IMG/VR virus record: IMGVR_UViG_3300034198_012786 | Location: 120,021 to 184,020 of that record | DNA from: a virus | Reading direction: 5' to 3' (one strand) | Length of the DNA: 64,000 nt | Shown here: positions 1 through 64,000 of the stretch, one piece after another | Layout: each line of letters begins with the position of its first letter | Position numbering within the stretch: the first letter of the stretch is position 1 | The notes under the pieces: generated by a model | Databases searched by the model: none | Seen by the model: the letters and a program-made list of their open reading frames with translations, nothing else | What the model was told of the DNA's origin: nothing | Position numbers and translations under genes: made by a program

Positions 1-503
1 AGACGTATTAGCGCCTGAGTACCATTCTTACGAGCGGCAATCTTATAAAAGGAATTCGCTATTGAGTTAAACTGGAAAGGTCTATACTGTGCATTCGTTG
101 AATTCCACGGGTCACAAAGCTTAGGGCTTGATAAAACCCAGTGAGTGGAACATCCAACCGGCCTAACAGAATACACTCTACATGAATTCGTTTTCGTATT
201 CAATAAGGGACACGGAATTTTCATAACAAAATAAGAGTTCGCATCTGTTTCACTCACTATGGATTCATTCTTTTTACAGTCCTTGAGTACCTCTTGTAGT
301 ATCTTCTTTTTCTTTATTTCTCTATAGATGATTATAGCCTCAGCTAACGTCACATATATCTTTCGATAACAACATGAGGCACAGCCTTTTTTGCAGCTCG
401 GTTTTATTCCTGACTTAGTAAGAGACTCATATACTTTAGTGGAGTTATGCTCTACCAGATTTGCCCGAAGCTCTTCGACATTTTTAAATATAGGTAATTT
501 CAT
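1..503 (-). CDS. YkgJ-family Cys-cluster metal-binding protein (3' end beyond window)
   Basis: This reading frame begins at ATG 501-503 and runs off the window start without a stop. About 40 residues in, it has a CxxxCxxCC cluster (CKKGCASCC), and later it has IPCPLL, a Cys before VYSVRP, and GCSTHW. That Cys spacing with the 'C.vY..RP..C' block is the signature of the YkgJ/UPF0153 family, putative zinc- or iron-chelating proteins of unknown reaction. No strong ribosome binding site is visible before the ATG. A 10-bp inverted repeat separates it from the upstream gene. Family call fairly sure; function unknown. Confidence 0.75.
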   Translation of the reverse strand, partial: MKLPIFKNVEELRANLVEHNSTKVYESLTKSGIKPSCKKGCASCCYRKIYVTLAEAIIIYREIKKKKILQEVLKDCKKNESIVSETDANSYFVMKIPCPLLNTKTNSCRVYSVRPVGCSTHWVLSSPKLCDPWNSTNAQYRPFQFNSIANSFYKIAARKNGTQALIR

Positions 504-515
504 ATGGATACGAAT

Positions 516-547
516 GACCCCCTAAAGTAATGATACCTTAGGGGGTC
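516..547 (-). terminator. Inverted-repeat hairpin between H1-like and YkgJ-like genes
   Basis: A perfect 10-bp stem (gaccccctaa / ttagggggtc) with a 12-base loop lies just after the stop of the H1-like gene. No T-tract follows on the minus strand, so it may be a processing or attenuation hairpin and not a classic terminator. Confidence 0.5.
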
Positions 548-551
548 AAGT

Positions 552-1334
552 TTAAACTAAATTGGCAAGAGGAGCGGAGTTATCCGTCATTTTCTGAATC
601 AACGCATCAGCCTCTTCTTCGGTAGATCCCGGAACCGTGACACCGGCAGCGGACTTGATCGAATACGCGGCGTTAGCACCGTCCCCGGTCTTGACGTACC
701 GCGTGTCGTCCTTTAATGCATTATAGAGGCTCTGACGACTCCACTGACCATGCTTAGAAGTCACTCCAGCATAAATGGTCGCTGCGCTCAGGGGCTTATC
801 AGAACTGCTGATGACATCGTCGATCGCGGTCTTGAGGGGGACTCGAGACCCATTCGAAACCGATGAAGCCTCTGGTGCGTCTTTCGGCACAGATAACGTC
901 GTATCTTTTGTAGTAGGCGCCTTAACCGCTGCGACCACCTTCTCAGGCGTCTTAGAGGGCTTTCCTTCGGGCTTCGAAACCGGATTAGGGATAGCCTTCG
1001 GTAAAGATGCGACCGAGATATTTGAAAGTCCAGAGAGGAGTTTGTTCGCCACGCTGACCGACGCGTTGATTTTATCGATCTTCTTAGTCAAGGCTTCATG
1101 GGCTTTCTTAACCGACACGGCCTCGTTGTCGATACCTTTAATGATCCTCGAGATAGCAGCTGTTGTCTGTTTGACCTTGACAACCGTCGCTACAGCCTCT
1201 TTAGTCGGCGCTTTGACTTCGGCCTTGATTGTGGCCGAAGGTTTAACGACCTTTGAAGGCTTTGCCGATTTCGTCGGCGGTTTCGGAGTTACTTTCTGCT
1301 TGACTGTCTTTGCTGCCTTCTTGATTTTAGCCAT
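552..1334 (-). CDS. Histone-H1-like basic protein with C-terminal winged helix
   Basis: The protein has 260 residues. The first 60 or so are Lys/Ala/Pro-rich with repeated KPxK and KAPTK motifs, like the tails of bacterial H1-like proteins. A helical middle and a second AKAP-type linker follow. Residues from about 165 to 230 look like a HARE-type winged helix (PLKTAIDDVI, LYNALKDDTRYV). This architecture suggests a DNA-binding or nucleoid-organising protein. The start at 1334 is chosen because GGGGAT lies six bases upstream; a start at 1346 would place that site inside the gene. A conserved AAGTGTAATATTAT element lies further upstream. DNA binding is inferred from composition and fold. Confidence 0.7.
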   Translation of the reverse strand: MAKIKKAAKTVKQKVTPKPPTKSAKPSKVVKPSATIKAEVKAPTKEAVATVVKVKQTTAAISRIIKGIDNEAVSVKKAHEALTKKIDKINASVSVANKLLSGLSNISVASLPKAIPNPVSKPEGKPSKTPEKVVAAVKAPTTKDTTLSVPKDAPEASSVSNGSRVPLKTAIDDVISSSDKPLSAATIYAGVTSKHGQWSRQSLYNALKDDTRYVKTGDGANAAYSIKSAAGVTVPGSTEEEADALIQKMTDNSAPLANLV

Positions 1335-1365
1335 GTATATCCCCATTAGGTCATGAAGGACCTGT

Positions 1366-1380
1366 ATAATATTACACTTA
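1366..1380 (-). promoter_or_regulatory. Putative promoter element AAGTGTAATATTAT
   Basis: Read on the minus strand this is TAAGTGTAATATTAT, about 30 bases before the H1-like start. Nearly the same string (AAGTGTAAAAT) occurs upstream of the RecA gene and of the probable ssDNA-binding-protein gene. It may be a phage-specific or extended -10 promoter. Confidence 0.35.
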
Positions 1381-1386
1381 AGCAGG

Positions 1387-1566
1387 TCATTTTATCATTC
1401 GGCGTACGTCATTTATTGATATAATACCTAATTTTCTGCATATATACTCTTTACGGCCCTCATTGTTCTTTAAGACCGCTACCATTTTATTCAGAGATTT
1501 CTTCTCTGCTTCAGTCACGGCATACTTGAACAGTTCATTCCAGTTCGGTGAAATTGGCTTCTTCAT
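1387..1566 (-). CDS. Small hypothetical protein
   Basis: A 59-residue Lys-rich frame starts MKKPISPNW and ends DVRRMIK. I do not recognise it. An upstream extension to 1614 exists but would overlap the divergent gene at 1594, so the inner ATG is preferred. No clear ribosome binding site is present. It sits just upstream of the H1-like gene on the same strand. Confidence 0.45.
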   Translation of the reverse strand: MKKPISPNWNELFKYAVTEAEKKSLNKMVAVLKNNEGRKEYICRKLGIISINDVRRMIK

Positions 1567-1593
1567 GCACAACAGTACCGAGTAATGTGAAAT

Positions 1594-1761
1594 ATGACCT
1601 ACGATGAGTTGCATACCAAGCTTCTTGAGTGCATCCAGGACTACAAAAAGCTACATGGTTACGAACCCGATAAAATATCAGATTTGTTATCTTTTCTAGA
1701 TAAACAGTTAGTAAAACGTAAAAGTAAGGGAGCGAAATCTCTTCGTGGGTTAAATTTATGA
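1594..1761 (+). CDS. Small hypothetical protein, first gene of J-domain/nitrilase operon
   Basis: This 55-residue frame (starts MTYDELHTKLL, ends SLRGLNL) is helical and basic at its C-terminus. It is supported by its ATGA overlap with the next gene, because the ATG at 1758 overlaps its TGA at 1759-1761; this is the usual sign of translational coupling. The region before the start lacks a strong ribosome binding site. Function unknown. Confidence 0.55.
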   Translation: MTYDELHTKLLECIQDYKKLHGYEPDKISDLLSFLDKQLVKRKSKGAKSLRGLNL

Positions 1762-2072
1762 ACATTCACGACGCTTTTCGAAATATTGGTATGGATCCTG
1801 GAGTAATATTCCTTAAGTTATCTGTTATGACTCGAAAAGAAAAGTTGTCTGCAGCCGACGCAATTATGTTAGAGGCTAAAAAGAAGGCCAAAGCACTTAT
1901 GGCTAAGCATCATCCGGATAGAGGCGGAGATGCTGAAGCATTCAAGAGCGTCAGCGCTAGTGTGGATATGATCGAAAAGCATACAATGTCATTTAAGATC
2001 GGAATACAGAAGAAAATCGACGAAGCAGCTGAGAAAGCTGCAAACTCCGTTCATATTGAGATAGAAAAATGA
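1758..2072 (+). CDS. J-domain (DnaJ-like) protein
   Basis: The 104-residue protein carries the HPD signature of a J-domain at residues 52-54, in the context AKHHPDRGGDAEAF, preceded by a Lys/Ala-rich helix II and followed by helix III. J-domains stimulate Hsp70 ATPase activity. There is no Gly/Phe or zinc-finger region, so this is a minimal type-III J-protein, possibly steering host DnaK. It overlaps its neighbours by four bases on both sides, giving a three-gene operon ending in a nitrilase-fold enzyme. J-domain call firm; client unknown. Confidence 0.8.
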   Translation: MNIHDAFRNIGMDPGVIFLKLSVMTRKEKLSAADAIMLEAKKKAKALMAKHHPDRGGDAEAFKSVSASVDMIEKHTMSFKIGIQKKIDEAAEKAANSVHIEIEK

Positions 2073-2824
2073 GCATAATATCAGTAATACAGTATAAACC
2101 GCGTCTAGCATCTTGCGCAGCCGATATATCAGATAATTTAAGAAAAGCTTCCTCTTTGATATATCAGGCCGGAGAATTAGGTAGCGAAATCATAGTTTTG
2201 CCCGAACTATGTTTTAGTGGCTATGCTCACGTAGACTCAAGCGTCGTAAATACTCTATGCGAGCCTTGTGATGGTCCTACGTTTAACAAAATGTCGAGGT
2301 TCGCCCAGGAGCTCTCCTGTTACATAGCATATGGATTCATGGAACGACGCGATGATTCGCTATATAATGCTGCTAATCTAATCGATCCGAATGGGGACTT
2401 AGTATCTACTTATCAGAAACGGAACTTGTGGGCTAACGATTTCCTTTGGGCAAGCGTGGGAGAAGAAGAGCCCGGAATCATAAAAACGCCGCACGGAAAG
2501 GTGTCCCTGCTGATTTGCCGCGACATTAGATCGAAATCTCCACCACACTTAGGAAATAATCCTATTTTTTCGACCTCGAAACCTGACATCGTGTTGGCAT
2601 GTGCGAATTGGGGCAAATCAGGATTTCCTCCGAACAACTGGATGGATTTCTGCAAACGTAACGACTGCACACTAGCGATAGCGAATAACTATGGTGTGGA
2701 AGACAACTCAGGATACACTCTCGACTTCGGATGCGGTGGATCTTCGATCATTAGTAAGGATTGGCAAGTACATCGAAATGGTCTACGATTCAATGAAAAC
2801 TGTGTAGTCACAACTAGAATTTAG
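2069..2824 (+). CDS. Carbon-nitrogen hydrolase (nitrilase superfamily)
   Basis: The 251-residue protein has the complete Glu-Lys-Cys triad of the nitrilase superfamily: E46 in VLPELCFSGY, K117 in TYQKRNLW and C150 in LLICRDIR. The fold covers the full length. These enzymes hydrolyse amides or nitriles, or act as glutaminase domains. No synthetase domain follows, so it is a free-standing amidohydrolase, with omega-amidase-like or N-carbamoyl substrates possible. It starts inside the stop of the J-domain gene (ATGA). The substrate cannot be told from sequence. Confidence 0.8.
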   Translation: MSIISVIQYKPRLASCAADISDNLRKASSLIYQAGELGSEIIVLPELCFSGYAHVDSSVVNTLCEPCDGPTFNKMSRFAQELSCYIAYGFMERRDDSLYNAANLIDPNGDLVSTYQKRNLWANDFLWASVGEEEPGIIKTPHGKVSLLICRDIRSKSPPHLGNNPIFSTSKPDIVLACANWGKSGFPPNNWMDFCKRNDCTLAIANNYGVEDNSGYTLDFGCGGSSIISKDWQVHRNGLRFNENCVVTTRI

Positions 2825-2833
2825 GAGTCTCAG

Positions 2834-3163
2834 ATGAACATGGACGATAACTGCAATCCAGATGCATCTAAATCATTATGTGATGGTGACTGTTCGAACA
2901 ATATGTGGTTTATACAAGGAAAGTGTAGACTAGACCAACTCACCTACGATCAGGTGACATTCATTCTCCAAAGAAATCCGCATGCTAAAAATGATCTTTT
3001 AAGAGTCACTACTGATGAATGCTTACGACGGATGGCTCTGGAAATCCCTCTAGTCCAGTCGCAAATACAGCAAGACCAAAGACCATACAACGTAATAAAT
3101 AATCCTAAAAACACGCTGCCCTTCTACAAGCTCTTTCGTGGAAACCTGAATGGTGGGTTTTAA
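2834..3163 (+). CDS. Hypothetical protein with Cys-rich N-terminus
   Basis: A 109-residue protein with Cys residues in its first 35 positions (DNCNPD, LCDGDCSNN, GKCRLD), then a segment rich in charged and polar residues. AGGAG at 2822-2826 supports the start. It ends at 3163, immediately against the stop of the convergent guaA gene. I do not recognise a family. Confidence 0.6.
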   Translation: MNMDDNCNPDASKSLCDGDCSNNMWFIQGKCRLDQLTYDQVTFILQRNPHAKNDLLRVTTDECLRRMALEIPLVQSQIQQDQRPYNVINNPKNTLPFYKLFRGNLNGGF

Positions 3164-4687
3164 TCACTCGAGTTCGATGGTAGATGGCGGCTTTGTCGTA
3201 ATGTCGTAAACTACTCGATTTATTCCTTTGACCTCGTTAACAATCCTCGAACTGGTTTGTTCGAGGAATTCAATCGGCCACGGCACGCTGGCCGTCATTC
3301 CATCCTCGCTGTTTACAACTCGCAAACAAGCCATATAATCGTAAGTCCGACCGTCGCCCATTACGCCGACCGTGCGAATCGGCAGAAGAGCCGCAAAACA
3401 TTGCCAAGTCGTTTTGTCGAGTCCTCTCTTAGCCGCTTCCTCACGAACAATCAGGTCTGCCCTGCGAAGAATACTTAGCTTAAGCTCATCGACGGCTCCT
3501 GATATGCGGATCGCCAATCCTGGTCCTGGAAAAGGCTGTCGATCAATAATTTTCGAATCTATGCCAAGTGACCGACCTACTTCACGAACTTCATCCTTAA
3601 ATAGATAGCGCAGCGGCTCTAATAGCGAAAATTTAATGCCTTCTGGCAGTCCTCCCACATTATGATGACTCTTGATTACTGCGCTAGGCCCATTGGCGCT
3701 GGTACTTTCGATGACATCTGGATATAAAGTGCCCTGGGCTAAAAACTTATATTCGATGGAGGATTCAGCAACAAATCTATCGAATACTTCTATGAATTTA
3801 TGTCCGATGATTTTTCTTTTTTGCTCCGGATCAGACACACCTTGCAGGGCGTGCAGGAATTCTAAACCCGCATCGGTGCAATGAAAGGAACCTCCGAACA
3901 TTGAAGAAAATGTGCCTTCTATATCATGTCTTTCATTATGTCGCATAAGACCGTTATCTACAAACACACAAGTAAGCTGGCTTCCTATGGCTTTATATAT
4001 AAGAGCTGCCGTAACTGCACTATCGACTCCACCGGACAAAGCGCAAATCACGTTATCAGATCCAACAGTGATTTTAATGTCTTCAACCGCCTTATCGATG
4101 AATGATTGGCTCGTCCATTCGCTCGAAATTCGGCAAGAACGCACGAATTCCTTAAGGATTCTAGACCCGTCAGGTGTATGAGTCACTTCTGGATGAAACT
4201 GAATTCCACAAATAAGTCCACTAATATCTTCGGCAACCGCGAATTCGCAAGTGCTTGTAGAAGCAATTCGAACCCAGCCATTAGGAAGCTTGGTTACTTT
4301 ATCTCCATGAGACATCCAGACCTGAGAATCCGCATCAGACTTAAGATAATACTCTTCATCCGGAATCAAATAAGATAAGCCATATTCTCGCGAATCGGAT
4401 TTGGATACTTCACCTCCTAGAGACTTAGCCAGGAGCTGAAATCCGTAGCATATACCTAGAACCGGCACACCAATTTCTAGCAATCGCATATCGAGCTGAG
4501 GTGCGCCTGGATCGTTGACGCTTGCAGGTCCGCCAGAAAGAATCACTCCTCGAGTATCTTTGGTCAAATGTGGCGTTAAATCAGTTTTACACGACACAAT
4601 TTCACAAAACACGTTGAAAGACCTGATCCGCCTAGCAATCAACTGGGTGTATTGTGAGCCAAAGTCTACTATTAGAATCTTTTGCAT
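3164..4687 (-). CDS. guaA: GMP synthase (glutamine-hydrolysing)
   Basis: The enzyme converts XMP, glutamine and ATP to GMP. The full-length 507-residue protein has the class-I amidotransferase triad (C80 in LGICYG, H165 and E167 in FHPEV), the PP-loop SGGVDS at 218-223, and the C-terminal dimerisation domain ending KPPSTIELE, close to the bacterial KPPxTIEWE. All key residues are intact, so it should be active. It begins immediately after the guaB stop (TAAATG) and is the last gene of the HD-MazG-GuaB-GuaA operon. Phage-borne GuaA is uncommon. Here it would direct purine flux from XMP to guanine nucleotides. Confidence 0.97.
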   Translation of the reverse strand: MQKILIVDFGSQYTQLIARRIRSFNVFCEIVSCKTDLTPHLTKDTRGVILSGGPASVNDPGAPQLDMRLLEIGVPVLGICYGFQLLAKSLGGEVSKSDSREYGLSYLIPDEEYYLKSDADSQVWMSHGDKVTKLPNGWVRIASTSTCEFAVAEDISGLICGIQFHPEVTHTPDGSRILKEFVRSCRISSEWTSQSFIDKAVEDIKITVGSDNVICALSGGVDSAVTAALIYKAIGSQLTCVFVDNGLMRHNERHDIEGTFSSMFGGSFHCTDAGLEFLHALQGVSDPEQKRKIIGHKFIEVFDRFVAESSIEYKFLAQGTLYPDVIESTSANGPSAVIKSHHNVGGLPEGIKFSLLEPLRYLFKDEVREVGRSLGIDSKIIDRQPFPGPGLAIRISGAVDELKLSILRRADLIVREEAAKRGLDKTTWQCFAALLPIRTVGVMGDGRTYDYMACLRVVNSEDGMTASVPWPIEFLEQTSSRIVNEVKGINRVVYDITTKPPSTIELE

Positions 4688-5755
4688 TTAAATTCCGTAG
4701 TTTAACGATTTCTTAAATGAACTAAGACCGTGAACGTGAGACTCAGATAGTCCAGCGGTCGTGATTTGAATGAACTCGGCATTCGAACGAAGCGAGGCTA
4801 GATTCTTTGCGCCACAATAGCCCATCCCGCTTCTGAGACCTCCGACCAACTGGAATATCACGTCTTTTGTAGCGCCTTTAAGTGGAACCGCCCCTTCAAC
4901 ACCTTCAGGTACGAACTTTGTAGACTCAGACTGGAAATATCGGTCTTTAGATCCCTTGGACATCGCCGCTTCAGATCCCATTCCCCGATATGACTTGTAC
5001 CGGATCCCATCGGATTCGAACTCAGCACCTGGAGACTGATCGGTTGCCGCTAAGAGGCTTCCAATCATTACGGAATCGGCTCCTGCGGCTAAAGCTTTAA
5101 CGATGTCGCCTGAATGCTTTATGCCACCGTCTGCTATAACCGGAATATCATAACGATCTGCTACCGGTACCACATCCAGAATAGCGGTTAGTTGAGGTAC
5201 TCCAACTCCCGCGACGATCCTAGTAGTACATATCGATCCGGGACCGATCCCGACCTTGATCGCATCTATCCCGATGTCACAGAGTGCTTGAGCTGCCGAA
5301 GCAGTCGCTACGTTTCCGACGATCACATCGACTTCCGAATAGTCTCGCTTAATTGTCTTGGCAACTACCAGCACATTCTCCGAATGACCATGAGCAGAAT
5401 CTAAGACTATTCCTTTTATACCAGCCTTAATAAGCGACTCGGTACGCTTCCTCCAATCATCACTCACTCCTACCGCAGCACAGATCGTTAGCGAAGGATC
5501 GTAAAGCTTAACAGTCTGCACAAGTGATACTTGTTCGTCAATCGAGTTATTTTTGTGAATTACGCCCACACCGCCTAGTTGTCCTAGGGCTGCCGCCATC
5601 GCAGATTCGGTAACTGTGTCCATAGCGCTCGAAGAAATAGGTATGGACATGTCGATGTTCCGACTAAACTTCGTCGAAACATCGACACCACTCGGAAGAA
5701 CTGCACTGTGCTGAGGTACCAAGAGCACATCATCAAACGTCAATCCGAGCCTCAT
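4688..5755 (-). CDS. guaB: IMP dehydrogenase lacking the CBS regulatory domain
   Basis: This enzyme oxidises IMP to XMP. The catalytic Cys176 lies in [18 protein letters not shown], which matches IMPDH and not GMP reductase. The flap contains DRYFQ and [15 protein letters not shown], including the Arg-Tyr pair used by IMPDH, and the C-terminus has ESHVHGL. At 355 residues it is about 130 shorter than usual bacterial GuaB: the sequence passes from VKLYD near residue 86 directly to AAVGV, so the two CBS domains are absent. CBS domains mediate purine-nucleotide feedback, so loss should make the enzyme less regulated. Its ATG overlaps the mazG-like stop (ATGA). Confidence 0.93.
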
Positions 5756-6252
5756 GATTTACCTATCTCACCGCCGTAGTACCCGGCGTTCGCTCGTTTA
5801 ATAACGATCTCGACTTTCTCGTTTACTAATTTAGTGAGATCTATATCTAGTACATAGGCCAGAATGTAAGAATATATGATTACGTCAGGCAACTCGCCTT
5901 TAACGGCTTCTAATATACGGACACGATCCCATCCATTCCGGAGACTCTTAACTACGTTGTTGGCCAGTTCTCCAGCTTCACCACAAATGCCTAGAGAGTA
6001 ATAAACCGCCGGATCTTGACCATACGCGGCCTTCTCTTCCATGTTTTTTGCCGCACATATCGCTTTATGCGACCGTATCACCGAGGTGAGGATGGGATCC
6101 TGCGACTGAACCCCCAGATCCTCGAGCTCCTTTTTCCTCGCTAACAGATACGAACGAACGGTCTCTGGTAACCCTCCATCAGGTATCTGGTTCATAAGGC
6201 GATCAAGTTCGTCAACTCGTGCTTGGACGACGTTTCTCTCTTCGATAAGCAT
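5752..6252 (-). CDS. MazG-like nucleotide pyrophosphohydrolase (MazZ candidate)
   Basis: The 166-residue protein has an N-terminal helical extension of about 60 residues, then an all-alpha NTP-pyrophosphatase core. The metal-binding EXXE(X)nEXXD pattern is visible as E92/E95 (GEAGELAN) and E120/D123 (GELPDVIIY). MazG-type enzymes cleave (d)NTPs to (d)NMP and PPi. In Z-genome phages the related MazZ makes dGMP from dGTP for PurZ. Here the gene lies between an HD phosphohydrolase and guaB/guaA in one operon, which favours a guanine-nucleotide role. General dNTP clean-up or ppGpp hydrolysis are alternatives. Confidence 0.82.
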   Translation of the reverse strand: MLIEERNVVQARVDELDRLMNQIPDGGLPETVRSYLLARKKELEDLGVQSQDPILTSVIRSHKAICAAKNMEEKAAYGQDPAVYYSLGICGEAGELANNVVKSLRNGWDRVRILEAVKGELPDVIIYSYILAYVLDIDLTKLVNEKVEIVIKRANAGYYGGEIGKS

Positions 6253-6260
6253 GATGGGTT

Positions 6261-6890
6261 TTACACTTCGCGGTTAGGGGGTACGCACAGAGCTTGCTCG
6301 GACATTAAATGATAGAGGTGGCTTAATTCTTTATCGTACCACTCAGCCGATTCATCTACATACGCAAACGCTTCTAAATCACGGACCATTCGTTTGATGA
6401 AGGGCGTTATCTCACGGTTCCCCCTGATCCATTCTCGATTCATAAACATAAACAAGGACGTGAAGTCTGCTGCTTTAATAATCGACTTCACATACTGTCC
6501 GCTACTCGATGAATAGATTCGATCACTGTCCCTCATGATCGACTTTAGAGCTTCCGGAAAATATCTAACGACCATCATATCCTCGGATTCGTCAATACAC
6601 CTCTTTAACTCCGGATTCGAGTACTTAAATGTTCTAACAACATCACCAGTAACACATTCAGCCAAATCGTGAGTCAACGCTGCTAGCATTATTTCCTGCT
6701 CCACATGAGACGCGGTGCCACCCTTATGAATGTGTCTGTGAATCAAAATCGCATATAGTGTAACCCAAAAGGTGTGAGTCGCCACAGACTCCCTTTGTAA
6801 CACCGGTATACTGTTATAACGAATCACGGAGTCTAATCTGCGAATGTCGCCCTGAATGCACCCTAAAAATTCGTCCCAGCTGTTAGCCAT
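6261..6890 (-). CDS. HD-domain nucleotide phosphohydrolase, YfbR/DatZ-like
   Basis: The 209-residue protein has the HD metal site: H39 (SVATHTFW), H74-D75 (LTHDLAEC) and D142 (KAADFTSL), plus the RYNSIPVLQRES block typical of the YfbR/5'-deoxynucleotidase family, to which the phage dATPase DatZ belongs. DatZ strips dATP to deoxyadenosine plus triphosphate in Z-genome phages; YfbR dephosphorylates dNMPs. The start at 6890 (MANSW) has AGGAG at 6896-6900. A longer frame to 7028 would read into the divergent gene. It is the first gene of the purine operon. The HD call is secure; dATP specificity is inferred from context. Confidence 0.85.
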   Translation of the reverse strand: MANSWDEFLGCIQGDIRRLDSVIRYNSIPVLQRESVATHTFWVTLYAILIHRHIHKGGTASHVEQEIMLAALTHDLAECVTGDVVRTFKYSNPELKRCIDESEDMMVVRYFPEALKSIMRDSDRIYSSSSGQYVKSIIKAADFTSLFMFMNREWIRGNREITPFIKRMVRDLEAFAYVDESAEWYDKELSHLYHLMSEQALCVPPNREV

Positions 6891-6895
6891 TTTTT

Positions 6896-6907
6896 CTCCT
6901 GCAGGAG
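6896..6907. promoter_or_regulatory. Shared palindrome carrying two divergent ribosome binding sites
   Basis: The 12-bp perfect palindrome ctcctgcaggag contains AGGAG on each strand. Each copy is correctly spaced from a start codon: ATG 6890 on the minus strand and TTG 6915 on the plus strand. There is no room between the two genes for ordinary promoters, so those must lie inside the opposite gene. Confidence 0.7.
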
Positions 6908-6914
6908 TATACAC

Positions 6915-7544
6915 TTGATTGGACCCGATATGAAAATACTTATCAGCGGATTCGAGCCAATTTACAATCTGAAGCGGACACCAAGTGGTGACTTGGTGTC
7001 CACATTTGTTTCGAACGAAATAAAGCAAACGGACGTCGAATTACAAGCTATAATTCTGCCTCAAATTTTCCGTCAAAACGCCCAGATGCTAATTAGGGCG
7101 ACAAAATCATTTAACCCTGAATACCTCATTATGTTTGGAGCCAGCGAAAGAGCTCGAGGTCTTAAACTCGAGAAATTCGCTCTTAACATTGAGGATTCAG
7201 CGATCGGTGATAATACTAAAATCCCAGTATATAATAGAACAATTAGACCAAACGCGCCTCCGGCTTTTGTAACTCCGGTAAACGTCGCAGACATCCAGGC
7301 TTCCTTACAATCTCAGTCGATTCCTTCGTCGATAAGCTACCATGCTGGTACTCACACCTGTAATAGCTTATATTACGAAATGCTATCTGCATATTACGAA
7401 GGCTTTATTAAAGCAAAACCATTGTTTGTTCACATCCCATATCCGTCTCAGTATGCGATTGTAGACGGGTTTGATGCGCCGCAGGATATAAACGTAATAG
7501 TAGGATATACTCAAATTCTATTATCAATTTTAACCACATTATAG
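6915..7544 (+). CDS. Pyroglutamyl-peptidase I-like protein (peptidase C15)
   Basis: The 209-residue frame resembles pyrrolidone-carboxylate peptidase: KILISGFEP at the N-terminus, E86 in LEKFALN, the catalytic Cys149 in HAGTHTCNSLYYEML and H173 in FVHIPYPSQ. C15 enzymes remove N-terminal pyroglutamate. The TTG at 6915 is chosen because AGGAG lies at its proper distance; the ATG at 6930 would give the more usual MKIL start but has no ribosome binding site. The gene is divergent from the purine operon. Phage C15 peptidases are rare and the substrate is unknown. Confidence 0.75.
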   Translation: MIGPDMKILISGFEPIYNLKRTPSGDLVSTFVSNEIKQTDVELQAIILPQIFRQNAQMLIRATKSFNPEYLIMFGASERARGLKLEKFALNIEDSAIGDNTKIPVYNRTIRPNAPPAFVTPVNVADIQASLQSQSIPSSISYHAGTHTCNSLYYEMLSAYYEGFIKAKPLFVHIPYPSQYAIVDGFDAPQDINVIVGYTQILLSILTTL

Positions 7545-7572
7545 GGCGGAAATTCCTGAATGTAATTGTTCT

Positions 7573-8118
7573 GTGGGTATGAATCCCCTGCTTAAGACGT
7601 ACATTTTCTCTTTCGTCTCCCCTAGCGGTTCATGTAGACTCGTGAAGATCTGTCCAGAAGACCGGTATGACCAGTCGAGAATCGATTATATCTTAGACCA
7701 GGGTAGGGATGTCTCAGAGTACTGCAAGTGTATAGCATGGTTTGATCGGAACTCCGAACACCATTCATTTGACCTACTGGAAATACCGATATTCGAATTC
7801 TTACATGATATTGTATCGCCCGATCGAGATCAGTTAACGTACAACAGACATGAGGCGAACGAATTCAATGCTAATGATCTATCTGAATTTCAGTCGCTTT
7901 TAGGATTCTCAGAAGTCCACAGCAAATCCGTAACGCCTATGATAGAGAATCGCTCTGATGTGATACGGTGTAACTTAGATGCTGTTCAGCATATTTTGCG
8001 GAATTTAGGATTTCGGAAATCTTCGATCGATAGCGTATTGCCGACTGTCCCTGAAGGTTCAGACACATCGAGTGCCATTAAATACTGCTGCCAGCATTTA
8101 GGGGGTTCCAATGAGTAA
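7573..8118 (+). CDS. Unknown protein with RuvA-domain-III-like C-terminus
   Basis: The protein has about 181 residues. Its N-terminal two thirds match nothing I know. The last 45 residues (DAVQHILRNLGFRKSS, then SSAIKYCCQHL) resemble the three-helix UBA-like domain III of RuvA, the part that contacts RuvB. RuvB and RuvC homologues are encoded at 20.3 and 14.4 kb. The OB-fold and HhH domains of RuvA are not evident. Start is GTG 7573 or ATG 7579, neither with a clear ribosome binding site. The RuvA resemblance is my own alignment by eye and tentative. Confidence 0.5.
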   Translation: MGMNPLLKTYIFSFVSPSGSCRLVKICPEDRYDQSRIDYILDQGRDVSEYCKCIAWFDRNSEHHSFDLLEIPIFEFLHDIVSPDRDQLTYNRHEANEFNANDLSEFQSLLGFSEVHSKSVTPMIENRSDVIRCNLDAVQHILRNLGFRKSSIDSVLPTVPEGSDTSSAIKYCCQHLGGSNE

Positions 8119-8431
8119 CGGTATGTATTGTATGATGTGTGGAGGTGTTACGAATTTTAAGGCGTGTGAAGAGTGTAATGCACGTCCGGTGTTTGCGGCT
8201 CCGGTTCAGAATAACTTCTACAGGGTGCAAGAGCCTGAGATTATTGATCAACAGTCGGTGTACGACGCGCAACAGAACAAATACTTATATGAACCCACAT
8301 TCGCGGATCGATTTCTTAAATTCAGCTTTGGTATAATGATATTTGCGGCGGGACTAATCACGCTTGCATTTACCGGATTCATGTGCGCCTGCATTGCAGT
8401 GATCATCAAAGAGATTATTAAACATGTATAA
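8111..8431 (+). CDS. Small zinc-ribbon membrane protein
   Basis: The 106-residue protein begins with a four-Cys knuckle (CMMC then CEEC), passes through a polar linker and ends in one long hydrophobic helix (about residues 74-100) with a short basic tail. This layout suggests a tail-anchored membrane protein with a metal-binding cytoplasmic head. It overlaps the previous gene by eight bases and GGGGG lies before its ATG. Function unknown. Confidence 0.6.
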   Translation: MSNGMYCMMCGGVTNFKACEECNARPVFAAPVQNNFYRVQEPEIIDQQSVYDAQQNKYLYEPTFADRFLKFSFGIMIFAAGLITLAFTGFMCACIAVIIKEIIKHV

Positions 8432-8837
8432 AATTACTGCTTACCAGAAATCGGAATTCGAATATTACATTCCTACCTGGGCAATCACAGAGGATAAAAG
8501 CGTTTTATTCCTACGTTCCCCCGAATCCGTATCCGACAATTGTCATGAGCGGAGTTTCGAACTTCAAGAAGACCGGTGGTTTGGGGTCGAGAGCGGTAAG
8601 ATTGTGAGGTTCAGGAGAACTGATGAAGAGAAGTACCGCACACAACTGTTCAACAATATTTTAAAACTCGCGTCCGAAAATATAGTTGACACTAAGCGAA
8701 GTCTTAGCCTGGTTCGGAATGCAGCCAGCGTAGTGATGATTCCTTTGGACGAGTTGGTGAGTCGGATCAACAAATCAAGGACTGCTGGGGAGACATTATC
8801 TGATGTCGTGAAACGAGTAGGCTTAGAGAATCTATGA
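8424..8837 (+). CDS. Hypothetical protein
   Basis: A 137-residue soluble protein with no family I recognise. The N-terminal half has beta-like alternation (YYIPTWAITEDKSVLF) and the C-terminal half is helical and charged. Its ATG overlaps the previous stop, so it belongs to the 7573-8837 operon. It converges with the gene at 8832. Confidence 0.6.
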   Translation: MYKITAYQKSEFEYYIPTWAITEDKSVLFLRSPESVSDNCHERSFELQEDRWFGVESGKIVRFRRTDEEKYRTQLFNNILKLASENIVDTKRSLSLVRNAASVVMIPLDELVSRINKSRTAGETLSDVVKRVGLENL

Positions 8838-9125
8838 TATAGTTCTTAGAATGCACTGGAGGGGCGACACATCCTTTGCTAATTTCGTAGTATCGGTGTC
8901 GTGCTCAATGTAGTATATACCATCATTCAGTATGATCGGTTTTTTTCCGAAAAGTAGAATGCCAGAAGATGAATATCCTATAAATCTGTCATATTTCGGA
9001 TGATAGAGAGCTTCTGTATCCTTATAATCAGCTATTTTAATGTCCGATTCTAAATCCACGGACTCACATGTTAGTAAGATTAACCACGGGTATTGAGCTA
9101 AATATTTGGAATTAAACTGTTTCAT
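8832..9125 (-). CDS. Hypothetical protein
   Basis: A 97-residue frame starting MKQFNSKYLAQY. A longer frame to 9185 would overlap the divergent ferritin-like gene, so 9125 is preferred. The composition is rich in Tyr, Asp and Ile, and no motif is recognisable. It overlaps the convergent gene's stop by six bases. Confidence 0.5.
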   Translation of the reverse strand: MKQFNSKYLAQYPWLILLTCESVDLESDIKIADYKDTEALYHPKYDRFIGYSSSGILLFGKKPIILNDGIYYIEHDTDTTKLAKDVSPLQCILRTIS

Positions 9126-9151
9126 ATCGTACTCTACGGTTCTAATAAGAC

Positions 9152-9646
9152 ATGTATGGTATGGCCAACCTAAATGATATATCAAAGAAAATCGCTTTGA
9201 CTATAGAGTTGGAAGGCGCGTACGGCGCTGACAGTAATATCGTATCAAACACAATAATGGACCTTTTGGTGTGTAAGTACAAAATTGATATTGCATATAG
9301 AAGCTTTGCAGATCGAGTTACAGGTCCATGGAGAGACGCTTTAGTGGATCACTGGCAAGAGCATGCAGAAGAGGAAAGAGAACACGCATACGATTTAGCG
9401 ATGAAATTAATGGGAATGGGCGTGGATCCAAATATAACGAATGTCTCTCTAAATTGTGCTTCAGATTTACCGTCTCTATGTAAATGTCTAGTAGATATGG
9501 AGTTGGAGCTAATTGCTAAAGCGCGCCAGCTTTGTGAAATATCGGGAGACAACACGGCTTTGAGAGTGCTAGGTGAGAATATCGCCCTTACAGACACTCA
9601 GCATCTGGATGACCTCAGAAGAATGTGCGGAGTTCATTTAGGTTAG
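9152..9646 (+). CDS. Ferritin-like (four-helix) protein
   Basis: The 164-residue all-helical protein has two pairs of long helices. The first pair ends with HWQEHAEEEREHAYDLAMKL, where the E..H pattern is like the bacterioferritin/Dps di-iron site. A second acidic helix (DMELELIAKARQL) and a third (ALTDTQHLDDL) follow. This suggests a ferritin-like fold that might store iron or protect DNA. Start is ATG 9152 or 9161; neither has a strong ribosome binding site. Its stop overlaps the convergent ATPase gene. Fold likely, reaction uncertain. Confidence 0.6.
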   Translation: MYGMANLNDISKKIALTIELEGAYGADSNIVSNTIMDLLVCKYKIDIAYRSFADRVTGPWRDALVDHWQEHAEEEREHAYDLAMKLMGMGVDPNITNVSLNCASDLPSLCKCLVDMELELIAKARQLCEISGDNTALRVLGENIALTDTQHLDDLRRMCGVHLG

Positions 9647-10911
9647 TGCTCGTGCTGAACTGGTTGCTTACAAGTACTGCAGGTTGGTATCGAAGACAAG
9701 TCAGCCTCAACGACCTTAAGCTCGTTTTCCATGTCTGCTATTTTGATCTTGTCTGATCGCGCTTCCTTGGCAATAGTCGACATATGACTTGCGAGCTGAA
9801 CCAGGGATCGGTAATTCAAGTACTCATCCAGTACAGAGCTTATTGGGAATTCTATCTCGCTTATCCCGCCCACGAAGGACCTGTTTTTATTAATGCTTTG
9901 ATGTACTGATTCAGCCGACTTGAGCTTATCAATATGATCAGAAAGATCTTGGTCGATTATCGACACCGCGTTAATCGACTCGAGCTGTGACACTTTATTA
10001 GCTAAATCGGATATGTCAGGTAATGATCTTATCTTCGCATATTCTTTAAATTCAATCGGTTCTTCAGATATTGGTATTTTAGATATCTGTTTGATCACAC
10101 TGATCGATTTAGCATTGCTTTGCAGATCTGTATACAAGTCCGAAGCTTTGGCATAAAGCTCGATGTCAATAGTATCAACATCTGGTAATGATACTGTTTC
10201 TACAGCGGAGATATTCGACAATAAAGATGAAGCATCAGCAATCAGCTCTTGCAAACGTGATGCTGAAAGAACTGAACTCTCATATGATTCTATCGATTGT
10301 TTCTGATCTTGTAAATCCTGGCCTATTAACAAAAGCGCGTCAAGCGAAACGATCCTCTTCAGTTTAGCAGAATCTTCTGAATGATCTTTTTCTTTCAGAC
10401 CAATAATGTCATTCTTGCGTTTCTTTCTCCTGTTAGACAGTACAATGGCATCCTGAATCACATTTAGTCGAGAAATATCCGATATAAAATCGGTTACCTG
10501 CGGACCTGTTCGATCGAGCAGAAATATTGGAAAGAATTGTGATGCATACCAAGGGAGTATTTCATCACTTCCCACTTTAACGGATTTGAAGCCCAGGTCT
10601 TCAATTTCCTTAAGTTGGTTGCCTCCTACTTTGTCGTACATCTTCCCATTGACATGATAGCGGTTTAAACCGCGTTCAGCCTTTTCCCATAAAATATCAT
10701 AATGGTCTGATGTGAGTCGAACAGATGCATGGGGTCGATCGTGCCTGACCATTCCGACCACAGGATTATTGAGTATGGCAGAAGTGATAGCACGCACTAT
10801 CGCGCTTTTGCCTACATTTGTCTTACCTACTAAGCAGGTAAACCCGTTTATTTCGAAATCTATCGACTCAATGCTTTGAAAGTTACGGATCTGAACTTTA
10901 ATAGGATTCAT
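9643..10911 (-). CDS. Rad50/SbcC-like ATPase, N-terminal half ending at a zinc hook
   Basis: The 422-residue protein starts with an SMC-type nucleotide-binding lobe (NFQSIESIDFEING, Walker A GKTNVGKS at 29-36). A long coiled-coil-rich region follows, and the protein stops just after a zinc-hook CxxC (CSTC, residues 411-414). The returning coiled coil, ABC signature and Walker B of full Rad50/SbcC are absent, and no neighbouring frame supplies them. It may act with a second half encoded elsewhere or be a compact phage recombination ATPase. It lies at the end of the recombination block. Confidence 0.7.
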   Translation of the reverse strand: MNPIKVQIRNFQSIESIDFEINGFTCLVGKTNVGKSAIVRAITSAILNNPVVGMVRHDRPHASVRLTSDHYDILWEKAERGLNRYHVNGKMYDKVGGNQLKEIEDLGFKSVKVGSDEILPWYASQFFPIFLLDRTGPQVTDFISDISRLNVIQDAIVLSNRRKKRKNDIIGLKEKDHSEDSAKLKRIVSLDALLLIGQDLQDQKQSIESYESSVLSASRLQELIADASSLLSNISAVETVSLPDVDTIDIELYAKASDLYTDLQSNAKSISVIKQISKIPISEEPIEFKEYAKIRSLPDISDLANKVSQLESINAVSIIDQDLSDHIDKLKSAESVHQSINKNRSFVGGISEIEFPISSVLDEYLNYRSLVQLASHMSTIAKEARSDKIKIADMENELKVVEADLSSIPTCSTCKQPVQHEH

Positions 10912-10945
10912 GAGTCACCCGTCGATAAACGAATGGGATTACACA

Positions 10946-13003
10946 TTACGCTGACGTGTACATGTCTGCATGATTAAGTGATACTTCCTTAGTAGACATT
11001 GCGTCCTTTAACAGATAATAAGAATAGCTGTAGGTATTTATCTTGAATTCGCCTATGATACACTTTCTCAGATCGTCACTTGTGAAAGTCGACGGCAGCT
11101 TCCAGCGTGGGTCGGATTTAAAGGCGCTCCACAGATTGGGGTGTGCCGCTGAGTAAAGCAAAAGCCCACGTGAACGTGCCACGATATTCTTGTGAAGTTT
11201 AGCAAGACCCCATATTAAACCAGGACCATGCTTTTTAGCTAATAACTTAAGCTCTTTACAAGACGCTGCTAACTCATGACCCGTTACGACACCGACAGCA
11301 GGCACGTGCGACGCGGCAACGTTGACCAACTGGTCGAATTTTGCGGAGTCCGGTTCAATCGCCGACCTTGCTACGTAGAGATTGTAACCAATATGAACAG
11401 TAGACTCATTTGAATGAAACTGCATTTTAACAGATTCAGGCAAATAGCCGCTGATCTTACAAACCGAGTCTACGAGATCCTTCATCGAAAACGGCTGATC
11501 CAATGTTGGCGCTATCTCATCAAAGTACTCGGGGATTGTAAGCCGATGAGTATTCTCACAGATCCAAGCGACATCACAACCAGCTCTCCAGCTCCTAACA
11601 TCTCCAACCAACATCATGGCATCACGCAAGGTAAAAGGGCTCAGAGAAGCAGGAATCTGGTTACTAGCGCTTAGCTCTTTAAGTAACCGGCGTACGTTTA
11701 CAGCAGAACCATTTCGAGGTACAAGCTTGCAGGCTTCCACTGCAAGTGCTTTAAGCTGTTTAACGCTGAAACCGAGGTGTTCTTCGTGGACGAACTTGTG
11801 GTCATCCGTCTTAAATACTTCAGACGACCGACGAAGCTGAGTAATCGTAGTATGGAGCCTGTTAGATATACTAGAATCAGATTCCGACAGCTTTTCCGTG
11901 ATTTCTCTCGCGGTCGCAGGTCGTCCGAATGATCTTAATGTCTCAACGTAAGAAGTGTTTATCTTCTTACGACTATCATATACTCTATCTCCATTAATTT
12001 CTACGTTCGCAAGGATGGGAAGGATGTTCTTAAATTCATCCCCATATTCGAATCCATAATCCTTGAGCTTTTCCTGTAGATTGACTAGCACATTCGATTC
12101 TTCAAGTATCGAATCGATCGCTTCGCCAAGTTCACTACATAGATCCGATAGTTCATCTGATTTATAAATACACACAATTCCCTCGCGCCGACCACGGGGG
12201 AAGTGTAACTCTCTTCCAGCAATCTTTGACAGCAAATCGATTTGCCAAGTGTACTTCGCACCAGTAAGACTTAAAGCTGCAGACTCCGTCACTACGCCGT
12301 TTTGAGCATCGAGCTTTCTGGTAAGGACATCTAGTATGTCAGCTGCGACTCGAGACCATCCGTCCGAATCTCTACGGACTTGAATGTCCATAATCTGGCG
12401 AATTCTCTCGCGCGTAACGGGTGGAGTCCGAGTTTTTCCGATTTCATCCAGCGTTTTGTCATCTGCAAAATACTCCTTAAATATCGAAAGATAAGCAGGA
12501 TTCTCGATATTCTTGAAGTACAACTCCACGAATTCATCAGCGGTTTGAGGACTGGTATTCTGTCCGAATACTAACACGTTCGGACCTACCCGAGACAGAT
12601 CAGAGAGTCTTGTTTTAGCCCATTCATGTGTTTTATGGCCGTAGTTTAGTTCATCTTTAACATCCACTGCTTCGATCCAACGAATGACATCAGCTACAGT
12701 ATGAAGGTTATATTCATCTATCTTAGATTCTAACCGGGAGTTCAGCCTTCCCAAACAGGACTTAGCAGGTAGATGGAGGTAGGGTTTACACAGCGTATAT
12801 AGATCAGACGAAATTCCGGCGATTTCCTTTTGCTTCTTTTCGGCATTGATGAGGTCAACCAACGCCATCATTTTGGTGCGACCCACACCATTGCGCGTCA
12901 CGAGATCGGATATATTTAGAGACATTAGACCTTCTCGGTCTTGTACATTAAGCGAACGAAGCAGCGGACCTATAACAGGTAGAGACCAGTAAGCGTTTTC
13001 CAT
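10946..13003 (-). CDS. Multi-domain DNA-binding protein: alpha-CTD-like, sigma-4-like and HARE-like segments
   Basis: The 685-residue protein combines transcription-type modules. Residues 17-52 resemble the RNA polymerase alpha C-terminal HhH domain (LRSLNVQDREGLMSL, NGVGRTKMMALVDL), with a second similar stretch near 76-113. Residues 183-210 match sigma region 4.2 (TLDEIGKTRTPPVTRERIR, then QIMDIQ). Residues 353-407 look like a HARE winged helix (FGRPATAREITEKL). The remainder is unassigned. It could redirect host RNA polymerase or be a DNA-repair or restriction accessory. GGAGG precedes the ATG. It lies between RecA and the half-Rad50 gene. Confidence 0.65.
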   Translation of the reverse strand: MENAYWSLPVIGPLLRSLNVQDREGLMSLNISDLVTRNGVGRTKMMALVDLINAEKKQKEIAGISSDLYTLCKPYLHLPAKSCLGRLNSRLESKIDEYNLHTVADVIRWIEAVDVKDELNYGHKTHEWAKTRLSDLSRVGPNVLVFGQNTSPQTADEFVELYFKNIENPAYLSIFKEYFADDKTLDEIGKTRTPPVTRERIRQIMDIQVRRDSDGWSRVAADILDVLTRKLDAQNGVVTESAALSLTGAKYTWQIDLLSKIAGRELHFPRGRREGIVCIYKSDELSDLCSELGEAIDSILEESNVLVNLQEKLKDYGFEYGDEFKNILPILANVEINGDRVYDSRKKINTSYVETLRSFGRPATAREITEKLSESDSSISNRLHTTITQLRRSSEVFKTDDHKFVHEEHLGFSVKQLKALAVEACKLVPRNGSAVNVRRLLKELSASNQIPASLSPFTLRDAMMLVGDVRSWRAGCDVAWICENTHRLTIPEYFDEIAPTLDQPFSMKDLVDSVCKISGYLPESVKMQFHSNESTVHIGYNLYVARSAIEPDSAKFDQLVNVAASHVPAVGVVTGHELAASCKELKLLAKKHGPGLIWGLAKLHKNIVARSRGLLLYSAAHPNLWSAFKSDPRWKLPSTFTSDDLRKCIIGEFKINTYSYSYYLLKDAMSTKEVSLNHADMYTSA

Positions 13004-13014
13004 AGGTTTCCTCC

Positions 13015-14343
13015 TTAGACGTCGTCGGCTGAAATAGTGACATTCGAATCGGAGTCTTCTTCCGAATCGTCAAGTCCCATATCATTTGGACTCACCAACG
13101 CAGTAGACGAGTCGTCTAAATATTCATCTTCATCGTCGATCTTCTTAGTGACCGCATCTTCAGCCAATTGGGCAAGCTGCTCGTCGTCAATAGCTCGGAA
13201 TCCTTGAATGATACGATCACGGCAAGCGCTCATCATCTCTTCAAATGCAGTAGAATTGCGCTGCATAGCAACCCGGAACTTCTCCACCCCAATAGCTTCA
13301 ATCACATCACCAGTAGCTGCACATTTATAAGTATAAACCTCCTGCTTGCGAGCGTTTTTGCTCATTTTCACGATGTTATACGCTTCTGCCACGTTTAACA
13401 TCGTCCGCATTTCATCAATGCCGACTCCATAACGGATCGTAATGAGACCAGTATGTCCCTGGCGGGCATCAATCTTATTCTTTATGTTTTTGACTTCAAC
13501 GTCGGTAGCTACGGGGACTTCCTCATACTCCTTAATGATCGGATTAAACACCTTCGCTTTCGCCGATTGCTTAGGCTTTAGCATCATGCGTAGAGAGGCC
13601 CAGAATTTGAGCGCGTTACCACCAGTGGTGCTCTTCAGAGCTTCTTCCGTATATCCCATAGCTCCGATTTTGTCTCGAGTCTGGTTAAGGAATATAACGG
13701 TGGTGCCTGTCTTTGCAATAATGGCCTGTAGCTTAGGCATCCAAGCGCTCATCAAGCGCGGGATTTCAGCGACGCCCTGCTTTTCTTTCTCATTGGTGAG
13801 ATCTCTTGAGGCCTCACGTCGCGACACAAGACCAGCAACCGAGTCAACCACGATCAGATCGACTCCGTTCAGGGCAGCCCCGTTAACAAGAGCCTCAGTC
13901 TCTTCGAAGATGTGGGGTGCAACGCGGATAGCTTGACCGTTACCGCCAAGCTCTATAGGCCGAAAGTCAACGCCAAGCTTCAATGCATACGCATCTACAA
14001 CAGCGTGCTCAAGATCCACATAAAGCACGCTTCCAGTTCCACCGTTAGATGCAACAGCCTGACCGGCCGCCATCAACGCTATTGTGGATTTGCCGCTCGA
14101 CTCACGACCGTAGATTTCGATAATTTTGCCTCTAGGATATCCTGGGCACAGGAAGGAACCGTCTCCAACCCGAGAGCCGCCAATAAGCATGTTTAATACT
14201 GTCGAACCCGTGTTAATATGTTCCATCTTAAGCGATGGAGTAACAACAATATCCTGCATATCAATGCCGGATTTCTTTTCCATTCCTGCCATAAATCTAG
14301 CAAGCTTAGGGTGTAACTTCGCGACTGGTTGAGCTTTGGCCAT
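13015..14343 (-). CDS. RecA-like recombinase
   Basis: The 442-residue RecA/UvsX-type protein has Walker A GRESSGKST (79-87), a Walker B region LIVVDSVAGLVSRRE, the segment TVIFLNQTRDKIGAMGY and an acidic tail (DDSEEDSDSN). RecA catalyses strand exchange and recombination-dependent replication. It is about 90 residues longer than E. coli RecA, mainly in the C-terminal part. GAGGGAG precedes the ATG. It is followed by the sigma-4-like gene and preceded by RuvC. Confidence 0.93.
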   Translation of the reverse strand: MAKAQPVAKLHPKLARFMAGMEKKSGIDMQDIVVTPSLKMEHINTGSTVLNMLIGGSRVGDGSFLCPGYPRGKIIEIYGRESSGKSTIALMAAGQAVASNGGTGSVLYVDLEHAVVDAYALKLGVDFRPIELGGNGQAIRVAPHIFEETEALVNGAALNGVDLIVVDSVAGLVSRREASRDLTNEKEKQGVAEIPRLMSAWMPKLQAIIAKTGTTVIFLNQTRDKIGAMGYTEEALKSTTGGNALKFWASLRMMLKPKQSAKAKVFNPIIKEYEEVPVATDVEVKNIKNKIDARQGHTGLITIRYGVGIDEMRTMLNVAEAYNIVKMSKNARKQEVYTYKCAATGDVIEAIGVEKFRVAMQRNSTAFEEMMSACRDRIIQGFRAIDDEQLAQLAEDAVTKKIDDEDEYLDDSSTALVSPNDMGLDDSEEDSDSNVTISADDV

Positions 14344-14362
14344 TGTGTTCTCCCTCTAGAAT

Positions 14363-14374
14363 ATTTTACACTTA
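14363..14374 (-). promoter_or_regulatory. Putative promoter element TAAGTGTAAAAT before recA
   Basis: On the minus strand TAAGTGTAAAAT lies about 20 bases before the RecA start, close to the stop of ruvC. The same core appears before the probable ssDNA-binding-protein gene and, with one change, before the H1-like gene. Confidence 0.35.
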
Positions 14375-14380
14375 TAAATG

Positions 14381-15112
14381 TCAGAGCTTGATGTTAGGTT
14401 CTAAAGCCTCAAGATACTCGATCAGGTCGGGATTTACGCTCGCTTTGTTAGGTAAGTTTACTTCGCCCTCAGGCACTGCACTAAACCGGAAATACCTAGA
14501 ATTCTCTCTAAATGCATGTGATACCATCTTGATTTTCTTACCCCTTACAGTTTTCACGTTCTTCTTTCTAAGTAGGAAAGTGTTCAACTCTGACTGGGTC
14601 AGGTCTTCAGGATTTATCGAACCGTTGATCACGCCCATAAACCTCGCAGAAAAATATGCCACACAGTATGCATCGGCCTCATTATTGTCGATAATGTTTG
14701 TATCCAAAGTATCTAACTGAACAAAACGCTGCATATCCTGTTTCGATATCATCCCTATCTTGTTTTTTAGACCGAATCTAGCAAGCCCTTTAAGCGTTGC
14801 TGGATCAAATAACACTAAATCTTTACGCCGCTTGAATATGCTCTCCATACTAAACATCATCAATCCGAAGTGGATGGTTTGAAACGGTCCTGCATCATAT
14901 GCAGGAGACTCAATGCCGACTACATCAGGCTGGTATTCAAGAAGAAGCCTTTCCACCAGTGCTCTATAGTGCATGAATCTTGCTACCGGAACGGCGGAAG
15001 GAAGCGTTCCTTCATGACCGGAAGCTACCCTTCTTTGCATTCCGGTGGCATCACTATCATGGATAGCCCACCCGTAAGCGGACAAGCTCGGATCAAGACC
15101 AAGTGTGCGCAT
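14381..15112 (-). CDS. RuvC-like Holliday-junction resolvase
   Basis: The 243-residue protein has the RuvC/RNase-H-fold carboxylates: D7 in LGLDPSLSAYGWAI, E68 in VGIESPAYD and D147 in NNEADAYCVAYF. It is longer than the roughly 170-residue cellular RuvC, with a basic C-terminal extension (LRKKNVKTVRGKKIKM) that may help DNA binding. GGAG precedes the ATG. It is encoded between the ssDNA-binding protein and RecA and would resolve recombination intermediates before packaging. Confidence 0.85.
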   Translation of the reverse strand: MRTLGLDPSLSAYGWAIHDSDATGMQRRVASGHEGTLPSAVPVARFMHYRALVERLLLEYQPDVVGIESPAYDAGPFQTIHFGLMMFSMESIFKRRKDLVLFDPATLKGLARFGLKNKIGMISKQDMQRFVQLDTLDTNIIDNNEADAYCVAYFSARFMGVINGSINPEDLTQSELNTFLLRKKNVKTVRGKKIKMVSHAFRENSRYFRFSAVPEGEVNLPNKASVNPDLIEYLEALEPNIKL

Positions 15113-15129
15113 AGTACTCCGAATACAGA

Positions 15130-15157
15130 TGTGGCCTGGCGGTTAAACCAGGCCACA
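15130..15157 (-). terminator. Hairpin between ssDNA-binding-protein gene and ruvC
   Basis: A perfect 10-bp stem (tgtggcctgg / ccaggccaca) with an eight-base loop lies in the gap after the stop at 15175. There is no T-tract on either strand, so termination by this hairpin alone is uncertain. Confidence 0.55.
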
Positions 15158-15174
15158 TTCCGAATTAGCCAGAC

Positions 15175-16053
15175 TTAGCTGATAAGATCGTCGTACGAGC
15201 TAATGAGCTTTGGGGTCTCCGCACCAGAGTCACCCATCAAAGCAGCAGAAGAAGCACCGCCCATTCCGAGCTTCTCCGCCAGCTTGTCCATCTTCATCTC
15301 GAAGCCAAGGCTATTCGAGACGTGCTTCCAGTTACGAAGACCCTGATCGAGTACCCAAGCACGAGCCTCAGCATCGAGCTTACCCTTGGCCCACACCGCG
15401 TTCGAACCAGCTGCGATCTGCTGCTTCTGGTACTTCGGGTCGCCATCCAGCGTAACCAGGAGGTCGATGGTGTACTTATCATCACCTCGCGCTTCCTTGT
15501 AGGCGTCCTCGACCTTGCGGAACTTCTTGGCGCTCATCTTCCAGATGTAGAAATTCACGTACTTACGAGCTGCAAGAAGCTCTTCGTCTACCTGCATACC
15601 ATCCTTGACCGGGTAGGTCATGATGATGGCAGCTACAGTCTGATCCGCATCACCTAACTTGTTGCAGCACAACTCTGGCTTGGAAACCGTGCTACCCTCA
15701 TACTTCGAGGCACAACGGATAGAGCCGACGCCGTCGCGATAATGGGTGTAAGCGAAAGCAAAACGAGGTGCCTTAATATCGAGGCGATCCACCTCAGTAA
15801 GCGCCTCGACCGGCTTACCAAGCTGCTCCGCCAGCTTCTTGTCGATCTTGCTGATGAAGTCTGCCTTCTCAGCGTCAGTAAGAGCTGCGCCCTTATCTCG
15901 AGCCTTCTGAGCCAGAACACCATCAGAAAACTTCTTGTAGCTGATGATGGAGACTCGAGACTTCTCTCCAGGGCGCGTCTGCTTCCAGTTCTCGATCGCA
16001 TTGTTCTTGATGACCTTGCCGTCGTCGAACCCGAATTCCATGATCTCTGACAT
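15175..16053 (-). CDS. Probable phage single-stranded DNA-binding protein
   Basis: The 292-residue protein resembles gp32-type phage SSBs in layout: a basic N-terminal section (RPGEKSRVSIISYKKF), a central core with Cys and aromatic residues (SKPELCCNKLGD, YVNFYIWKMSAKKF) and a Gly/Ala-rich linker ending in an acidic tail (ISSYDDLIS) of the kind SSBs use to recruit partners. The location beside RuvC and RecA fits. Codon use is GC-richer than in most neighbours, as expected for high expression. AGGACGG precedes the ATG. Assignment by eye, moderate confidence. Confidence 0.6.
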   Translation of the reverse strand: MSEIMEFGFDDGKVIKNNAIENWKQTRPGEKSRVSIISYKKFSDGVLAQKARDKGAALTDAEKADFISKIDKKLAEQLGKPVEALTEVDRLDIKAPRFAFAYTHYRDGVGSIRCASKYEGSTVSKPELCCNKLGDADQTVAAIIMTYPVKDGMQVDEELLAARKYVNFYIWKMSAKKFRKVEDAYKEARGDDKYTIDLLVTLDGDPKYQKQQIAAGSNAVWAKGKLDAEARAWVLDQGLRNWKHVSNSLGFEMKMDKLAEKLGMGGASSAALMGDSGAETPKLISSYDDLIS

Positions 16054-16108
16054 CGTACCGTCCTTCGCTGGTGGGCTATACCGCCCGGTTGGCTTAATCG
16101 CCGTTTGG

Positions 16109-16120
16109 ATTTTACACTTG
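16109..16120 (-). promoter_or_regulatory. Putative promoter element CAAGTGTAAAAT before the SSB-like gene
   Basis: The minus-strand string CAAGTGTAAAAT lies about 56 bases before the start at 16053, in the gap after the VWA gene. It shares its 11-base core with the element before recA. Confidence 0.35.
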
Positions 16121-16124
16121 AAAT

Positions 16125-18422
16125 CTAAATCTTAACCTGTACTTCCTTAGATTCAAGCTTGCACTCAACCGAATTACCGTCTAGATTCAGCTGAATGGTA
16201 TTATCGTCAATGCTCGCCCACTCAGAAGGCCAAACCTGACCGACGACAATGGTAAATGTGTCAGCAGCGATCTTCCGAATGAAGCCGTTAGAACGAGACT
16301 TCGCCTGACGACCGCGCTCATTAAGGATAGCGATACGCTCCTCAAGCGGTGCAGTTCCGGTGGAGATCTTCTCGGCTTCGTCGAAGAAGGGCTTCATGAG
16401 ACTTCCAGGACCATTGAGTTTACCCTTAGCCATCTGTCCACGAAGGTCCTTAAGGCTTGGGATCGTCGAATACCCCTTTATAGAAGCCTTGAGTTCTTTG
16501 CCCATATAAAAGTCGGTCGATTCCGCGACCACTGACTTAGGATTAAAACCGAAGTCCGTGAAGCCGTTCTCTTTAAGCCAAGCAGCCCCCTCATCCCCAT
16601 AAAGAGCCACAAACCCTTCGCTCTTCTTCTCGGGTGATAGTTCTTTGCTAAATGAGTCGAATACCTTCTTTTCTGCCTGAGACTTCAGCAGTTCCCACTG
16701 GGTCTCGAAGAAGGTCCTGGCGCTGATCGACTTAACCATCTGACGGTTAATAACCGGCAACTTATTAAGGTGGATCTTGCTCGCACCATTCGGGTTGAAT
16801 TCGAATGCTTCCTTGGGCGCCTTTCCGGTCGACACTGCGTTAGCTAGCTTGGTAACTGTCCTGGGGGTAAGCTTTACAGGCAAAAGCGAAACGTTTACCA
16901 AACCGTCCTTAAGAATCGCATAATTCCGATAGATCGAAGTGGGGAACTGCTTCGGGATTTTTCCTTCGAGCGAAGTAGGAAGACGGTCTGAGACATCAAC
17001 CGTTCCTTCCTTACGCACCAATACCGAGATATTAGGACGATCTTCGTTATAAGTGAGGTTACTGATCGAGTATCCATCAGGTGATGGCTGCGATACGAAC
17101 TTGAGCGCGGGCTTCTTGCTGGCCGTAATAGATGCAATCTGAGCAGCTAGCTCTGCCACCTTCTTAGGGTCCTTGGTAGCAGTCATTTGATTCGTGAGAT
17201 CCTCTATCTGCTTCTGCTCGTCTGCGGTAAGCGATTCATCGGCATCGACTCGTCCGCGACCGATCTTTGTATACTTAAATTCGGGAGAGTCGAGAAGCAG
17301 CTTATTACCTTCATCATCTGCCAGAGCGTTAAGCACATCAAGAACGGTAAAAGCATCATCAGCGGGCACCTTGTTAGGATCATATCCTTCGACTAGTCTC
17401 TTGCTCTTATCAAAGGCTGCAGCCTTCGTCATGTCCATGAATTCGCTATATTTCTGCTTCCCGAAGCATCCACCAAAAGCATCAATGAATGTGACATCAC
17501 CTGACGTCTTGAGGAGCGGCAAAACGATGTCTGGCGCCATACGGACGCTGTAAAGCGAGATTGCAGCATAAAGCGCCGACACGGACGGGTCATTGCTCTG
17601 AACATCGATACTCTCGGACCCGGTAACGCTCTCGGCAACATACCACACGGCAGACGAGTCTTCCGGAATCTTCACGCTGCTACCATCCACACCGTAACTA
17701 ATGAGCTCACCATCAGAAAGAGCAAATGCAAAATCACGAATCGGCTTAAAGTCAAGCTTCACCTCGATCTTAGGCTTGCCCGAAATCTTCTTCTGAATAA
17801 CAGCATCAAAAACAGGGTCGAATTTATCGAAATCTTCAGCAAACACTAAAGCGCCACCGGCCGCCTCAGCCATCTTAGTCAGAGTCGGTCGATCCGCATA
17901 ATATCCATACTCGATAAACGTAGCGGACGCTAGTTTACCGGAAGATGATTCGACTGCCTTAATGATCTGATCCTTCGGCCATTGATTGTCCTGTCCGTCG
18001 CTCATAAACATCAGCGAGAAGACGCCATCACTATCCTTCTTCTGGATACGATCGACAAGAGCCGATACTTCCTCCATAGGCTCCTTAAAACCCGTAAGAC
18101 CCACGGGCTTGAGCCACCGGTCAATAGCAGAGTTAACATTCTTAAGATCTGTAAGAGACGAGACCGCCTCTGCTTCTAGGAGGGTTCCGAACTCTCCCTT
18201 GCCGCTGAACCAAATGATTGAAACGGTATCGGAATCCTTAAGCAGCTTTGGCAGCTTCTTCTTAAGCTGATCACGAACCTTAGGCAAGTCCCAGGTCATG
18301 CTACCTGAGCAGTCAATTACCGCAATATGATGAGTCTTTTGCTCGACTTTCTTCGGAGGTTCCTTGAATGCGAGCTCATGCTGTACCAAAGTAAGCTTGT
18401 CGTTGATTTTAAATGACTTCAC
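16125..18422 (-). CDS. Large VWA-domain protein
   Basis: The 765-residue protein has a von Willebrand A domain at about residues 30-215 with a metal-ion site DCSGSMT (DxSxS), a Thr in GLTGF and MFMSDGQDNQ. The remaining 550 residues are unassigned but well folded in appearance, with a coiled segment near the middle (DEQKQIEDLTNQM). VWA domains bind partners through a metal ion and often work with AAA+ ATPases. It is on the same strand as RuvB, SSB and RecA genes. Start is GTG 18422 with GGAGG upstream. Role unknown. Confidence 0.75.
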   Translation of the reverse strand: MKSFKINDKLTLVQHELAFKEPPKKVEQKTHHIAVIDCSGSMTWDLPKVRDQLKKKLPKLLKDSDTVSIIWFSGKGEFGTLLEAEAVSSLTDLKNVNSAIDRWLKPVGLTGFKEPMEEVSALVDRIQKKDSDGVFSLMFMSDGQDNQWPKDQIIKAVESSSGKLASATFIEYGYYADRPTLTKMAEAAGGALVFAEDFDKFDPVFDAVIQKKISGKPKIEVKLDFKPIRDFAFALSDGELISYGVDGSSVKIPEDSSAVWYVAESVTGSESIDVQSNDPSVSALYAAISLYSVRMAPDIVLPLLKTSGDVTFIDAFGGCFGKQKYSEFMDMTKAAAFDKSKRLVEGYDPNKVPADDAFTVLDVLNALADDEGNKLLLDSPEFKYTKIGRGRVDADESLTADEQKQIEDLTNQMTATKDPKKVAELAAQIASITASKKPALKFVSQPSPDGYSISNLTYNEDRPNISVLVRKEGTVDVSDRLPTSLEGKIPKQFPTSIYRNYAILKDGLVNVSLLPVKLTPRTVTKLANAVSTGKAPKEAFEFNPNGASKIHLNKLPVINRQMVKSISARTFFETQWELLKSQAEKKVFDSFSKELSPEKKSEGFVALYGDEGAAWLKENGFTDFGFNPKSVVAESTDFYMGKELKASIKGYSTIPSLKDLRGQMAKGKLNGPGSLMKPFFDEAEKISTGTAPLEERIAILNERGRQAKSRSNGFIRKIAADTFTIVVGQVWPSEWASIDDNTIQLNLDGNSVECKLESKEVQVKI

Positions 18423-18448
18423 GTTTCCTCCAGATGCCCACAGGGCGG

Positions 18449-19207
18449 TTATTTACTGCGACGGTTGGCTTTTTTGCCAGGTGAACTAGTTTTAAACGAA
18501 GAGTTATCAAATCCGTGCTTATCTCGTTTATCGACGTCTGATATCTCGACCATCTCTCGACCCGAACGAGGCAGCACACCACCAACGTACATTGAAATTT
18601 CCTGGTAAGCTTTAAGCGCTTCAAGCCTTTTAGAGAACTGAATCTGCTTAAGATTAGGGTTCAGAATGCACGTATATTTTGGCGGAATAAACCGTTTACC
18701 TGACATGGATTGTGTGCGGGAATCGAATAATATGATAGGAGTTTTGCAATCGATGTGCAACGAGTGGTCGGATTGACCCACGGATTCAAAATGGTTGTGG
18801 TAATTGCCTCCCCACATACCGGCGCTTTTTTCTGGAAGCATATTCCCGGACCACCACTTTGAGTATCTGTTGGGGTCCTGAGGGAATTTAGTCAAATACT
18901 CGACATATTGCTCCTTAGTCCAAGCATAGTAGTCTTCATACTTACGAACCTGTAAGCCACCAAGATCCCTGTCGATCCATGACCTAGTGAATTTGTAGTA
19001 TGGATAAATCACACCGCAAAAGCTAAGAAGACCTACAAAATACTCTATAACCTCACCCTTGTGGATGTACCGGTCATGTCTTATTCTTTGATGATAAGGA
19101 GTCTTCAGCTCGAGTTCTTCAGTCTTCCGCACATACGTGAGATTAGGATCGATCCCAAGTCCGAGCGCTACGTCATAATAATCAGTAAATTTAGAAATTA
19201 TCTTCAA
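18449..19207 (-). CDS. Conserved phage protein of unknown function
   Basis: The 252-residue protein begins KIISKFTDYYD, a motif I recall from uncharacterised proteins of other large phages. It is rich in Tyr, Trp and His, with a basic Ser/Lys-rich tail. It starts at TTG 19207, overlapping the previous stop (TTGA), with GAGG further upstream. No catalytic motif is evident. Confidence 0.65.
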   Translation of the reverse strand: MKIISKFTDYYDVALGLGIDPNLTYVRKTEELELKTPYHQRIRHDRYIHKGEVIEYFVGLLSFCGVIYPYYKFTRSWIDRDLGGLQVRKYEDYYAWTKEQYVEYLTKFPQDPNRYSKWWSGNMLPEKSAGMWGGNYHNHFESVGQSDHSLHIDCKTPIILFDSRTQSMSGKRFIPPKYTCILNPNLKQIQFSKRLEALKAYQEISMYVGGVLPRSGREMVEISDVDKRDKHGFDNSSFKTSSPGKKANRRSK

Positions 19208-19968
19208 GACAAAAGGTCCTCATATGAAATCGATTTAACTTCATTCTCTTCATCATTTCCCGGTTTTGGTGAAGGCGCGTTTGGATGTGTCGGTGTCGAT
19301 TTAAAAAAGTTAGCGATCATTTGAGCATGTGCATTATCTAGCGGTTCTGGCATGTGCTCGGGCCGCTTATTAGGATCAAGAAGGTCCTTAGGATCGATTG
19401 GATCGGCAGTAACAGGAGCTCTCATCCCATTCGGAACCGTCCCGTTTTGATTAATCACAGGACGAGAATAGCCATCTTCTCCACCCATTCTAATAATTGC
19501 GTCATCCTTTACTAAGCTGCGCTGCATTTTTATATCGGCAACAGTTCCCTTAAGATGGTCATACTTCATCTTAAGGAGTTTACCTGTTTCTTCGATATCC
19601 TGAAGATCCGATTTAATGGTCGCAACCAGCTCATGCTCTGTGCGCAACATCGTCATGGCCAATGCCTTACGATCCTCAATGGAGGGTTGTTTGCGTACCA
19701 AAGCATCATCCGCAAGCTTCTCAGAGATCTTCATATCAAAGTCTAACTCGGCAGTCTTAAGAGCCGTACGTAAAGTCCTCTCTTGCATTTTAACCATCTG
19801 CATATAATAATTAACACGGTTCATGTAATTTCGACAGGTCGATATAGCCTTTTGCAGATATGCGTTACCTAGATGAGGCAGTGTTGGGTCCACTTCCAAG
19901 TTAATCTCATAGGACCCGACTTCGTCGAGAATCTGAGAAAGCTTCTCGGGAGTTAGCTGCTCATTCAT
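19204..19968 (-). CDS. Coiled-coil hypothetical protein
   Basis: The 254-residue protein has a long helical, heptad-rich region (about residues 25-150) followed by a Pro/Asn-rich low-complexity tail ending ISYEDLLS. A short C-terminal motif of this form, after a disordered linker, resembles those by which replisome partners dock on each other. It overlaps both neighbours by a few bases. Function unknown. Confidence 0.6.
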   Translation of the reverse strand: MNEQLTPEKLSQILDEVGSYEINLEVDPTLPHLGNAYLQKAISTCRNYMNRVNYYMQMVKMQERTLRTALKTAELDFDMKISEKLADDALVRKQPSIEDRKALAMTMLRTEHELVATIKSDLQDIEETGKLLKMKYDHLKGTVADIKMQRSLVKDDAIIRMGGEDGYSRPVINQNGTVPNGMRAPVTADPIDPKDLLDPNKRPEHMPEPLDNAHAQMIANFFKSTPTHPNAPSPKPGNDEENEVKSISYEDLLS

Positions 19969-20254
19969 TGGCGTTCACCTTTTTTGAAATCGATTCGCTC
20001 ATTCCGTCGAAATTATGCTTAAGTATTTCCATTCGTTCTTTGGCGTCCGACTGAGACATCTCTCCACGCATTACGGCGTCTTGTATGGCCCATACCGTCA
20101 CTTTCCTGCTAGCTTCTAACCGAGTCAGTTCGAATTGAGCGGGGTCGACTGGGTTAGGCAAAGAAAATGTCACAGATACAAAATTGCTAGATTTACGGAA
20201 TCCTGATGTATTGGAATCGAAGGCGTACGATATGGTGAAATTAGTGACATTCAT
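19961..20254 (-). CDS. Hypothetical protein
   Basis: The 97-residue protein has an N-terminal beta-like half (NFTISYAFDS, NFVSVTFSLPNP) and a helical C-terminal half. AGGA precedes the ATG, placed just after the ruvB stop. It forms one transcription unit with ruvB and the coiled-coil gene. No family recognised. Confidence 0.6.
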   Translation of the reverse strand: MNVTNFTISYAFDSNTSGFRKSSNFVSVTFSLPNPVDPAQFELTRLEASRKVTVWAIQDAVMRGEMSQSDAKERMEILKHNFDGMSESISKKVNANE

Positions 20255-20262
20255 AATGAATC

Positions 20263-21306
20263 CTACATTTGAGTAGCAAGGTAAGACTTAGCCTTATCCG
20301 TAATGGAGCGGCCGTTAATTGATCGAGTAATGAATCCCATAGACATACACTTTGGTTCCACGACATTTTCGATAGTCGACACTGATTCTCCGAGCGCATT
20401 AGCCAGAGATTTAACTCCCATTCGATTCGAGCTACCCAGAATTCTTAAGTATTTTCGACAGGTTTTGTCCATACCTACACCGTCGATTCCAAGTGTATTA
20501 AATGTAGATAACACCACATCCTGATCGATCCTATCCTTATCAAGAAACACCATATGATCAACACATCGCTCAAAGAAAGATACGATCTCCCTAGGGATCC
20601 CCGAAAGCCTCGTCACCGAGATCTCTACAGCCAAGTCGTCTACTAGGATCGATGATTTATTCGCTAACGTTCGAATAAGTTGAGATTTCTCGTTATCATC
20701 CAGAGCATTAAGCTCGAGTTTATGACTAAACCTATCGAGTAGCGGTTTCGGCAAAGACCCGATTTCTGTCGTGGCCCCGATGATTGTGATTGGACCGAAA
20801 TGGAATCGAACACTTTCACCGGGAGCCGTCAGATCAATAAATCCATCTTCCATAATTGTATAAAGGCATTCGAGCAGCTGAGTCTTTACCGCGTGAATTT
20901 CGTCTATGAAAACGACGGTCTGTTTATCTGCACACGACATAAGTACTGATAGCAACTCGCCTTTGATCGAAAAGCTTGTTCCGTTAATGCTGACAAAATC
21001 GTAGTCTAATTCGTTAGCAATGATCGAAGCAAGCGAAGTCTTGCCGAGACCTGCATGACCATAAATAAGTGTATGACCGAACTGCTTCTTAGTCTTCCGA
21101 GATGAGGATAGATATACAGCCAGTGCGTTTTTAATGTCGGACTGACCAATATACTCTGACAACGTCAAAGGACGAATGGACACTCTACGCCTCCATGATA
21201 GTTCGGGCGGTTTCGACTTGACATTCCACTTTAGCGGCAGGTACAATTCGAAATTGCCCTTCTGGACAATCTCTATCAATATATCCGAACAATTTGCATA
21301 GATCAC
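20263..21306 (-). CDS. RuvB-like Holliday-junction branch-migration ATPase
   Basis: The 347-residue AAA+ protein follows RuvB throughout: RPLTLSEYIGQ before Walker A GHAGLGKT (83-90), Walker B FIDEIH (about 134-138), sensor region TIIGATTEIGSLPKPLLDRF, and the RuvB winged helix (TLGIDGVGMD, LANALGESVSTIENVVEP, GFITRS). RuvB normally works with RuvA to drive branch migration. A full RuvA is not seen here, but 7573-8118 encodes a possible RuvA-domain-III-like tail. A roughly 30-residue N-terminal extension is present. Confidence 0.9.
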   Translation of the reverse strand: MIYANCSDILIEIVQKGNFELYLPLKWNVKSKPPELSWRRRVSIRPLTLSEYIGQSDIKNALAVYLSSSRKTKKQFGHTLIYGHAGLGKTSLASIIANELDYDFVSINGTSFSIKGELLSVLMSCADKQTVVFIDEIHAVKTQLLECLYTIMEDGFIDLTAPGESVRFHFGPITIIGATTEIGSLPKPLLDRFSHKLELNALDDNEKSQLIRTLANKSSILVDDLAVEISVTRLSGIPREIVSFFERCVDHMVFLDKDRIDQDVVLSTFNTLGIDGVGMDKTCRKYLRILGSSNRMGVKSLANALGESVSTIENVVEPKCMSMGFITRSINGRSITDKAKSYLATQM

Positions 21307-21358
21307 ATCGATAGACTATGTTACTACCGTCTACTAAGCGCCACTGATGGACCATCGA

Positions 21359-21378
21359 TTCTCCCAGCTACGGGAGAA
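21359..21378 (-). terminator. Short hairpin between the 21402 gene and ruvB
   Basis: A 7-bp stem (ttctccc / gggagaa) with a six-base loop lies in the 95-bp gap between the stop at 21402 and the ruvB start. There is no T-tract on the minus strand. It is a weak candidate. Confidence 0.3.
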
Positions 21379-21401
21379 AATACATAAGCCAGGAATTTCC
21401 G

Positions 21402-21683
21402 TCAGTTAAATACAAGATCGAATCGAGATTTCAAAGCATCGCTTGCATGGTCTTCAATGAATGATCGCATTTCGCTAATTTCATCTTTATCGAACTGCCT
21501 AATATTCCATTCGGTCGGCTCAAGACCGTTCCCGCACATAAAAAGGAATCGATTGTCGTCGATCTTCAGTAGTTCCTGTACTCGGAATCCATTATCGACA
21601 AGTATGTCGGCAGGTTCCGACAATGACCCGTTAAGACTTAGAATACCAATTCCATACCCTAATAAACGCACCAAAGTATACAT
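21402..21683 (-). CDS. Hypothetical protein
   Basis: The 93-residue protein is mildly hydrophobic at its N-terminus (LVRLLGYGIGIL) and acidic towards the C-terminus. Its ATG overlaps the stop of the phosphatase gene (TAATG), so the two are translationally coupled. No family recognised. Confidence 0.55.
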   Translation of the reverse strand: MYTLVRLLGYGIGILSLNGSLSEPADILVDNGFRVQELLKIDDNRFLFMCGNGLEPTEWNIRQFDKDEISEMRSFIEDHASDALKSRFDLVFN

Positions 21684-22138
21684 TAGAATCCGTTTTTTAA
21701 CAGCGACACAAAGTATGGGTTGCTCAAAGCCGCCGGGGCTCGGTTACTCTTAATCAACCCGATCGTCTTGTTGATGTCGTGTTTGAGAAATTTGCTCATC
21801 GCTAAAGCTGTAACTAACCCAGACCTATTCAGGCCAGCTAAACAAGTGACTAGAACGGGTTCATTTGACTTGACCATTTCCGCTACTCTGCGAGAAGTTC
21901 GGTCGATCAAATCAGACATGCTTGCGTTAATAGGATCGGCAGAGTCAGTAAACGGACAGTTCAACACGTCTAAACCAGGGAAACAATGAGAAGAAGGCTG
22001 ATACTCCGCCGCACACAGGACTAAACATCCGAATGACTTGTCATAGTCAACGTTTATGGGAGGAGCCGCGCCCATAAACAAATTCGGTATAATCTCGTTC
22101 ACAACGTACGGATAAGAATTTAGAGTGATTTCCCTCAT
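21683..22138 (-). CDS. Dual-specificity-type Cys phosphatase
   Basis: The 151-residue protein has the Cys-phosphatase P-loop TCLAGLNRSG (C99, R105), with Thr in place of the usual His before the Cys. A candidate general-acid Asp lies in PFTDSADP. The layout matches small DSP/tyrosine phosphatases, which dephosphorylate proteins, RNA 5' ends or sugars. ATG 22138 is chosen because AGGAG lies six bases upstream. The start codon and ribosome binding site are enclosed in a 13-bp hairpin. The target is unknown. Confidence 0.75.
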   Translation of the reverse strand: MREITLNSYPYVVNEIIPNLFMGAAPPINVDYDKSFGCLVLCAAEYQPSSHCFPGLDVLNCPFTDSADPINASMSDLIDRTSRRVAEMVKSNEPVLVTCLAGLNRSGLVTALAMSKFLKHDINKTIGLIKSNRAPAALSNPYFVSLLKNGF

Positions 22139-22165
22139 GGTATCTCCTAATGATACCATGAGGGA
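22131..22165 (-). promoter_or_regulatory. Hairpin enclosing the phosphatase start; possible translational operator
   Basis: A perfect 13-bp stem (tccctcatggtat / ataccatgaggga) has a nine-base loop. In the minus-strand mRNA the loop holds part of the AGGAG ribosome binding site and the stem holds the ATG. It lies just downstream of the RRM gene, so it may also end that transcript or be bound by the RRM protein. Confidence 0.6.
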
Positions 22166-22181
22166 TTAAAAGCCGGATCAC

Positions 22182-22622
22182 TTACTCGAAATCATCATAC
22201 CCACCACGCTTACGACGGTCATTCTGGTTAAAGCGACGACCACGCGAGCGATCTGGAGGAGGTTCCGCAAACATTGGCGCGTCCTGGAAATGACCCTGAT
22301 CAACAGAGGGTCTGGGTCGCGGCCTGTGAGTCGACTCGCGGTGCATGGAAGCAGCAGGAGGAGCACCGGGAGCATTACGATCGCGAGCTTCGTTCACGAT
22401 CAGATCGCGTCCCATGAACATCACACCGTGAAATTCGCCTACGGCCCGGTTTGCCTCCTCATCGGAAGACATCGTGACGAAAGCGAAACCACGGCTACGA
22501 CCTGTTTCGCGATCCATCATGATACGGGCGTCCTTCACGGTTCCGACGCTCGAAAAATGTGACTTAAGTTCAGTTTCAGTAGCCGACCAGGAGAGATTGC
22601 CTACGAACAATTTGTTGCCCAT
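22182..22622 (-). CDS. RRM-domain RNA-binding protein
   Basis: The 146-residue protein has one RNA recognition motif with canonical RNP2 (KLFVGNLSW, residues 4-12) and RNP1 (RSRGFAFVTM). An Arg/Pro/Gly-rich tail (RGRRFNQNDRRKRGG) follows, like the glycine/arginine tails of cyanobacterial Rbp proteins. It binds single-stranded RNA. AGGA precedes ATG 22622. A longer frame to 22904 lacks start support. Single-RRM proteins are unusual in phages and could regulate phage mRNA, for instance at the hairpin just downstream. Confidence 0.9.
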   Translation of the reverse strand: MGNKLFVGNLSWSATETELKSHFSSVGTVKDARIMMDRETGRSRGFAFVTMSSDEEANRAVGEFHGVMFMGRDLIVNEARDRNAPGAPPAASMHRESTHRPRPRPSVDQGHFQDAPMFAEPPPDRSRGRRFNQNDRRKRGGYDDFE

Positions 22623-22951
22623 TTGATTCCTAGAAAGTTGCCAGTTAGGGGTTAGAGGGTTGGAGGGTAAGATAGTATGACAGTGAAATTTACTGTAGAT
22701 TATATGATGGTTTATCTCATGGTCTCGACTCCATAGAAGCATAATAAAACGCGAATTTTGGATCGATCTGCAAGCCGAAAAAGTGGCGCGGGAAGAGGCC
22801 AGCGCTGAATAAGCGACACAACACGACCGCGAAACCAACATCAATGGCTGGCCCATTTTTGGATGCCGTTGATGATCCCCAACGGCCCAGTCGTGACCTT
22901 CCACCGGTCTGGCGACTGCGCAGCGATCCCCTTAATTCCCATGGTGCAAGG
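22623..22951. other. Gap of 329 bp without a supported gene
   Basis: The stretch between the RRM gene and a small membrane-protein gene is locally GC-richer than its flanks. Frames on the minus strand (22717-22968 and the upstream part of 22182-22904) and one plus frame without a start codon are all open for 60-80 codons, but none has a ribosome binding site or recognisable sequence. It may hold a decayed small gene, an RNA or the promoter for the RRM gene. Confidence 0.4.
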
Positions 22952-23122
22952 TTAATCATTCGATTCAATACCTAACAAGACACTAATCAAGTAATTATAT
23001 GCAGCTGAGAATATAAAGATAATCCAGAGGTTAGTATAGCTTATCTTACATATAGAAGCTAATCCTACCACGGATAATGAGGGCGCCACAATCGATTTTA
23101 GTATCTTCTTGCTGTTCACCAT
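22952..23122 (-). CDS. Small membrane protein
   Basis: A 56-residue frame (starts MVNSKKILK, ends LLGIESND) has two hydrophobic segments, about residues 11-24 and 33-50. Its ATG overlaps the stop of the upstream small gene (ATGGTGA). This overlap and the membrane-like composition support a real gene. Function unknown. Confidence 0.45.
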   Translation of the reverse strand: MVNSKKILKSIVAPSLSVVGLASICKISYTNLWIIFIFSAAYNYLISVLLGIESND

Positions 23123-23307
23123 TTGACTACTGACCCGAAATCATCGCATTGATGTTGACCCTGATGGTCTTTGTCTAAGTGGCATTTGTAGTATTCATTC
23201 AAACAAGCACCGCACGTGGGAATGCTTTCTCCGTCGTTAACATATAATACACTAGAAGCATATAATATAATCGCAATTATGGTTAATGCTAGCCCTAGAC
23301 TTATCAT
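23116..23307 (-). CDS. Small membrane protein with Cys-rich tail
   Basis: A 63-residue frame has an N-terminal transmembrane helix (about residues 3-23) and then a short domain with four Cys and several His (CGACLNEYYKCHLDKDHQGQ). It is coupled to the next small membrane gene. No ribosome binding site is obvious. Function unknown. Confidence 0.45.
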   Translation of the reverse strand: MISLGLALTIIAIILYASSVLYVNDGESIPTCGACLNEYYKCHLDKDHQGQHQCDDFGSVVKW

Positions 23308-23352
23308 GGTAGTCAGTGTATGATATTAGATTAACTGGTCTGTGAGGTAAGT

Positions 23353-23829
23353 ATGCCTGATAAGTATAGTTTAAAAAGAGGCGAGGGTCTTTCATGCTCT
23401 GATAAAGCGTGGGATTTACCTACCTCTAACTGGATATACTGGCCAACATATGTGCCCAACGGATATGAATCTTTTCTAGGATTGAAGAAATTCAAGGGGT
23501 TGGAGTTCGGGGTATTTCAGTGTATGGACGACTCTTTTTATGCTCAGCCTGTTGAAATACTTCAACAGGCAACACCCAGAGACCCTATGAAGGTGGTGTC
23601 TCTATTACCTAAGGAGTACAAAGCAATGTCCGAAACCAACGACAGCGCAAGTGTCGACGTTCTAAAGTTCAAGGGTAAAAATTGGAAGTTAGCTGGCGAC
23701 AAGAAGTGGAAACCCTTTTCAGTTCCGATTGAAATCGTGAAGGACGGGTCCTTAGGATCTCGCTCGATTAAGGGTAAGGAACACAAGATATTTGCCTTTG
23801 CAGAAGGATTCATCGCTTTACCTTCTTAG
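23353..23829 (+). CDS. Hypothetical protein
   Basis: The 158-residue protein is rich in Lys, Trp and Phe, with repeated short KFKG motifs (LKKFKGLEFG, LKFKGKNWKL) that hint at a duplicated beta-structure. GAGG precedes the ATG at good spacing. It converges with the HNH gene, overlapping by 20 bases. No family recognised. Confidence 0.6.
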   Translation: MPDKYSLKRGEGLSCSDKAWDLPTSNWIYWPTYVPNGYESFLGLKKFKGLEFGVFQCMDDSFYAQPVEILQQATPRDPMKVVSLLPKEYKAMSETNDSASVDVLKFKGKNWKLAGDKKWKPFSVPIEIVKDGSLGSRSIKGKEHKIFAFAEGFIALPS

Positions 23830-24307
23830 CGCGGGATCGTTGTGCGTCTCGTGTTACCCCCTTATGACATGAGACGCACAACGTGCGGATGTTGTCGATT
23901 CCACATTGTCCGCCGCCGTCCATAACTGCCAGTATATGATCTGCATGCCATAGAGACTTGCTGCTCTCAAACGGCGTCACCCGAATATCCGCTAAATACT
24001 GATTAAGTTCATCGTTTGCCCCAGATGTCTTTGCTGATCTTTTTAGGTCCTCGACTTTGATTTTTTGGTATCTTGTGTCTATCTTGCAGATAGCACATTG
24101 ACCTAGATCTCTCTGATATACATGATCCCTGAGATATTTGACATCTGACCTTAGTTTCCATTCATGTAAGCAGACTGCACTACATATAGTTCTTTTCGGA
24201 GGTTTCACCTCTTTCCGGCAAAATCGGCATAATCTATATCCGTTTTCACCGTATTTAATGTTTCGGTCCTGCTTCTTCACACTGGCTCGTCTTGACTTTC
24301 TTTTCAT
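23810..24307 (-). CDS. HNH endonuclease
   Basis: The 165-residue protein has an N-terminal Cys cluster (CRFC and CSAVC, residues 27-46) and a Cys-framed HNH domain: CAIC, then WHADHILAVMDGGG (H121, H124), DNIRTLCVSCH. This matches small HNH nucleases such as homing-type or McrA-like enzymes. It stands alone between unrelated small genes, so a mobile homing nuclease is plausible. A structure-specific or packaging nuclease is an alternative. Confidence 0.85.
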   Translation of the reverse strand: MKRKSRRASVKKQDRNIKYGENGYRLCRFCRKEVKPPKRTICSAVCLHEWKLRSDVKYLRDHVYQRDLGQCAICKIDTRYQKIKVEDLKRSAKTSGANDELNQYLADIRVTPFESSKSLWHADHILAVMDGGGQCGIDNIRTLCVSCHKGVTRDAQRSRAKKVKR

Positions 24308-24340
24308 GTTTAAACTCGGTAAAATAAATCAGGATGATTC

Positions 24341-24550
24341 GTGATTATTTCTGGTGAAGTTCGCTCAATAGAATATGAAAACGAAGCTTACTGGATTCAT
24401 CTAGTTACGGGTCCTTTAAACCAAATTAAAATCGCTATAAACTCGGACCTTGTTTCAGTCATAGAACCTTACCTTTATAAGAAAATCCGATGCAGTATTG
24501 AACACATGATAGATGACCGATATATATTAAGATTGGTAATAGTATCTTAG
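24341..24550 (+). CDS. Small hypothetical protein
   Basis: A 69-residue beta-rich frame starts at GTG 24341, with AGGA eight bases upstream. An overlapping ATG at 24335 is in another frame and stops at once. It is followed at nine bases by the next plus-strand gene. Its alternating hydrophobic pattern suggests a small beta-barrel. Function unknown. Confidence 0.45.
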   Translation: MIISGEVRSIEYENEAYWIHLVTGPLNQIKIAINSDLVSVIEPYLYKKIRCSIEHMIDDRYILRLVIVS

Positions 24551-24558
24551 GGGATTAA

Positions 24559-24840
24559 ATGATAATAGTGTGTATGGTAATTTCGTTCGCCGTCGGGTTT
24601 GCTTTATCGAAAATTCGTAGACCCGTGACTAGAACCGAGTCGAAAAGTTGGGTCGAGCTTCCATCGGGGTGGTCAAAGACTATAGACCGTGAACACAACG
24701 CGTTTGCTATTCAAATATCAAAATCTGACGCTTATTGGTGGATAAGTCGAAACGGTAGGACCTGGATAGAAGGCCCTGCTAAGAGTCTTGACTTAGCCAA
24801 AAAAGAAATAGAAGTCGTCTTGTCTGAGTTTATGTCATAA
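24559..24840 (+). CDS. Small membrane-anchored protein
   Basis: The 93-residue protein has one N-terminal transmembrane helix (about residues 2-18), a basic stop-transfer stretch (KIRRPVTR) and a Trp-rich soluble domain (YWWISRNGRTWIEG). GGGGA precedes the ATG. It converges with the membrane-protein gene at 24835. Function unknown. Confidence 0.55.
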   Translation: MIIVCMVISFAVGFALSKIRRPVTRTESKSWVELPSGWSKTIDREHNAFAIQISKSDAYWWISRNGRTWIEGPAKSLDLAKKEIEVVLSEFMS

Positions 24841-25854
24841 AGCAGTCGATATCGAAACTAGCAAACCGACCTTCAATGACAGATCTAGCGTCAATTGTGG
24901 CGACAAGTATAAATCCTGTACGAAGGGTAAGTGCTGACCAATCCTATAGGATGCGGGGTTTAATGATATGACCGGAGATGAGTTTAAGAAGTCGTATCCG
25001 AGTCCAGCGCCGATGAAAGTGAAATCAGGCAGGAATTTGTCTGAACCGTAATTAGCAAAGTAAAATGCTAGACCAGCATTACCAGTAATTCCAAGGGTGG
25101 TGTGGATACCTCCCGATACCCCTAGATGAAGTCGACTCGCCCACCTAAACTTAGCTGGTTTCGGGGTCATGACCATTTCGGCCGTTGAAATCGGCAAGGT
25201 GACTTTATTATCTCCTTGTATGATCTCCATGTGCGAATATGCGATTTTTCTTCCATCATCATCCTCTGCAAATACCACGGATGATTTATAGCTTCGGGGG
25301 AACACTGATAGACTCCACGGATCCTCTTTCCAAGCCTTAAAAGTGACTTCCCCGAATGGGATATTTTGGTCCGTTACAGGCTCGTTAATATCCAACACCT
25401 GCTCCGAATTTTCGTACCTTCCGGGTGCACAAGCGGGAGCCGTAGGTGGTGGGATCTTTATATCCGAGCTTGAGCCTTGATTTGGAGGACAAACACACGA
25501 TCCGAAATTCGGCTGGGCGACATCCGTTCGAGGCTTAGAGCGGCTGCTTCGAACGTTGGTCGAGTTGGAACCAGACGTATTGGCGGTCGTAACGTTTATA
25601 CCAGTAACGACTGCTCCGTTGTCGGTGGCATCTGAACGAATTCGAGAAATATCGACGCCTGCATCCAAGGCCATCGAATCTATGTCGGCGCTAGTGCCTA
25701 CAGACGTGGAAGACCGAACTATCCCACCGCCAATGTCTTTTTGATCGATTACTTTGGTCAGTTTACTATTCGCATCTTGGAGCTGTTTATGTTGAATTCC
25801 GATTATCAACAGCATTAGACCAATGGTGAGGAGGAGCAGTTTGTTAGTTTTCAT
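24835..25854 (-). CDS. Membrane-anchored protein with barrel-like C-terminus, last gene of envelope operon
   Basis: The protein has 339 residues from ATG 25854, chosen because GGAGG lies six bases upstream. It has an N-terminal hydrophobic helix (LLLLTIGLMLLIIG), a Ser/Thr/Pro-rich low-complexity region (about residues 45-140, with CVCPP and PACAPG), then alternating beta segments towards the C-terminus (HLGVSGGIHTTLGITG, TFIGAGLGYDF) like an outer-membrane barrel. The start region can fold into a hairpin that hides the ribosome binding site. It follows the OmpA-like and coiled-coil genes. Envelope location inferred. Confidence 0.6.
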   Translation of the reverse strand: MKTNKLLLLTIGLMLLIIGIQHKQLQDANSKLTKVIDQKDIGGGIVRSSTSVGTSADIDSMALDAGVDISRIRSDATDNGAVVTGINVTTANTSGSNSTNVRSSRSKPRTDVAQPNFGSCVCPPNQGSSSDIKIPPPTAPACAPGRYENSEQVLDINEPVTDQNIPFGEVTFKAWKEDPWSLSVFPRSYKSSVVFAEDDDGRKIAYSHMEIIQGDNKVTLPISTAEMVMTPKPAKFRWASRLHLGVSGGIHTTLGITGNAGLAFYFANYGSDKFLPDFTFIGAGLGYDFLNSSPVISLNPASYRIGQHLPFVQDLYLSPQLTLDLSLKVGLLVSISTAL

Positions 25855-25873
25855 CTTATTCCTCCTCACCATT
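25822..25873 (-). promoter_or_regulatory. Hairpin pairing the ribosome binding site with signal-peptide codons
   Basis: Perfect 13-bp arms (aatggtgaggagg / cctcctcaccatt) are separated by 26 bases that contain the start codon of the gene at 25854. In the minus-strand mRNA the GGAGG pairs with the CTCCTC leucine codons of the hydrophobic leader. Initiation should therefore depend on opening this stem. Confidence 0.55.
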
Positions 25874-25883
25874 AACCGTCTGA

Positions 25884-26621
25884 CTACCCTAATATTTTCT
25901 TTAACGCCTTCACATTCTTATCGAGGGCTTTGATCGCTTTATCATGCTTTTCGAGTTTTTCCACTAGCTCTTCAGAGTCCATATCTCCTAAACTTAACGA
26001 AGAGGACCCTGATTTTTCCACTTTGCCAGATAGTGATTCGACTTGAGAAGCGAGAGCACCCACCTTAGCTTCAAGAGCGAGCCTTGATGCATTGCACTGT
26101 TGGTGCTGGTCTTCCTGTTTTTCGCTCTTCTTCTCTTCGATCTCGAGCTGTTTCATCTTGGCTTCGTGTTCTCTTTCGGCCTTTTCAGCCCGAGCTTTTA
26201 GCATCGACGGGCCAAATTTTATCGCAGCACCCACGACTGCTAGAATCGCTGCCCCGCCAATCATCAAAGCCGGACTGGCGTCTGACCCTGCCGGTATAAG
26301 AGATTTTACCTGACTTACAGCTTGGTCGACACCTACCGTAGCTACGGTTGCGGGGGCTTCAGAAACCTGGGTGTCTACTGATTTTACTGATTCGGTCTGG
26401 GCCATTGGAACTTCCTCCTGGTTTAAGGTAACTTCTTCGGTGGTCTTTATCTCCGTATGTTTTTTATTCTTCACAGAATCTCGCTCTCCTTCCATAGGTA
26501 TGATTACATTCTTAACAGCCTTAGGCACTCGACAGTTAGGATCTAAGTTAGCGATAGATTCGAATGGTATCGATCCATCCTTATTTAGCGTAATGTCGCA
26601 TACGGGCCGATTATCCTCCAT
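25884..26621 (-). CDS. Membrane protein with cytoplasmic or periplasmic coiled coil
   Basis: The 245-residue protein has a disordered acidic N-terminal part, a central hydrophobic helix at about residues 117-137 (LMIGGAAILAVVGAAI), then a highly charged coiled coil to the end (EKAEREHEAKMKQLEIEEKK). Its ATG overlaps the stop of the OmpA-like gene (TAATG). It may link the barrel proteins to another partner. No family recognised. Confidence 0.6.
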   Translation of the reverse strand: MEDNRPVCDITLNKDGSIPFESIANLDPNCRVPKAVKNVIIPMEGERDSVKNKKHTEIKTTEEVTLNQEEVPMAQTESVKSVDTQVSEAPATVATVGVDQAVSQVKSLIPAGSDASPALMIGGAAILAVVGAAIKFGPSMLKARAEKAEREHEAKMKQLEIEEKKSEKQEDQHQQCNASRLALEAKVGALASQVESLSGKVEKSGSSSLSLGDMDSEELVEKLEKHDKAIKALDKNVKALKKILG

Positions 26622-27754
26622 TATTCACCCCGGATTCTTATGATGTCGATTCTTATGTACGGATCACCCGAAAATTTAATCATTTTTCCGAGGCGTATCC
26701 TTTCTTTCTCGACACCGGAAGAAATCAAAAATTCCTTGACTTTTTTAATTCGGTTGTAGCCCTCATTCATACTCATCTTTCCACCGACGAAATTAATGCT
26801 CACTAACTCGATCTCGGGGTGACCTTTCAGAAAGTACTGCCATTTTTCGATGAGCTCAAATTGCTTTAACTCGGTTTTATCGAATACGACCTTCTTCTGT
26901 TCGACTGTAGGAAGCTTGATATCGTTAGAAACTACCGGTTTTATTTCAGACGGCGCTTCCGAAACGATCTCGGGTGAAGGATCTGGACTTAAAACCGGCA
27001 ACGGGCTTGCGCCTAGGTCGGGATCGCTGGTTACGTCAGGCTGGATTACGGGTGTGACTATCGCAGTCGAATCGATCGATTCTGGATCCGATTTTGGGTC
27101 TAATGGCAACACAACAACTGGGTGTGGCCGTTCAACGACCACGGCCGGGCTATCCACAGGATCGGGTGGTACAAGTCGAACCCCTAAAACGGAGTCGAAT
27201 CGAGGAATTCCGGGTCCGCTCTTTACAGCGAATGCAACTCCGGCGATAGCAGAAAATCTATTACCGAGTCGAAACACTGAATACGTTCCGATCTGGTGGC
27301 TTAAATCTGATTCGATCGAAAACCCCAACCAATCGAACAAGCTATACTTAACGCCTGACTTTAGGCGTAATCCACTAGTGCCGTAAGAAGAAGATAATGA
27401 AGCATCGAACTTATCGATTTTAAAACCGAGAGCGAGAATCGCGTTTAAAGACTGGCTCGAGTTGAAATAGCTATTATAGGAAATCGGAATATTCGTTACA
27501 GCCCGAACACTTGCAGATAGGAATTTGATTCGGAATTGAGCACCTGCGAACGCCTCTGGTTTTAAGATCTGAAATCCACCGATGCGCTCCGAGCCTAATC
27601 TCGTAATTAGTTCAGAGGTCAACCCCACAAACCAGTACTTCCCTGCGTAAGCGAAAGCAGCGCTCGAACTTAGTAGATTTGGGATCAAATTTAGCGATTC
27701 GCCCCGCTGCCCAGTCCATCTTAATAGATCGACCGAGAACAGCGGGGCAATCAA
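26621..27754 (-). CDS. OmpA-like outer-membrane protein
   Basis: This 377-residue frame has about 190 residues of alternating beta-strands like an outer-membrane barrel, a Pro/Asp/Val-rich linker (roughly 195-275) and a C-terminal OmpA-like domain (VVFDKTELKQF, NRIKKVKEFLISSGVEKERI). It begins at TTG 27754, overlapping the TGA of the TSP3 gene, and has no signal peptide of its own. A signal-peptide-like segment sits in the upstream frame just before the stop. This suggests a -1 frameshift or a broken gene. The OmpA domain is divergent. Confidence 0.65.
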   Translation of the reverse strand: MIAPLFSVDLLRWTGQRGESLNLIPNLLSSSAAFAYAGKYWFVGLTSELITRLGSERIGGFQILKPEAFAGAQFRIKFLSASVRAVTNIPISYNSYFNSSQSLNAILALGFKIDKFDASLSSSYGTSGLRLKSGVKYSLFDWLGFSIESDLSHQIGTYSVFRLGNRFSAIAGVAFAVKSGPGIPRFDSVLGVRLVPPDPVDSPAVVVERPHPVVVLPLDPKSDPESIDSTAIVTPVIQPDVTSDPDLGASPLPVLSPDPSPEIVSEAPSEIKPVVSNDIKLPTVEQKKVVFDKTELKQFELIEKWQYFLKGHPEIELVSINFVGGKMSMNEGYNRIKKVKEFLISSGVEKERIRLGKMIKFSGDPYIRIDIIRIRGE

Positions 27755-30111
27755 AAATGGGTGCCGTCCTTAAATTGACTGGAAGGCACAGTAACGAATT
27801 CCGATCCTATCTCCGGTGAAGTCAAAGATAGTTCTAATTCACGCGGAACGGAGACTTGGACACCTTGGTCTGCCGAAGCGACCGAAGAAACAAGCAACAA
27901 AGCAAGGAAAAAGTTCCGCTTGCGACGCATAAAGAGTGGGATAAAAGCTAAGGCATAAAAAGCACTGGATGATCGATCGTTCGGAGCATTAGACCCGAAC
28001 GTAGTCGACCCAGTTGATACGGGACCAGAGGAAGAACACCCACCTGAATAGATTCCCGGTGGGACTTGGCCAGGGTCCGTGGGACTACTACCTTGCTTTG
28101 CTTCTTCGGCATCTGAATACCCGTCACCATCAGTATCGACTACAAGCGGATTTGTCCCGATCTTCTCTTCCTCGATATTCGGAACGCCGTCGCCATCTGC
28201 GTCGGGGTCGCACATATCACCAATCCCGTCAGTGTCGGTATCAGTCTGGTCAGCGTTCGATAGCCCTGTGCAGTTATCATGATTGTCCGCTATCCCGTCG
28301 CCGTCAGCATCTACATCGCAAGCATCTCCAATTCCGTCTGAGTCTGTATCATTCTGACTAGCGTTTGTCACCCCAGGGCAGTTGTCGATACCATCGACAA
28401 CTGAATCTCCGTCCACATCCGGATCGCAGATGTCTCCTATTCCATCGAGATCTTGGTCAAACTGAGTTCCGTTCCGAAGCAAGGGGCAGTTGTCCGTTAG
28501 ATTCGATATTTCATCTCCGTCAACGTCGGAGTCACACTCATCGCCGATACCGTCTAGATCCATATCAGACTGTAGTGGGTTGTGTATGACATCACAGTTG
28601 TCTTCTGAATTTGAGATGCTGTCATTATCTTTATCTAAGTCGCATGAGTCTCCAAATGCATCATCGTCAATGTTTCGTTGATCGCCGTTGGATATGTTCG
28701 GACAGTTATCTAGATCATTTCCAAGCCCATCTCCATCAAGATCACTATCGCACATGTCACCGACTAAATCATGGTCCATGTCGGACTGATCAGCATTAGC
28801 GATTCTTGAGCAGTTGTCAACATCATCCGGTACCATGTCTCCGTCGTCATCGCTATCACAAGCATCTCCTTCAGAATCGTTATCTAGATTCGCCTGGCTA
28901 GGATTAGCCAGGCAAGGACAATTGTCCGCATCATCGTTAGCCCCATCACCATCATCGTCTAGGTCACATATGTCGCCTATTGAATCTCCGTCTAGATCTT
29001 CTTGCGCTACGTTATAATGCAGAGGACAATTATCAACTACGTCGCTTATGGAATCTCCATCATCATCACCATCACAAACATCACCGAAGAAATCATGGTC
29101 GGTGTTTAATTGGTCAAAGTTGCTGTAAAGCGGACAGTTGTCGATATTGTCAGCGATCTCGTCGCCGTCGTCATCATTGTCACATAGGTCGCCAATACCG
29201 TCTCTATCTAAATCAGCTTGGTTAGGGTTTGATATAGATGGGCAGTTATCGCTTCCGTCTAGCCACCCATCATCGTCTCGGTCGGCAATTCGGAAAAACG
29301 ACATCCCCTCAACGCGGTCAGATAGACCATCGTTGTCGGAGTCAGTGTCTAGAGCGTCTGGGATTCCGTCTTGATCGAAATCAGAAAAACAAGCGGGACG
29401 AAAATTAATGGCATCCAAGAAATTTCCACATGAAGATCCACAAGAGGAAGAGATGCTTGCAAATGCAAATCTGGTGGTGGTTTGGCCTGCAGGAATCTGA
29501 ACAACGCCGCTGTACCTAGTCCAGGTGCGGGCCGGAGTTATGCAGCGTCTCTGCTGGACTAGTGAGCCTCCTGGGGTCCCCAGCAAGAAGTCCATAGTGT
29601 CCGTACCCTGGCGTCCTGAATGGGCGAACGAATAAAGAAATCTGTTTCCCGGTGTGGTGGGCACGTCTTGGTATAGAGTTGAAACGTAATTCGCATTCAG
29701 TTCGACAAACACTCGCCCGTCTAAGGCGTTAAACCCACTGAAATTTCCGTTAGGCCACAGCTCGAAGGTGTGGTCCGGAGCTGTAGACTTCCATCCCGGC
29801 ATATTAGCTTCAGTAGGGAAAAATAAGTTTGTGCCGGAAAATGTTGGTAATTCAAAGCTTCCATTTACCAAAGAAACGACTGTAGTAGCGCCAAGGCTGC
29901 ACTCTGATAGATTGGGTATCCCGTCTCCATCCATATCATCATCTGATACGTCCCACATACCATCTGCATCAGAATCCCTAACCAGCGGTGGTAGTCCTGC
30001 TAAAACTTCGTCGGCGTCATCTAGACCATCCGAATCGGAGTCTAGTGCAGGACTAACCACCGGAGCCAAGAGGAGAAAAGAAATAGTTATACTAAAAATA
30101 TGTTTACGCAT
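27751..30111 (-). CDS. Secreted thrombospondin type-3 (Ca-binding) repeat protein
   Basis: The 786-residue protein has a signal peptide (residues 1-22, ending VSPALD), a short EF-hand-like start, a lectin/jelly-roll-like segment (about 75-235) and a long run of TSP3 repeats (DxDxDGIGDxCDxDxDGDxxxDxxDNCP) that bind calcium. A Gly/Ser/Cys stretch (YSGGCSSSG), a hydrophobic helix and MRRKR follow, like MYXO-CTERM sorting tails. The frame then continues for 54 residues that read as a new signal peptide and mature start. GAGGAG precedes ATG 30111. First gene of the envelope operon. Confidence 0.85.
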   Translation of the reverse strand: MRKHIFSITISFLLLAPVVSPALDSDSDGLDDADEVLAGLPPLVRDSDADGMWDVSDDDMDGDGIPNLSECSLGATTVVSLVNGSFELPTFSGTNLFFPTEANMPGWKSTAPDHTFELWPNGNFSGFNALDGRVFVELNANYVSTLYQDVPTTPGNRFLYSFAHSGRQGTDTMDFLLGTPGGSLVQQRRCITPARTWTRYSGVVQIPAGQTTTRFAFASISSSCGSSCGNFLDAINFRPACFSDFDQDGIPDALDTDSDNDGLSDRVEGMSFFRIADRDDDGWLDGSDNCPSISNPNQADLDRDGIGDLCDNDDDGDEIADNIDNCPLYSNFDQLNTDHDFFGDVCDGDDDGDSISDVVDNCPLHYNVAQEDLDGDSIGDICDLDDDGDGANDDADNCPCLANPSQANLDNDSEGDACDSDDDGDMVPDDVDNCSRIANADQSDMDHDLVGDMCDSDLDGDGLGNDLDNCPNISNGDQRNIDDDAFGDSCDLDKDNDSISNSEDNCDVIHNPLQSDMDLDGIGDECDSDVDGDEISNLTDNCPLLRNGTQFDQDLDGIGDICDPDVDGDSVVDGIDNCPGVTNASQNDTDSDGIGDACDVDADGDGIADNHDNCTGLSNADQTDTDTDGIGDMCDPDADGDGVPNIEEEKIGTNPLVVDTDGDGYSDAEEAKQGSSPTDPGQVPPGIYSGGCSSSGPVSTGSTTFGSNAPNDRSSSAFYALAFIPLFMRRKRNFFLALLLVSSVASADQGVQVSVPRELELSLTSPEIGSEFVTVPSSQFKDGTHF

Positions 30112-30128
30112 TTTTCGCTCCTCTTGGC
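30065..30128 (-). promoter_or_regulatory. Hairpin pairing the TSP3-gene ribosome binding site with leader codons
   Basis: Perfect 11-bp arms (gccaagaggag / ctcctcttggc) flank 42 bases that include the ATG at 30111. On the mRNA the GAGGAG ribosome binding site lies in the 5' arm and the leader's CTCCTCTTGGC leucine/alanine codons form the 3' arm. It mirrors the arrangement at 25822-25873. Confidence 0.5.
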
Positions 30129-30144
30129 GTTGATTAGGTCTTTC

Positions 30145-30801
30145 TTACCCCACAGTCATCCAGGAACCTGAATGACCGGCAAGAGCGTCGGCTTTATTGC
30201 AGATCTTGTCGACGTACCCTGGGTGGAAAGTGCAGTCATCGAGAGACTTTCCCTCCTTCAGGAATTTCGAAACACGACCAGCACCAGCGTTATAGCTGGC
30301 GATCATGGCGCGGTCCAGGTTTACGCCCGATATACCAGGCACTAATTTGACGAGTGAAGATCTAGCTGACTTGAGAATTCCAACCGCGTACGCACAAGCC
30401 TTCTCGGGGTCAGTCCACTGTCCAGACTTGCAAAATTCGTAGTGGGCCTCATAATCGATTTGGAATAAGCCGCATCCCCAGCCGTTGGTGGTGGGAACCC
30501 AGGCTTCACAGGGGCCAGCAATTTTACGGGCTTTAATACCCTCAGCCAGAGTCTTCTTAACCACGCCAGGGAGCGGATTAGAAGCCATTCTCTTGTCGCG
30601 ATCTGGAGAAGTGGGGCGGGCTATGAAGTCGCCAGATCCAGATGGACCGGTCGGCTTAAGCGCCATGCCGAAATTTGATTCAGCATAAAGAATGCCGAGA
30701 AGTAGATACGGAGAAACACCGCCCTGAGGGGCGACTTTCGCCGCAATATCGGCGAGGTATTCAGCGCCTTTAGGTAGGGGTGAAGCGAGCACGAGTGACA
30801 T
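30145..30801 (-). CDS. Lytic transglycosylase endolysin (SLT/lysozyme fold)
   Basis: The 218-residue protein has the SLT catalytic Glu at residue 41 (GILYAESNFG), the GLFQID motif and the MIASYNAGAGRV motif. These enzymes cleave the MurNAc-GlcNAc bond. No signal peptide is seen, so it may need a holin, or it could be a virion lysozyme. GGAGG precedes the ATG. The start is flanked by a palindrome and a hairpin. It is near the M15 peptidase and a possible spanin. Confidence 0.88.
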   Translation of the reverse strand: MSLVLASPLPKGAEYLADIAAKVAPQGGVSPYLLLGILYAESNFGMALKPTGPSGSGDFIARPTSPDRDKRMASNPLPGVVKKTLAEGIKARKIAGPCEAWVPTTNGWGCGLFQIDYEAHYEFCKSGQWTDPEKACAYAVGILKSARSSLVKLVPGISGVNLDRAMIASYNAGAGRVSKFLKEGKSLDDCTFHPGYVDKICNKADALAGHSGSWMTVG

Positions 30802-30808
30802 GTGACCT

Positions 30809-30822
30809 CCGTATATATACGG
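30809..30822. promoter_or_regulatory. 14-bp palindrome at the endolysin start
   Basis: ccgtatatatacgg is a perfect palindrome abutting the endolysin's GGAGG ribosome binding site. It could be an operator controlling lysis timing. Confidence 0.4.
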
Positions 30823-30826
30823 AATT

Positions 30827-30850
30827 TCATGCCTGGGAAATCAGGCATGA
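30827..30850 (-). terminator. Hairpin upstream of the endolysin gene
   Basis: A perfect 9-bp stem (tcatgcctg / caggcatga) with a six-base loop lies between the stop of the 30898 gene and the endolysin start. There is no T-tract on the minus strand. Confidence 0.45.
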
Positions 30851-30897
30851 TCACATATCACTAGGAAGAAAAATTCTATTGAACGAGAAGCTCTCGT

Positions 30898-31284
30898 TTA
30901 TTCTTTCGTGCTTTCGGCAGGCTTAGTCCGGTATCTATATTCAATGACCGGAGTTATAGTTTGGCGAGACATTCTCTGAGTCATTTCTCTTACCATTTCG
31001 ATGAATGAATCACGCTGAGCAGCAAGAGATTTCTCCCGACTAGCCGCTTCGATTCGATTCTCTTCTATCATCTTCGTAATAAATTCATTGCGTTCTTTAA
31101 CAGTGGCTTTACATACCTCGATTTCCGCATTGTGAGGGATATTGTAAGCATTAGTAAAAAGCACGCCGACTACAGCCCCGACTAAAAAGGTGTTTCGAGG
31201 GGATTTAAGGAATTTCAACATCGTATCAACGGTCTGGTCACCAGACTCCGGCTGATTAGATTCCGGTGACTGCTTTGATTCCAT
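30898..31284 (-). CDS. Membrane-anchored coiled-coil protein, possible inner-membrane spanin
   Basis: The 128-residue protein has a short polar N-terminus, one transmembrane helix at about residues 33-48 (TFLVGAVVGVLFTNAY) and a charged helical domain with heptads and a basic C-terminus. Rz-type i-spanins have this topology and lie next to endolysins. The N-terminal cytoplasmic part is longer than usual and no o-spanin lipoprotein was found, so the call is tentative. It overlaps the GT2-TPR gene by 29 bases, with GGAGG upstream. Confidence 0.5.
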   Translation of the reverse strand: MESKQSPESNQPESGDQTVDTMLKFLKSPRNTFLVGAVVGVLFTNAYNIPHNAEIEVCKATVKERNEFITKMIEENRIEAASREKSLAAQRDSFIEMVREMTQRMSRQTITPVIEYRYRTKPAESTKE

Positions 31285-32335
31285 TTGTTCTAGCCTCCAT
31301 AGCCTTTACCAATTTCGATTGAAGTTCTTCAGACACTGGCTTATTCTGCTTTAGTAGTGACCAGCGCAAAACGTCGTACGGTCCATCATACAGTCCAATC
31401 GGATGTCTGAATCCGATGCGGAACACTTTCGAAGCAAAGCCTTCTTGAAACCCTGCGCTGATCGCCTGATATGACCAATACTCCGCTTTAGAGAACTGGT
31501 TCATCTGAAAACATAGCCAACCAGCAAGCCAGTATAACTCGCCTATACCTGGATGTCGTCCTATCCCTCTGGCACAGGCATCTAAAGCCGACTGAAGATC
31601 TTTTAGAGCTACAAAACACTCCGCTATTCTGTAGCAGGCCCAGGCAGATTCCTCATCCCAGCCGTTAATTCTGTAACAAGCATCATATGCATGAATCGCT
31701 TCCTTGAATCTCCCTAAGTTCTTGTTAGTATCTCCTAAATAATAAAACCATCTCGGATCCTTAGGATTCTCGAGCACGTGCTTCTCAAGAATTTGGAGGT
31801 CGCGAGTGAATTTCTTTCGATACTGTTCGTCTGATTTCGGTAGCTCGACGAACTTTAAACGTTTGGCGATTAAACCGCCGACTTTATACACTGGGAACGT
31901 TTCATGAGTCGGACCAAAATACTTTTCTCGAACCGGTATGCGAAAAATTCGCTCTTTGCTATATGAGTCGTCTACTGAATTAACCATCACAACGTCAAAT
32001 TTCCGTTTATCTTCTGTGTTTGAGTTTAATATGGCTGTAAGATTCTCGTCGTTCCAAATGATCCGCTCATCAGTGTCTAACATTATCGCCCAGTCACATC
32101 CCTCCTCTTTGGCCGCTTCGAGCGCATAATTGCGTGCCGCCGAGAAGTCATTTATCCAAGCGAATTTCTTAATAACGAGTTTGCCCTTCGCGGCTAGGCT
32201 TGCTTTCTGTATAGTATCATCAGAAATACCAGTATCAATAAGAATCACTACATCGACAACATCAACTACTGACGAAATGGCGTCAGCGATGATGGAAGAG
32301 CTGTTACCTGATAAAGTAATTGAACCGAATTTCAC
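31256..32335 (-). CDS. GT2-family glycosyltransferase with TPR-like C-terminus
   Basis: The 359-residue protein has a GT-A fold start (VILIDTGISDDT, SAARNYALEAA, DWAIMLDTDER with the metal-binding DTD) followed by about 170 residues of TPR-like helical repeats (WFYYLGDTNKNLGRFKEAI, YRINGWDEESAWACYRIAE). This architecture occurs in SunS-type and other protein glycosyltransferases. It starts at GTG 32335 with GGGAG upstream and is divergent from a GH130-like gene. It may glycosylate a phage structural protein. Confidence 0.82.
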   Translation of the reverse strand: MKFGSITLSGNSSSIIADAISSVVDVVDVVILIDTGISDDTIQKASLAAKGKLVIKKFAWINDFSAARNYALEAAKEEGCDWAIMLDTDERIIWNDENLTAILNSNTEDKRKFDVVMVNSVDDSYSKERIFRIPVREKYFGPTHETFPVYKVGGLIAKRLKFVELPKSDEQYRKKFTRDLQILEKHVLENPKDPRWFYYLGDTNKNLGRFKEAIHAYDACYRINGWDEESAWACYRIAECFVALKDLQSALDACARGIGRHPGIGELYWLAGWLCFQMNQFSKAEYWSYQAISAGFQEGFASKVFRIGFRHPIGLYDGPYDVLRWSLLKQNKPVSEELQSKLVKAMEARTNGIKAVTGI

Positions 32336-32356
32336 GATTAGCTCCCAGGGTGAAAG

Positions 32357-33403
32357 ATGTCCGATACCAATCTAAACGCACCAAACCAGGCAGATCAGCA
32401 CGAAGCAATGATCTTGACCTGTGATCAGTACTTGAACAACAATACTGATCAGATGAATTGTTACAGGGCAAGACTTGCAAGGGCACCGCACATTCAGAAA
32501 TTATCGAAGTACATGGAGGTATTTCTAGCCAAGATCGACATACCACCTGCATTTCCTAATTGGTCGTTATTCAATCCAAGCATTTTAAGAAGATCCGATG
32601 GCTCCGTTGTTATTATGGTTCGTAGCTCCAATTACCAGTATAATAGCGGCAACTACATCATGCCGCCAGAAGATAATAATAAGATCAGGACGAAATCGAT
32701 TTTATTACATTGTAATGAGGATCTTTCAGTATATAGAAGATCAGTACTAAAGGATCCGTTCTATGTCTCGAATGGATTTTCAGTCGAGGGTCTTGAGGAT
32801 GCCCGTTTATTCGAAATTAACGGTATCCTGCACGTGTCTGCTACGGTCAGAGATGTGGCTCCCTACGATGGTAGTTGTCGGATCGGAGTGGCCAAAATTA
32901 ACGAAGCGACGGAAGAGTACACTGATCTAACGATCATCACGCCAAAAATCATCAGACAAGAAAAGAACTGGATGCCAATTGTTCCCTCGAACGAGATGAA
33001 ATGGCTGTATGCAAGCAGTCATTTCAACCGTTGCGTTCAGACGGTCTACGATGGAAACGAGTTAAAAACCAGGGCAGTAGAACTTCAGGGCAGCCTTGCC
33101 GAACATTTCCGAGGAGGTAGTCAGTTTGTTAACTACGGAAGTGGCTTCATCGGGATTATACACGAAGTCGCAGAATTCCCGACCGGTCGCGTTTACAGTC
33201 ACCGATTCATTCACGGCAATCACGAAGGCTTCATAAACGCCTACAGTAAACCATTCTTCCTAAAAGAGCAAATGAAGATAGAATTTGCAGCTGGAATGAT
33301 GCTTCAGAATAACGATCTGTATGTAACGTTTGGGTACATGGATGCTGAAGCTTGGATTGCTAAATTTAGCCTACTGGATGTGTTAAAGTGGATGCTGAAC
33401 TAA
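32357..33403 (+). CDS. GH130-like five-bladed propeller protein
   Basis: The 348-residue protein has propeller blades with sugar-phosphorylase/glycosidase motifs: FNPSILRRSDGSVVIMVRSS, GLEDARLFEINGILHVSAT (like the GH130 EDPR block) and EKNWMPIV. GH130 enzymes act on beta-mannosides, but related proteins work as glycosyltransferase accessories in glycan loci. The typical Asp acid is not assigned. GGGTG precedes the ATG. It is divergent from the GT2-TPR gene, which supports a shared glycan role. Confidence 0.7.
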   Translation: MSDTNLNAPNQADQHEAMILTCDQYLNNNTDQMNCYRARLARAPHIQKLSKYMEVFLAKIDIPPAFPNWSLFNPSILRRSDGSVVIMVRSSNYQYNSGNYIMPPEDNNKIRTKSILLHCNEDLSVYRRSVLKDPFYVSNGFSVEGLEDARLFEINGILHVSATVRDVAPYDGSCRIGVAKINEATEEYTDLTIITPKIIRQEKNWMPIVPSNEMKWLYASSHFNRCVQTVYDGNELKTRAVELQGSLAEHFRGGSQFVNYGSGFIGIIHEVAEFPTGRVYSHRFIHGNHEGFINAYSKPFFLKEQMKIEFAAGMMLQNNDLYVTFGYMDAEAWIAKFSLLDVLKWMLN

Positions 33404-34088
33404 TGACGTGCTTATCGGCAGCGACTGTCACTAATGTACGCATGGTGCGTTCGTCTGCCTCACCAGACTCTTTTAAACCCCAGGTCTTCTGAAATATTGA
33501 GACTGCCATTCTGGTACGGGGTCCGATAATTCCGTCTATATCGCCTGAGTATAGCTTTAGCTTAGACAATTCGGATTGTATTTGTTTACTAGTAAGCGTG
33601 AAATGGCTGCCGTACATTAACCGAATCTTCTCTTCGACCGCATCAGCTGTGGTACTACCGGACTCGAACTTGGACTTTATGGTCGGGTCTGATTTCATGT
33701 CACCCAGGAAGTTGTAGTGCCAGTCTTCGAATCCGCGCTTGCCATCTTTGCGGTGGCAATACCATCCGAAGCCTTCCATTAGCGAATCAAACTGCGGCTT
33801 TGATTTCTTAAACCTTGAAAGACAGTCGTCTACATCCACATCGATAGCTACCCCAAAATTGTGTGCGGAAAAGCCCGGCGGTTGAACTCCAGACTTCGTC
33901 TGTCGAGCTATCAAGGACTGCTCTGGCGATCGGTACATGTCAGAAATTCGGAGACGATTGATATGGCAGATGTTTATATATGCCTGAGCTGCGTCCGGTG
34001 CTAAGTATGACATACTCTTAGGAAAATCGGATTTTGAAGATCCGTAAATGCCTAAGACGTCGGTCATACACACCAATATGAGATTCAT
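33366..34088 (-). CDS. M15 D,D-peptidase (VanY-like) with peptidoglycan-binding domain
   Basis: The roughly 240-residue protein has an N-terminal M15 domain with the zinc site SAHNFGVAIDVD and DWHYN, and a C-terminal PG_binding_1 domain (IQSELSKLKLYSGDIDGIIG, TRMAVSIFQKTWG). It would cut peptide crosslinks of peptidoglycan, complementing the transglycosylase. ATG 34088 is used because the hairpin at 34101-34133 separates it from the fibre gene; ATG 34067 is an alternative. It overlaps the convergent GH130-like gene by 38 bases. Confidence 0.85.
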   Translation of the reverse strand: MNLILVCMTDVLGIYGSSKSDFPKSMSYLAPDAAQAYINICHINRLRISDMYRSPEQSLIARQTKSGVQPPGFSAHNFGVAIDVDVDDCLSRFKKSKPQFDSLMEGFGWYCHRKDGKRGFEDWHYNFLGDMKSDPTIKSKFESGSTTADAVEEKIRLMYGSHFTLTSKQIQSELSKLKLYSGDIDGIIGPRTRMAVSIFQKTWGLKESGEADERTMRTLVTVAADKHVISSASTLTHPVG

Positions 34089-34100
34089 GTATAACTGTAC

Positions 34101-34133
34101 CTGCCTAGACCGGAATGAATCCGGTCTAGGCAG
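34101..34133 (-). terminator. 13-bp hairpin after the tail-fibre gene
   Basis: A perfect stem ctgcctagaccgg / ccggtctaggcag with a seven-base loop lies 17 bases beyond the fibre stop. It is the probable terminator of the fibre operon. No T-tract is visible. Confidence 0.65.
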
Positions 34134-34149
34134 ATCACATGATTCTAAT

Positions 34150-37100
34150 TTAGCCTGTCCAACCACCTAAACCGGCTACTTCGGTCGAGTAGAAGGTGCC
34201 TGCCCATGTAGTGGCTGTAGTGCCAGGACCAATTACGTTAACAATAACGCCACCAAGTGAGCTACTGCCAGTCACTGTCGGGTCGGTAAACCCACCATAT
34301 GACCCATAAGACATTCCGGTTAAACCATCGACGAAAACATTTCCGCTATCATTATAAGCTATGAAATCATAAGACCAGCCTTTGACTTCTCCAGGATTAC
34401 CGTTGCGAGCAGTGACGTCCAGACGAACTTTAGCGGCGAAAGCGTTTGGAATCTGTAGAATTCCGTAAGAGGTTGCTCCGAACACCGGCTGCAATGAAGT
34501 CATCGTGGTTTCGGTAACACCGTCAAATGTAATAGTTTTTACTGGCAAGATCGAAGTCTGCGCGGTTCCTCTGAGCGACACATTCGTTTGCGCAGATCCC
34601 GTGACGCTGCTAGAAGATAAGGCGAACACTCCCCAAGTGCCTCTATCGCTGGCCCCACGACCACCAGGTATCGAGGAAAACCAACCGGATACGGAGTTAT
34701 GGTATCCACCAGCAATTACTGAACCCCAGCTAGCCCCAGTCACGTAGTTCCTATTTCCCCCGAAGATAACGCTTTCTTGTCCGTCCTTTATGTGATTTAA
34801 AGTACCGGATCCGATCATCGACCTATAGGAGCCGTCTATAGTGTTATTGTTACCGCCAGCGATCACGCTATATGAAGTTGCAGTTACTGTATTGTTACCG
34901 CCAGAAAAAATGCCACTTTGATCAGCGCGTATCTTATTAAGCCAACCTCCGGCAATCACATTTAGTCCAGACGCCCCATAGGCTGAACCGTCGAATATTA
35001 CGTTATAAGCACCGCCTGCAATCGTAGAATAATCATCATATGTTAAGTTATTTAGACCGCCCACGACAGCCGAATGTTCATTGGTGACCTGGTTTAAGGA
35101 ACCGGCCCCTACGATCGAGTATTTTCCGGAAACGGTGTTATCATACCCGGCGACGATGGCTGATCCTGTTGCAGACACTTGATTGCTGAAACCCGACAGA
35201 ATACCGCTAAGTTCGGCTCCAGCTGCTATTGAATTCTGGTTACCACCAACAATGGATGAATAACTCGCATAAATGTTATTCTGTCGACCGCCTAACACGC
35301 CCACATATTCTGCATCATCGCCTGTCAAGTTATCACGACCACCAGCGACTACAGAGGCCACACCTCTAACAGAGTTTGATTGGCCGCCTCCGATAAAAGC
35401 ATAGTCCGCGTTCGTGAGCATCTGATTAAACTTCCCACCGACTATGGATGCGAAGTCTAAACTCTGTATGGAAACATTTTCTCCGGCGCCGATAAAATTA
35501 TAGACTCCGTTGGTGATAAAATTCAAATCACCAGCAACAATAGCCGATCCGGTTCCGCCAACTTGATTCCCGATCCCTGCAACAATAGTGTTTGCGGTTC
35601 CAGATACATCATTGCTGATGCCTGCACCGATAAAGCTAGACTCATCGTTAGCACTTGAGTTTGTAATAACGTTCTGTCTACCCGAAGCGATCGAAGAATT
35701 TAAATTCTGTGCAAGGTTATTAGTACCGGCAAGAATACCGGTAGCGGTAGAACCTGCTTCGTTAAAGGTTCCACCGACGATCACTGAGGCGGACCCGACC
35801 GATTCGTTATTCCAACCACCCAGTATTCCGGAGTAAATGGTGCGGGCGCTATTTCCATAACCTCCGGCTACCACTGAATTCGGCCCTGACGCTACGTTGT
35901 CTCGTCCTCCTAGAACAGACGAATTCTGGGCAGTCACTTCGTTGCTGTATCCGCCGCCTATGAATGAATTGCTTCCGGACGCCGTGTGGCCCTCGCCAGA
36001 AATGATGACGGAGTATAAACCTGTGGTCTCGTTGTTGATACCAGACAGGATAGCTGAGTAATCACCCGATGCAGTGTTGCCTGAGCCGTTTAATATGGTA
36101 GAATACTGACCGATGGCGGAATTAGCATAGCCAGATATCACAGCACTGTAAAGCGCACCGGCCCCATTGAATAAGCCATTAACGACCGTTGAACGAATGC
36201 CCTGTGCTATATTTTGTTGGCCGCCACCGATAAACGAACCGATGCCCGACGCCGTGTTTCCTTGACCGCCTAAGATCACCGAATTGGTGGCCGAGGTATC
36301 GACGGTGTTTTGATATCCACTTAACACCGCAGAATTCGTGGATTTCACCGCGTTAAAGCTTCCAGACAAAATAGCCGAGTTATTACCCGACACTTCGTTT
36401 CCGGTACCCGACAATACTGACGATTCTGTCGATGACACAACGTTGCTTTGACCAGCACCGATAAGCGAATTGGAGTTCTGAACCTGATTTAACTGACCCG
36501 CTCCAACGAATCCAGAAGCGCCTCCGACGTAGTTCTGTGAACCAGCCCCTATGAATGCGTTATCTGACGGGCTCTCGATCGTATTCTGCTGGCCACCGAC
36601 AATAACCGAATTTTCGCTCTCAATGTAGCTATCGCGGCCAGCAAAAATGCCAGACGCAGTTCCGTTGGGATTATTGCTAATACCTGCGCCAACTATCGAA
36701 GCAGTCCCGAAAGCTTCGTTTTCATAACCGGCAACCACCGCAGAATAAGCGGATCCGCTAGCATTGGTCGAACCAGCGCCGACAAATGAAGCGAAGTTGT
36801 AAGCTATATTGTCGGTTCCGCCTACAACAGCACTACTCTGCTGCTGTGCTTGATTTGATTGGCCTGAACCGATAAAGCTATACTGTCCGGACGCCGCATG
36901 ACTTGAACCGGCTCCAATGAAAGACTGAGCTCCAGAAGCCTGGTTATCATTACCAGCAACTATCGCGGCTGACTGATCTGATACGGTATTTCGCTGACCT
37001 GCTCCGATTAATGAAGCTGTTCCGTTTACTGTGTTTTGCTGTCCTGCGCCCACGAATGATAGATCGGCGTTGGCATTGCTCGCTTGACCCGCGATAACAG

Positions 37101-38424
37101 CAGACGCACGACCACCTACGAAATTCGATTCACCGCCAGCCACGGACCAGTGGGAGTTAACACTGTTGTACATACCACTTATTACAGAAGAAGCAGTCCC
37201 ACCCACAAAGTTATTCTTACCGTTAAGAATCGTTGCGAACTTTGCTCCAGAAGTGTTATTTTCGCCATTTAGAACCGTTGCATATTGATCACTCACACGA
37301 TGCGAAACGCCGTTGAGGATTACACCATATCCTTCAGAAGCTGTATGGCCAGATCCAGCACCCACTAAATGAGAATCGCCAACCACCATCACATTTTGGC
37401 CATTAAGAACTATGGAACTCGAGGCGGTTACCGAGTTAAGCTGACCAAGAAGTACAGCCGATAAGTCGCCCCATACATTGTTTTCGGCACCGATTAGAAC
37501 GCCAGTTCCGGTTCCTGACACAATGTTGTTACGACCATTACCAATGATCGCGTAATAACCGCCGTTTACTTGGTTATTCTCGCCGCTGATGATGACACTG
37601 TGGTCGCCTGTGATGCGCTGAGACTCGCCACCAAGTATGGAGTTGGAATCACCCGAGATAAAGGCTTGAGGTGAAGATAGTACTGAGTTAGTGAAACCAG
37701 AAATCGTCGCACCATAAGCGACGGCAGCGAAATTCCCGGTACCCTGTACGACGCTATTCACGCCTAAAAGAACTGAGTTTGCATCACCATTCAAGAAAGC
37801 TGAATTACCGACTGCTAGGAAGTTCGACGCACCGACCACTCCCGAATCGATACTGAAAAGTATACCTGAACCAGTACCCTGGACTTTATTATATGCACCG
37901 CTAAGTATGTAACTGTAATCACCGGAAGCTACGTGGTTTGCATTGCCTCGTAGACGCTGGAAGTCTAAAGCGTAAGCGCCACGATCATTACCACCAGCGA
38001 CAGTCCCATCGGGTATTGAAGCTAATAGAGCGCCTGAACCGGCCACTAGAGCGACGTTAACATCTGATGGCAAAGCGCTATCTGGTTTTAGCGCTATAGT
38101 ATTATAAGCCACGCTTCGGTCTTCATCGAAGTATACTAAAGCTCCGGTTCCTCCACCGCCTGCGGGACCTGTAGCACCAGCGGGACCGACCGGACCCGTA
38201 GCACCATCCGCACCAGCGGGTCCCGTAGCACCAGCAGGACCGGTATCTCCAGATCCGCCGCCGCCAGCGAAATAACTCAGTGCGTTCCACGCAGTAGTAC
38301 CATTACCGATTTTAATTTTGCCAGTATCGGTCTCATACCCCATCTCTCCCTGAGCCAATACAGGATTGATGGAGGACCAGCTAGCAGCAGTACCGCGACG
38401 AAGTTGAATTTGCGAAGTAGACAT
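34150..38424 (-). CDS. Long tail fibre with collagen segment and YadA-head-like repeats
   Basis: The 1424-residue protein starts with the phage fibre N-domain seen in Mtd and hyaluronidase-type fibres (IQLRRGTAASWSSINPVLAQ, GKIKIGNGTTAWNAL). A short collagen-like stretch (GPAGATGPAGADG) follows. From about residue 120 to 1280 there are dozens of 14-16-residue repeats of the form NSVVAGGYGN, NSFIGGGYSN, typical of left-handed beta-rolls in trimeric adhesin heads. The last 150 residues form a different domain without an S74 chaperone. It is probably the host-binding fibre shaft and tip. AGGT precedes the ATG. Confidence 0.88.
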   Translation of the reverse strand: MSTSQIQLRRGTAASWSSINPVLAQGEMGYETDTGKIKIGNGTTAWNALSYFAGGGGSGDTGPAGATGPAGADGATGPVGPAGATGPAGGGGTGALVYFDEDRSVAYNTIALKPDSALPSDVNVALVAGSGALLASIPDGTVAGGNDRGAYALDFQRLRGNANHVASGDYSYILSGAYNKVQGTGSGILFSIDSGVVGASNFLAVGNSAFLNGDANSVLLGVNSVVQGTGNFAAVAYGATISGFTNSVLSSPQAFISGDSNSILGGESQRITGDHSVIISGENNQVNGGYYAIIGNGRNNIVSGTGTGVLIGAENNVWGDLSAVLLGQLNSVTASSSIVLNGQNVMVVGDSHLVGAGSGHTASEGYGVILNGVSHRVSDQYATVLNGENNTSGAKFATILNGKNNFVGGTASSVISGMYNSVNSHWSVAGGESNFVGGRASAVIAGQASNANADLSFVGAGQQNTVNGTASLIGAGQRNTVSDQSAAIVAGNDNQASGAQSFIGAGSSHAASGQYSFIGSGQSNQAQQQSSAVVGGTDNIAYNFASFVGAGSTNASGSAYSAVVAGYENEAFGTASIVGAGISNNPNGTASGIFAGRDSYIESENSVIVGGQQNTIESPSDNAFIGAGSQNYVGGASGFVGAGQLNQVQNSNSLIGAGQSNVVSSTESSVLSGTGNEVSGNNSAILSGSFNAVKSTNSAVLSGYQNTVDTSATNSVILGGQGNTASGIGSFIGGGQQNIAQGIRSTVVNGLFNGAGALYSAVISGYANSAIGQYSTILNGSGNTASGDYSAILSGINNETTGLYSVIISGEGHTASGSNSFIGGGYSNEVTAQNSSVLGGRDNVASGPNSVVAGGYGNSARTIYSGILGGWNNESVGSASVIVGGTFNEAGSTATGILAGTNNLAQNLNSSIASGRQNVITNSSANDESSFIGAGISNDVSGTANTIVAGIGNQVGGTGSAIVAGDLNFITNGVYNFIGAGENVSIQSLDFASIVGGKFNQMLTNADYAFIGGGQSNSVRGVASVVAGGRDNLTGDDAEYVGVLGGRQNNIYASYSSIVGGNQNSIAAGAELSGILSGFSNQVSATGSAIVAGYDNTVSGKYSIVGAGSLNQVTNEHSAVVGGLNNLTYDDYSTIAGGAYNVIFDGSAYGASGLNVIAGGWLNKIRADQSGIFSGGNNTVTATSYSVIAGGNNNTIDGSYRSMIGSGTLNHIKDGQESVIFGGNRNYVTGASWGSVIAGGYHNSVSGWFSSIPGGRGASDRGTWGVFALSSSSVTGSAQTNVSLRGTAQTSILPVKTITFDGVTETTMTSLQPVFGATSYGILQIPNAFAAKVRLDVTARNGNPGEVKGWSYDFIAYNDSGNVFVDGLTGMSYGSYGGFTDPTVTGSSSLGGVIVNVIGPGTTATTWAGTFYSTEVAGLGGWTG

Positions 38425-38438
38425 TATTTACACCTAGG

Positions 38439-39086
38439 TTAAGGCGAGCCGCCGTCGATTTCAAGCTCGACAAAGAAATTATTTATTTCCGCCAATAAAA
38501 GTATTTCGGGACCGCCACCATCTACTGCGGTCACAGTCACCAACCCACTACCAGCGGGTCCAGTCGGGCCTACAAGACCTGCAGATCCAGTCGGCCCAAC
38601 TAATCCAGGAGCTCCGGTTGGCCCTACCACGCTTAGACCAGCTGGACCAGTAGGACCCACTAGTCCTGGCGACCCGGAGAACCCGGTTGGACCCCTTGGT
38701 CCCGTATTGCCTTCGATTCCGGGGGGACCTACAGGCCCGATGAAGCCAGGGGGACCGACCGGACCACGAGGTCCCTGAACACCAACAGGTCCAGGAGGAC
38801 CTAGGAATTGGTTTGTTTCGGGAACTGTCCCGATTTTCTGAAACCGAACTGCGAAGTTATAAATGTAGCCTAAGTTAGATATCGACGGTGCTGCAGACGA
38901 CACCTGAGTAAGTTGATATGTTTCCGGAGTAATAGATAACTGATTATATATTCGAGTAATTATCGACGGATTCGAAAGAGCCGATATAGGATCAAGAATT
39001 GCCACATCAGAAGTCAGCACTACTGTGGCGGTAATTATATTTTTCGAGTTACTCGCTAATTTCTGTACGCCAACGTTTACAGCCAT
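38439..39086 (-). CDS. Collagen-like fibre protein
   Basis: The protein has about 215 residues from ATG 39086, which has GAGG upstream (the frame could extend to TTG 39116). It has an N-terminal domain of about 100 residues ([27 protein letters not shown]), roughly 24 Gly-X-Y triplets rich in GPTGP and GPVGP, then a short C-terminal strand. The N-domain looks paralogous to that of the next gene, so both may dock on the same baseplate or neck site. Collagen triplets imply a trimeric rod. Confidence 0.78.
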
Positions 39087-39096
39087 AGTAGCCTCA

Positions 39097-40338
39097 CTAA
39101 GGGTAGTATATTCCAAACGGACTCACGTTGGCAAAGATAGACGTCGAATCTGCAGCCACTCCGACAGTTTGACTTATAACGACGCCGCTTGGAGCGGTAG
39201 CCGTAGCAGCCCCGGTCGAACCCAAATAGTATACTAAACCCTGATTCAGTCCTGCCAAGTTATACACAGGTCCCACGTTTGTTAGATATACGTCAGTGGG
39301 TCCGACAACGACTGCAAATCCAGCAGCAGGAAGACGAGATGCGTCATTGTTATCCGCAACCACCGCTCCTGTAGAGGTAATTGCAACAAGCTGACCGACC
39401 AGAATAGGCTCGGCAAGCGGCACCTTTAACTGAATATTCGCATTGGAACCCGTAGGACCTTGAGGACCAGTAGGCCCTACGAGACCGTGGCTTCCAGTAG
39501 GACCTACGATGCCATTCTGGCCCGCTGGACCGGTTGGACCAGTGTTGCCTATTGAGCCCGTGGAACCGACAGGTCCTTGGGGTCCGGTATCACCGAATCC
39601 TGAATCGCCCTTTGGACCTGTCGGTCCGGATGGTCCTGTAGGACCCGAAGCACCTGTCGGACCGTTTGTCGGACCCGTGGGACCGACAGGACCGGTGGGT
39701 CCGGGAGGACCACCGAATGGGCCGGTGGGGCCAGTGGCACCTTCTATACCAGACGAGCCTGTAGGACCGGTCTCGCCGAAGCCTGTAGGCCCCTGAATAC
39801 CAGTGTCGCCCGTTAATCCAGTCGGACCTGTCGGACCGACATGACCCATACTTCCCGTAGGGCCGACTAGACCTTCTAAACCCATCGGTCCGGTGGGGCC
39901 CACAAATCCTATTGGACCTGTTGGACCTACTAGACCTAAGGCACCTGTAGGTCCGGTACTTCCTGTAGCACCAGTGCTTCCAACTAACCCTATGGACCCC
40001 ATGGGTCCGGTAGGTCCTAATGCTCCGGTAGGTCCTCGAGCTCCAACATCTCCTTTTGCGCCTCGAAATGGATCAGCTAAATTACTGGTTCGAGCGGCAA
40101 ATCTGGCAGTAAAGCTGTAACTTACTTGCGTTGGACTCGGGCGTGTAGCTTTCTGGAAGACCAAGTATAGAAGTTGAAATTGATTTCTAGCTAGACCAAG
40201 ATCTGCATAGACTTTAGTTAAATTCTCAAAAATCGGAGTAGAAGGCTCATCAAGAGGGGCATCTGATAGAACATTAATCACGGCATCCGTGAATTCGACG
40301 GTGCCGCCTGTTCTATATGCATTTACTTGAGTAGCCAC
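39097..40338 (-). CDS. Collagen-like fibre protein with C-terminal head
   Basis: The 413-residue protein starts at GTG 40338 with GGACGG upstream. It has an N-terminal domain of about 90 residues ([24 protein letters not shown]), about 65 Gly-X-Y triplets dominated by GPTGP, and a C-terminal beta domain of about 115 residues ([16 protein letters not shown]) ending FGIYYP. The abundance of Pro and Thr at X/Y positions makes it a candidate for hydroxylation or glycosylation. It is co-oriented with the other two fibre genes. Confidence 0.8.
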
Positions 40339-40414
40339 GTTTTCCGTCCTTCATAAGAGGCTGCTACTAAAAGGACTAACACCAAATATCATCCTTTCTC
40401 GATAGGAGATTCAA

Positions 40415-40819
40415 ATGCCAGCATTGAACGCTACCGCCACCGTCGGCCTCCAGTACACTCCTCCAGGATCTGCTGCTAATTCTGGAACTGTCTCATTGTC
40501 TGTAACCGCTTCTTGCGCAGCGCAGAACGTAGGACAGATCGACGTCGATACAAGTGCATCTCCAGGCGATACGATCGCCGTTCCTTTCGGATCCGTGAAT
40601 AACGCGCGCGTCCTGATCCTAAAGAACTTAGGGACTAATGAGTACGGTGTCAGATTAAACAGTTCAGTTACTAACACCTTGAGCATGCCGCCAAACTCCG
40701 AGTTCTGCTTCGCTTCCTCAACCACTCCTGGAGCGACGCCGATCACAGAGTGCGAACTAGTTGTCATCTCGACTCCTACGTCGACCGACTACATTCAGTA
40801 TTTCTGTTTTGGTGACTAA
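40415..40819 (+). CDS. Probable small virion protein
   Basis: The 134-residue protein is rich in Ser, Thr and Ala and strongly beta in pattern (TVSLSVTASCAAQ, ARVLILKNLGTNEYGVRL). It resembles small head-decoration or tail proteins, but I cannot name a family. AGGAG precedes the ATG. It is divergent from the fibre genes and overlaps the next gene by one base (TAATG). Confidence 0.55.
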   Translation: MPALNATATVGLQYTPPGSAANSGTVSLSVTASCAAQNVGQIDVDTSASPGDTIAVPFGSVNNARVLILKNLGTNEYGVRLNSSVTNTLSMPPNSEFCFASSTTPGATPITECELVVISTPTSTDYIQYFCFGD

Positions 40820-41841
40820 TGGATGTCACTGAATTTTACGGATCCCATCGGGAAGTAGGCCGCCAAATCGGTCAGACATTCCCGATGGAGATCCATGATT
40901 TGGTGAATGAGAGTTTATCGAATCCACCGAAAAGACTTAAAGATAGATTCATAGATAATTATATCGATGAATCTATGAGAATAACCAAGCAGTTTATTCC
41001 TGACATTTGTGAGGAGATGCTGGGCATATGCGAAGCCGCAAAGGTGGAATTTAGGGATTTGTTCTTCGCGTCTTGTGAAGAGCTATGGGACTATGAAGAT
41101 CTGCCTAGCGTCCCTGAACGGTGTACTGATCTTTTGTGTGCCCCTGGTTCTACATCATCAAAATTAACCTGCCTTCTTCATACTAACGACGAAAAACCAG
41201 GATACTCGCCTCGCACAATTAGAATTTCCGTAACTGGAAAACCTTCAATCCTTGGCATCACGAGAGACCCATATTTCTTTTCCTTTGCGGTGAACTCGTT
41301 CGGAATGGTGTTTTCTGGTAATGCCCTCGCATGTGATGATTTAAAGCCCGGCATACCGAGATTACTCACATATAGAGCGGGATTAGAGTCAGTCGACATA
41401 CATGATGCAATGAGCATGTTTTTAAACCCATTCAGGAGCAGTTCATACAATAATATCGTTTTAAACGGGTCTGGCGATTTCAAGATGGTAGAAGGTACTT
41501 CATCATCTGCAGCCGAAATAAGGCCGGACAAAGACATATGTGTCCATACGAACCACTATGATATTCTGACCTCTAAAGATTTAAATTTAAGACCGGAAAG
41601 TTCGATGTATAGAAGGCAAAAAGCGCAAAGCTGGGCGCTGAATCACCATGGAAAAATTGATGTTGATATGTTAAAAGATCTCGCTGGTGACCACGGCAAC
41701 GGAGGTCACGACGGTATTTGTAGGCATGCTCCCGACAGGTCCACTTGTTTTGCGGTGATAGTGGTTCCACAGTTAGGCGAACTGCATTATAGCCCTGGAA
41801 GTCCGTGCAAGACACAATGGACAAAGTGGAACTATTGGTGA
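40819..41841 (+). CDS. C45-family acyltransferase/peptidase-like Ntn hydrolase
   Basis: The 340-residue protein follows isopenicillin-N acyltransferase-like (peptidase C45) proteins: GSHREVGRQIGQ at the start, a candidate nucleophile Cys in ERCTDLLCAPG, HTNDEKPG, and late blocks CVHTNHYDI and LAGDHGN. In this family autocatalytic cleavage exposes the Cys as N-terminal nucleophile; the enzymes acylate or deacylate amines. In a glycan locus it might N-acylate an amino sugar or modify peptides. It is coupled to the preceding gene. The exact Cys cannot be fixed by eye. Confidence 0.7.
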   Translation: MDVTEFYGSHREVGRQIGQTFPMEIHDLVNESLSNPPKRLKDRFIDNYIDESMRITKQFIPDICEEMLGICEAAKVEFRDLFFASCEELWDYEDLPSVPERCTDLLCAPGSTSSKLTCLLHTNDEKPGYSPRTIRISVTGKPSILGITRDPYFFSFAVNSFGMVFSGNALACDDLKPGIPRLLTYRAGLESVDIHDAMSMFLNPFRSSSYNNIVLNGSGDFKMVEGTSSSAAEIRPDKDICVHTNHYDILTSKDLNLRPESSMYRRQKAQSWALNHHGKIDVDMLKDLAGDHGNGGHDGICRHAPDRSTCFAVIVVPQLGELHYSPGSPCKTQWTKWNYW

Positions 41842-41844
41842 GTT

Positions 41845-42432
41845 ATGAATTACGGGATTGCCTGTAATATTTTGATCGAGGAGTACTCAAAAAGCGGATC
41901 TTTCGCACGCAGGAAAAAGGATTTGAAAAAGAAGGTAAGACATTTAAGAGTATTAAGAAGATTAACCTTAAATGTGCAGAATGAAGACGACTTCAGAGAA
42001 TTTCTTTTTATCATTTCTGATGCTTTTTTAAAATCGTCCGTGCCTGTATCCTACCATCTTTCTCATATCATCCCTATTGTGCTTTGTGGACTCTCGTTTT
42101 TATCAATACTAAGCCCGATCTATCCTAGTTTTACCTTCTTTTGGTTTTTCTTTGTTTTTATGGCACCATGGCCCGCATTCTTAAAGCGACGTATGATATT
42201 CCGACCACTTAGCGTCCTCGTCTATTATGATATGAAAAAGTTCGGTCGTATTTCAGACCGCACGACACATATTATAGATTCTAAAATTCGGAAAGATCTA
42301 TTCTTATACTTTTGGACCTCCGAAAAGGAAATAGTCAGGTTTCGAGAGATCGCTTCACTTAAACCCCTTCGTCAAGCGCATCCATTTCCTGATTTAAAAG
42401 GTATTTATGAAGCCGTAGACAGAATTGTCTAA
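41845..42432 (+). CDS. Two-helix membrane protein
   Basis: The 195-residue protein has a basic N-terminal domain (ARRKKDLKKKVRHLRVLRRL), a pair of transmembrane helices at about residues 72-112 forming a hairpin (IIPIVLCGLSFLSIL, FFWFFFVFMAPW), and a basic C-terminal domain. GAG precedes the ATG, four bases after the C45 gene. It resembles LETM1-like or glycan-export accessory membrane proteins only in topology. Function unknown. Confidence 0.55.
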   Translation: MNYGIACNILIEEYSKSGSFARRKKDLKKKVRHLRVLRRLTLNVQNEDDFREFLFIISDAFLKSSVPVSYHLSHIIPIVLCGLSFLSILSPIYPSFTFFWFFFVFMAPWPAFLKRRMIFRPLSVLVYYDMKKFGRISDRTTHIIDSKIRKDLFLYFWTSEKEIVRFREIASLKPLRQAHPFPDLKGIYEAVDRIV

Positions 42433-42450
42433 CTGGTATGATTATTTATC

Positions 42451-43287
42451 ATGACAAAATCCCTATCTTATATCTATCCACATAAAGACCGGACGACATT
42501 ATTCCGCCATAATTTAGACTCTCTGTTAAATCAGACCGACCATGATTTTGAAATCGTTACAGTTGATAATTCCGATGACCCGCAACCATGGATCGATCTG
42601 GTACTAGAATATCGACTAAAGGGACTAAACATTAAAGCGGCCATCGTTGATCCTACCAAGTGTGTACATTTCGTCCAAAAATACGAAGGAAACGTAAATC
42701 CCGCAGCCAGCCAGAATTTTGCGGTCAAAATGAGCTCGGGAGATATCATAACGTTATCCTCGCCCGAAGTAATTAACGCTATTGACAATGTGAAAAACAT
42801 AAAAGCATTTTTCGAATCCAAAGAAAATGAGTTTAAATTCTTATATGGTTGGGTTGATGACAGGTCGGTTCAGGAAACAGCAGATTTAAGGAAAGCTGAT
42901 TTAACTTATGAGACTATAAAAGCATTTTGCGGCCCTTGGACCCGAGCTAGCTCAAAATGCAGACCGGAGTCATTTAACCCTTGCAATTACTATCTCGGGT
43001 CTTTACTTAAAAAGCATTTTGAAGCGATCGGGGGAATTGATGAGCGTTACATGCAAGGAGTCGCTTGTGAGGACGATGACTTTGCTAGAAGGATTCAAAT
43101 GCATGGAATTGTTCCGAAAATATCAGAAAATGTAGCAGGAATTCATCTCAGCCACGAAAAAACTTGGTGGCATAAGTATCACTACATAAATAGAAAATTA
43201 CTTTTCGAATTTAACCCGAAAGATGCTCCCGGTGGTAGGACGGAGTATGGTATGGGTTCGGAATCAATCTTAGTAAGATACATATAG
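42451..43287 (+). CDS. GT2-like glycosyltransferase, paralogue 1
   Basis: The 278-residue protein has a GT-A fold with an N-terminal IYPHKDRTTLF, a nucleotide-binding stretch FEIVTVDNSDDP, a block LSSPEVINA where the DXD would be, and a Glyco_transf_7C-like acceptor motif (GGIDERYMQGVACEDDDFAR). Two close paralogues are at 43300 and 53725. It probably transfers a hexose or hexosamine in glycan assembly. The ribosome binding site is weak. Confidence 0.8.
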   Translation: MTKSLSYIYPHKDRTTLFRHNLDSLLNQTDHDFEIVTVDNSDDPQPWIDLVLEYRLKGLNIKAAIVDPTKCVHFVQKYEGNVNPAASQNFAVKMSSGDIITLSSPEVINAIDNVKNIKAFFESKENEFKFLYGWVDDRSVQETADLRKADLTYETIKAFCGPWTRASSKCRPESFNPCNYYLGSLLKKHFEAIGGIDERYMQGVACEDDDFARRIQMHGIVPKISENVAGIHLSHEKTWWHKYHYINRKLLFEFNPKDAPGGRTEYGMGSESILVRYI

Positions 43288-43299
43288 ATAGGATATAAA

Positions 43300-44133
43300 A
43301 TGATTTCTTTCATATACCCTCACAAAGATAGAAGCGATTTATTTTTAGTGAACCTAGAATCATTACTACGTCAGTCTGATATAGACTTTGAAATAGTCAC
43401 CATCGATAATTCTGATAATCCCGGTGGTTGGGTCGCTGCTGTTGAAGAATATCGTAAAAAAGGATTAAGAATTAAAGCAGCCATCGTGGATCCGACCAGA
43501 TCGCCGTTTTTTAAACGAAGATATGACGGGCATGTCAACCCATCTGCTATCCAGAATTTTGCATTTAAAATGTGTGAGGGCGATGTAATAGTCTTGTCTT
43601 CCCCAGAAGTCATAAACGCAACAACCAACGTTCAGAAGATACGCGAATATTTTAAAAATCCGGAGCATGTGAATCACTTTCTGTATGGATGGTTAGATGA
43701 ACGCCCTAAAGAAATGGTGGCTTCCGAGGTAGAAAAAGGAATTTCAGTAAGCACCATTAAATCAATATGCAAGGAAAATCTTTCGAAAAGATCGGCTCGG
43801 TGTAGGCATGAAGATTTCCAAGCTTATCAATACTATCTGGGAGCAATGAAACGATCAAACTTTGCTCTTCTTGGCGGTATCGATGAAAAATATATGGCGG
43901 GCGTTGGTTGGGAGGACATAGACTTCGGACGTAGAGTGCAACTTATCGGAATGAAATGTGTTCTAAACGATTCGGTAGCAGGTATTCATTTGGCCCATGA
44001 TCGATCTTATTCTAAAGATTCTAATCAATTCGTAAATCAGGAGTACTATAAGACCTTTAACCCTCAGAGAGATGTAGTCGCCAATCGTGGTTTCGAATGG
44101 GGCTCGTCGTGCATGCTTGTAAAGGTCATCTGA
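43300..44133 (+). CDS. GT2-like glycosyltransferase, paralogue 2
   Basis: The 277-residue protein is clearly paralogous to the preceding gene: FIYPHKDRSDLF, IVTIDNSDNPGGW, LSSPEVINATTNV and GGIDEKYMAGVGWEDIDFGR. The tandem pair arose by duplication and has diverged over most positions, so each probably has its own acceptor. AGGAT precedes the ATG. The next gene starts at GTG, one base after its stop. Confidence 0.8.
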   Translation: MISFIYPHKDRSDLFLVNLESLLRQSDIDFEIVTIDNSDNPGGWVAAVEEYRKKGLRIKAAIVDPTRSPFFKRRYDGHVNPSAIQNFAFKMCEGDVIVLSSPEVINATTNVQKIREYFKNPEHVNHFLYGWLDERPKEMVASEVEKGISVSTIKSICKENLSKRSARCRHEDFQAYQYYLGAMKRSNFALLGGIDEKYMAGVGWEDIDFGRRVQLIGMKCVLNDSVAGIHLAHDRSYSKDSNQFVNQEYYKTFNPQRDVVANRGFEWGSSCMLVKVI

Positions 44134-44134
44134 A

Positions 44135-45196
44135 GTGAAAAAATTAATTACAATAGTAGGAACAAGGCCAGAGATCATCAGGCTGTCGGTAATCAGTAGA
44201 ATATTAGACCGCAATTTCCAGCAGATATTGGTAGACACTCAGCAGAATTTCGAACCAAATTTAAACTCAATATTCTGGTCTGACTTGAATATGAGGACGC
44301 CGGATTACCGTTTGACTACACGCGGATCTACTACCGGCGAGTATTTAGCACATCTCTTGGTTCAAGTTGAAAAGATCCTGATAACCGAAAAACCAGATGG
44401 TGCCGTAATACTCGGAGACACATACTCAGGTCTTTCGGCTATAATTTGTGAACGATATGGAGTACCAGTCTTCCATCTTGAAGCAGGTAACCGTTGTTGG
44501 GATGACTCAGTACCGGAAGAACGCAATCGAAAAATTATAGACGCTACTTCAGCATTTAACCTTGCTTACACTAACCATTCGCTAAAAAACCTATACAAGT
44601 GCGGAAGAACGGAAGCAGACAGCTTTGTTGTTGGAAATCCGATCCTAGAAGTAATGAATTTCTATAAAGACAAACGCTGCATTTCAGAATTCCCAATGCC
44701 GGAAAGATTTTTGCTGGCTACTCTCCATAGATCCGAATGCGTCGATAACCTTAAGAATCTCCAGAATACCATCATAGGACTGGGGAAGTGTGCAGAGCAT
44801 TTAGAATTGCCCTGCGTTTTAATGGTTCACCCCAGGTTAAAGTCGAAACTTTCGGCATCGGTAGTAGCAATCCCCGATCGCGTCATACTCCGTGATGCTT
44901 GCGGATTTCTTGAATTCCAACATATTGAAAGAAAAGCTACGGCAGTTCTCTCTGATTCCGGGACTGTTCCTGAGGAATGTTGTTTATTGGGCATACCTTC
45001 TGTCACTTTAAGACCGGTGACGGAGCGACAGGAATTGCTGGACGCTGGTTCTACTATTTGTAGCGGTTACGATCCAGACAACATTCTTAGCAGTCTGAAT
45101 ATGGTAATGGATAAACGATCATGGATCATTCCTCCAGAGTACTTAGAACCTCAAGTGTCCAAAAACGTTAGTCAAATCATATCGGATAAAATATGA
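44135..45196 (+). CDS. UDP-GlcNAc 2-epimerase-like enzyme (WecB/WbjD/WbvD family)
   Basis: The 353-residue protein matches non-hydrolysing UDP-HexNAc 2-epimerases: VGTRPEIIRLSVI at the N-terminus, HLEAGNR, VPEERNRKIID, and SDSGTVPEECCLLGIPSV with TLRPVTERQE near the C-terminus. Followed by a 4,6-dehydratase and an RmlD-like reductase in overlapping genes, it probably catalyses the final C2 epimerisation of a UDP-N-acetyl-L-deoxyhexosamine, as WbjD/FnlC or WbvD do. Simple UDP-ManNAc formation is the alternative. Confidence 0.88.
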   Translation: MKKLITIVGTRPEIIRLSVISRILDRNFQQILVDTQQNFEPNLNSIFWSDLNMRTPDYRLTTRGSTTGEYLAHLLVQVEKILITEKPDGAVILGDTYSGLSAIICERYGVPVFHLEAGNRCWDDSVPEERNRKIIDATSAFNLAYTNHSLKNLYKCGRTEADSFVVGNPILEVMNFYKDKRCISEFPMPERFLLATLHRSECVDNLKNLQNTIIGLGKCAEHLELPCVLMVHPRLKSKLSASVVAIPDRVILRDACGFLEFQHIERKATAVLSDSGTVPEECCLLGIPSVTLRPVTERQELLDAGSTICSGYDPDNILSSLNMVMDKRSWIIPPEYLEPQVSKNVSQIISDKI

Positions 45197-46182
45197 ATTT
45201 CGACAAGAAGAGCATCCTCATCACAGGCGGAACGGGATCATGGGGCCATGAACTAACCCGTCAGCTTCTAAGGAATCATAATCCATCTCTCGTCAGGGTT
45301 TATTCTCGTAACGAGAATGCCCAAGTCATGATGAAGCGGTCAATACCAGACGCATCATTAGAATTTGTCATCGGTGATGTTAGAGATAAAGACTCATTAA
45401 TCAAAGCTACTAAAGGCATTGATATAGTGTTTCATTTAGCAGCGTTGAAACATGTACCGATTGGTGAATCTAATCCTGACGAGTTCATTAAAACTAACAT
45501 TCAAGGAACCACAAATTTACGCGATGCCTGCATATCTTCCGAAGTCGAGAAAGCCATACTGGTTTCGACAGATAAAGCGTGTGCTCCTATAAATCTATAC
45601 GGTTACAGCAAATCGATAGCCGAAAAAATATTTATTACTGCGAATTCAAGCTCCGTAGGCACTGAATTCCAGTGTATTCGTGGCGGGAACGCTCTCGGCT
45701 CGAATGGTTCGGTTGTGCCGTTGTTTATCGAACAGATAAAAAAGTACAACCAAATAAACATAACCGATGAACGAATGACAAGGTTTTTCCTAACTCTTCC
45801 CGAAGCGGTCGGGCTGTTGTTCAAGGCTGCTAGTGGAGAGTGCGGAGTGGGCACCTATGTCATGAAAATGCCGAGTTTTAAAATCACCGACATTGCCAAA
45901 TGCCTAATACAAGCGCACGGAAATAAAGATACTAAAATAAACATAGTAGGAATCAGACCCGGAGAGAAGATCCACGAGACTCTAGTTTCAGAGTCCGAGT
46001 GCGCGGACGCGTACGAATATGGAAATCAATATTTATACGTGAAGCCTCAAATTGAAATTTCCCGCAATCGTTCTATTAATTACAATACGATTCGCAAGAC
46101 GACGATGCTTAAATTCGACTCATCCGAAGTTCAAGATATAGAGAAGGCAAAAGAGCTCTTGGTGAGAGGGTGCTACATATGA
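45193..46182 (+). CDS. UDP-GlcNAc 4,6-dehydratase/5-epimerase (CapE/WbjB/WbvB-like)
   Basis: The 329-residue short-chain dehydrogenase has the NAD motif TGGTGSWG, STDKACAPINLYGYSK (with the YxxxK pair and the Met/Asp/Lys-like triad region), NALGSNGSVVP and IRPGEKIHETLVSE. These are hallmarks of the FlaA1/CapE subgroup, which makes 4-keto-6-deoxy sugars from UDP-GlcNAc; CapE-like members also invert C5. Its ATG overlaps the epimerase stop (ATGA). It would be the first enzyme of the L-sugar pathway here. Confidence 0.88.
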   Translation: MNFDKKSILITGGTGSWGHELTRQLLRNHNPSLVRVYSRNENAQVMMKRSIPDASLEFVIGDVRDKDSLIKATKGIDIVFHLAALKHVPIGESNPDEFIKTNIQGTTNLRDACISSEVEKAILVSTDKACAPINLYGYSKSIAEKIFITANSSSVGTEFQCIRGGNALGSNGSVVPLFIEQIKKYNQINITDERMTRFFLTLPEAVGLLFKAASGECGVGTYVMKMPSFKITDIAKCLIQAHGNKDTKINIVGIRPGEKIHETLVSESECADAYEYGNQYLYVKPQIEISRNRSINYNTIRKTTMLKFDSSEVQDIEKAKELLVRGCYI

Positions 46183-46979
46183 GAATCGTAGTGCTAGGCG
46201 CAAGAGGTATGCTCGGTTATGAACTGGTTAAATATTTCCAGTCTCGTAATGTAGATGTCATTCATTCGACTAGAAATGAGCCTGTATTTAAAGATGCTAG
46301 ATTCATCAAATTTGATCCTAAAACATGCTCTTTGAACGCTCTAAGCTCAAGCGACATAATTATTAACTGTATCGGGGTAGTGAAAAGTATAGCTGAAATT
46401 GACCCGATTGAGACCATTAAGATAAATGGCGTTTTTCCTCTAGAATTGGCGAATTATTGCAAAGCGAACCACATCCAATTGTTCCACATTAGTACAGATT
46501 GTGTTTATGACGGCAAGAAAGGAAATTACGACGAGAAAGATCCCCACAACGCTTTAGATTTATACGGAAAGTCGAAATCAATTGGGGAGCCCATAAATGT
46601 AATGACCATTAGAACGAGCATAATTGGGGAAGAACGATTTGGCAGTAAGGGTCTTGTTGAATGGGTGAAATCCCAAAATGGAGGTCGCATAAACGGCTAC
46701 ATGAATCACATGTGGAACGGCATGACGACGAAGCAGCTTTCAGACTGCATATATTCGATGGTCAAACACCAGAAATATCAAAATGGGGCCGTTCATTTAT
46801 TCTCCGACTCCATTTCAAAATATGAACTAGTCCAAGCCATCGCTGATAAATTCCATCTAAATCTGGATATAATGCCACACAACACAGATATAAGCATTAA
46901 CAGAACGCTTAAAAGTGTTCACACTTTAAATGACTTTCTCCAGATACCGAAAATTCGAGACCAAATATCAGCTATGTGA
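46179..46979 (+). CDS. RmlD-like sugar-nucleotide 4-ketoreductase
   Basis: The 266-residue short-chain reductase has an N-terminal GARGMLGYE, HISTDCVYDGKKG, YGKSKSIGE and TIRTSIIGEE, all typical of RmlD and the WbjC/WbvR group. It lacks the C-terminal cupin domain of CapF/WbjC (about 370 residues), which fits the shorter WbvR-type enzyme leading to UDP-L-RhaNAc and then UDP-L-QuiNAc. ATG 46179 is preferred, with GAGAGGG upstream and overlap with the previous stop. Confidence 0.85.
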   Translation: MRIVVLGARGMLGYELVKYFQSRNVDVIHSTRNEPVFKDARFIKFDPKTCSLNALSSSDIIINCIGVVKSIAEIDPIETIKINGVFPLELANYCKANHIQLFHISTDCVYDGKKGNYDEKDPHNALDLYGKSKSIGEPINVMTIRTSIIGEERFGSKGLVEWVKSQNGGRINGYMNHMWNGMTTKQLSDCIYSMVKHQKYQNGAVHLFSDSISKYELVQAIADKFHLNLDIMPHNTDISINRTLKSVHTLNDFLQIPKIRDQISAM

Positions 46980-47745
46980 AATTCCTGGTCTTGTTACCAC
47001 GCTTATCATGAAAAGCTCTGTTTTTCCATAACGCGCTATGGGGTTCCTCAACCGTTACGAGATGCCCCGGACGCTTCTCAACCGTGTAATAATATAAAAT
47101 CAACGATTTACGGGTGACACCATCTGGCACTTTAAGTGGTTCGGGAAAGCCATGAAAACTGCGATCGTGAGTCTCGAAAACTACTAACCTATTGAAGATT
47201 GGTTCGATCTTCTTTATACATTTATCTCCTGACTCATCGAATAACCCGAATTGACCTCCCCATTCCGGATCCCAATTTTTGTTTAAATAAAGAAGAACAT
47301 TTAAACGACGATTTAAGCCGGTTGCATCGTGATAATTCCCATCTACGTGCACATCTAAAAGTCCGCTCTTGGAGCTGACATTTAATCCACCGCCCGTAAA
47401 ATACGGATCTGGAATTATCTTATTTACTCCCATCACTTTCGATAAGGACTCAAGAAATTCGGCACCGTTAAGAATTCTTACTGCATTAACGATTTCTTCA
47501 GGTATGTCGAACTCTGATCTCCAAGTCGATCTATACTTTATTTCAATGTCTTTTTCTTGAGACAACTCCCAGGAAGCGTCGTCTAGCGGCGGAAAATTAT
47601 TGAGGACTTTTTCAGCGAATTCTGCTGGAAAAAAGTTATCGACGTAAAAATGACTGAATGGATCAGAGCTAAAATTCGCTTCTCTTAAATCTAACATCTT
47701 TTTACTACACGCATTTGAAATCTGCTTCAGCTCATTCTGTGTCAT
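46972..47745 (-). CDS. 2-oxoglutarate/Fe(II) oxygenase (prolyl-4-hydroxylase-like)
   Basis: The 257-residue protein has the double-stranded beta-helix iron site H133-x-D135 (LLDVHVDGNYH) and H198 (RSFHGF), followed by a 2-oxoglutarate-binding Arg in VTRKSL; the WDPEWGGQFGLFD block is typical of the P4H-like 2OG-FeII_Oxy_3 family. It hydroxylates a protein, lipid or sugar. It sits among glycan genes and 7 kb from collagen-like fibres. ATG 47745 is chosen because GGAGG precedes it. The substrate is open. Confidence 0.88.
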   Translation of the reverse strand: MTQNELKQISNACSKKMLDLREANFSSDPFSHFYVDNFFPAEFAEKVLNNFPPLDDASWELSQEKDIEIKYRSTWRSEFDIPEEIVNAVRILNGAEFLESLSKVMGVNKIIPDPYFTGGGLNVSSKSGLLDVHVDGNYHDATGLNRRLNVLLYLNKNWDPEWGGQFGLFDESGDKCIKKIEPIFNRLVVFETHDRSFHGFPEPLKVPDGVTRKSLILYYYTVEKRPGHLVTVEEPHSALWKNRAFHDKRGNKTRNFT

Positions 47746-47781
47746 GATCAATTGCCTCCGAAGTCTTATTGGTTATAACGG

Positions 47782-48459
47782 TTACCAATAACCATTGAAA
47801 TTTGGAGGTGGTAGGCTTAAGTCCACCAAATCCCTGTGAAGATAGGCTATGGGCTGAAACACACTACCTAAAATCTCCGACCAGCGAAGCGGATAGTTGG
47901 ATTTTAAGAAGTTACCCATAGGTTTTTCGTAGTGGTCTCGGTAATCAGTAGGCCGGTTTTTTAATAGAAGTTCATACTTCAAATCCAGAATATGTTCGCA
48001 CTGATGAAGCCACTTCGTAGTTATGATGCTTCGAGGTTTACATATGTAAGCGCAGTTTCCTGGAAGCGTTTCCCATTTTGTCTTTAAAAAGGAATAAAGA
48101 GGTTCTTCCACAACTGCTACGCCATTAGGGCCTACCTCTTTATATCCACACAATACTTTCTCGGAATTCCTAAGGAGGTCAAAGTACGGCTTCCATGAGA
48201 CCTTGGTTTCCTTGATATCAGTGTATCCGCCACCATGAAAATGCATGAAGTAAGTTCTCAAGTAGTCCGCTTTGTGAACAGGCGTTAGTAAGTCATACGA
48301 CTTATGTAGCGGATGATCGGGAAGCACGTAATTTGAAAGATTCTGTGGGGTTACAAGTCTTACTTCGACCCCTGCATTTAAAATGCTGTATAAGCAACGC
48401 TTTCTATTTTCGGACATGGGGTTCGACCCAGTCCAGAAACAATAAATAACGTTCTCCAT
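47782..48459 (-). CDS. GT32-like glycosyltransferase (DXD sugar-binding type)
   Basis: The 225-residue protein has the start VIYCFWTGSNPMSENR and the acceptor/donor block HKADYLRTYFMHFHGGGYTDI, which match the sugar-binding region of capsular and TcdA/TcdB-like glycosyltransferases (TDI in place of DXD). Its ATG overlaps the stop of the upstream GT2 gene (TGATG). It probably adds a sugar during glycan assembly. Confidence 0.8.
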   Translation of the reverse strand: MENVIYCFWTGSNPMSENRKRCLYSILNAGVEVRLVTPQNLSNYVLPDHPLHKSYDLLTPVHKADYLRTYFMHFHGGGYTDIKETKVSWKPYFDLLRNSEKVLCGYKEVGPNGVAVVEEPLYSFLKTKWETLPGNCAYICKPRSIITTKWLHQCEHILDLKYELLLKNRPTDYRDHYEKPMGNFLKSNYPLRWSEILGSVFQPIAYLHRDLVDLSLPPPNFNGYW

Positions 48460-49193
48460 CAGTACCCTCCGTTAAGCCGGTCACTAAGGTTATAAAGATA
48501 AAGAGAATTTCGACAAAGCACCGACTTATTAAATCGGAACATAACCTCATAGTTAAAGTCCTGGTCTTCAGCTATGATCCAGTCCCGGCGAGATTCCTTA
48601 AACTTGACCTTTTTAAACACATCTTTGTGCACGGTTACCGCTCCATTATGAACGCCGAAATCATTACGGCATCCTGGGACTCTTTCAAAATTCCCGTAAC
48701 CTCCCATTAGTCTGGGTGAGCCTATTTTCGCTAGAAATTCGCGAGCGGGTTTTAAATCGATAATTTCGACACTATCATATTTCGTCGACCTGAAAGAATC
48801 GTAAGGATGCGGTGGACATAATGTTAGACCATGATTGAGGTGAACAATGCCATCAGATAAAAAGATGTTTTTTATAGTGGACACTCGCTGTGGATGAGAC
48901 CAGTCATCAGCATCAACGAATGAGATAATCGAGCAAGACGCTTTCTCAGCCAAGTCGTTTCTATTTCGTCCAGCCGTTCTTTGTTCAGGATAGATGAAGG
49001 TTTTCAAGACCAAAGAACGAGGGAAGCTAACAGACGAAAGAATGCTGCGAACCAATTCTTGGTCTTCACATCCAGACACCGAGACTATGATCTCGTCCGG
49101 TAACACCGGAGCTGTAAGCACAGAGTTCAAGGCGGCAGGCAAGTATTTCACATGCTTTGCGCCGCATGGAATACATAGCGACACATCGATCAT
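48459..49193 (-). CDS. GT2-family glycosyltransferase
   Basis: The 244-residue protein has a GT-A fold: VSLCIPCGAKHVKYLPAALN, DEIIVSVSGCED, ISFVDADDWSHPQR (DADD metal site) and an acceptor-side WIIAEDQDFNYEV. The inner ATG 49193 is chosen because it overlaps the previous stop (TAATG); a frame to 49235 lacks support. It lies between GT17- and GT32-like genes in one operon. Confidence 0.85.
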   Translation of the reverse strand: MIDVSLCIPCGAKHVKYLPAALNSVLTAPVLPDEIIVSVSGCEDQELVRSILSSVSFPRSLVLKTFIYPEQRTAGRNRNDLAEKASCSIISFVDADDWSHPQRVSTIKNIFLSDGIVHLNHGLTLCPPHPYDSFRSTKYDSVEIIDLKPAREFLAKIGSPRLMGGYGNFERVPGCRNDFGVHNGAVTVHKDVFKKVKFKESRRDWIIAEDQDFNYEVMFRFNKSVLCRNSLYLYNLSDRLNGGY

Positions 49194-49975
49194 TACAAGT
49201 CCGTCCTTATCATGTAGGGATACTTCTGAGTCCATTCGCGTAAGCTACGTGGTTTACGACCTTCAAATGCATCTACGACCCTGATAGTCTGATCACCACC
49301 TCTACCGAAGATATCCTGCATACCATCCAAACGTTTCTTAATTAGTTCCCCATTTGAATTGTCGCTAACGTAGTCGAAATGGCGATATTCAATCGAATCT
49401 GGAGCATGCCTGAGCTTCTCTTTTATTCGATCGAAACCCCCAAGATACGAATAGTGCCAACCGTTCTGCACTCTAGGGAATTCCACTCTGTTATCTCTAT
49501 ACCATTGGGGGTCGCGACCATGGCTGAACCTGTGAAGCGTCGTACCGGGCCACCACCTGTTCTTACGACAATTAACGTAGTAGTTGTAGTATTCCATGTC
49601 TAAAGTAATGGGTTTAGAAACAGAACCAAGATCTAAATTACTTATATCGGGAATCTCATCGACGTCTGAAATCATAATAATATCTTCTTGGTCTGCGTTG
49701 ACTAAACCTCGAGATAAGCTATTGCGATCCGCATTTTCTTTAGACCAAACTCCCGAATACTTGTTCGTATCTAAGTTCTCGATGTAGATTATTTTCTTTC
49801 GATAGGGTTCGAATCTGTGATTATTTTCCTTAAAATATAAAGGCTTAGGCCTCAAAGCGTGAGTTTTATTCGACTCCGTAAGAACGAAATAATCAACCGA
49901 GTCGTTCAATTCTTGTAGTCTTAATTCCAGTATTTCGAATTCCGCGAAAAACATGAAGCAATCATATATTTTCAT
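49193..49975 (-). CDS. GT17-family glycosyltransferase
   Basis: The 260-residue protein matches GT17: KIYDCFMFFAEFEILELRL, VDYFVLTESNKTHALRPKP, IIMISDVDEIPD (DVDE metal site), and WYRDNRVEFPRVQNGWHYSYLGG. GT17 members add bisecting GlcNAc in animals, and homologues occur in bacteria, phages and giant viruses with unknown acceptors. First gene of the three-glycosyltransferase operon 47782-49975. Confidence 0.85.
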   Translation of the reverse strand: MKIYDCFMFFAEFEILELRLQELNDSVDYFVLTESNKTHALRPKPLYFKENNHRFEPYRKKIIYIENLDTNKYSGVWSKENADRNSLSRGLVNADQEDIIMISDVDEIPDISNLDLGSVSKPITLDMEYYNYYVNCRKNRWWPGTTLHRFSHGRDPQWYRDNRVEFPRVQNGWHYSYLGGFDRIKEKLRHAPDSIEYRHFDYVSDNSNGELIKKRLDGMQDIFGRGGDQTIRVVDAFEGRKPRSLREWTQKYPYMIRTDL

Positions 49976-49990
49976 TTAGGTCTCTCGGTA

Positions 49991-50857
49991 GTGTCATTTA
50001 TGGCCACAAATAACTTTACTTTAGTTACTGCTTTTTATCGTCTTGATGATAATCCAATTCAGTCGGATCGGATCAGGACATACCTTGAAAGCGGGCAAAA
50101 ATTATTGAATAATGGTTGCAACATCGTGACCTTCTGTGAACCTGATATGGGATCTCACATAAGATCTCTTTGCCGATCGGACCGATCGGTAGTTATCCCC
50201 GTACCGAAATCTTTGTTGCCGAACTACAGACTCCTAGATAAAATTCGATCAGATAGGCACAGAAGACAGTATAACCCGGACCCTAGAAATACTCCTGAAT
50301 ATTTTGCTTTAACATGCAGTAAGCCTTGGTTTGTTTCCAAAGCAGTCGATCTGGATCTTTTTGGTTCGAGTCATTTTGCTTGGGCGGATTTCGGGCTTTA
50401 TAAAACATGCGACGTTCGACGAGAAGACTTAGATCTGATATTAGATAGTAATATCGACCAGATGAACGTGGCTATTCTGAACTCTCACTCGCCTTCACTT
50501 TTAGGAGATCTCGAAAAGTATTATGCTTACGGTCACGCAGGCCTTGGAGGAACATTTTGGTCTGGCAGCATCGAGAATATGAAATTATACTGCGACCATG
50601 CAATGTCGAAATTCAATGAAATGGTCGAGCTTGGATATGGACACGCAGACGAACAGATAATGTTCCAAGTTTATCACGAAAATCCGGAGCTGTTTAGATG
50701 CTATCCTGCTGATTACATTTCTATCATTGAAAATAACGTTAAAGTCAAAAACACGAAAAACGTGTTTGAATGCCTCACACGAATCAAAGAATCTAACAGA
50801 CCAGACTTATTAAATTCATGTTTAGAAGTGGTTAGAAACTCCGGTATCCCATGTTAG
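49991..50857 (+). CDS. HtrL/YibB-like protein, copy 1
   Basis: The protein has about 288 residues. The start FTLVTAFYRL, the segment KPWFVSKAVDLDLFG and AWADFGLYK are typical of the HtrL/YibB family, linked to LPS and capsule loci and thought to be glycosyltransferase-like. The start is GTG 49991 or ATG 50000, neither with a clear ribosome binding site. A second homologue follows with overlap. Function probably sugar transfer. Confidence 0.72.
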   Translation: MSFMATNNFTLVTAFYRLDDNPIQSDRIRTYLESGQKLLNNGCNIVTFCEPDMGSHIRSLCRSDRSVVIPVPKSLLPNYRLLDKIRSDRHRRQYNPDPRNTPEYFALTCSKPWFVSKAVDLDLFGSSHFAWADFGLYKTCDVRREDLDLILDSNIDQMNVAILNSHSPSLLGDLEKYYAYGHAGLGGTFWSGSIENMKLYCDHAMSKFNEMVELGYGHADEQIMFQVYHENPELFRCYPADYISIIENNVKVKNTKNVFECLTRIKESNRPDLLNSCLEVVRNSGIPC

Positions 50858-51537
50858 TTACTTCATTTTTCGCTCAAAGAGACGGCCATACGACCCGACC
50901 CATCGATTCTTACCTTAGATACTTTAATGATTTGGTCAACACAGGTTTGCCGATCGTGGTATTTTTCGACAAGAATCTAGATGTTCCGCGTTTTCCGTCG
51001 CATGTGAATTTAATACCGACTGATCTACGCGAATTGGATACGTTTAAGCTTATGGATTTAAAAAATCCGGAGGTTTATGTTTCCGATAATCCGACTAAAA
51101 ACACTCTCGACTTTCACATCATTCAAAACGCGAAGACTGAATTTTGTGTCAAAGCAGCCCAGCGGTACGACCTTCCTCGCGTAACGTGGGTAGATTTCGG
51201 AATATCGCACGTCATAAAAAACAAAGACCATTTAAAATATTTGGTCGAATTCGATCGACTTCCAAGTGGTGTTACGATTCCAGGATGCTGGAATTCAAAG
51301 ACAAATCACATTCACGAAATTTCGTGGAGATTTTGTGGTGGTGTTCTCTCGAGTGATTCGGAGTCATTAAAGAATTTCCATATAGCTACCCAGAATATCA
51401 TTAAATCAATAAAACCCCGGATTACGTGGGAGGTGAATATTTGGGCAGTTGTAGAATCGATGGGATTTCCGGTTAACTGGTACAAGGCTAACCACGATGA
51501 CACGATCATCACAGGGGTGAAGTCCCTATTACTGTGA
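50851..51537 (+). CDS. HtrL/YibB-like protein, copy 2
   Basis: The 228-residue protein has the same plan as the preceding gene: LVTSFFAQRDGH, IIQNAKTEFCVKAAQRYD, VTWVDFGISH and WRFCGGVLSS. It overlaps the previous stop by seven bases. The pair may act as two steps, or one may be regulatory. HtrL-family placement is by eye. Confidence 0.7.
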   Translation: MLVTSFFAQRDGHTTRPIDSYLRYFNDLVNTGLPIVVFFDKNLDVPRFPSHVNLIPTDLRELDTFKLMDLKNPEVYVSDNPTKNTLDFHIIQNAKTEFCVKAAQRYDLPRVTWVDFGISHVIKNKDHLKYLVEFDRLPSGVTIPGCWNSKTNHIHEISWRFCGGVLSSDSESLKNFHIATQNIIKSIKPRITWEVNIWAVVESMGFPVNWYKANHDDTIITGVKSLLL

Positions 51538-51555
51538 TCATCAGTCTAAAACTAG

Positions 51556-51759
51556 TCAAAGCTTCTTCTTTTTAATATCCATTGTTGCAGATAAGTACTC
51601 GCCACGGAGTGGCTTTGGAGGAGCATTACGCTTCGCCAAAGCTTTTAAACACCTAGCACAAATATCTTTACCGTTGGTAACCGTTATGCCGTCGCAGGCC
51701 ACCATGGAGCTACACACAGGGCTTATACCGAGTCGAGAATTCGATTTTAACGTCGCCAT
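51556..51759 (-). CDS. Small Cys-containing hypothetical protein
   Basis: A 67-residue basic protein with four Cys in pairs (CSSMVAC, CARC), possibly a zinc knuckle, and a Lys-rich tail (DIKKKKL). It stands alone between the HtrL-like pair and an operon ending in galE. The ribosome binding site is weak. Function unknown. Confidence 0.45.
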   Translation of the reverse strand: MATLKSNSRLGISPVCSSMVACDGITVTNGKDICARCLKALAKRNAPPKPLRGEYLSATMDIKKKKL

Positions 51760-51842
51760 AGTGATCTCTATTTAACGATAACTCTGGTTAATTTGTTTAC
51801 ATCTGAAAGTATCTATATGATAAATTCGTAATCAACGAGTCT

Positions 51843-52085
51843 TTAGTCCACATCATGACTTTTTGACTCCGGCCTTGAAAGTTTCTTCGATATAAGGACA
51901 CATATTTGGTCGGGCGACATTGAATATAATTCATCCTTGTTAATATTCAGGACATTTGCAAGATGCTCTAAGATTCTGTGAAAACCTTGTATCTCACATA
52001 TAAGGTTTTTAGCGGTGTCTGTAGATACCGCATAAAATCGGCTTGTTTGTAACTTCAAATCTTGCAGGTCTGTAGGATGAATCAT
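51843..52085 (-). CDS. Small hypothetical protein
   Basis: An 80-residue helical protein. Its ATG overlaps the stop of the upstream gene (ATGA), supporting it as a real gene in the operon 51843-53501. No family recognised. Confidence 0.5.
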   Translation of the reverse strand: MIHPTDLQDLKLQTSRFYAVSTDTAKNLICEIQGFHRILEHLANVLNINKDELYSMSPDQICVLISKKLSRPESKSHDVD

Positions 52086-52312
52086 TCGTTATGTAGCGTA
52101 GATGCAATGATGCGAGCGAACTGAGCAGATAACTCTTGATCTGCCTCTATCATATCCAGGAGACTTTTCACATAGTCTTTCGAGAAGGTAATGGGTGGTG
52201 GTGAGTACTGTAGGGTCTGAACGCCGCCTAGAGATGAAGAGCCTGTGGTGATCGTGATTGTATTAGACGAAAAAGATTGAGGGTTTGATACCGAACTCGA
52301 GTCTATAAACAT
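52082..52312 (-). CDS. Small hypothetical protein
   Basis: A 76-residue protein with a Ser/Thr-rich disordered first half and a helical second half (KDYVKSLLDMIEADQEL) similar in kind to the last 50 residues of the GalE-like protein upstream, which also end in a helix with IRDIEVSEISKQEII. AGGA precedes the ATG. Function unknown. Confidence 0.5.
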   Translation of the reverse strand: MFIDSSSVSNPQSFSSNTITITTGSSSLGGVQTLQYSPPPITFSKDYVKSLLDMIEADQELSAQFARIIASTLHNE

Positions 52313-52319
52313 CGATTCC

Positions 52320-53501
52320 TCACAAAGCGTTAGTGAGTTTATTAATTATTTCCTGCTTACTGATTTCTGAAACCTCAATGTCTCTTATGATCTTAGATAT
52401 CAACGCATGCATCTGAGACATTGCGTTTGCATGCCCAGCGGCGTATCCAGCAATCCACTCTGCTGACTGATTTGGTGATATGCTACTATAAGGAGACGGT
52501 TGACCTGCGTTTTTCATGAAATTACCTCTCGCCTTCGAGTATTCTATAGTATCTTCGATGATATCTTTAAGGGACTTGGTAGGCATCCAATTTAATGCCC
52601 TTTTCGCTTTCTCTGATCCGGAAGTGAGCTTTTGGCAGTCTCCCGGTCTTCTATTACCATACCTATAGAACCAAGAAGCTTCGGACACACATAATCGACG
52701 TCCGACGACATCGATTATCTCTTTAACACTTGTCCCAACACCTGTAGAGAGATTAAAGGTGTCATAGAACGTCGATTTATCCATCAAAAATTCGATAGCT
52801 TTGGAGTGCGCTGAAGCTATGTCCTCAACATGAATATAATCTCTCACTGTAGTACCATCTGAGGTATTAAAATCATTGCCGTTTATTATGGTGGTGATTC
52901 CCGATAAAGCATTTTCGACCACTCTGGGGATCAAATGTGTCTTGTTGGCCCTAAGATCACCGAGCATTAACCCCGGATTCGCTCCCGATGCATTAAAATA
53001 CCTAAAGATTATGACATTAAGACCAAAGCTCCTGTAGTAAGATTCCAGAATCTTCTCCGCCAAGTGTTTAGATACACCATAATTCGATACTGGCCTAATC
53101 GCGGACATCTCATCTATATCGGCGTTTGACTCATCATATACGGCAGCCGTAGAACTAAATACTACATTTTTTACACCTAAATTCACACAAGCATCTAGTA
53201 TGTTTATTGTGGTCGTCACATTATTTCTGAAATATTTAGAAGGATCTCTCTCCGACTCTTCTACTGATACCGATCCTGCAGCGTGAACTACAGCTGTGGC
53301 ATTAATTGATTCAAAGACCCTCTGGACTTCCATATAATTACGTAAATCACACCGCTCATATTCTCCAAATCTTACGTTCTCTTTGAATCCGGTTGAAAAA
53401 TCATCGACGACGATAGGATCGAATCCTTTAAGTCTTAAGTCTCGACATATAAATGAACCAACATATCCGGCGCCTCCGGTTACGATTACTTTGCCTCCCA
53501 T
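52320..53501 (-). CDS. galE: UDP-glucose/UDP-GlcNAc 4-epimerase (GalE-like) with C-terminal extension
   Basis: The 393-residue protein is a full GalE: GGAGYVGSFICRDL for NAD, VFSSTAAVYDES, NYGVSKHLAEK (YxxxK), RYFNASGANP, TVRDYIHVEDIA and RRPGDCQKL. It interconverts UDP-Glc/Gal or UDP-GlcNAc/GalNAc. GalE is usually about 330 residues; here some 55 residues are appended, rich in Ser/Pro and then helical, possibly a docking tag. GGGGA precedes the ATG. Confidence 0.9.
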   Translation of the reverse strand: MGGKVIVTGGAGYVGSFICRDLRLKGFDPIVVDDFSTGFKENVRFGEYERCDLRNYMEVQRVFESINATAVVHAAGSVSVEESERDPSKYFRNNVTTTINILDACVNLGVKNVVFSSTAAVYDESNADIDEMSAIRPVSNYGVSKHLAEKILESYYRSFGLNVIIFRYFNASGANPGLMLGDLRANKTHLIPRVVENALSGITTIINGNDFNTSDGTTVRDYIHVEDIASAHSKAIEFLMDKSTFYDTFNLSTGVGTSVKEIIDVVGRRLCVSEASWFYRYGNRRPGDCQKLTSGSEKAKRALNWMPTKSLKDIIEDTIEYSKARGNFMKNAGQPSPYSSISPNQSAEWIAGYAAGHANAMSQMHALISKIIRDIEVSEISKQEIINKLTNAL

Positions 53502-53724
53502 GATATCCCCTGTTGTATTTTTATGGAGTAAATTAACAATAATTTATCAGAACCGTACCCGTTTTACCTCTTGTGTGCGCGCTCGTTAAAACCAAACACC
53601 TATGCTTGAGCAGGCGACTTAGGCGTGCATATTAATCCTGTAAGATCATTTCGGACTTCGTTAAAACTCTTCTAGATATTCTGTCTGTTAAATTGACTCG
53701 GTAATTCGAAAGAGGGTCCGGAAA

Positions 53725-54540
53725 ATGATAAGCTATTGTATAGCGCATAAAGACCGAACGGACCTTTTCGAAATCAATTTATCATCGCTAGCAAACCAAA
53801 CGGATAAAGATTTCGAGGTGGTTATCGCCGATAATTCCTCAGATACAGCACCTATATGCGCTCTAGTCAAAAAATACCGAGAATTGGGTCTACAAATTCA
53901 GTTACACTTTGTAGATCATAAACTAATTGATTTGAAGCTAACTCATTCATTAGAAAAAATTAATCCAGCACTACAGCAAAACATCGCGGTCCGTAAAGCT
54001 AAAGGCGACATAATAGTACTAACATCACCAGAAGTCGTAAACGCAACTACGAATGTTGAACAAATAAAAAACCAGTTTAAAGACGGAAAAAAGAAATTCG
54101 TTTATGCGTGGATAAACGAACAACCAGCAGAAAATGTCAAACCGTTCATATCCACGGATTTCTCGAGCACCTTCCTGAAGTCTAAATACTCGATTAAATG
54201 CGGAGAAGCCGTATGCAATAGATCAAATTGGAGGGATTGTGCATACTTCCTCGGAGCCATGCGTAAACAGGATTTCGTTGCGATCCAAGGAATTGAAGAG
54301 CTATTCATGAACGGACAAGGATATGAGGACGATGATTTCATTCGTCGCGTGAGACTCTCTGGAGTGGAGCTAATACTAGATGAAGAGATATCGGGGCTTC
54401 ATCTATGTCATCCACGTAGCCACTGGTCTAAATTACCCTTAAACGATAAACTGTTCGCTTTGTTTAGGGATTCTAACACACTGGTGGCTAATCAAGGTAG
54501 AGATTGGGGATCGTTCAAATGCATTACGCGGTCTGTGTGA
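53725..54540 (+). CDS. GT2-like glycosyltransferase, paralogue 3
   Basis: The 271-residue protein is homologous to the tandem pair at 42451-44133: YCIAHKDRTDLFEINLSSL, FEVVIADNSSDTAP, LTSPEVVNATTNVEQIK and GIEELFMNGQGYEDDDFIRR. A dispersed third copy shows that this family has expanded in the phage. It is divergent from galE across a 223-bp gap that must hold both promoters. Confidence 0.8.
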   Translation: MISYCIAHKDRTDLFEINLSSLANQTDKDFEVVIADNSSDTAPICALVKKYRELGLQIQLHFVDHKLIDLKLTHSLEKINPALQQNIAVRKAKGDIIVLTSPEVVNATTNVEQIKNQFKDGKKKFVYAWINEQPAENVKPFISTDFSSTFLKSKYSIKCGEAVCNRSNWRDCAYFLGAMRKQDFVAIQGIEELFMNGQGYEDDDFIRRVRLSGVELILDEEISGLHLCHPRSHWSKLPLNDKLFALFRDSNTLVANQGRDWGSFKCITRSV

Positions 54541-54586
54541 GCAAGTCCAAACACCTTTCATTTATATGCTTACCTGAATAAATTAG

Positions 54587-55519
54587 CTATGCTCTCATAG
54601 TATGACTAATTGCCTTACATAAAGTGTCGTCGAAGTCATCGTAGTTTTGTTTAGTAATTCTCCGTATTGATTCCGCAGACATGGTCAGTCCACCAAACCA
54701 GTGTATTCCGATACACTGTCGGTTAAGATATTCATGAAAACAATTCTGCTCGTGGACGGTTCGCATTTCCTTATAACTTTTTAAGTAAAAACTATCTAAA
54801 TTCATAGACACTATACTCAAGCCGCGATAAAGATCATTAATTGTAGAAGCGGTGATACCCAAATTCTTTATCATCCGGGCGCCCAGCGAGAAATGGTTAT
54901 GCAAGTCATCATTAAGGACACAACGCGAGAATAAATCTAAGAAGAACCTATTATTAACCGATGAGAATAAAGCGCCATATAACATCTCTCCCCCATGTCG
55001 ATGATCGAAGCATACTACTGTATCAGTCGATGAATTCTCAGCTGTATTGAAATAGATAGACCCTATCGGATTTAGGAATAATATATCCATATCAAACCAA
55101 GCTCCGCCAACATGGCTTAATAAAGCCCATCTAATTAAATCTGATTTCTGGACTTCGGTCATGTTTGCGGATTTTTCCAGTAAACAATCCGTTTTCCAGA
55201 TGGTGCAGTTCGGAATCGATATGACTTCTGCGATACTATCGTCGATCGATAGACTGGATGCTTCAATATTGTACCCGTTGCTACCTTTATTGTTAACCGC
55301 TGATGGAATATACAGATTAATGGACCAATCAGGATTGTGTTTAGCGAATGATACTATAGTCATAGCTCTTAAAAATGGCATAGAGGAAGATCCCCAATAG
55401 AAGTGAGCCTCCTTTGGGATACTAGTTAACTTCCAAGATGTTCCTGAATCATATATTATCGGAGCACCGTGCTTTTTAACTGCAAACCTAAAATGCGGCA
55501 CTGAAGTCAAATCAAGCAC
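54587..55519 (-). CDS. GT32-like glycosyltransferase with DXD motif
   Basis: The protein has about 310 residues. It includes AHFYWGSSSMPFLRAMTIVS and the hallmark block KSDLIRWALLSHVGGAWFDMD (DMD metal site) of DXD sugar-binding transferases. GTG 55519 is chosen because GGGAG lies seven bases upstream and the start overlaps the methyltransferase stop. The frame can extend to GTG 55567 without such support. Part of a two-gene operon. Confidence 0.8.
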   Translation of the reverse strand: MLDLTSVPHFRFAVKKHGAPIIYDSGTSWKLTSIPKEAHFYWGSSSMPFLRAMTIVSFAKHNPDWSINLYIPSAVNNKGSNGYNIEASSLSIDDSIAEVISIPNCTIWKTDCLLEKSANMTEVQKSDLIRWALLSHVGGAWFDMDILFLNPIGSIYFNTAENSSTDTVVCFDHRHGGEMLYGALFSSVNNRFFLDLFSRCVLNDDLHNHFSLGARMIKNLGITASTINDLYRGLSIVSMNLDSFYLKSYKEMRTVHEQNCFHEYLNRQCIGIHWFGGLTMSAESIRRITKQNYDDFDDTLCKAISHTMRA

Positions 55520-56030
55520 GCTGTTTCTCCCAAACTGCGAAGATACAACCTGGAGACTTTGATCCACGATGGAAAATAGGGTCGACTACGATATTCGAGA
55601 ATCCTAGGGCTTCAACATCATCACGGAACCATGTACTTCGATGTGTCTGATGTTTGTCTGCTCCAAGGTTAAAATGGTCGTGATGTTGCTCATGCAAACC
55701 CTCTGGAATCATTAGAATGACTTTTTTAAATTTCTGCATCACACGACTCATGAGCTCGAAAGCTTCCGATCGGTTTAAATGTTCTAAGGTATCGATAAAC
55801 ATAGCCACGTCCATATCAGATTCCGCGATATAGTCTTCAAAGTTCTTAAAGTCCCCGCATATTTTTAAACAATCAAAATATTTAGCTCGATCTATGTATG
55901 GCTTATGAATTTCTATTCCTATCTTCTTTAAAGACTGGCTATGACTTAATTTATCAAAAAACATGGACCCGAATTCTACCGTAACTTTCGTGTTTTCGGT
56001 ATTCTCTGAAATCCAGTCTGCTAGGATCAT
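55512..56030 (-). CDS. Class-I SAM-dependent methyltransferase-like protein
   Basis: The 172-residue protein has a short Rossmann core: TVEFGSMFFDK (degenerate motif I), KKIGIEIHKPYIDRA (acidic motif II), DVAMFIDTLEHL (motif IV) and KVILMIPEG. This layout resembles small sugar or lipid methyltransferases. The Gly-rich SAM loop is reduced, so activity is uncertain. AGGAG precedes the ATG. It is coupled to the DXD glycosyltransferase. Confidence 0.7.
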   Translation of the reverse strand: MILADWISENTENTKVTVEFGSMFFDKLSHSQSLKKIGIEIHKPYIDRAKYFDCLKICGDFKNFEDYIAESDMDVAMFIDTLEHLNRSEAFELMSRVMQKFKKVILMIPEGLHEQHHDHFNLGADKHQTHRSTWFRDDVEALGFSNIVVDPIFHRGSKSPGCIFAVWEKQRA

Positions 56031-56070
56031 TTAATTCTCCTGGGTTTTAATACTCTACAGAGGACAAACA

Positions 56071-56475
56071 ATGAAAGGTATAATTGCCGGTAATTTTGAC
56101 GTTTTGCATCCCGGATATATCCACATGTTCCGAGAGGCAAAAGCTCATTGTGACCATTTGACCATTGCATTACATAACGATCCATCATATGAACGTCCGG
56201 AAAAACTGCCTCCTATACTATCACTTAACGATCGAAAGATGATGCTACTATCTATACGCCATATAGATGAAGTAATTGAATATGATACGGAAGCAGATCT
56301 ATATGCTATTATGAAACACCATATGTTCGACATCCGGATATTAGGAGATGACTATATAGGGAAATATGCTACTGGTCAAGAATATTGTGGGAAGATAGTA
56401 TACATGGACCGATCACACGGATGGTCAACCACTAAATTCAAGAAGGCAATCGCGGCGAGTCTATCTGACCGGTAA
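56071..56475 (+). CDS. TagD-like cytidylyltransferase
   Basis: The 134-residue protein has the nucleotidyltransferase start GNFDVLHPGYIHMFREA (an HxGH-type motif, here HPGYIH) and the C-terminal RSHGWSTTKFK, like the RTxGISTT block of glycerol-3-phosphate cytidylyltransferase. It would activate a polyol or alcohol phosphate with CTP, for example to decorate a glycan. GAGG precedes the ATG. Confidence 0.85.
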   Translation: MKGIIAGNFDVLHPGYIHMFREAKAHCDHLTIALHNDPSYERPEKLPPILSLNDRKMMLLSIRHIDEVIEYDTEADLYAIMKHHMFDIRILGDDYIGKYATGQEYCGKIVYMDRSHGWSTTKFKKAIAASLSDR

Positions 56476-56655
56476 TTTCGGCTTGATGTCCGGCTTCCGA
56501 AATGCGTCGTCATTACATACGCAGGTGACGCCGCCATTGTACGGCAGACACTGCTTTAAGGTGGCGGGATGACAGAAATCGATACAGTCCGAGCACGTCT
56601 TCGGATCAGTATCACACATCAGTATGACAGCAGCTACAGATAGTATGTGTCGCAT
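56461..56655 (-). CDS. Small secreted Cys-rich protein
   Basis: A 64-residue frame with a short hydrophobic leader (HILSVAAVILMC) and seven Cys in the following 40 residues (CSDCIDFC, CLPYN, CVC). The leader lacks a good lipobox. It converges with the cytidylyltransferase gene, overlapping by 15 bases. It is probably exported and disulphide-bonded. Function unknown. Confidence 0.45.
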   Translation of the reverse strand: MRHILSVAAVILMCDTDPKTCSDCIDFCHPATLKQCLPYNGGVTCVCNDDAFRKPDIKPKLPVR

Positions 56656-56709
56656 GATTCAGAATACACCGGTCAAATCAGAATTGTGACCTGCCTTGAT
56701 CTGGTGAGC

Positions 56710-57408
56710 CTACTGGTTTCGGCCAGGTACGAATTTGACTGAATCGATCACCCTAGGTAGACTCTCAATGGTCGACTGTATCTTCTTTACCATGTCGTTG
56801 GCTTGGTTTGGTATAGATTTCCCAGGCTGCAGGCAGTTGGTGTACCAAGAATAAGCGACTTCAATATTGTCGTAGATCTTGCCGATCGACAAATCGTTAG
56901 GGAGTGACTGGCTTGGTCGAACTCCGTAAGCTTCAGAGTCATCGATTGACGGGAACTTGATCGACTCAACCGCCTTGACTATGGTTTTAAAGCGGTTATC
57001 GTGGGAGGCTTTATCTTTCATCTCCGCAAGGACCGGCGATTTTTGCACCTCAGAAACCGCCCTGGTTAAGGCTTCGCTGGCTTCTCTAAACTCTCTAAAG
57101 GATTTTGCGAGATAGGAAGTATAGTCTTTGATCCGATCGTGAGGTTGGTAACCCGACTTAATGTCTTTATAAGTCACCATAATGCCGTGACCTGCTCGAT
57201 CGAGATCGGCGTAGGTTTTAAAGACCTTATTGCAAAGGTCGCCTAGAGCCTCATCAAGACTCGTGGCGAAGTCCTTGAGGGTGCTCTTAATCTGAGAGTC
57301 TGAGGGTTTTCCGCTTAGGACCCGATATATTGAGGCGTATGCGTCGTCTAGGATACCAGCCGTGTGTCCGGATCTCGCGATGCGGTTTGCGACATTCTTT
57401 AGGTCCAT
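56710..57408 (-). CDS. Hypothetical helical protein with IAxRIA-type N-terminus
   Basis: The 232-residue, mostly helical protein begins MDLKNVANRIARSG. The N-terminal helix resembles those of the genes at 58343 and 62368 (LIEKIASRIS, LFEKIAKRIAS) although the rest of the three proteins is unrelated. AGGAG precedes the ATG. No family recognised; possibly a virion or internal protein. Confidence 0.6.
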   Translation of the reverse strand: MDLKNVANRIARSGHTAGILDDAYASIYRVLSGKPSDSQIKSTLKDFATSLDEALGDLCNKVFKTYADLDRAGHGIMVTYKDIKSGYQPHDRIKDYTSYLAKSFREFREASEALTRAVSEVQKSPVLAEMKDKASHDNRFKTIVKAVESIKFPSIDDSEAYGVRPSQSLPNDLSIGKIYDNIEVAYSWYTNCLQPGKSIPNQANDMVKKIQSTIESLPRVIDSVKFVPGRNQ

Positions 57409-57454
57409 AAGGGTCTCCTAAGTATATATACAAATTAAGACGCGAAAATCGATA

Positions 57455-58333
57455 TCATTCGGACACGATGTCGGTTCGGATTCCCCATTTTTCAAAAACA
57501 TCACGGCGGGAAGCGAGACCTTCCGGATTTATGACGTGTCCGTCCGAAGAGTCTGTGAAGAGATAATCGCAGGCAGCATCCGGGACGTTATTAGCCTTAT
57601 ATCGACCCGACCCGAAATTCAGGTTCCATTCCTTAACGGCCCAATAGGAAGAGTCGAAGAGACCGGACTTATTATGCCATTCCCATGTGCAGTACCATGC
57701 GGGATGGAGAGCTATATAATTCTCATCCCAGGCTAGGATATCATCGACATACAGCTTCTCTGGTGCCCCGTTCGTGAGCCAAAGGGTTAGCCAACAATTT
57801 TGCCGAAGGACGGTCTTCCATATGGTGATATCAAGGGACTCGAGAGAGGCCTCGGCCATCGGGAAGAACTGCGGGTCAGATTCGGCTGGAAAGTCGATTG
57901 TGGCGAGATCGCCAAGCGTGATGGTCTGACCGTTCCAAGTGAAGGTCTTATCCCAATAAGTGACCGGATCGGAAGCATATAAAGCGCACTTATAGTCGAA
58001 AGCCATCGACGACTTCTGGAACCGTGTGGTCATGTCGGCGAAAGTCGAATTTAGGTTCGGGGGAGTATCTGAGGTCCAGGCGGAGACCTCAGCGCACATA
58101 AAACAGGCGGCGAAACCGCCGAACGCGCCGAAGGATCCGACGACGCCGAAAGCACCCTCGAGAAGATCGATGCCGACTTGGAGACCGGGGTCATGGTCGT
58201 CCTGAGCGGTCAGAAGCAAGTAACAATTGGCGATATAGGAACCGCCGTTATTGTATATGTAATCGTTAAAGGCTTGGATCCGCTGAAGATTCTGCTGAAC
58301 CTTCGCGATCGAGGACGAATCTGGGGAGGTCAA
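57455..58333 (-). CDS. Hypothetical Trp-rich protein with Gly/Phe hydrophobic segment
   Basis: The 292-residue protein has a Gly/Phe/Ala-rich hydrophobic stretch near residues 76-100 (FGVVGSFGAFGGFAACF) and a Trp/Asp-rich C-terminal two thirds (WYCTWEWHNKSG). It resembles no family I know; membrane insertion or a pore-forming role is possible but unproven. It starts at TTG 58333 with AAGGA six bases upstream, nine bases after the preceding stop. Confidence 0.6.
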   Translation of the reverse strand: MTSPDSSSIAKVQQNLQRIQAFNDYIYNNGGSYIANCYLLLTAQDDHDPGLQVGIDLLEGAFGVVGSFGAFGGFAACFMCAEVSAWTSDTPPNLNSTFADMTTRFQKSSMAFDYKCALYASDPVTYWDKTFTWNGQTITLGDLATIDFPAESDPQFFPMAEASLESLDITIWKTVLRQNCWLTLWLTNGAPEKLYVDDILAWDENYIALHPAWYCTWEWHNKSGLFDSSYWAVKEWNLNFGSGRYKANNVPDAACDYLFTDSSDGHVINPEGLASRRDVFEKWGIRTDIVSE

Positions 58334-58342
58334 GTCGAATCC

Positions 58343-59269
58343 TTAAACGATGAAGTCACGACCGATGAAACGTTGGAAATTGCTTCGAACTGTGTCGTAA
58401 GCGGTCCGATTAAACCGATCGAGAGTCTCGGTCAGTGCGGGAAGTGATGGATCGTCTGGAAGTATCTTAAAGGCTCCAAGATAGCCGTAGGCATCGCGCC
58501 CTTTATTAAATCCGACTGTTACTTCATAGAATACAGGATTCGAAGTGTTCCCGAGTTCCACACCTTCGGAGTTATCGAATTTATTGAGATAGGTCGAGAC
58601 GTACCGGAGAGGAACCGAACGATATTGACCGTTCCTTAGGACCCAACTTATGAAGAGATCTGGGTACATATCGGTGTCTTGATTGAGCTTGACTGAGACC
58701 AACTTATTCTTGAGACGTGTGTCCGAAATGTACCGCATAACCATGTCGGATATTGGACCGGTTTCAATGTCGGCGCCTTCGGAATATTCGGATAAAGCGG
58801 TGGCAAAATCCTTGCGGAATGCTCGATCAAATTCAGAGCGCCACTGATCTAGATCGAGTAAACCCGCCAAAACGTTATCGCCTATGACGCCCGCGAGAAT
58901 GTCGTGATCGGGGTTGCGCTCCAGTAAGACGTGGAATAAGTCGTGTGCGACCCATCCGGGAGACATATCGGCGGTTTCGGTGTGGATAACGTTGATGGCG
59001 TTCGGATTGTGGATCTTCCGGATGGTCTCGAGGAATTCGGCTGGGGTCTTGTTAAAATATCCGGGGACCGTCTGGGTGACGCGGAAGACGCTAACGGGGA
59101 TGTCAAAGGTCTCGAAGAATTTAAAAACCGAATCGTACTTGGGGTCGGATTTCTCGAAGATCTGAATGTTATCAAGATCCTCTGGATGCTTCATCTGACT
59201 TAAATCGACGATTTCAACCAAGGCGGCTAAACGTGAAATTCGAGAAGCGATCTTTTCAATTAAGCTCAT
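58343..59269 (-). CDS. Hypothetical protein with IAxRI-type N-terminus
   Basis: The 308-residue protein begins MSLIEKIASRISRL, then has a globular region with VAHDLFHVLLERNPDHD (a His-rich HxxxH-like stretch that could bind metal) and a mixed alpha/beta C-terminal half. No family recognised. It is first in the three-gene unit 56710-59269, downstream of a large non-coding block. The ribosome binding site is weak. Confidence 0.6.
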   Translation of the reverse strand: MSLIEKIASRISRLAALVEIVDLSQMKHPEDLDNIQIFEKSDPKYDSVFKFFETFDIPVSVFRVTQTVPGYFNKTPAEFLETIRKIHNPNAINVIHTETADMSPGWVAHDLFHVLLERNPDHDILAGVIGDNVLAGLLDLDQWRSEFDRAFRKDFATALSEYSEGADIETGPISDMVMRYISDTRLKNKLVSVKLNQDTDMYPDLFISWVLRNGQYRSVPLRYVSTYLNKFDNSEGVELGNTSNPVFYEVTVGFNKGRDAYGYLGAFKILPDDPSLPALTETLDRFNRTAYDTVRSNFQRFIGRDFIV

Positions 59270-60126
59270 ATCGATGAGATCTTAGTAAAAGTGTAAACGG
59301 CTTCGGAAGATCGGATAAATGAACGGTATATAGATATCGGGTAACAATTTTATCATGAACTTTCGTTCAGGTATGAACGGCGGTTCACGAATTCGTCAAA
59401 ATCGATCGGATCCGTTTCCACGGCTTATTAGGGTCTCATCGATAAATTAGACACTTAGAATTCCGAAAACGTCGGAAGCGCCACACTATATGGGCCTCAT
59501 TTAGCCGATATAATAATTATATTAATTTGCGGGAAGTCTTACCGACGAACTCGATAATCAAGTCGAATCGAGACCCCCTAGGAAAGGCAAGGAACACCCT
59601 TCGGACAACACAGGAAGGACGAAACGGGGTTGAATCGGTACGAGAAACCGAAACGGTTCCGAAACCGCTTAAAAGGACTTCGGAACGAGATAGATTAAAG
59701 AAGACGTTACGGGGTTCTAACTCCAAAACGGGAAGCTTACGGGAGGAACGTGGAGGAAATTCGTTTAGCATAAGACGAAATTGTACGGGATCGGGAGTCA
59801 AGGTAAACCGGGCTCTCATACCGGACAATACTCAATCCGGTTATATCACATCAAATTCACGAAATTTTATAAATATCCGGAACCCTGTAAAGCAATCTGG
59901 AATCCCATAAACCCTCCGTAACCCATCACTCCCTCGTAAACCTGCACAACCCCCCCCCATCAATCGTAAAACCTCGCAAATGACTCGGGAACCTGGATAA
60001 ACCTCGAAACTAAATACGGAGAAAACCTGCAAAACCCTCGAAACCCGTAAAAACCTCGAAACCCGTAAAAAATCAAATATACGTTTGAACGGCCCCGTAT
60101 AGGTATTATATTCTCTTTTCGGGATT
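59270..60126. other. 857-bp non-coding block with repeats
   Basis: No convincing gene is present: the open frames here are low in complexity (Ser/Arg/Phe-rich or Lys/Arg/Thr-rich) and lack ribosome binding sites. The plus strand is purine-rich from about 59560 to 59760, then shifts to runs of AAACCTCG and AACCCGTAA with a C9-C10 tract near 59945-59955. A sigma70-like pair TTGAAC and TATATT with 16-bp spacing lies near 60088-60115 on the plus strand. It may be an origin, packaging or regulatory region. Confidence 0.55.
60036..60071. repeat. Two perfect tandem 18-bp repeats
   Basis: The unit cctcgaaacccgtaaaaa occurs twice without a gap (60036-60053, 60054-60071). Degenerate copies of AAACCTCG/AAACCTGC recur from about 59930 onward. 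This looks like an iteron or protein-binding array at the end of the non-coding block. Confidence 0.7.
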
Positions 60127-60420
60127 TTAGGGGCTTGCAGATCTCTCTTTAGCAATTCGATCCATCATCTGGTCCGCTTCGACTTCAGTAAGATTGCCAC
60201 ACAATTCAAACGCGCCAATAAACGAGCCGTCTTCCGGAATTGCATCGTCGATATAGCCCTGGACAGAGAGGAGCTGCATCCCCTCTTTGGTCTCGAGTAT
60301 CCAAACGCTCCAGGATCTATCTTCCAATTTGACCTTCTTGAATCTAGATTTCTCCGGATAACCCCGAACGACGGTTTCAACGAACGCTTGTAGGAATGCC
60401 TGTTTAAATTCCTTCAACAC
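60127..60420 (-). CDS. Hypothetical protein
   Basis: The 97-residue protein has an amphipathic N-terminal helix (EFKQAFLQAFVETVV), a beta-rich middle (WSVWILETKEGMQLLS) and an acidic C-terminal helix. The start is GTG 60420, with GGAT upstream. It lies just downstream of the 22-bp repeats, which may control it. No family recognised. Confidence 0.55.
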   Translation of the reverse strand: MLKEFKQAFLQAFVETVVRGYPEKSRFKKVKLEDRSWSVWILETKEGMQLLSVQGYIDDAIPEDGSFIGAFELCGNLTEVEADQMMDRIAKERSASP

Positions 60421-60446
60421 AGCGATTTATCCGTTATGTTGTTAAA

Positions 60447-60512
60447 ATATATGCCACACATTGACGAAATATATGCCATATACTGTGAAAATCTCTGCCA
60501 TATACTTAGACA
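60447..60512. repeat. Three imperfect 22-bp tandem repeats (iteron-like)
   Basis: Units begin at 60447, 60469 and 60491. Each starts AAAT and has TGCCA at the same offset followed by AYA; units 1 and 2 share the first 12 bases (AAATATATGCCA), units 2 and 3 share TGCCATATACT. The 22-bp phase equals two helical turns, as for iterons or tandem operators. They lie upstream of the gene at 60127. Confidence 0.7.
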
Positions 60513-60521
60513 GAGATTTGT
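60491..60521. terminator. Hairpin overlapping the third 22-bp repeat
   Basis: A perfect 9-bp stem (aaatctctg / cagagattt) has a 13-base loop and is followed by GTTTTT on the plus strand. It could end the minus-strand transcript from 60576 or plus-strand read-through. Confidence 0.4.
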
Positions 60522-60575
60522 TTTTCGAACGAATTAATGTCTCAAAATGAACAATCGTTTAGTGAGACTGTCTCG

Positions 60576-60947
60576 TTATTCCTCATGAATCGAGAACATT
60601 GATTTGCAAATCTGACTGGCCTCTTTGAACTTCCCCTGATCTGGCTTAAAGAAATTCGCCCGATAGAACCAGTTCATTTGGTTTTCAATTTCAACAGTCG
60701 GAAGGCACTTCCTGAGACAATCCAAGTCTTCCCTCGACAGCATTTCGAGGTTCGTGGATTTATCCAGTTCCATATACATACGGGAAAGACGGTGAACGGT
60801 CGCCATCCCATAGCCGAACTTAGATTGCTCGTGGATACAATCTCTTATGAGCTCTTGGGTCTCATATGCGGCCCGCTTGGAAAATTCGACATAACCCCAC
60901 CCATCTTGAATCGTGCAACTCATTTTAAGCATGTTTGGTTTAGCCAT
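60576..60947 (-). CDS. Hypothetical protein
   Basis: The 123-residue helical protein overlaps the PurB stop by eight bases and is therefore co-translated with it. It has Met/Cys-rich segments (KMSCTIQDG, ICKSMFSIH) but no recognised motif. A role linked to PurB is possible only by position. Confidence 0.55.
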   Translation of the reverse strand: MAKPNMLKMSCTIQDGWGYVEFSKRAAYETQELIRDCIHEQSKFGYGMATVHRLSRMYMELDKSTNLEMLSREDLDCLRKCLPTVEIENQMNWFYRANFFKPDQGKFKEASQICKSMFSIHEE

Positions 60948-62238
60948 CTCTCAGAGCTCGGTCAAATATTTCATCGACATGTCTTAGATGGTGAGATATA
61001 CTGAACACCTCTTCAATCTCCTCCTTGGTCAGCCACCCCATAATTTTCTCGTCTTTCCTCACTCGGAAATTAAGCGAATGGGTCGACTCGGTATGCACTA
61101 ACTGCTGAACGTACGTGTAGGCCTCGTCCCGCCCGACCCGATCGGACACTTTAAGTAATAACGATCCCGAAAAGATATTTCCAAGAGTCATCCTTAGGTT
61201 AGACTCCATCCTTTCGGAATTCACGACTAAATTCAAAACCATCCCAGTTGTCTTTGAGATCATGTATTTCAAGATATGGAATGCGTCTGGAACAATCAAT
61301 CTCTCTACAGAGGAGTGGGAGATATCTCTTTCATGCCAGAGGGGAACGTCTTCAAAGGCCGGTATTAGATATCCTTTAAGGATTCTATTTAAACCACACA
61401 TCTGTTCCGAAACAATCGGATTCTTCTTGTGGGGCATCGCACTCGAGCCCATTTGTCCCTTTGCAAAAGATTCTGCGACCTCTGAAACTTCCGTTCGAGA
61501 TAAATGGCGGATTTCCAGGGCAATTACTTCAATCGCATTTCCCATCGAGGCCATCGCCGCCATCAAATTAGCTATCCGATCCCTCGGCACAATTTGCGTT
61601 GAAGGGTATTGGCACTTTAAACCCATTCGCCATAAAGCTGATTCCTCGACTTCAGGGCTCAGATGGGCATAAGTTCCGACGGCGCCCGATATCTTCCCAT
61701 AACCGACTTCAGACAGAGCCGTTTCAAATAATTTGAGGGCCCTGGCAACATAGCCATGCCAGCTGAGGACCTTGAGTCCAAACGTCGTTACCTCAGCGTG
61801 CATTCCGTGGGATCTTCCAACGCACGGAGTCTTCTTGTACTTGATCGCAGTTTCTTTAAGGAAATCCCTCAAAATCTTGGACTCTTTCAAGATAATCCGC
61901 CCGGCCCGGACGAGTTGTATGGCTAGAACGGTATCCTGGACATCAGAGCTCGTCATCCCTCGGTGAAGGTACCTTCCCTCAGGACCGATCTTCGACTCTA
62001 GGTACTTCAAAACCGCCAGGACGTCGTGCCGAGTCTCTTTTTCGATCTCAGGAATTCTTTGGAGCGCATCGTCGAAATCGACCTTGTAGTTATTGATAGC
62101 AATCTCGGCATCAACCGGGATTAGGCCCTTGTAAGCCATCGCCGAGGCGGCAGCCTTCTCAACCGAGATCATGAGCTCTAACTTAGTCCGGTCCGAGAAG
62201 ATTTCAGTCATCTCAGGCTGCGCGTATCTTTCGATCAT
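60940..62238 (-). CDS. purB: Adenylosuccinate lyase
   Basis: The 432-residue enzyme of the fumarase/aspartase superfamily releases fumarate from adenylosuccinate and SAICAR. Visible are MTSSDVQDT, RSHGMHAEVT with the catalytic His (residue 144), and the signature loop GSSAMPHKKNP (264-274) with the catalytic Ser. Length and sequence are those of a complete bacterial PurB. In Z-genome phages the host PurB converts the PurZ product to dZMP, so a phage-encoded copy fits the GuaA/GuaB/MazG/HD set at 3-7 kb. Ordinary AMP synthesis is the alternative. GGGAG precedes the ATG. Confidence 0.95.
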   Translation of the reverse strand: MIERYAQPEMTEIFSDRTKLELMISVEKAAASAMAYKGLIPVDAEIAINNYKVDFDDALQRIPEIEKETRHDVLAVLKYLESKIGPEGRYLHRGMTSSDVQDTVLAIQLVRAGRIILKESKILRDFLKETAIKYKKTPCVGRSHGMHAEVTTFGLKVLSWHGYVARALKLFETALSEVGYGKISGAVGTYAHLSPEVEESALWRMGLKCQYPSTQIVPRDRIANLMAAMASMGNAIEVIALEIRHLSRTEVSEVAESFAKGQMGSSAMPHKKNPIVSEQMCGLNRILKGYLIPAFEDVPLWHERDISHSSVERLIVPDAFHILKYMISKTTGMVLNLVVNSERMESNLRMTLGNIFSGSLLLKVSDRVGRDEAYTYVQQLVHTESTHSLNFRVRKDEKIMGWLTKEEIEEVFSISHHLRHVDEIFDRALRDG

Positions 62239-62367
62239 ATGATTCTCCCATAAAAGAAACTAAGTTTTCAGGAAATTTCCGTTAAGTCATAATACAACCC
62301 AAGACATGTCCCAGCCCTGAGTCATTCGGGTGATTTTCAAAATAATTATTGGTTTTTAAACAATTAC

Positions 62368-62793
62368 CTAATCTGAAGCAGATTCTTCTACGGGAGCGTG
62401 CGGGGCCTGCCATACCTGCTCTTCAGATAATACATATGCTGGGATGAATTCTGCCCCATCCTTGAACGCCTTATACACCCGGTGATTTCCGTCAGCGATC
62501 CGGATTTTATCTGGAAGATCAAAGAGTACGACCGGATAGGTGTTGTAATCGGACTTCATGGCTCTTTCGATAAACTCGGGGCTCTCAAAGGGCTCGTCGA
62601 AGTATCCTTCAGGAGAGGTTGACACTCTTTCATATAATGGAGCGACCGGATACATCACGAGCTCTATCTCCTGCTCTTTGATGAAGTTAAGCAGATCCGG
62701 CACTTTCCAACGATTTCCCTTACATGTAAATCGCTGCCGCTTATAGTTAGAAGCGATTCTTTTAGCAATTTTTTCAAATAAATCCATACTCAT
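62368..62793 (-). CDS. ParB/sulfiredoxin-fold protein
   Basis: The 141-residue protein starts DLFEKIAKRIAS, a leader-like helix shared with two neighbours. The rest shows a ParB-nuclease-like core: YPVVLFDLPDKIRIADGNHR (DGNHR resembles the GxxR box) and VYKAFKDGAEFIPAYVL. ParB-fold proteins bind CTP or cut DNA; many phage copies are uncharacterised. The start is ATG 62793 or 62787, without a clear ribosome binding site. Confidence 0.65.
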   Translation of the reverse strand: MSMDLFEKIAKRIASNYKRQRFTCKGNRWKVPDLLNFIKEQEIELVMYPVAPLYERVSTSPEGYFDEPFESPEFIERAMKSDYNTYPVVLFDLPDKIRIADGNHRVYKAFKDGAEFIPAYVLSEEQVWQAPHAPVEESASD

Positions 62794-62804
62794 ATATGCT
62801 TATA

Positions 62805-62846
62805 AAAGTTTGGGGACTTCCCCCGAAGGAGAAGTCCCCAAACTTT
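62805..62846. terminator. Bidirectional-type terminator, 16-bp stem
   Basis: Perfect arms aaagtttggggacttc / gaagtccccaaacttt with a ten-base loop lie between the genes at 62865 and 62793. The arms end in AAA/TTT on both sides, giving a short T-tract in each direction. Confidence 0.75.
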
Positions 62847-62864
62847 ACTTATTTCTCTTGTTTC

Positions 62865-63470
62865 CTAATTCTTTTCGCTCGCGATCATCTCTTCCAGGTA
62901 CTGCTTGGCGAAACCGTCACGAACCACCTTGAACTTACCTAATTCAACCCGGTGGTTCAAATGATTCGGGGAGAACTTCTTTTCGTTCACCAGATCGGCG
63001 TCCAACACATAGACCCGAATTTCGTCCTTGATGTTCGGTTCCGCTCCATTGAGCGCTGATACGGACTCAGATGAGAAGGTGAGCGGTCGGAAGATGATTC
63101 GCACCGACTTCGCCTCCTCGTCCGCCACCTTGTAGGTCGACTTGAACCGCACCATCGACTTTTCCATTTCGGGCATGATGGCAATCGCGTAACCACCGTC
63201 ATTCTTTACGATCTGGAATGTGAACCAATCACTCGGCTTATTCTCAGACCACGCCATCAAGTGTTTAGAAATCTCAGTAGCCTTGTCGAGAATCAGGGTC
63301 ACGGCGGAAGACCCATCCTCCTCGAGAGACCAGGCAGCTCCCTTGGAGTGACCAACTTCCTGATCGAAGGCATCCTTAAGGGTCTTTTCAACTTCACCAT
63401 CCTTCTCAAGGATGGTTCCGGGCTGACCATAGAATAGGGGAACATAGCTGACAAGAACGTTCGGGACCAT
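62865..63470 (-). CDS. Hypothetical protein, GC-rich and probably well expressed
   Basis: The 201-residue protein has mixed alpha/beta pattern and charged surface (DEIRVYVLDADLVNEKK). I recognise no family. Its codons are GC-richer than those of the glycan locus and it is boxed by two very strong hairpins, which fits an abundant structural or DNA-associated protein. GGAGG precedes the ATG. Confidence 0.65.
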   Translation of the reverse strand: MVPNVLVSYVPLFYGQPGTILEKDGEVEKTLKDAFDQEVGHSKGAAWSLEEDGSSAVTLILDKATEISKHLMAWSENKPSDWFTFQIVKNDGGYAIAIMPEMEKSMVRFKSTYKVADEEAKSVRIIFRPLTFSSESVSALNGAEPNIKDEIRVYVLDADLVNEKKFSPNHLNHRVELGKFKVVRDGFAKQYLEEMIASEKN

Positions 63471-63486
63471 ATGGACCTCCAGGAAA

Positions 63487-63527
63487 GATGTGGGGGGAGG
63501 GGTCGCTTAGACCCCTCCCCCCACATC
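63487..63527. terminator. 17-bp GC-rich hairpin between two genes
   Basis: Perfect arms gatgtggggggaggggt / acccctccccccacatc with a seven-base loop lie just beyond the stop at 63538. It is extremely stable. No T-tract follows on the minus strand; it may also protect mRNA ends. Confidence 0.7.
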
Positions 63528-63537
63528 GGATTAAGAA

Positions 63538-64000
63538 CTAACCGACGAACTTGAGAGCAGGGGAGGCGCGGGAGACCGCCTGAGCCAAGATCTCCTGAAC
63601 TCCGGTATCGGTCACAAGCTTGGCCTTCTGCTCGTAATCCTCCACCGTCTTGACCGTGTGCTCGACCTCAGTAAGCTCGTTGAGGACGAACTCCACGTCC
63701 TTCGCCTGAACACCGACCTCGACGAGGAGCCGACGAAGCAGGTCCTCTCCCTTGGCCTTGAGCGAACGCGTGGTCTCAATCGTGAAAAGATCATTCACCG
63801 TCGAGCCCAACGCCGCCTTGTTGTTCAGGATGATGTCCTTCTTGACCGAGTACCGGTTGGCGCAAATGACCTGCACCGCCTTCTCATCACCGTATGGGAT
63901 TGCAACGGTGGTGATGTTGGTCCGGAAGTGGTCGTTGAAGGCGTCCCGCTTCTCCTTGCCGTACTCCCTGATCTCACCCTGGATGGCCTCGAAGTCGGAC
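63538..64000 (-). CDS. Hypothetical protein (5' part beyond window)
   Basis: The frame stays open to the window end; an internal GTG at 63876 is not the real start because the reading continues upstream in frame (EYGKEKRDAFNDHFRTN, then VAIPYGDEK). The visible 154 residues are helical and charged, ending SRASPALKFVG. Codon use is GC-rich, as for the neighbour at 62865. Family unknown. Confidence 0.65.
   Translation of the reverse strand, partial: SDFEAIQGEIREYGKEKRDAFNDHFRTNITTVAIPYGDEKAVQVICANRYSVKKDIILNNKAALGSTVNDLFTIETTRSLKAKGEDLLRRLLVEVGVQAKDVEFVLNELTEVEHTVKTVEDYEQKAKLVTDTGVQEILAQAVSRASPALKFVG

Follow-up and report, generated by a model that had tools for sequence, protein, structure and literature searches.

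How does a large phage translate and export a protein of predicted outer-membrane type when its reading frame opens on the stop codon of the preceding gene and begins without a signal peptide? This question is raised by two overlapping genes, ORF1 and ORF2, and we conclude that programmed -1 ribosomal frameshifting is the best explanation of their junction, a candidate reading to which we assign a probability of about 0.57. The window, by which we mean the whole 64,000-nt stretch of DNA analysed, is G000:C1:120021-184020 of a 184,020-base IMG/VR virus record. The same 64,000 bases recur with zero differences, including the T-run at the junction, in an overlapping record of 307,777 bases (IMGVR_UViG_3300032233_002382). 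Because tail fibres, an endolysin and a lytic transglycosylase adjoin the pair within the window, the source of the sequence is a large phage and not a bacterium. The genes from 30111 to 24835 are close-packed on a single strand and read as one set, which opens with ORF1:

30118-30122, minus strand: AGGAG, the Shine-Dalgarno (SD) sequence of ORF1.
30111-27751, minus strand: ORF1, a TSP3-repeat surface protein of 786 aa, with an ATG start and a TGA stop at 27753-27751.
28072-29385, minus strand: TSP3 repeat array in 12 stretches (Pfam TSP_3, 6.7e-89).
27916-28044, minus strand: CTERM-like sorting tail inside ORF1, with a GGC motif, a short hydrophobic helix and MRRKR.
27871-27930, minus strand: internal signal-peptide-like stretch, MRRKRNFFLALLLVSSVASA followed by DQ, sharing RRKR with the CTERM-like tail and preceded by an ATG without SD.

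The Pfam repeat array places ORF1 among TSP3 proteins, and its layout runs from an N-terminal signal peptide and an N-domain of 160 residues through the 12 TSP3 repeats to a tail of Cys motif, helix and RRKR, the signal-peptide-like stretch and 39 further residues. It scores 493 bits against the NCBIfam MtsC model (cut-off 350), a score dominated by the TSP3 repeats. Within the tail, GGC lies at residues 690-692, the hydrophobic helix at 716-727 and MRRKR at 728-732; the signal-peptide-like stretch (NFFLALLLVSSVASA, then DQ) extends to residue 747 and is followed by residues 748-786. This arrangement resembles that of MYXO-CTERM/myxosortase substrates, including the TSP3 family MtsC (NF047638), in which TSP3 repeats, a Cys motif, a hydrophobic helix and an Arg-rich cluster occur in the same order (PMC11980579). 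Unlike those substrates, however, ORF1 is phage-encoded and its tail is internal, with 54 residues, including a second helix, after RRKR. The MYXO-CTERM model TIGR03901 has no match to ORF1 at E up to 1, and no NCBIfam CTERM model passes its cut-off, the CGP and Synergist CTERM matches falling below theirs. The internal position of the tail, which is C-terminal in known examples, counts against the frameshift reading.

The ORF1 frame is coding past RRKR, by 14-16 nats of codon usage over the other frames. The preliminary description of this DNA was correct that the TSP3 frame, here on the minus strand, runs on through the CTERM-like tail and the signal-peptide-like stretch to the TGA at 27753-27751. 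As no SD was found upstream of the internal ATG at 27930, before RRKR, the signal-peptide-like stretch would be reached solely by ribosomes from the TSP3 start. An independent start at this ATG was rejected for the same lack of an SD, and it would still need a frameshift. A 39% relative of the N-domain occurs on another viral contig (L029:7249-9654), where PEP-CTERM-like tails (VPAP...RRR) close both this relative and two proteins encoded beside it; sorting tails thus occur in other phage-like contigs.

The second gene overlaps the end of the first by 4 nt (TTGA) in the -1 frame of the minus strand:

26621-27754, minus strand: ORF2, 377 aa with a TTG start, comprising a predicted outer-membrane-type N-terminal part, a Pro-rich linker and an OmpA/Pal-like C-terminal domain.

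The earlier observation that an OmpA-like frame starts at a TTG overlapping the stop and carries no signal peptide holds for this 377-aa frame; no ATG or GTG lies near the start, leaving TTG as the only one. Codon usage marks ORF2 as clearly coding from about 27700 on. Its description as an OmpA-like barrel stands in part. A model of the C-terminal 95 aa finds Pal, OmpA, OprF and PorE as its top Foldseek matches (best E 7.6e-4), but at low confidence (pLDDT 60.5, TM about 0.5), and Pfam OmpA (PF00691) has no match in ORF2. The likeness to Pal/OmpA-type peptidoglycan-associated domains is therefore a tentative one of predicted fold only. The N-terminal part looks by eye like outer-membrane strands, and the putative 8-strand barrel is a matter of inference, since the full-length model, made without an alignment, is unusable (pLDDT 35).

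The absence of a signal peptide and of any start other than TTG in ORF2, whereas the preceding frame ends in a coding signal-peptide-like stretch, argues for a frame change that would join the two. The junction reads ACC CAT TTT TGA TT and contains the following elements:

27767-27771, minus strand: AAGGA, an SD-like element, its AGGA 10 nt before the second base of U_UUU.
27754-27757, minus strand: slippery tetramer U_UUU (CAT TTT TGA), within the T5 run at 27757-27753.
27749-27753, minus strand: 5-nt spacer TGATT, which includes the ORF1 stop.
27701-27748, minus strand: very stable predicted RNA hairpin, a probable -1 frameshift stimulator (-36.3 kcal/mol, z -7.0).

A TAA at 27772-27770 closes the -1 frame upstream, so that a change of frame is possible only within six codons, and the T-run is the sole slippery motif in this overlap (TAA 27772 to TGA 27751). 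A -1 slip on the T-run had been proposed before, with no mention of the hairpin or the SD-like element. Both are present here and lend that proposal strong support: the 10-nt AGGA gap lies within the 6-17 nt before the second motif base reported for stimulatory SDs (PMC4066793), and the structure starts 5 nt after U_UUU, within the distance of about 5-9 nt at which a stimulator is expected, with a stability above chance. Ranked by downstream structure, the site is 2nd among the 3,428 Z_ZZN-type tetramers of the window and 1st among those with an SD-like element. Readthrough of the TGA was rejected, as frame 0 stops nine codons on and never enters ORF2, and no known RNA family has a credible Rfam match at the junction.

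The hairpin spans 48 nt (27748-27701), with arms GCCCCGCUG...CAGCGGGGC and an inner stem, and reaches -38.4 kcal/mol (z -5.7) when folded with its flanks. It is the second most stable among 31,976 segments of 52 nt on both strands, the first being an intergenic palindrome. None of 20,000 synonymous recodings drawn with the phage's own codon usage reached the observed -37.1 kcal/mol (mean -15.5, sd 4.0, best -34.9). The 56 nt past the ORF1 stop fold at -37.1 kcal/mol, compared with -3.5 to -16 at other tight junctions in the window (one exception at -32.9); downstream of the other 4-nt -1 junctions values are -3.5 to -13 kcal/mol, and none has a comparable hairpin. Codon usage across the hairpin region (27760-27670) favours the third frame by 3-4 nats, a bias seen in 4-6 of 792 other segments (<1%), and this also counts against frameshifting into ORF2. 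Selection for the stem may explain the bias, which may equally warn that the first 25 codons of ORF2 are not ordinary coding sequence. A +1 slip at UUU_UGA would lead into the third frame, which stays open for some 50 codons beyond the slip site (27760-27613, minus strand) and whose codon usage over the hairpin is better than that of ORF2; the SD distance fits a -1 slip better.

These elements can be set against measured systems. Sharma et al. measured all Z_ZZN tetramers in E. coli (PMC4066793), and U_UU.U was one of six that rose at least four-fold over background with the IS3 pseudoknot. The six span 0.26-5.6% even with that pseudoknot (PMC4066793), and such weak shifting is a point against the frameshift reading. 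IS1 and IS3 elements use U_UU.[U,C], and the IS3 construct has a 5-nt spacer (PMC4066793). The phage junction shares with IS3/IS1-family signals the U_UUU tetramer class, the 5-nt spacer, a downstream structure, an SD-like element in the stimulatory range and a -1 overlap of the reading frames towards the 3' end of the first. It differs in having a predicted hairpin rather than a pseudoknot and a zero-frame stop as the very next codon; its products would be envelope proteins, not a transposase, and its slippage is predicted from sequence. A slip with U_UUU in the A site is the better description, as it sets the hairpin at the 5-nt distance of IS3, and it amends the earlier proposal; a stop codon already in the A site would leave a distance of only 2 nt. 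So short a distance is possible, for PMC5009743 cites a fungal U_UUU_UCC site whose pseudoknot lies at 2 nt. We infer that slippage during UUU decoding or translocation fits better than slippage with the stop codon in the A site.

Under programmed frameshifting, translation would begin at the TSP3 ATG, and for the majority of ribosomes it would end at the TGA (27753-27751) with release of the TSP3 protein. A smaller share, delayed by the hairpin and aided by the upstream AAGGA, would slip from UUU to the overlapping UUU and continue into ORF2. Their product would carry TSP3, the CTERM-like helix, RRKR, the signal-peptide-like helix and ORF2. The two helices may pair as a hairpin in the membrane, and cleavage after VASA by signal peptidase I may free an outer-membrane-type OmpA-like protein, in low and fixed proportion to the TSP3 protein. 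The released protein would probably act by altering the surface of the infected cell.

Other readings of the junction must be weighed against programmed frameshifting. Ribosomes that end at the TGA might open the hairpin and restart on the overlapping TTG, yielding two separate proteins. Such termination-reinitiation would suit a close-packed same-strand gene set (30111-24835) in a phage where 4-nt ATGA/TTGA overlaps are common, and AAGGA lies 12 nt before the TTG. This SD spacing is long, however, and a -36 kcal/mol hairpin from ORF2 position +7, of a kind that the other 4-nt junctions lack, should block initiation. The product would also lack any signal peptide despite its envelope-protein look, and the signal-peptide-like tail of ORF1 would be left unexplained, so that we regard reinitiation as unlikely. 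Still less probable is a one-base deletion in the T-run, whether a real mutation or an error common to both records, from a T6 that would give a single TSP3-OmpA open frame. One added T joins the frames exactly and homopolymers are indel-prone, but T5 is short, and the hairpin, the 5-nt spacing and the SD-like element would all be coincidences. Both records carry T5, but as they may share a sample, reads or assembly (64 kb without a difference), their agreement lends limited support against an assembly error. Transcriptional slippage was rejected because T5 is a short run and RNA polymerase would not yet have reached the hairpin.

The hairpin might instead be an end-of-gene RNA element of the TSP3 gene, a terminator or 3' stabilizer unrelated to frameshifting. 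Strong hairpins do follow other gene ends in this phage (for example at 34144, 22117, 548 and 62852), which tells against the frameshift reading, and the poor codon usage of ORF2 over the hairpin agrees with an end-of-gene role. Those at the other gene ends, however, stand outside coding sequence and are near-perfect palindromes, whereas the junction hairpin lies inside ORF2 and has an internal mismatch and bulges. No T-tract follows it and the terminator scan makes no call, on which grounds an intrinsic terminator was rejected. Additionally, ORF2 would be left without a route to expression or export, and we consider an end-of-gene element improbable, the least likely of these readings. The near-perfect hairpins directly after gene ends measure 12-19 bp (34144-34093, 22168-22117, 548-497 and 62852-62801) and mostly lack a clear T-tract.

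Comparison with related contigs suggests that the two genes arrived together. Three contigs (L110, L111 and L112) encode a related lytic transglycosylase (69-76%) in the order tail fibre, transglycosylase, a gene of 105-128 aa and a homologue of the gene at 25884-26621 (36-44%), and neither the TSP3 gene nor ORF2 is among these kept neighbours. As the pair is absent from relatives in which its neighbours are kept, ORF1 and ORF2 look like one insertion. Both ORFs were likewise absent from the examined records of phages sharing the VWA-type gene at 16125-18422. Searches of phages, viral contigs, GTDB contigs and 284 genomes from a single phylum (that of G012, a delta-proteobacterial MAG) returned no homologue of either ORF2 or the joined protein, the bacterial searches having no positive control and so not proving absence. 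The searched collections thus yield no homologue of the pair in which conservation of the slip site or hairpin could be seen, which weighs against the frameshift reading.

Known phage frameshifts mostly concern tail-assembly chaperones, capsid extensions and mobile elements. The proposed frameshift would resemble the G/GT tail-assembly-chaperone and T7 gene 10 frameshifts in that a phage gene pair is involved and few ribosomes would make the C-terminal extension. Unlike those, it concerns neither a tail chaperone nor a capsid protein, and the extension would bring an internal signal peptide together with a domain like that of membrane proteins. The order of parts (TSP3, CTERM helix, signal peptide, barrel, OmpA-like domain) would make the product a polyprotein with an internal signal peptide. 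We offer, as a possible but rather doubtful extension, that ribosomes on the common path make an anchored TSP3 adhesin and those on the rarer path extend it by an internal signal peptide and an OmpA-like protein, which signal peptidase frees, so that the two surface proteins would stand in a fixed ratio on the infected cell; a single RRKR would both end the sorting tail and start the internal signal peptide. If true, recoding would here be put to an unusual use, with a frameshift determining, by way of an internal signal peptide, how much outer-membrane-type protein is made relative to an adhesin, and a large phage would be remodelling its host surface with adhesin-like proteins. The tetramer, SD-like element, 5-nt spacer and very strong hairpin form a compact signal that is directly testable in E. 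coli.

Several neighbouring genes are also of note. Downstream of ORF2, 24835-26621 (minus strand) encodes two membrane/coiled-coil proteins; related phages keep the gene of the first (25884-26621, minus strand) next to their transglycosylase, and the second has its only match in the identical record. Tail-fibre genes at 34150-40338 (minus strand) encode an Mtd N-terminal domain, ice-binding-like beta-roll repeats and collagen-like stretches. A phage gene at 22182-22904 (minus strand) carries a bacterial-type RRM RNA-binding domain (NF058537, 91.8 bits, just below the cut-off).
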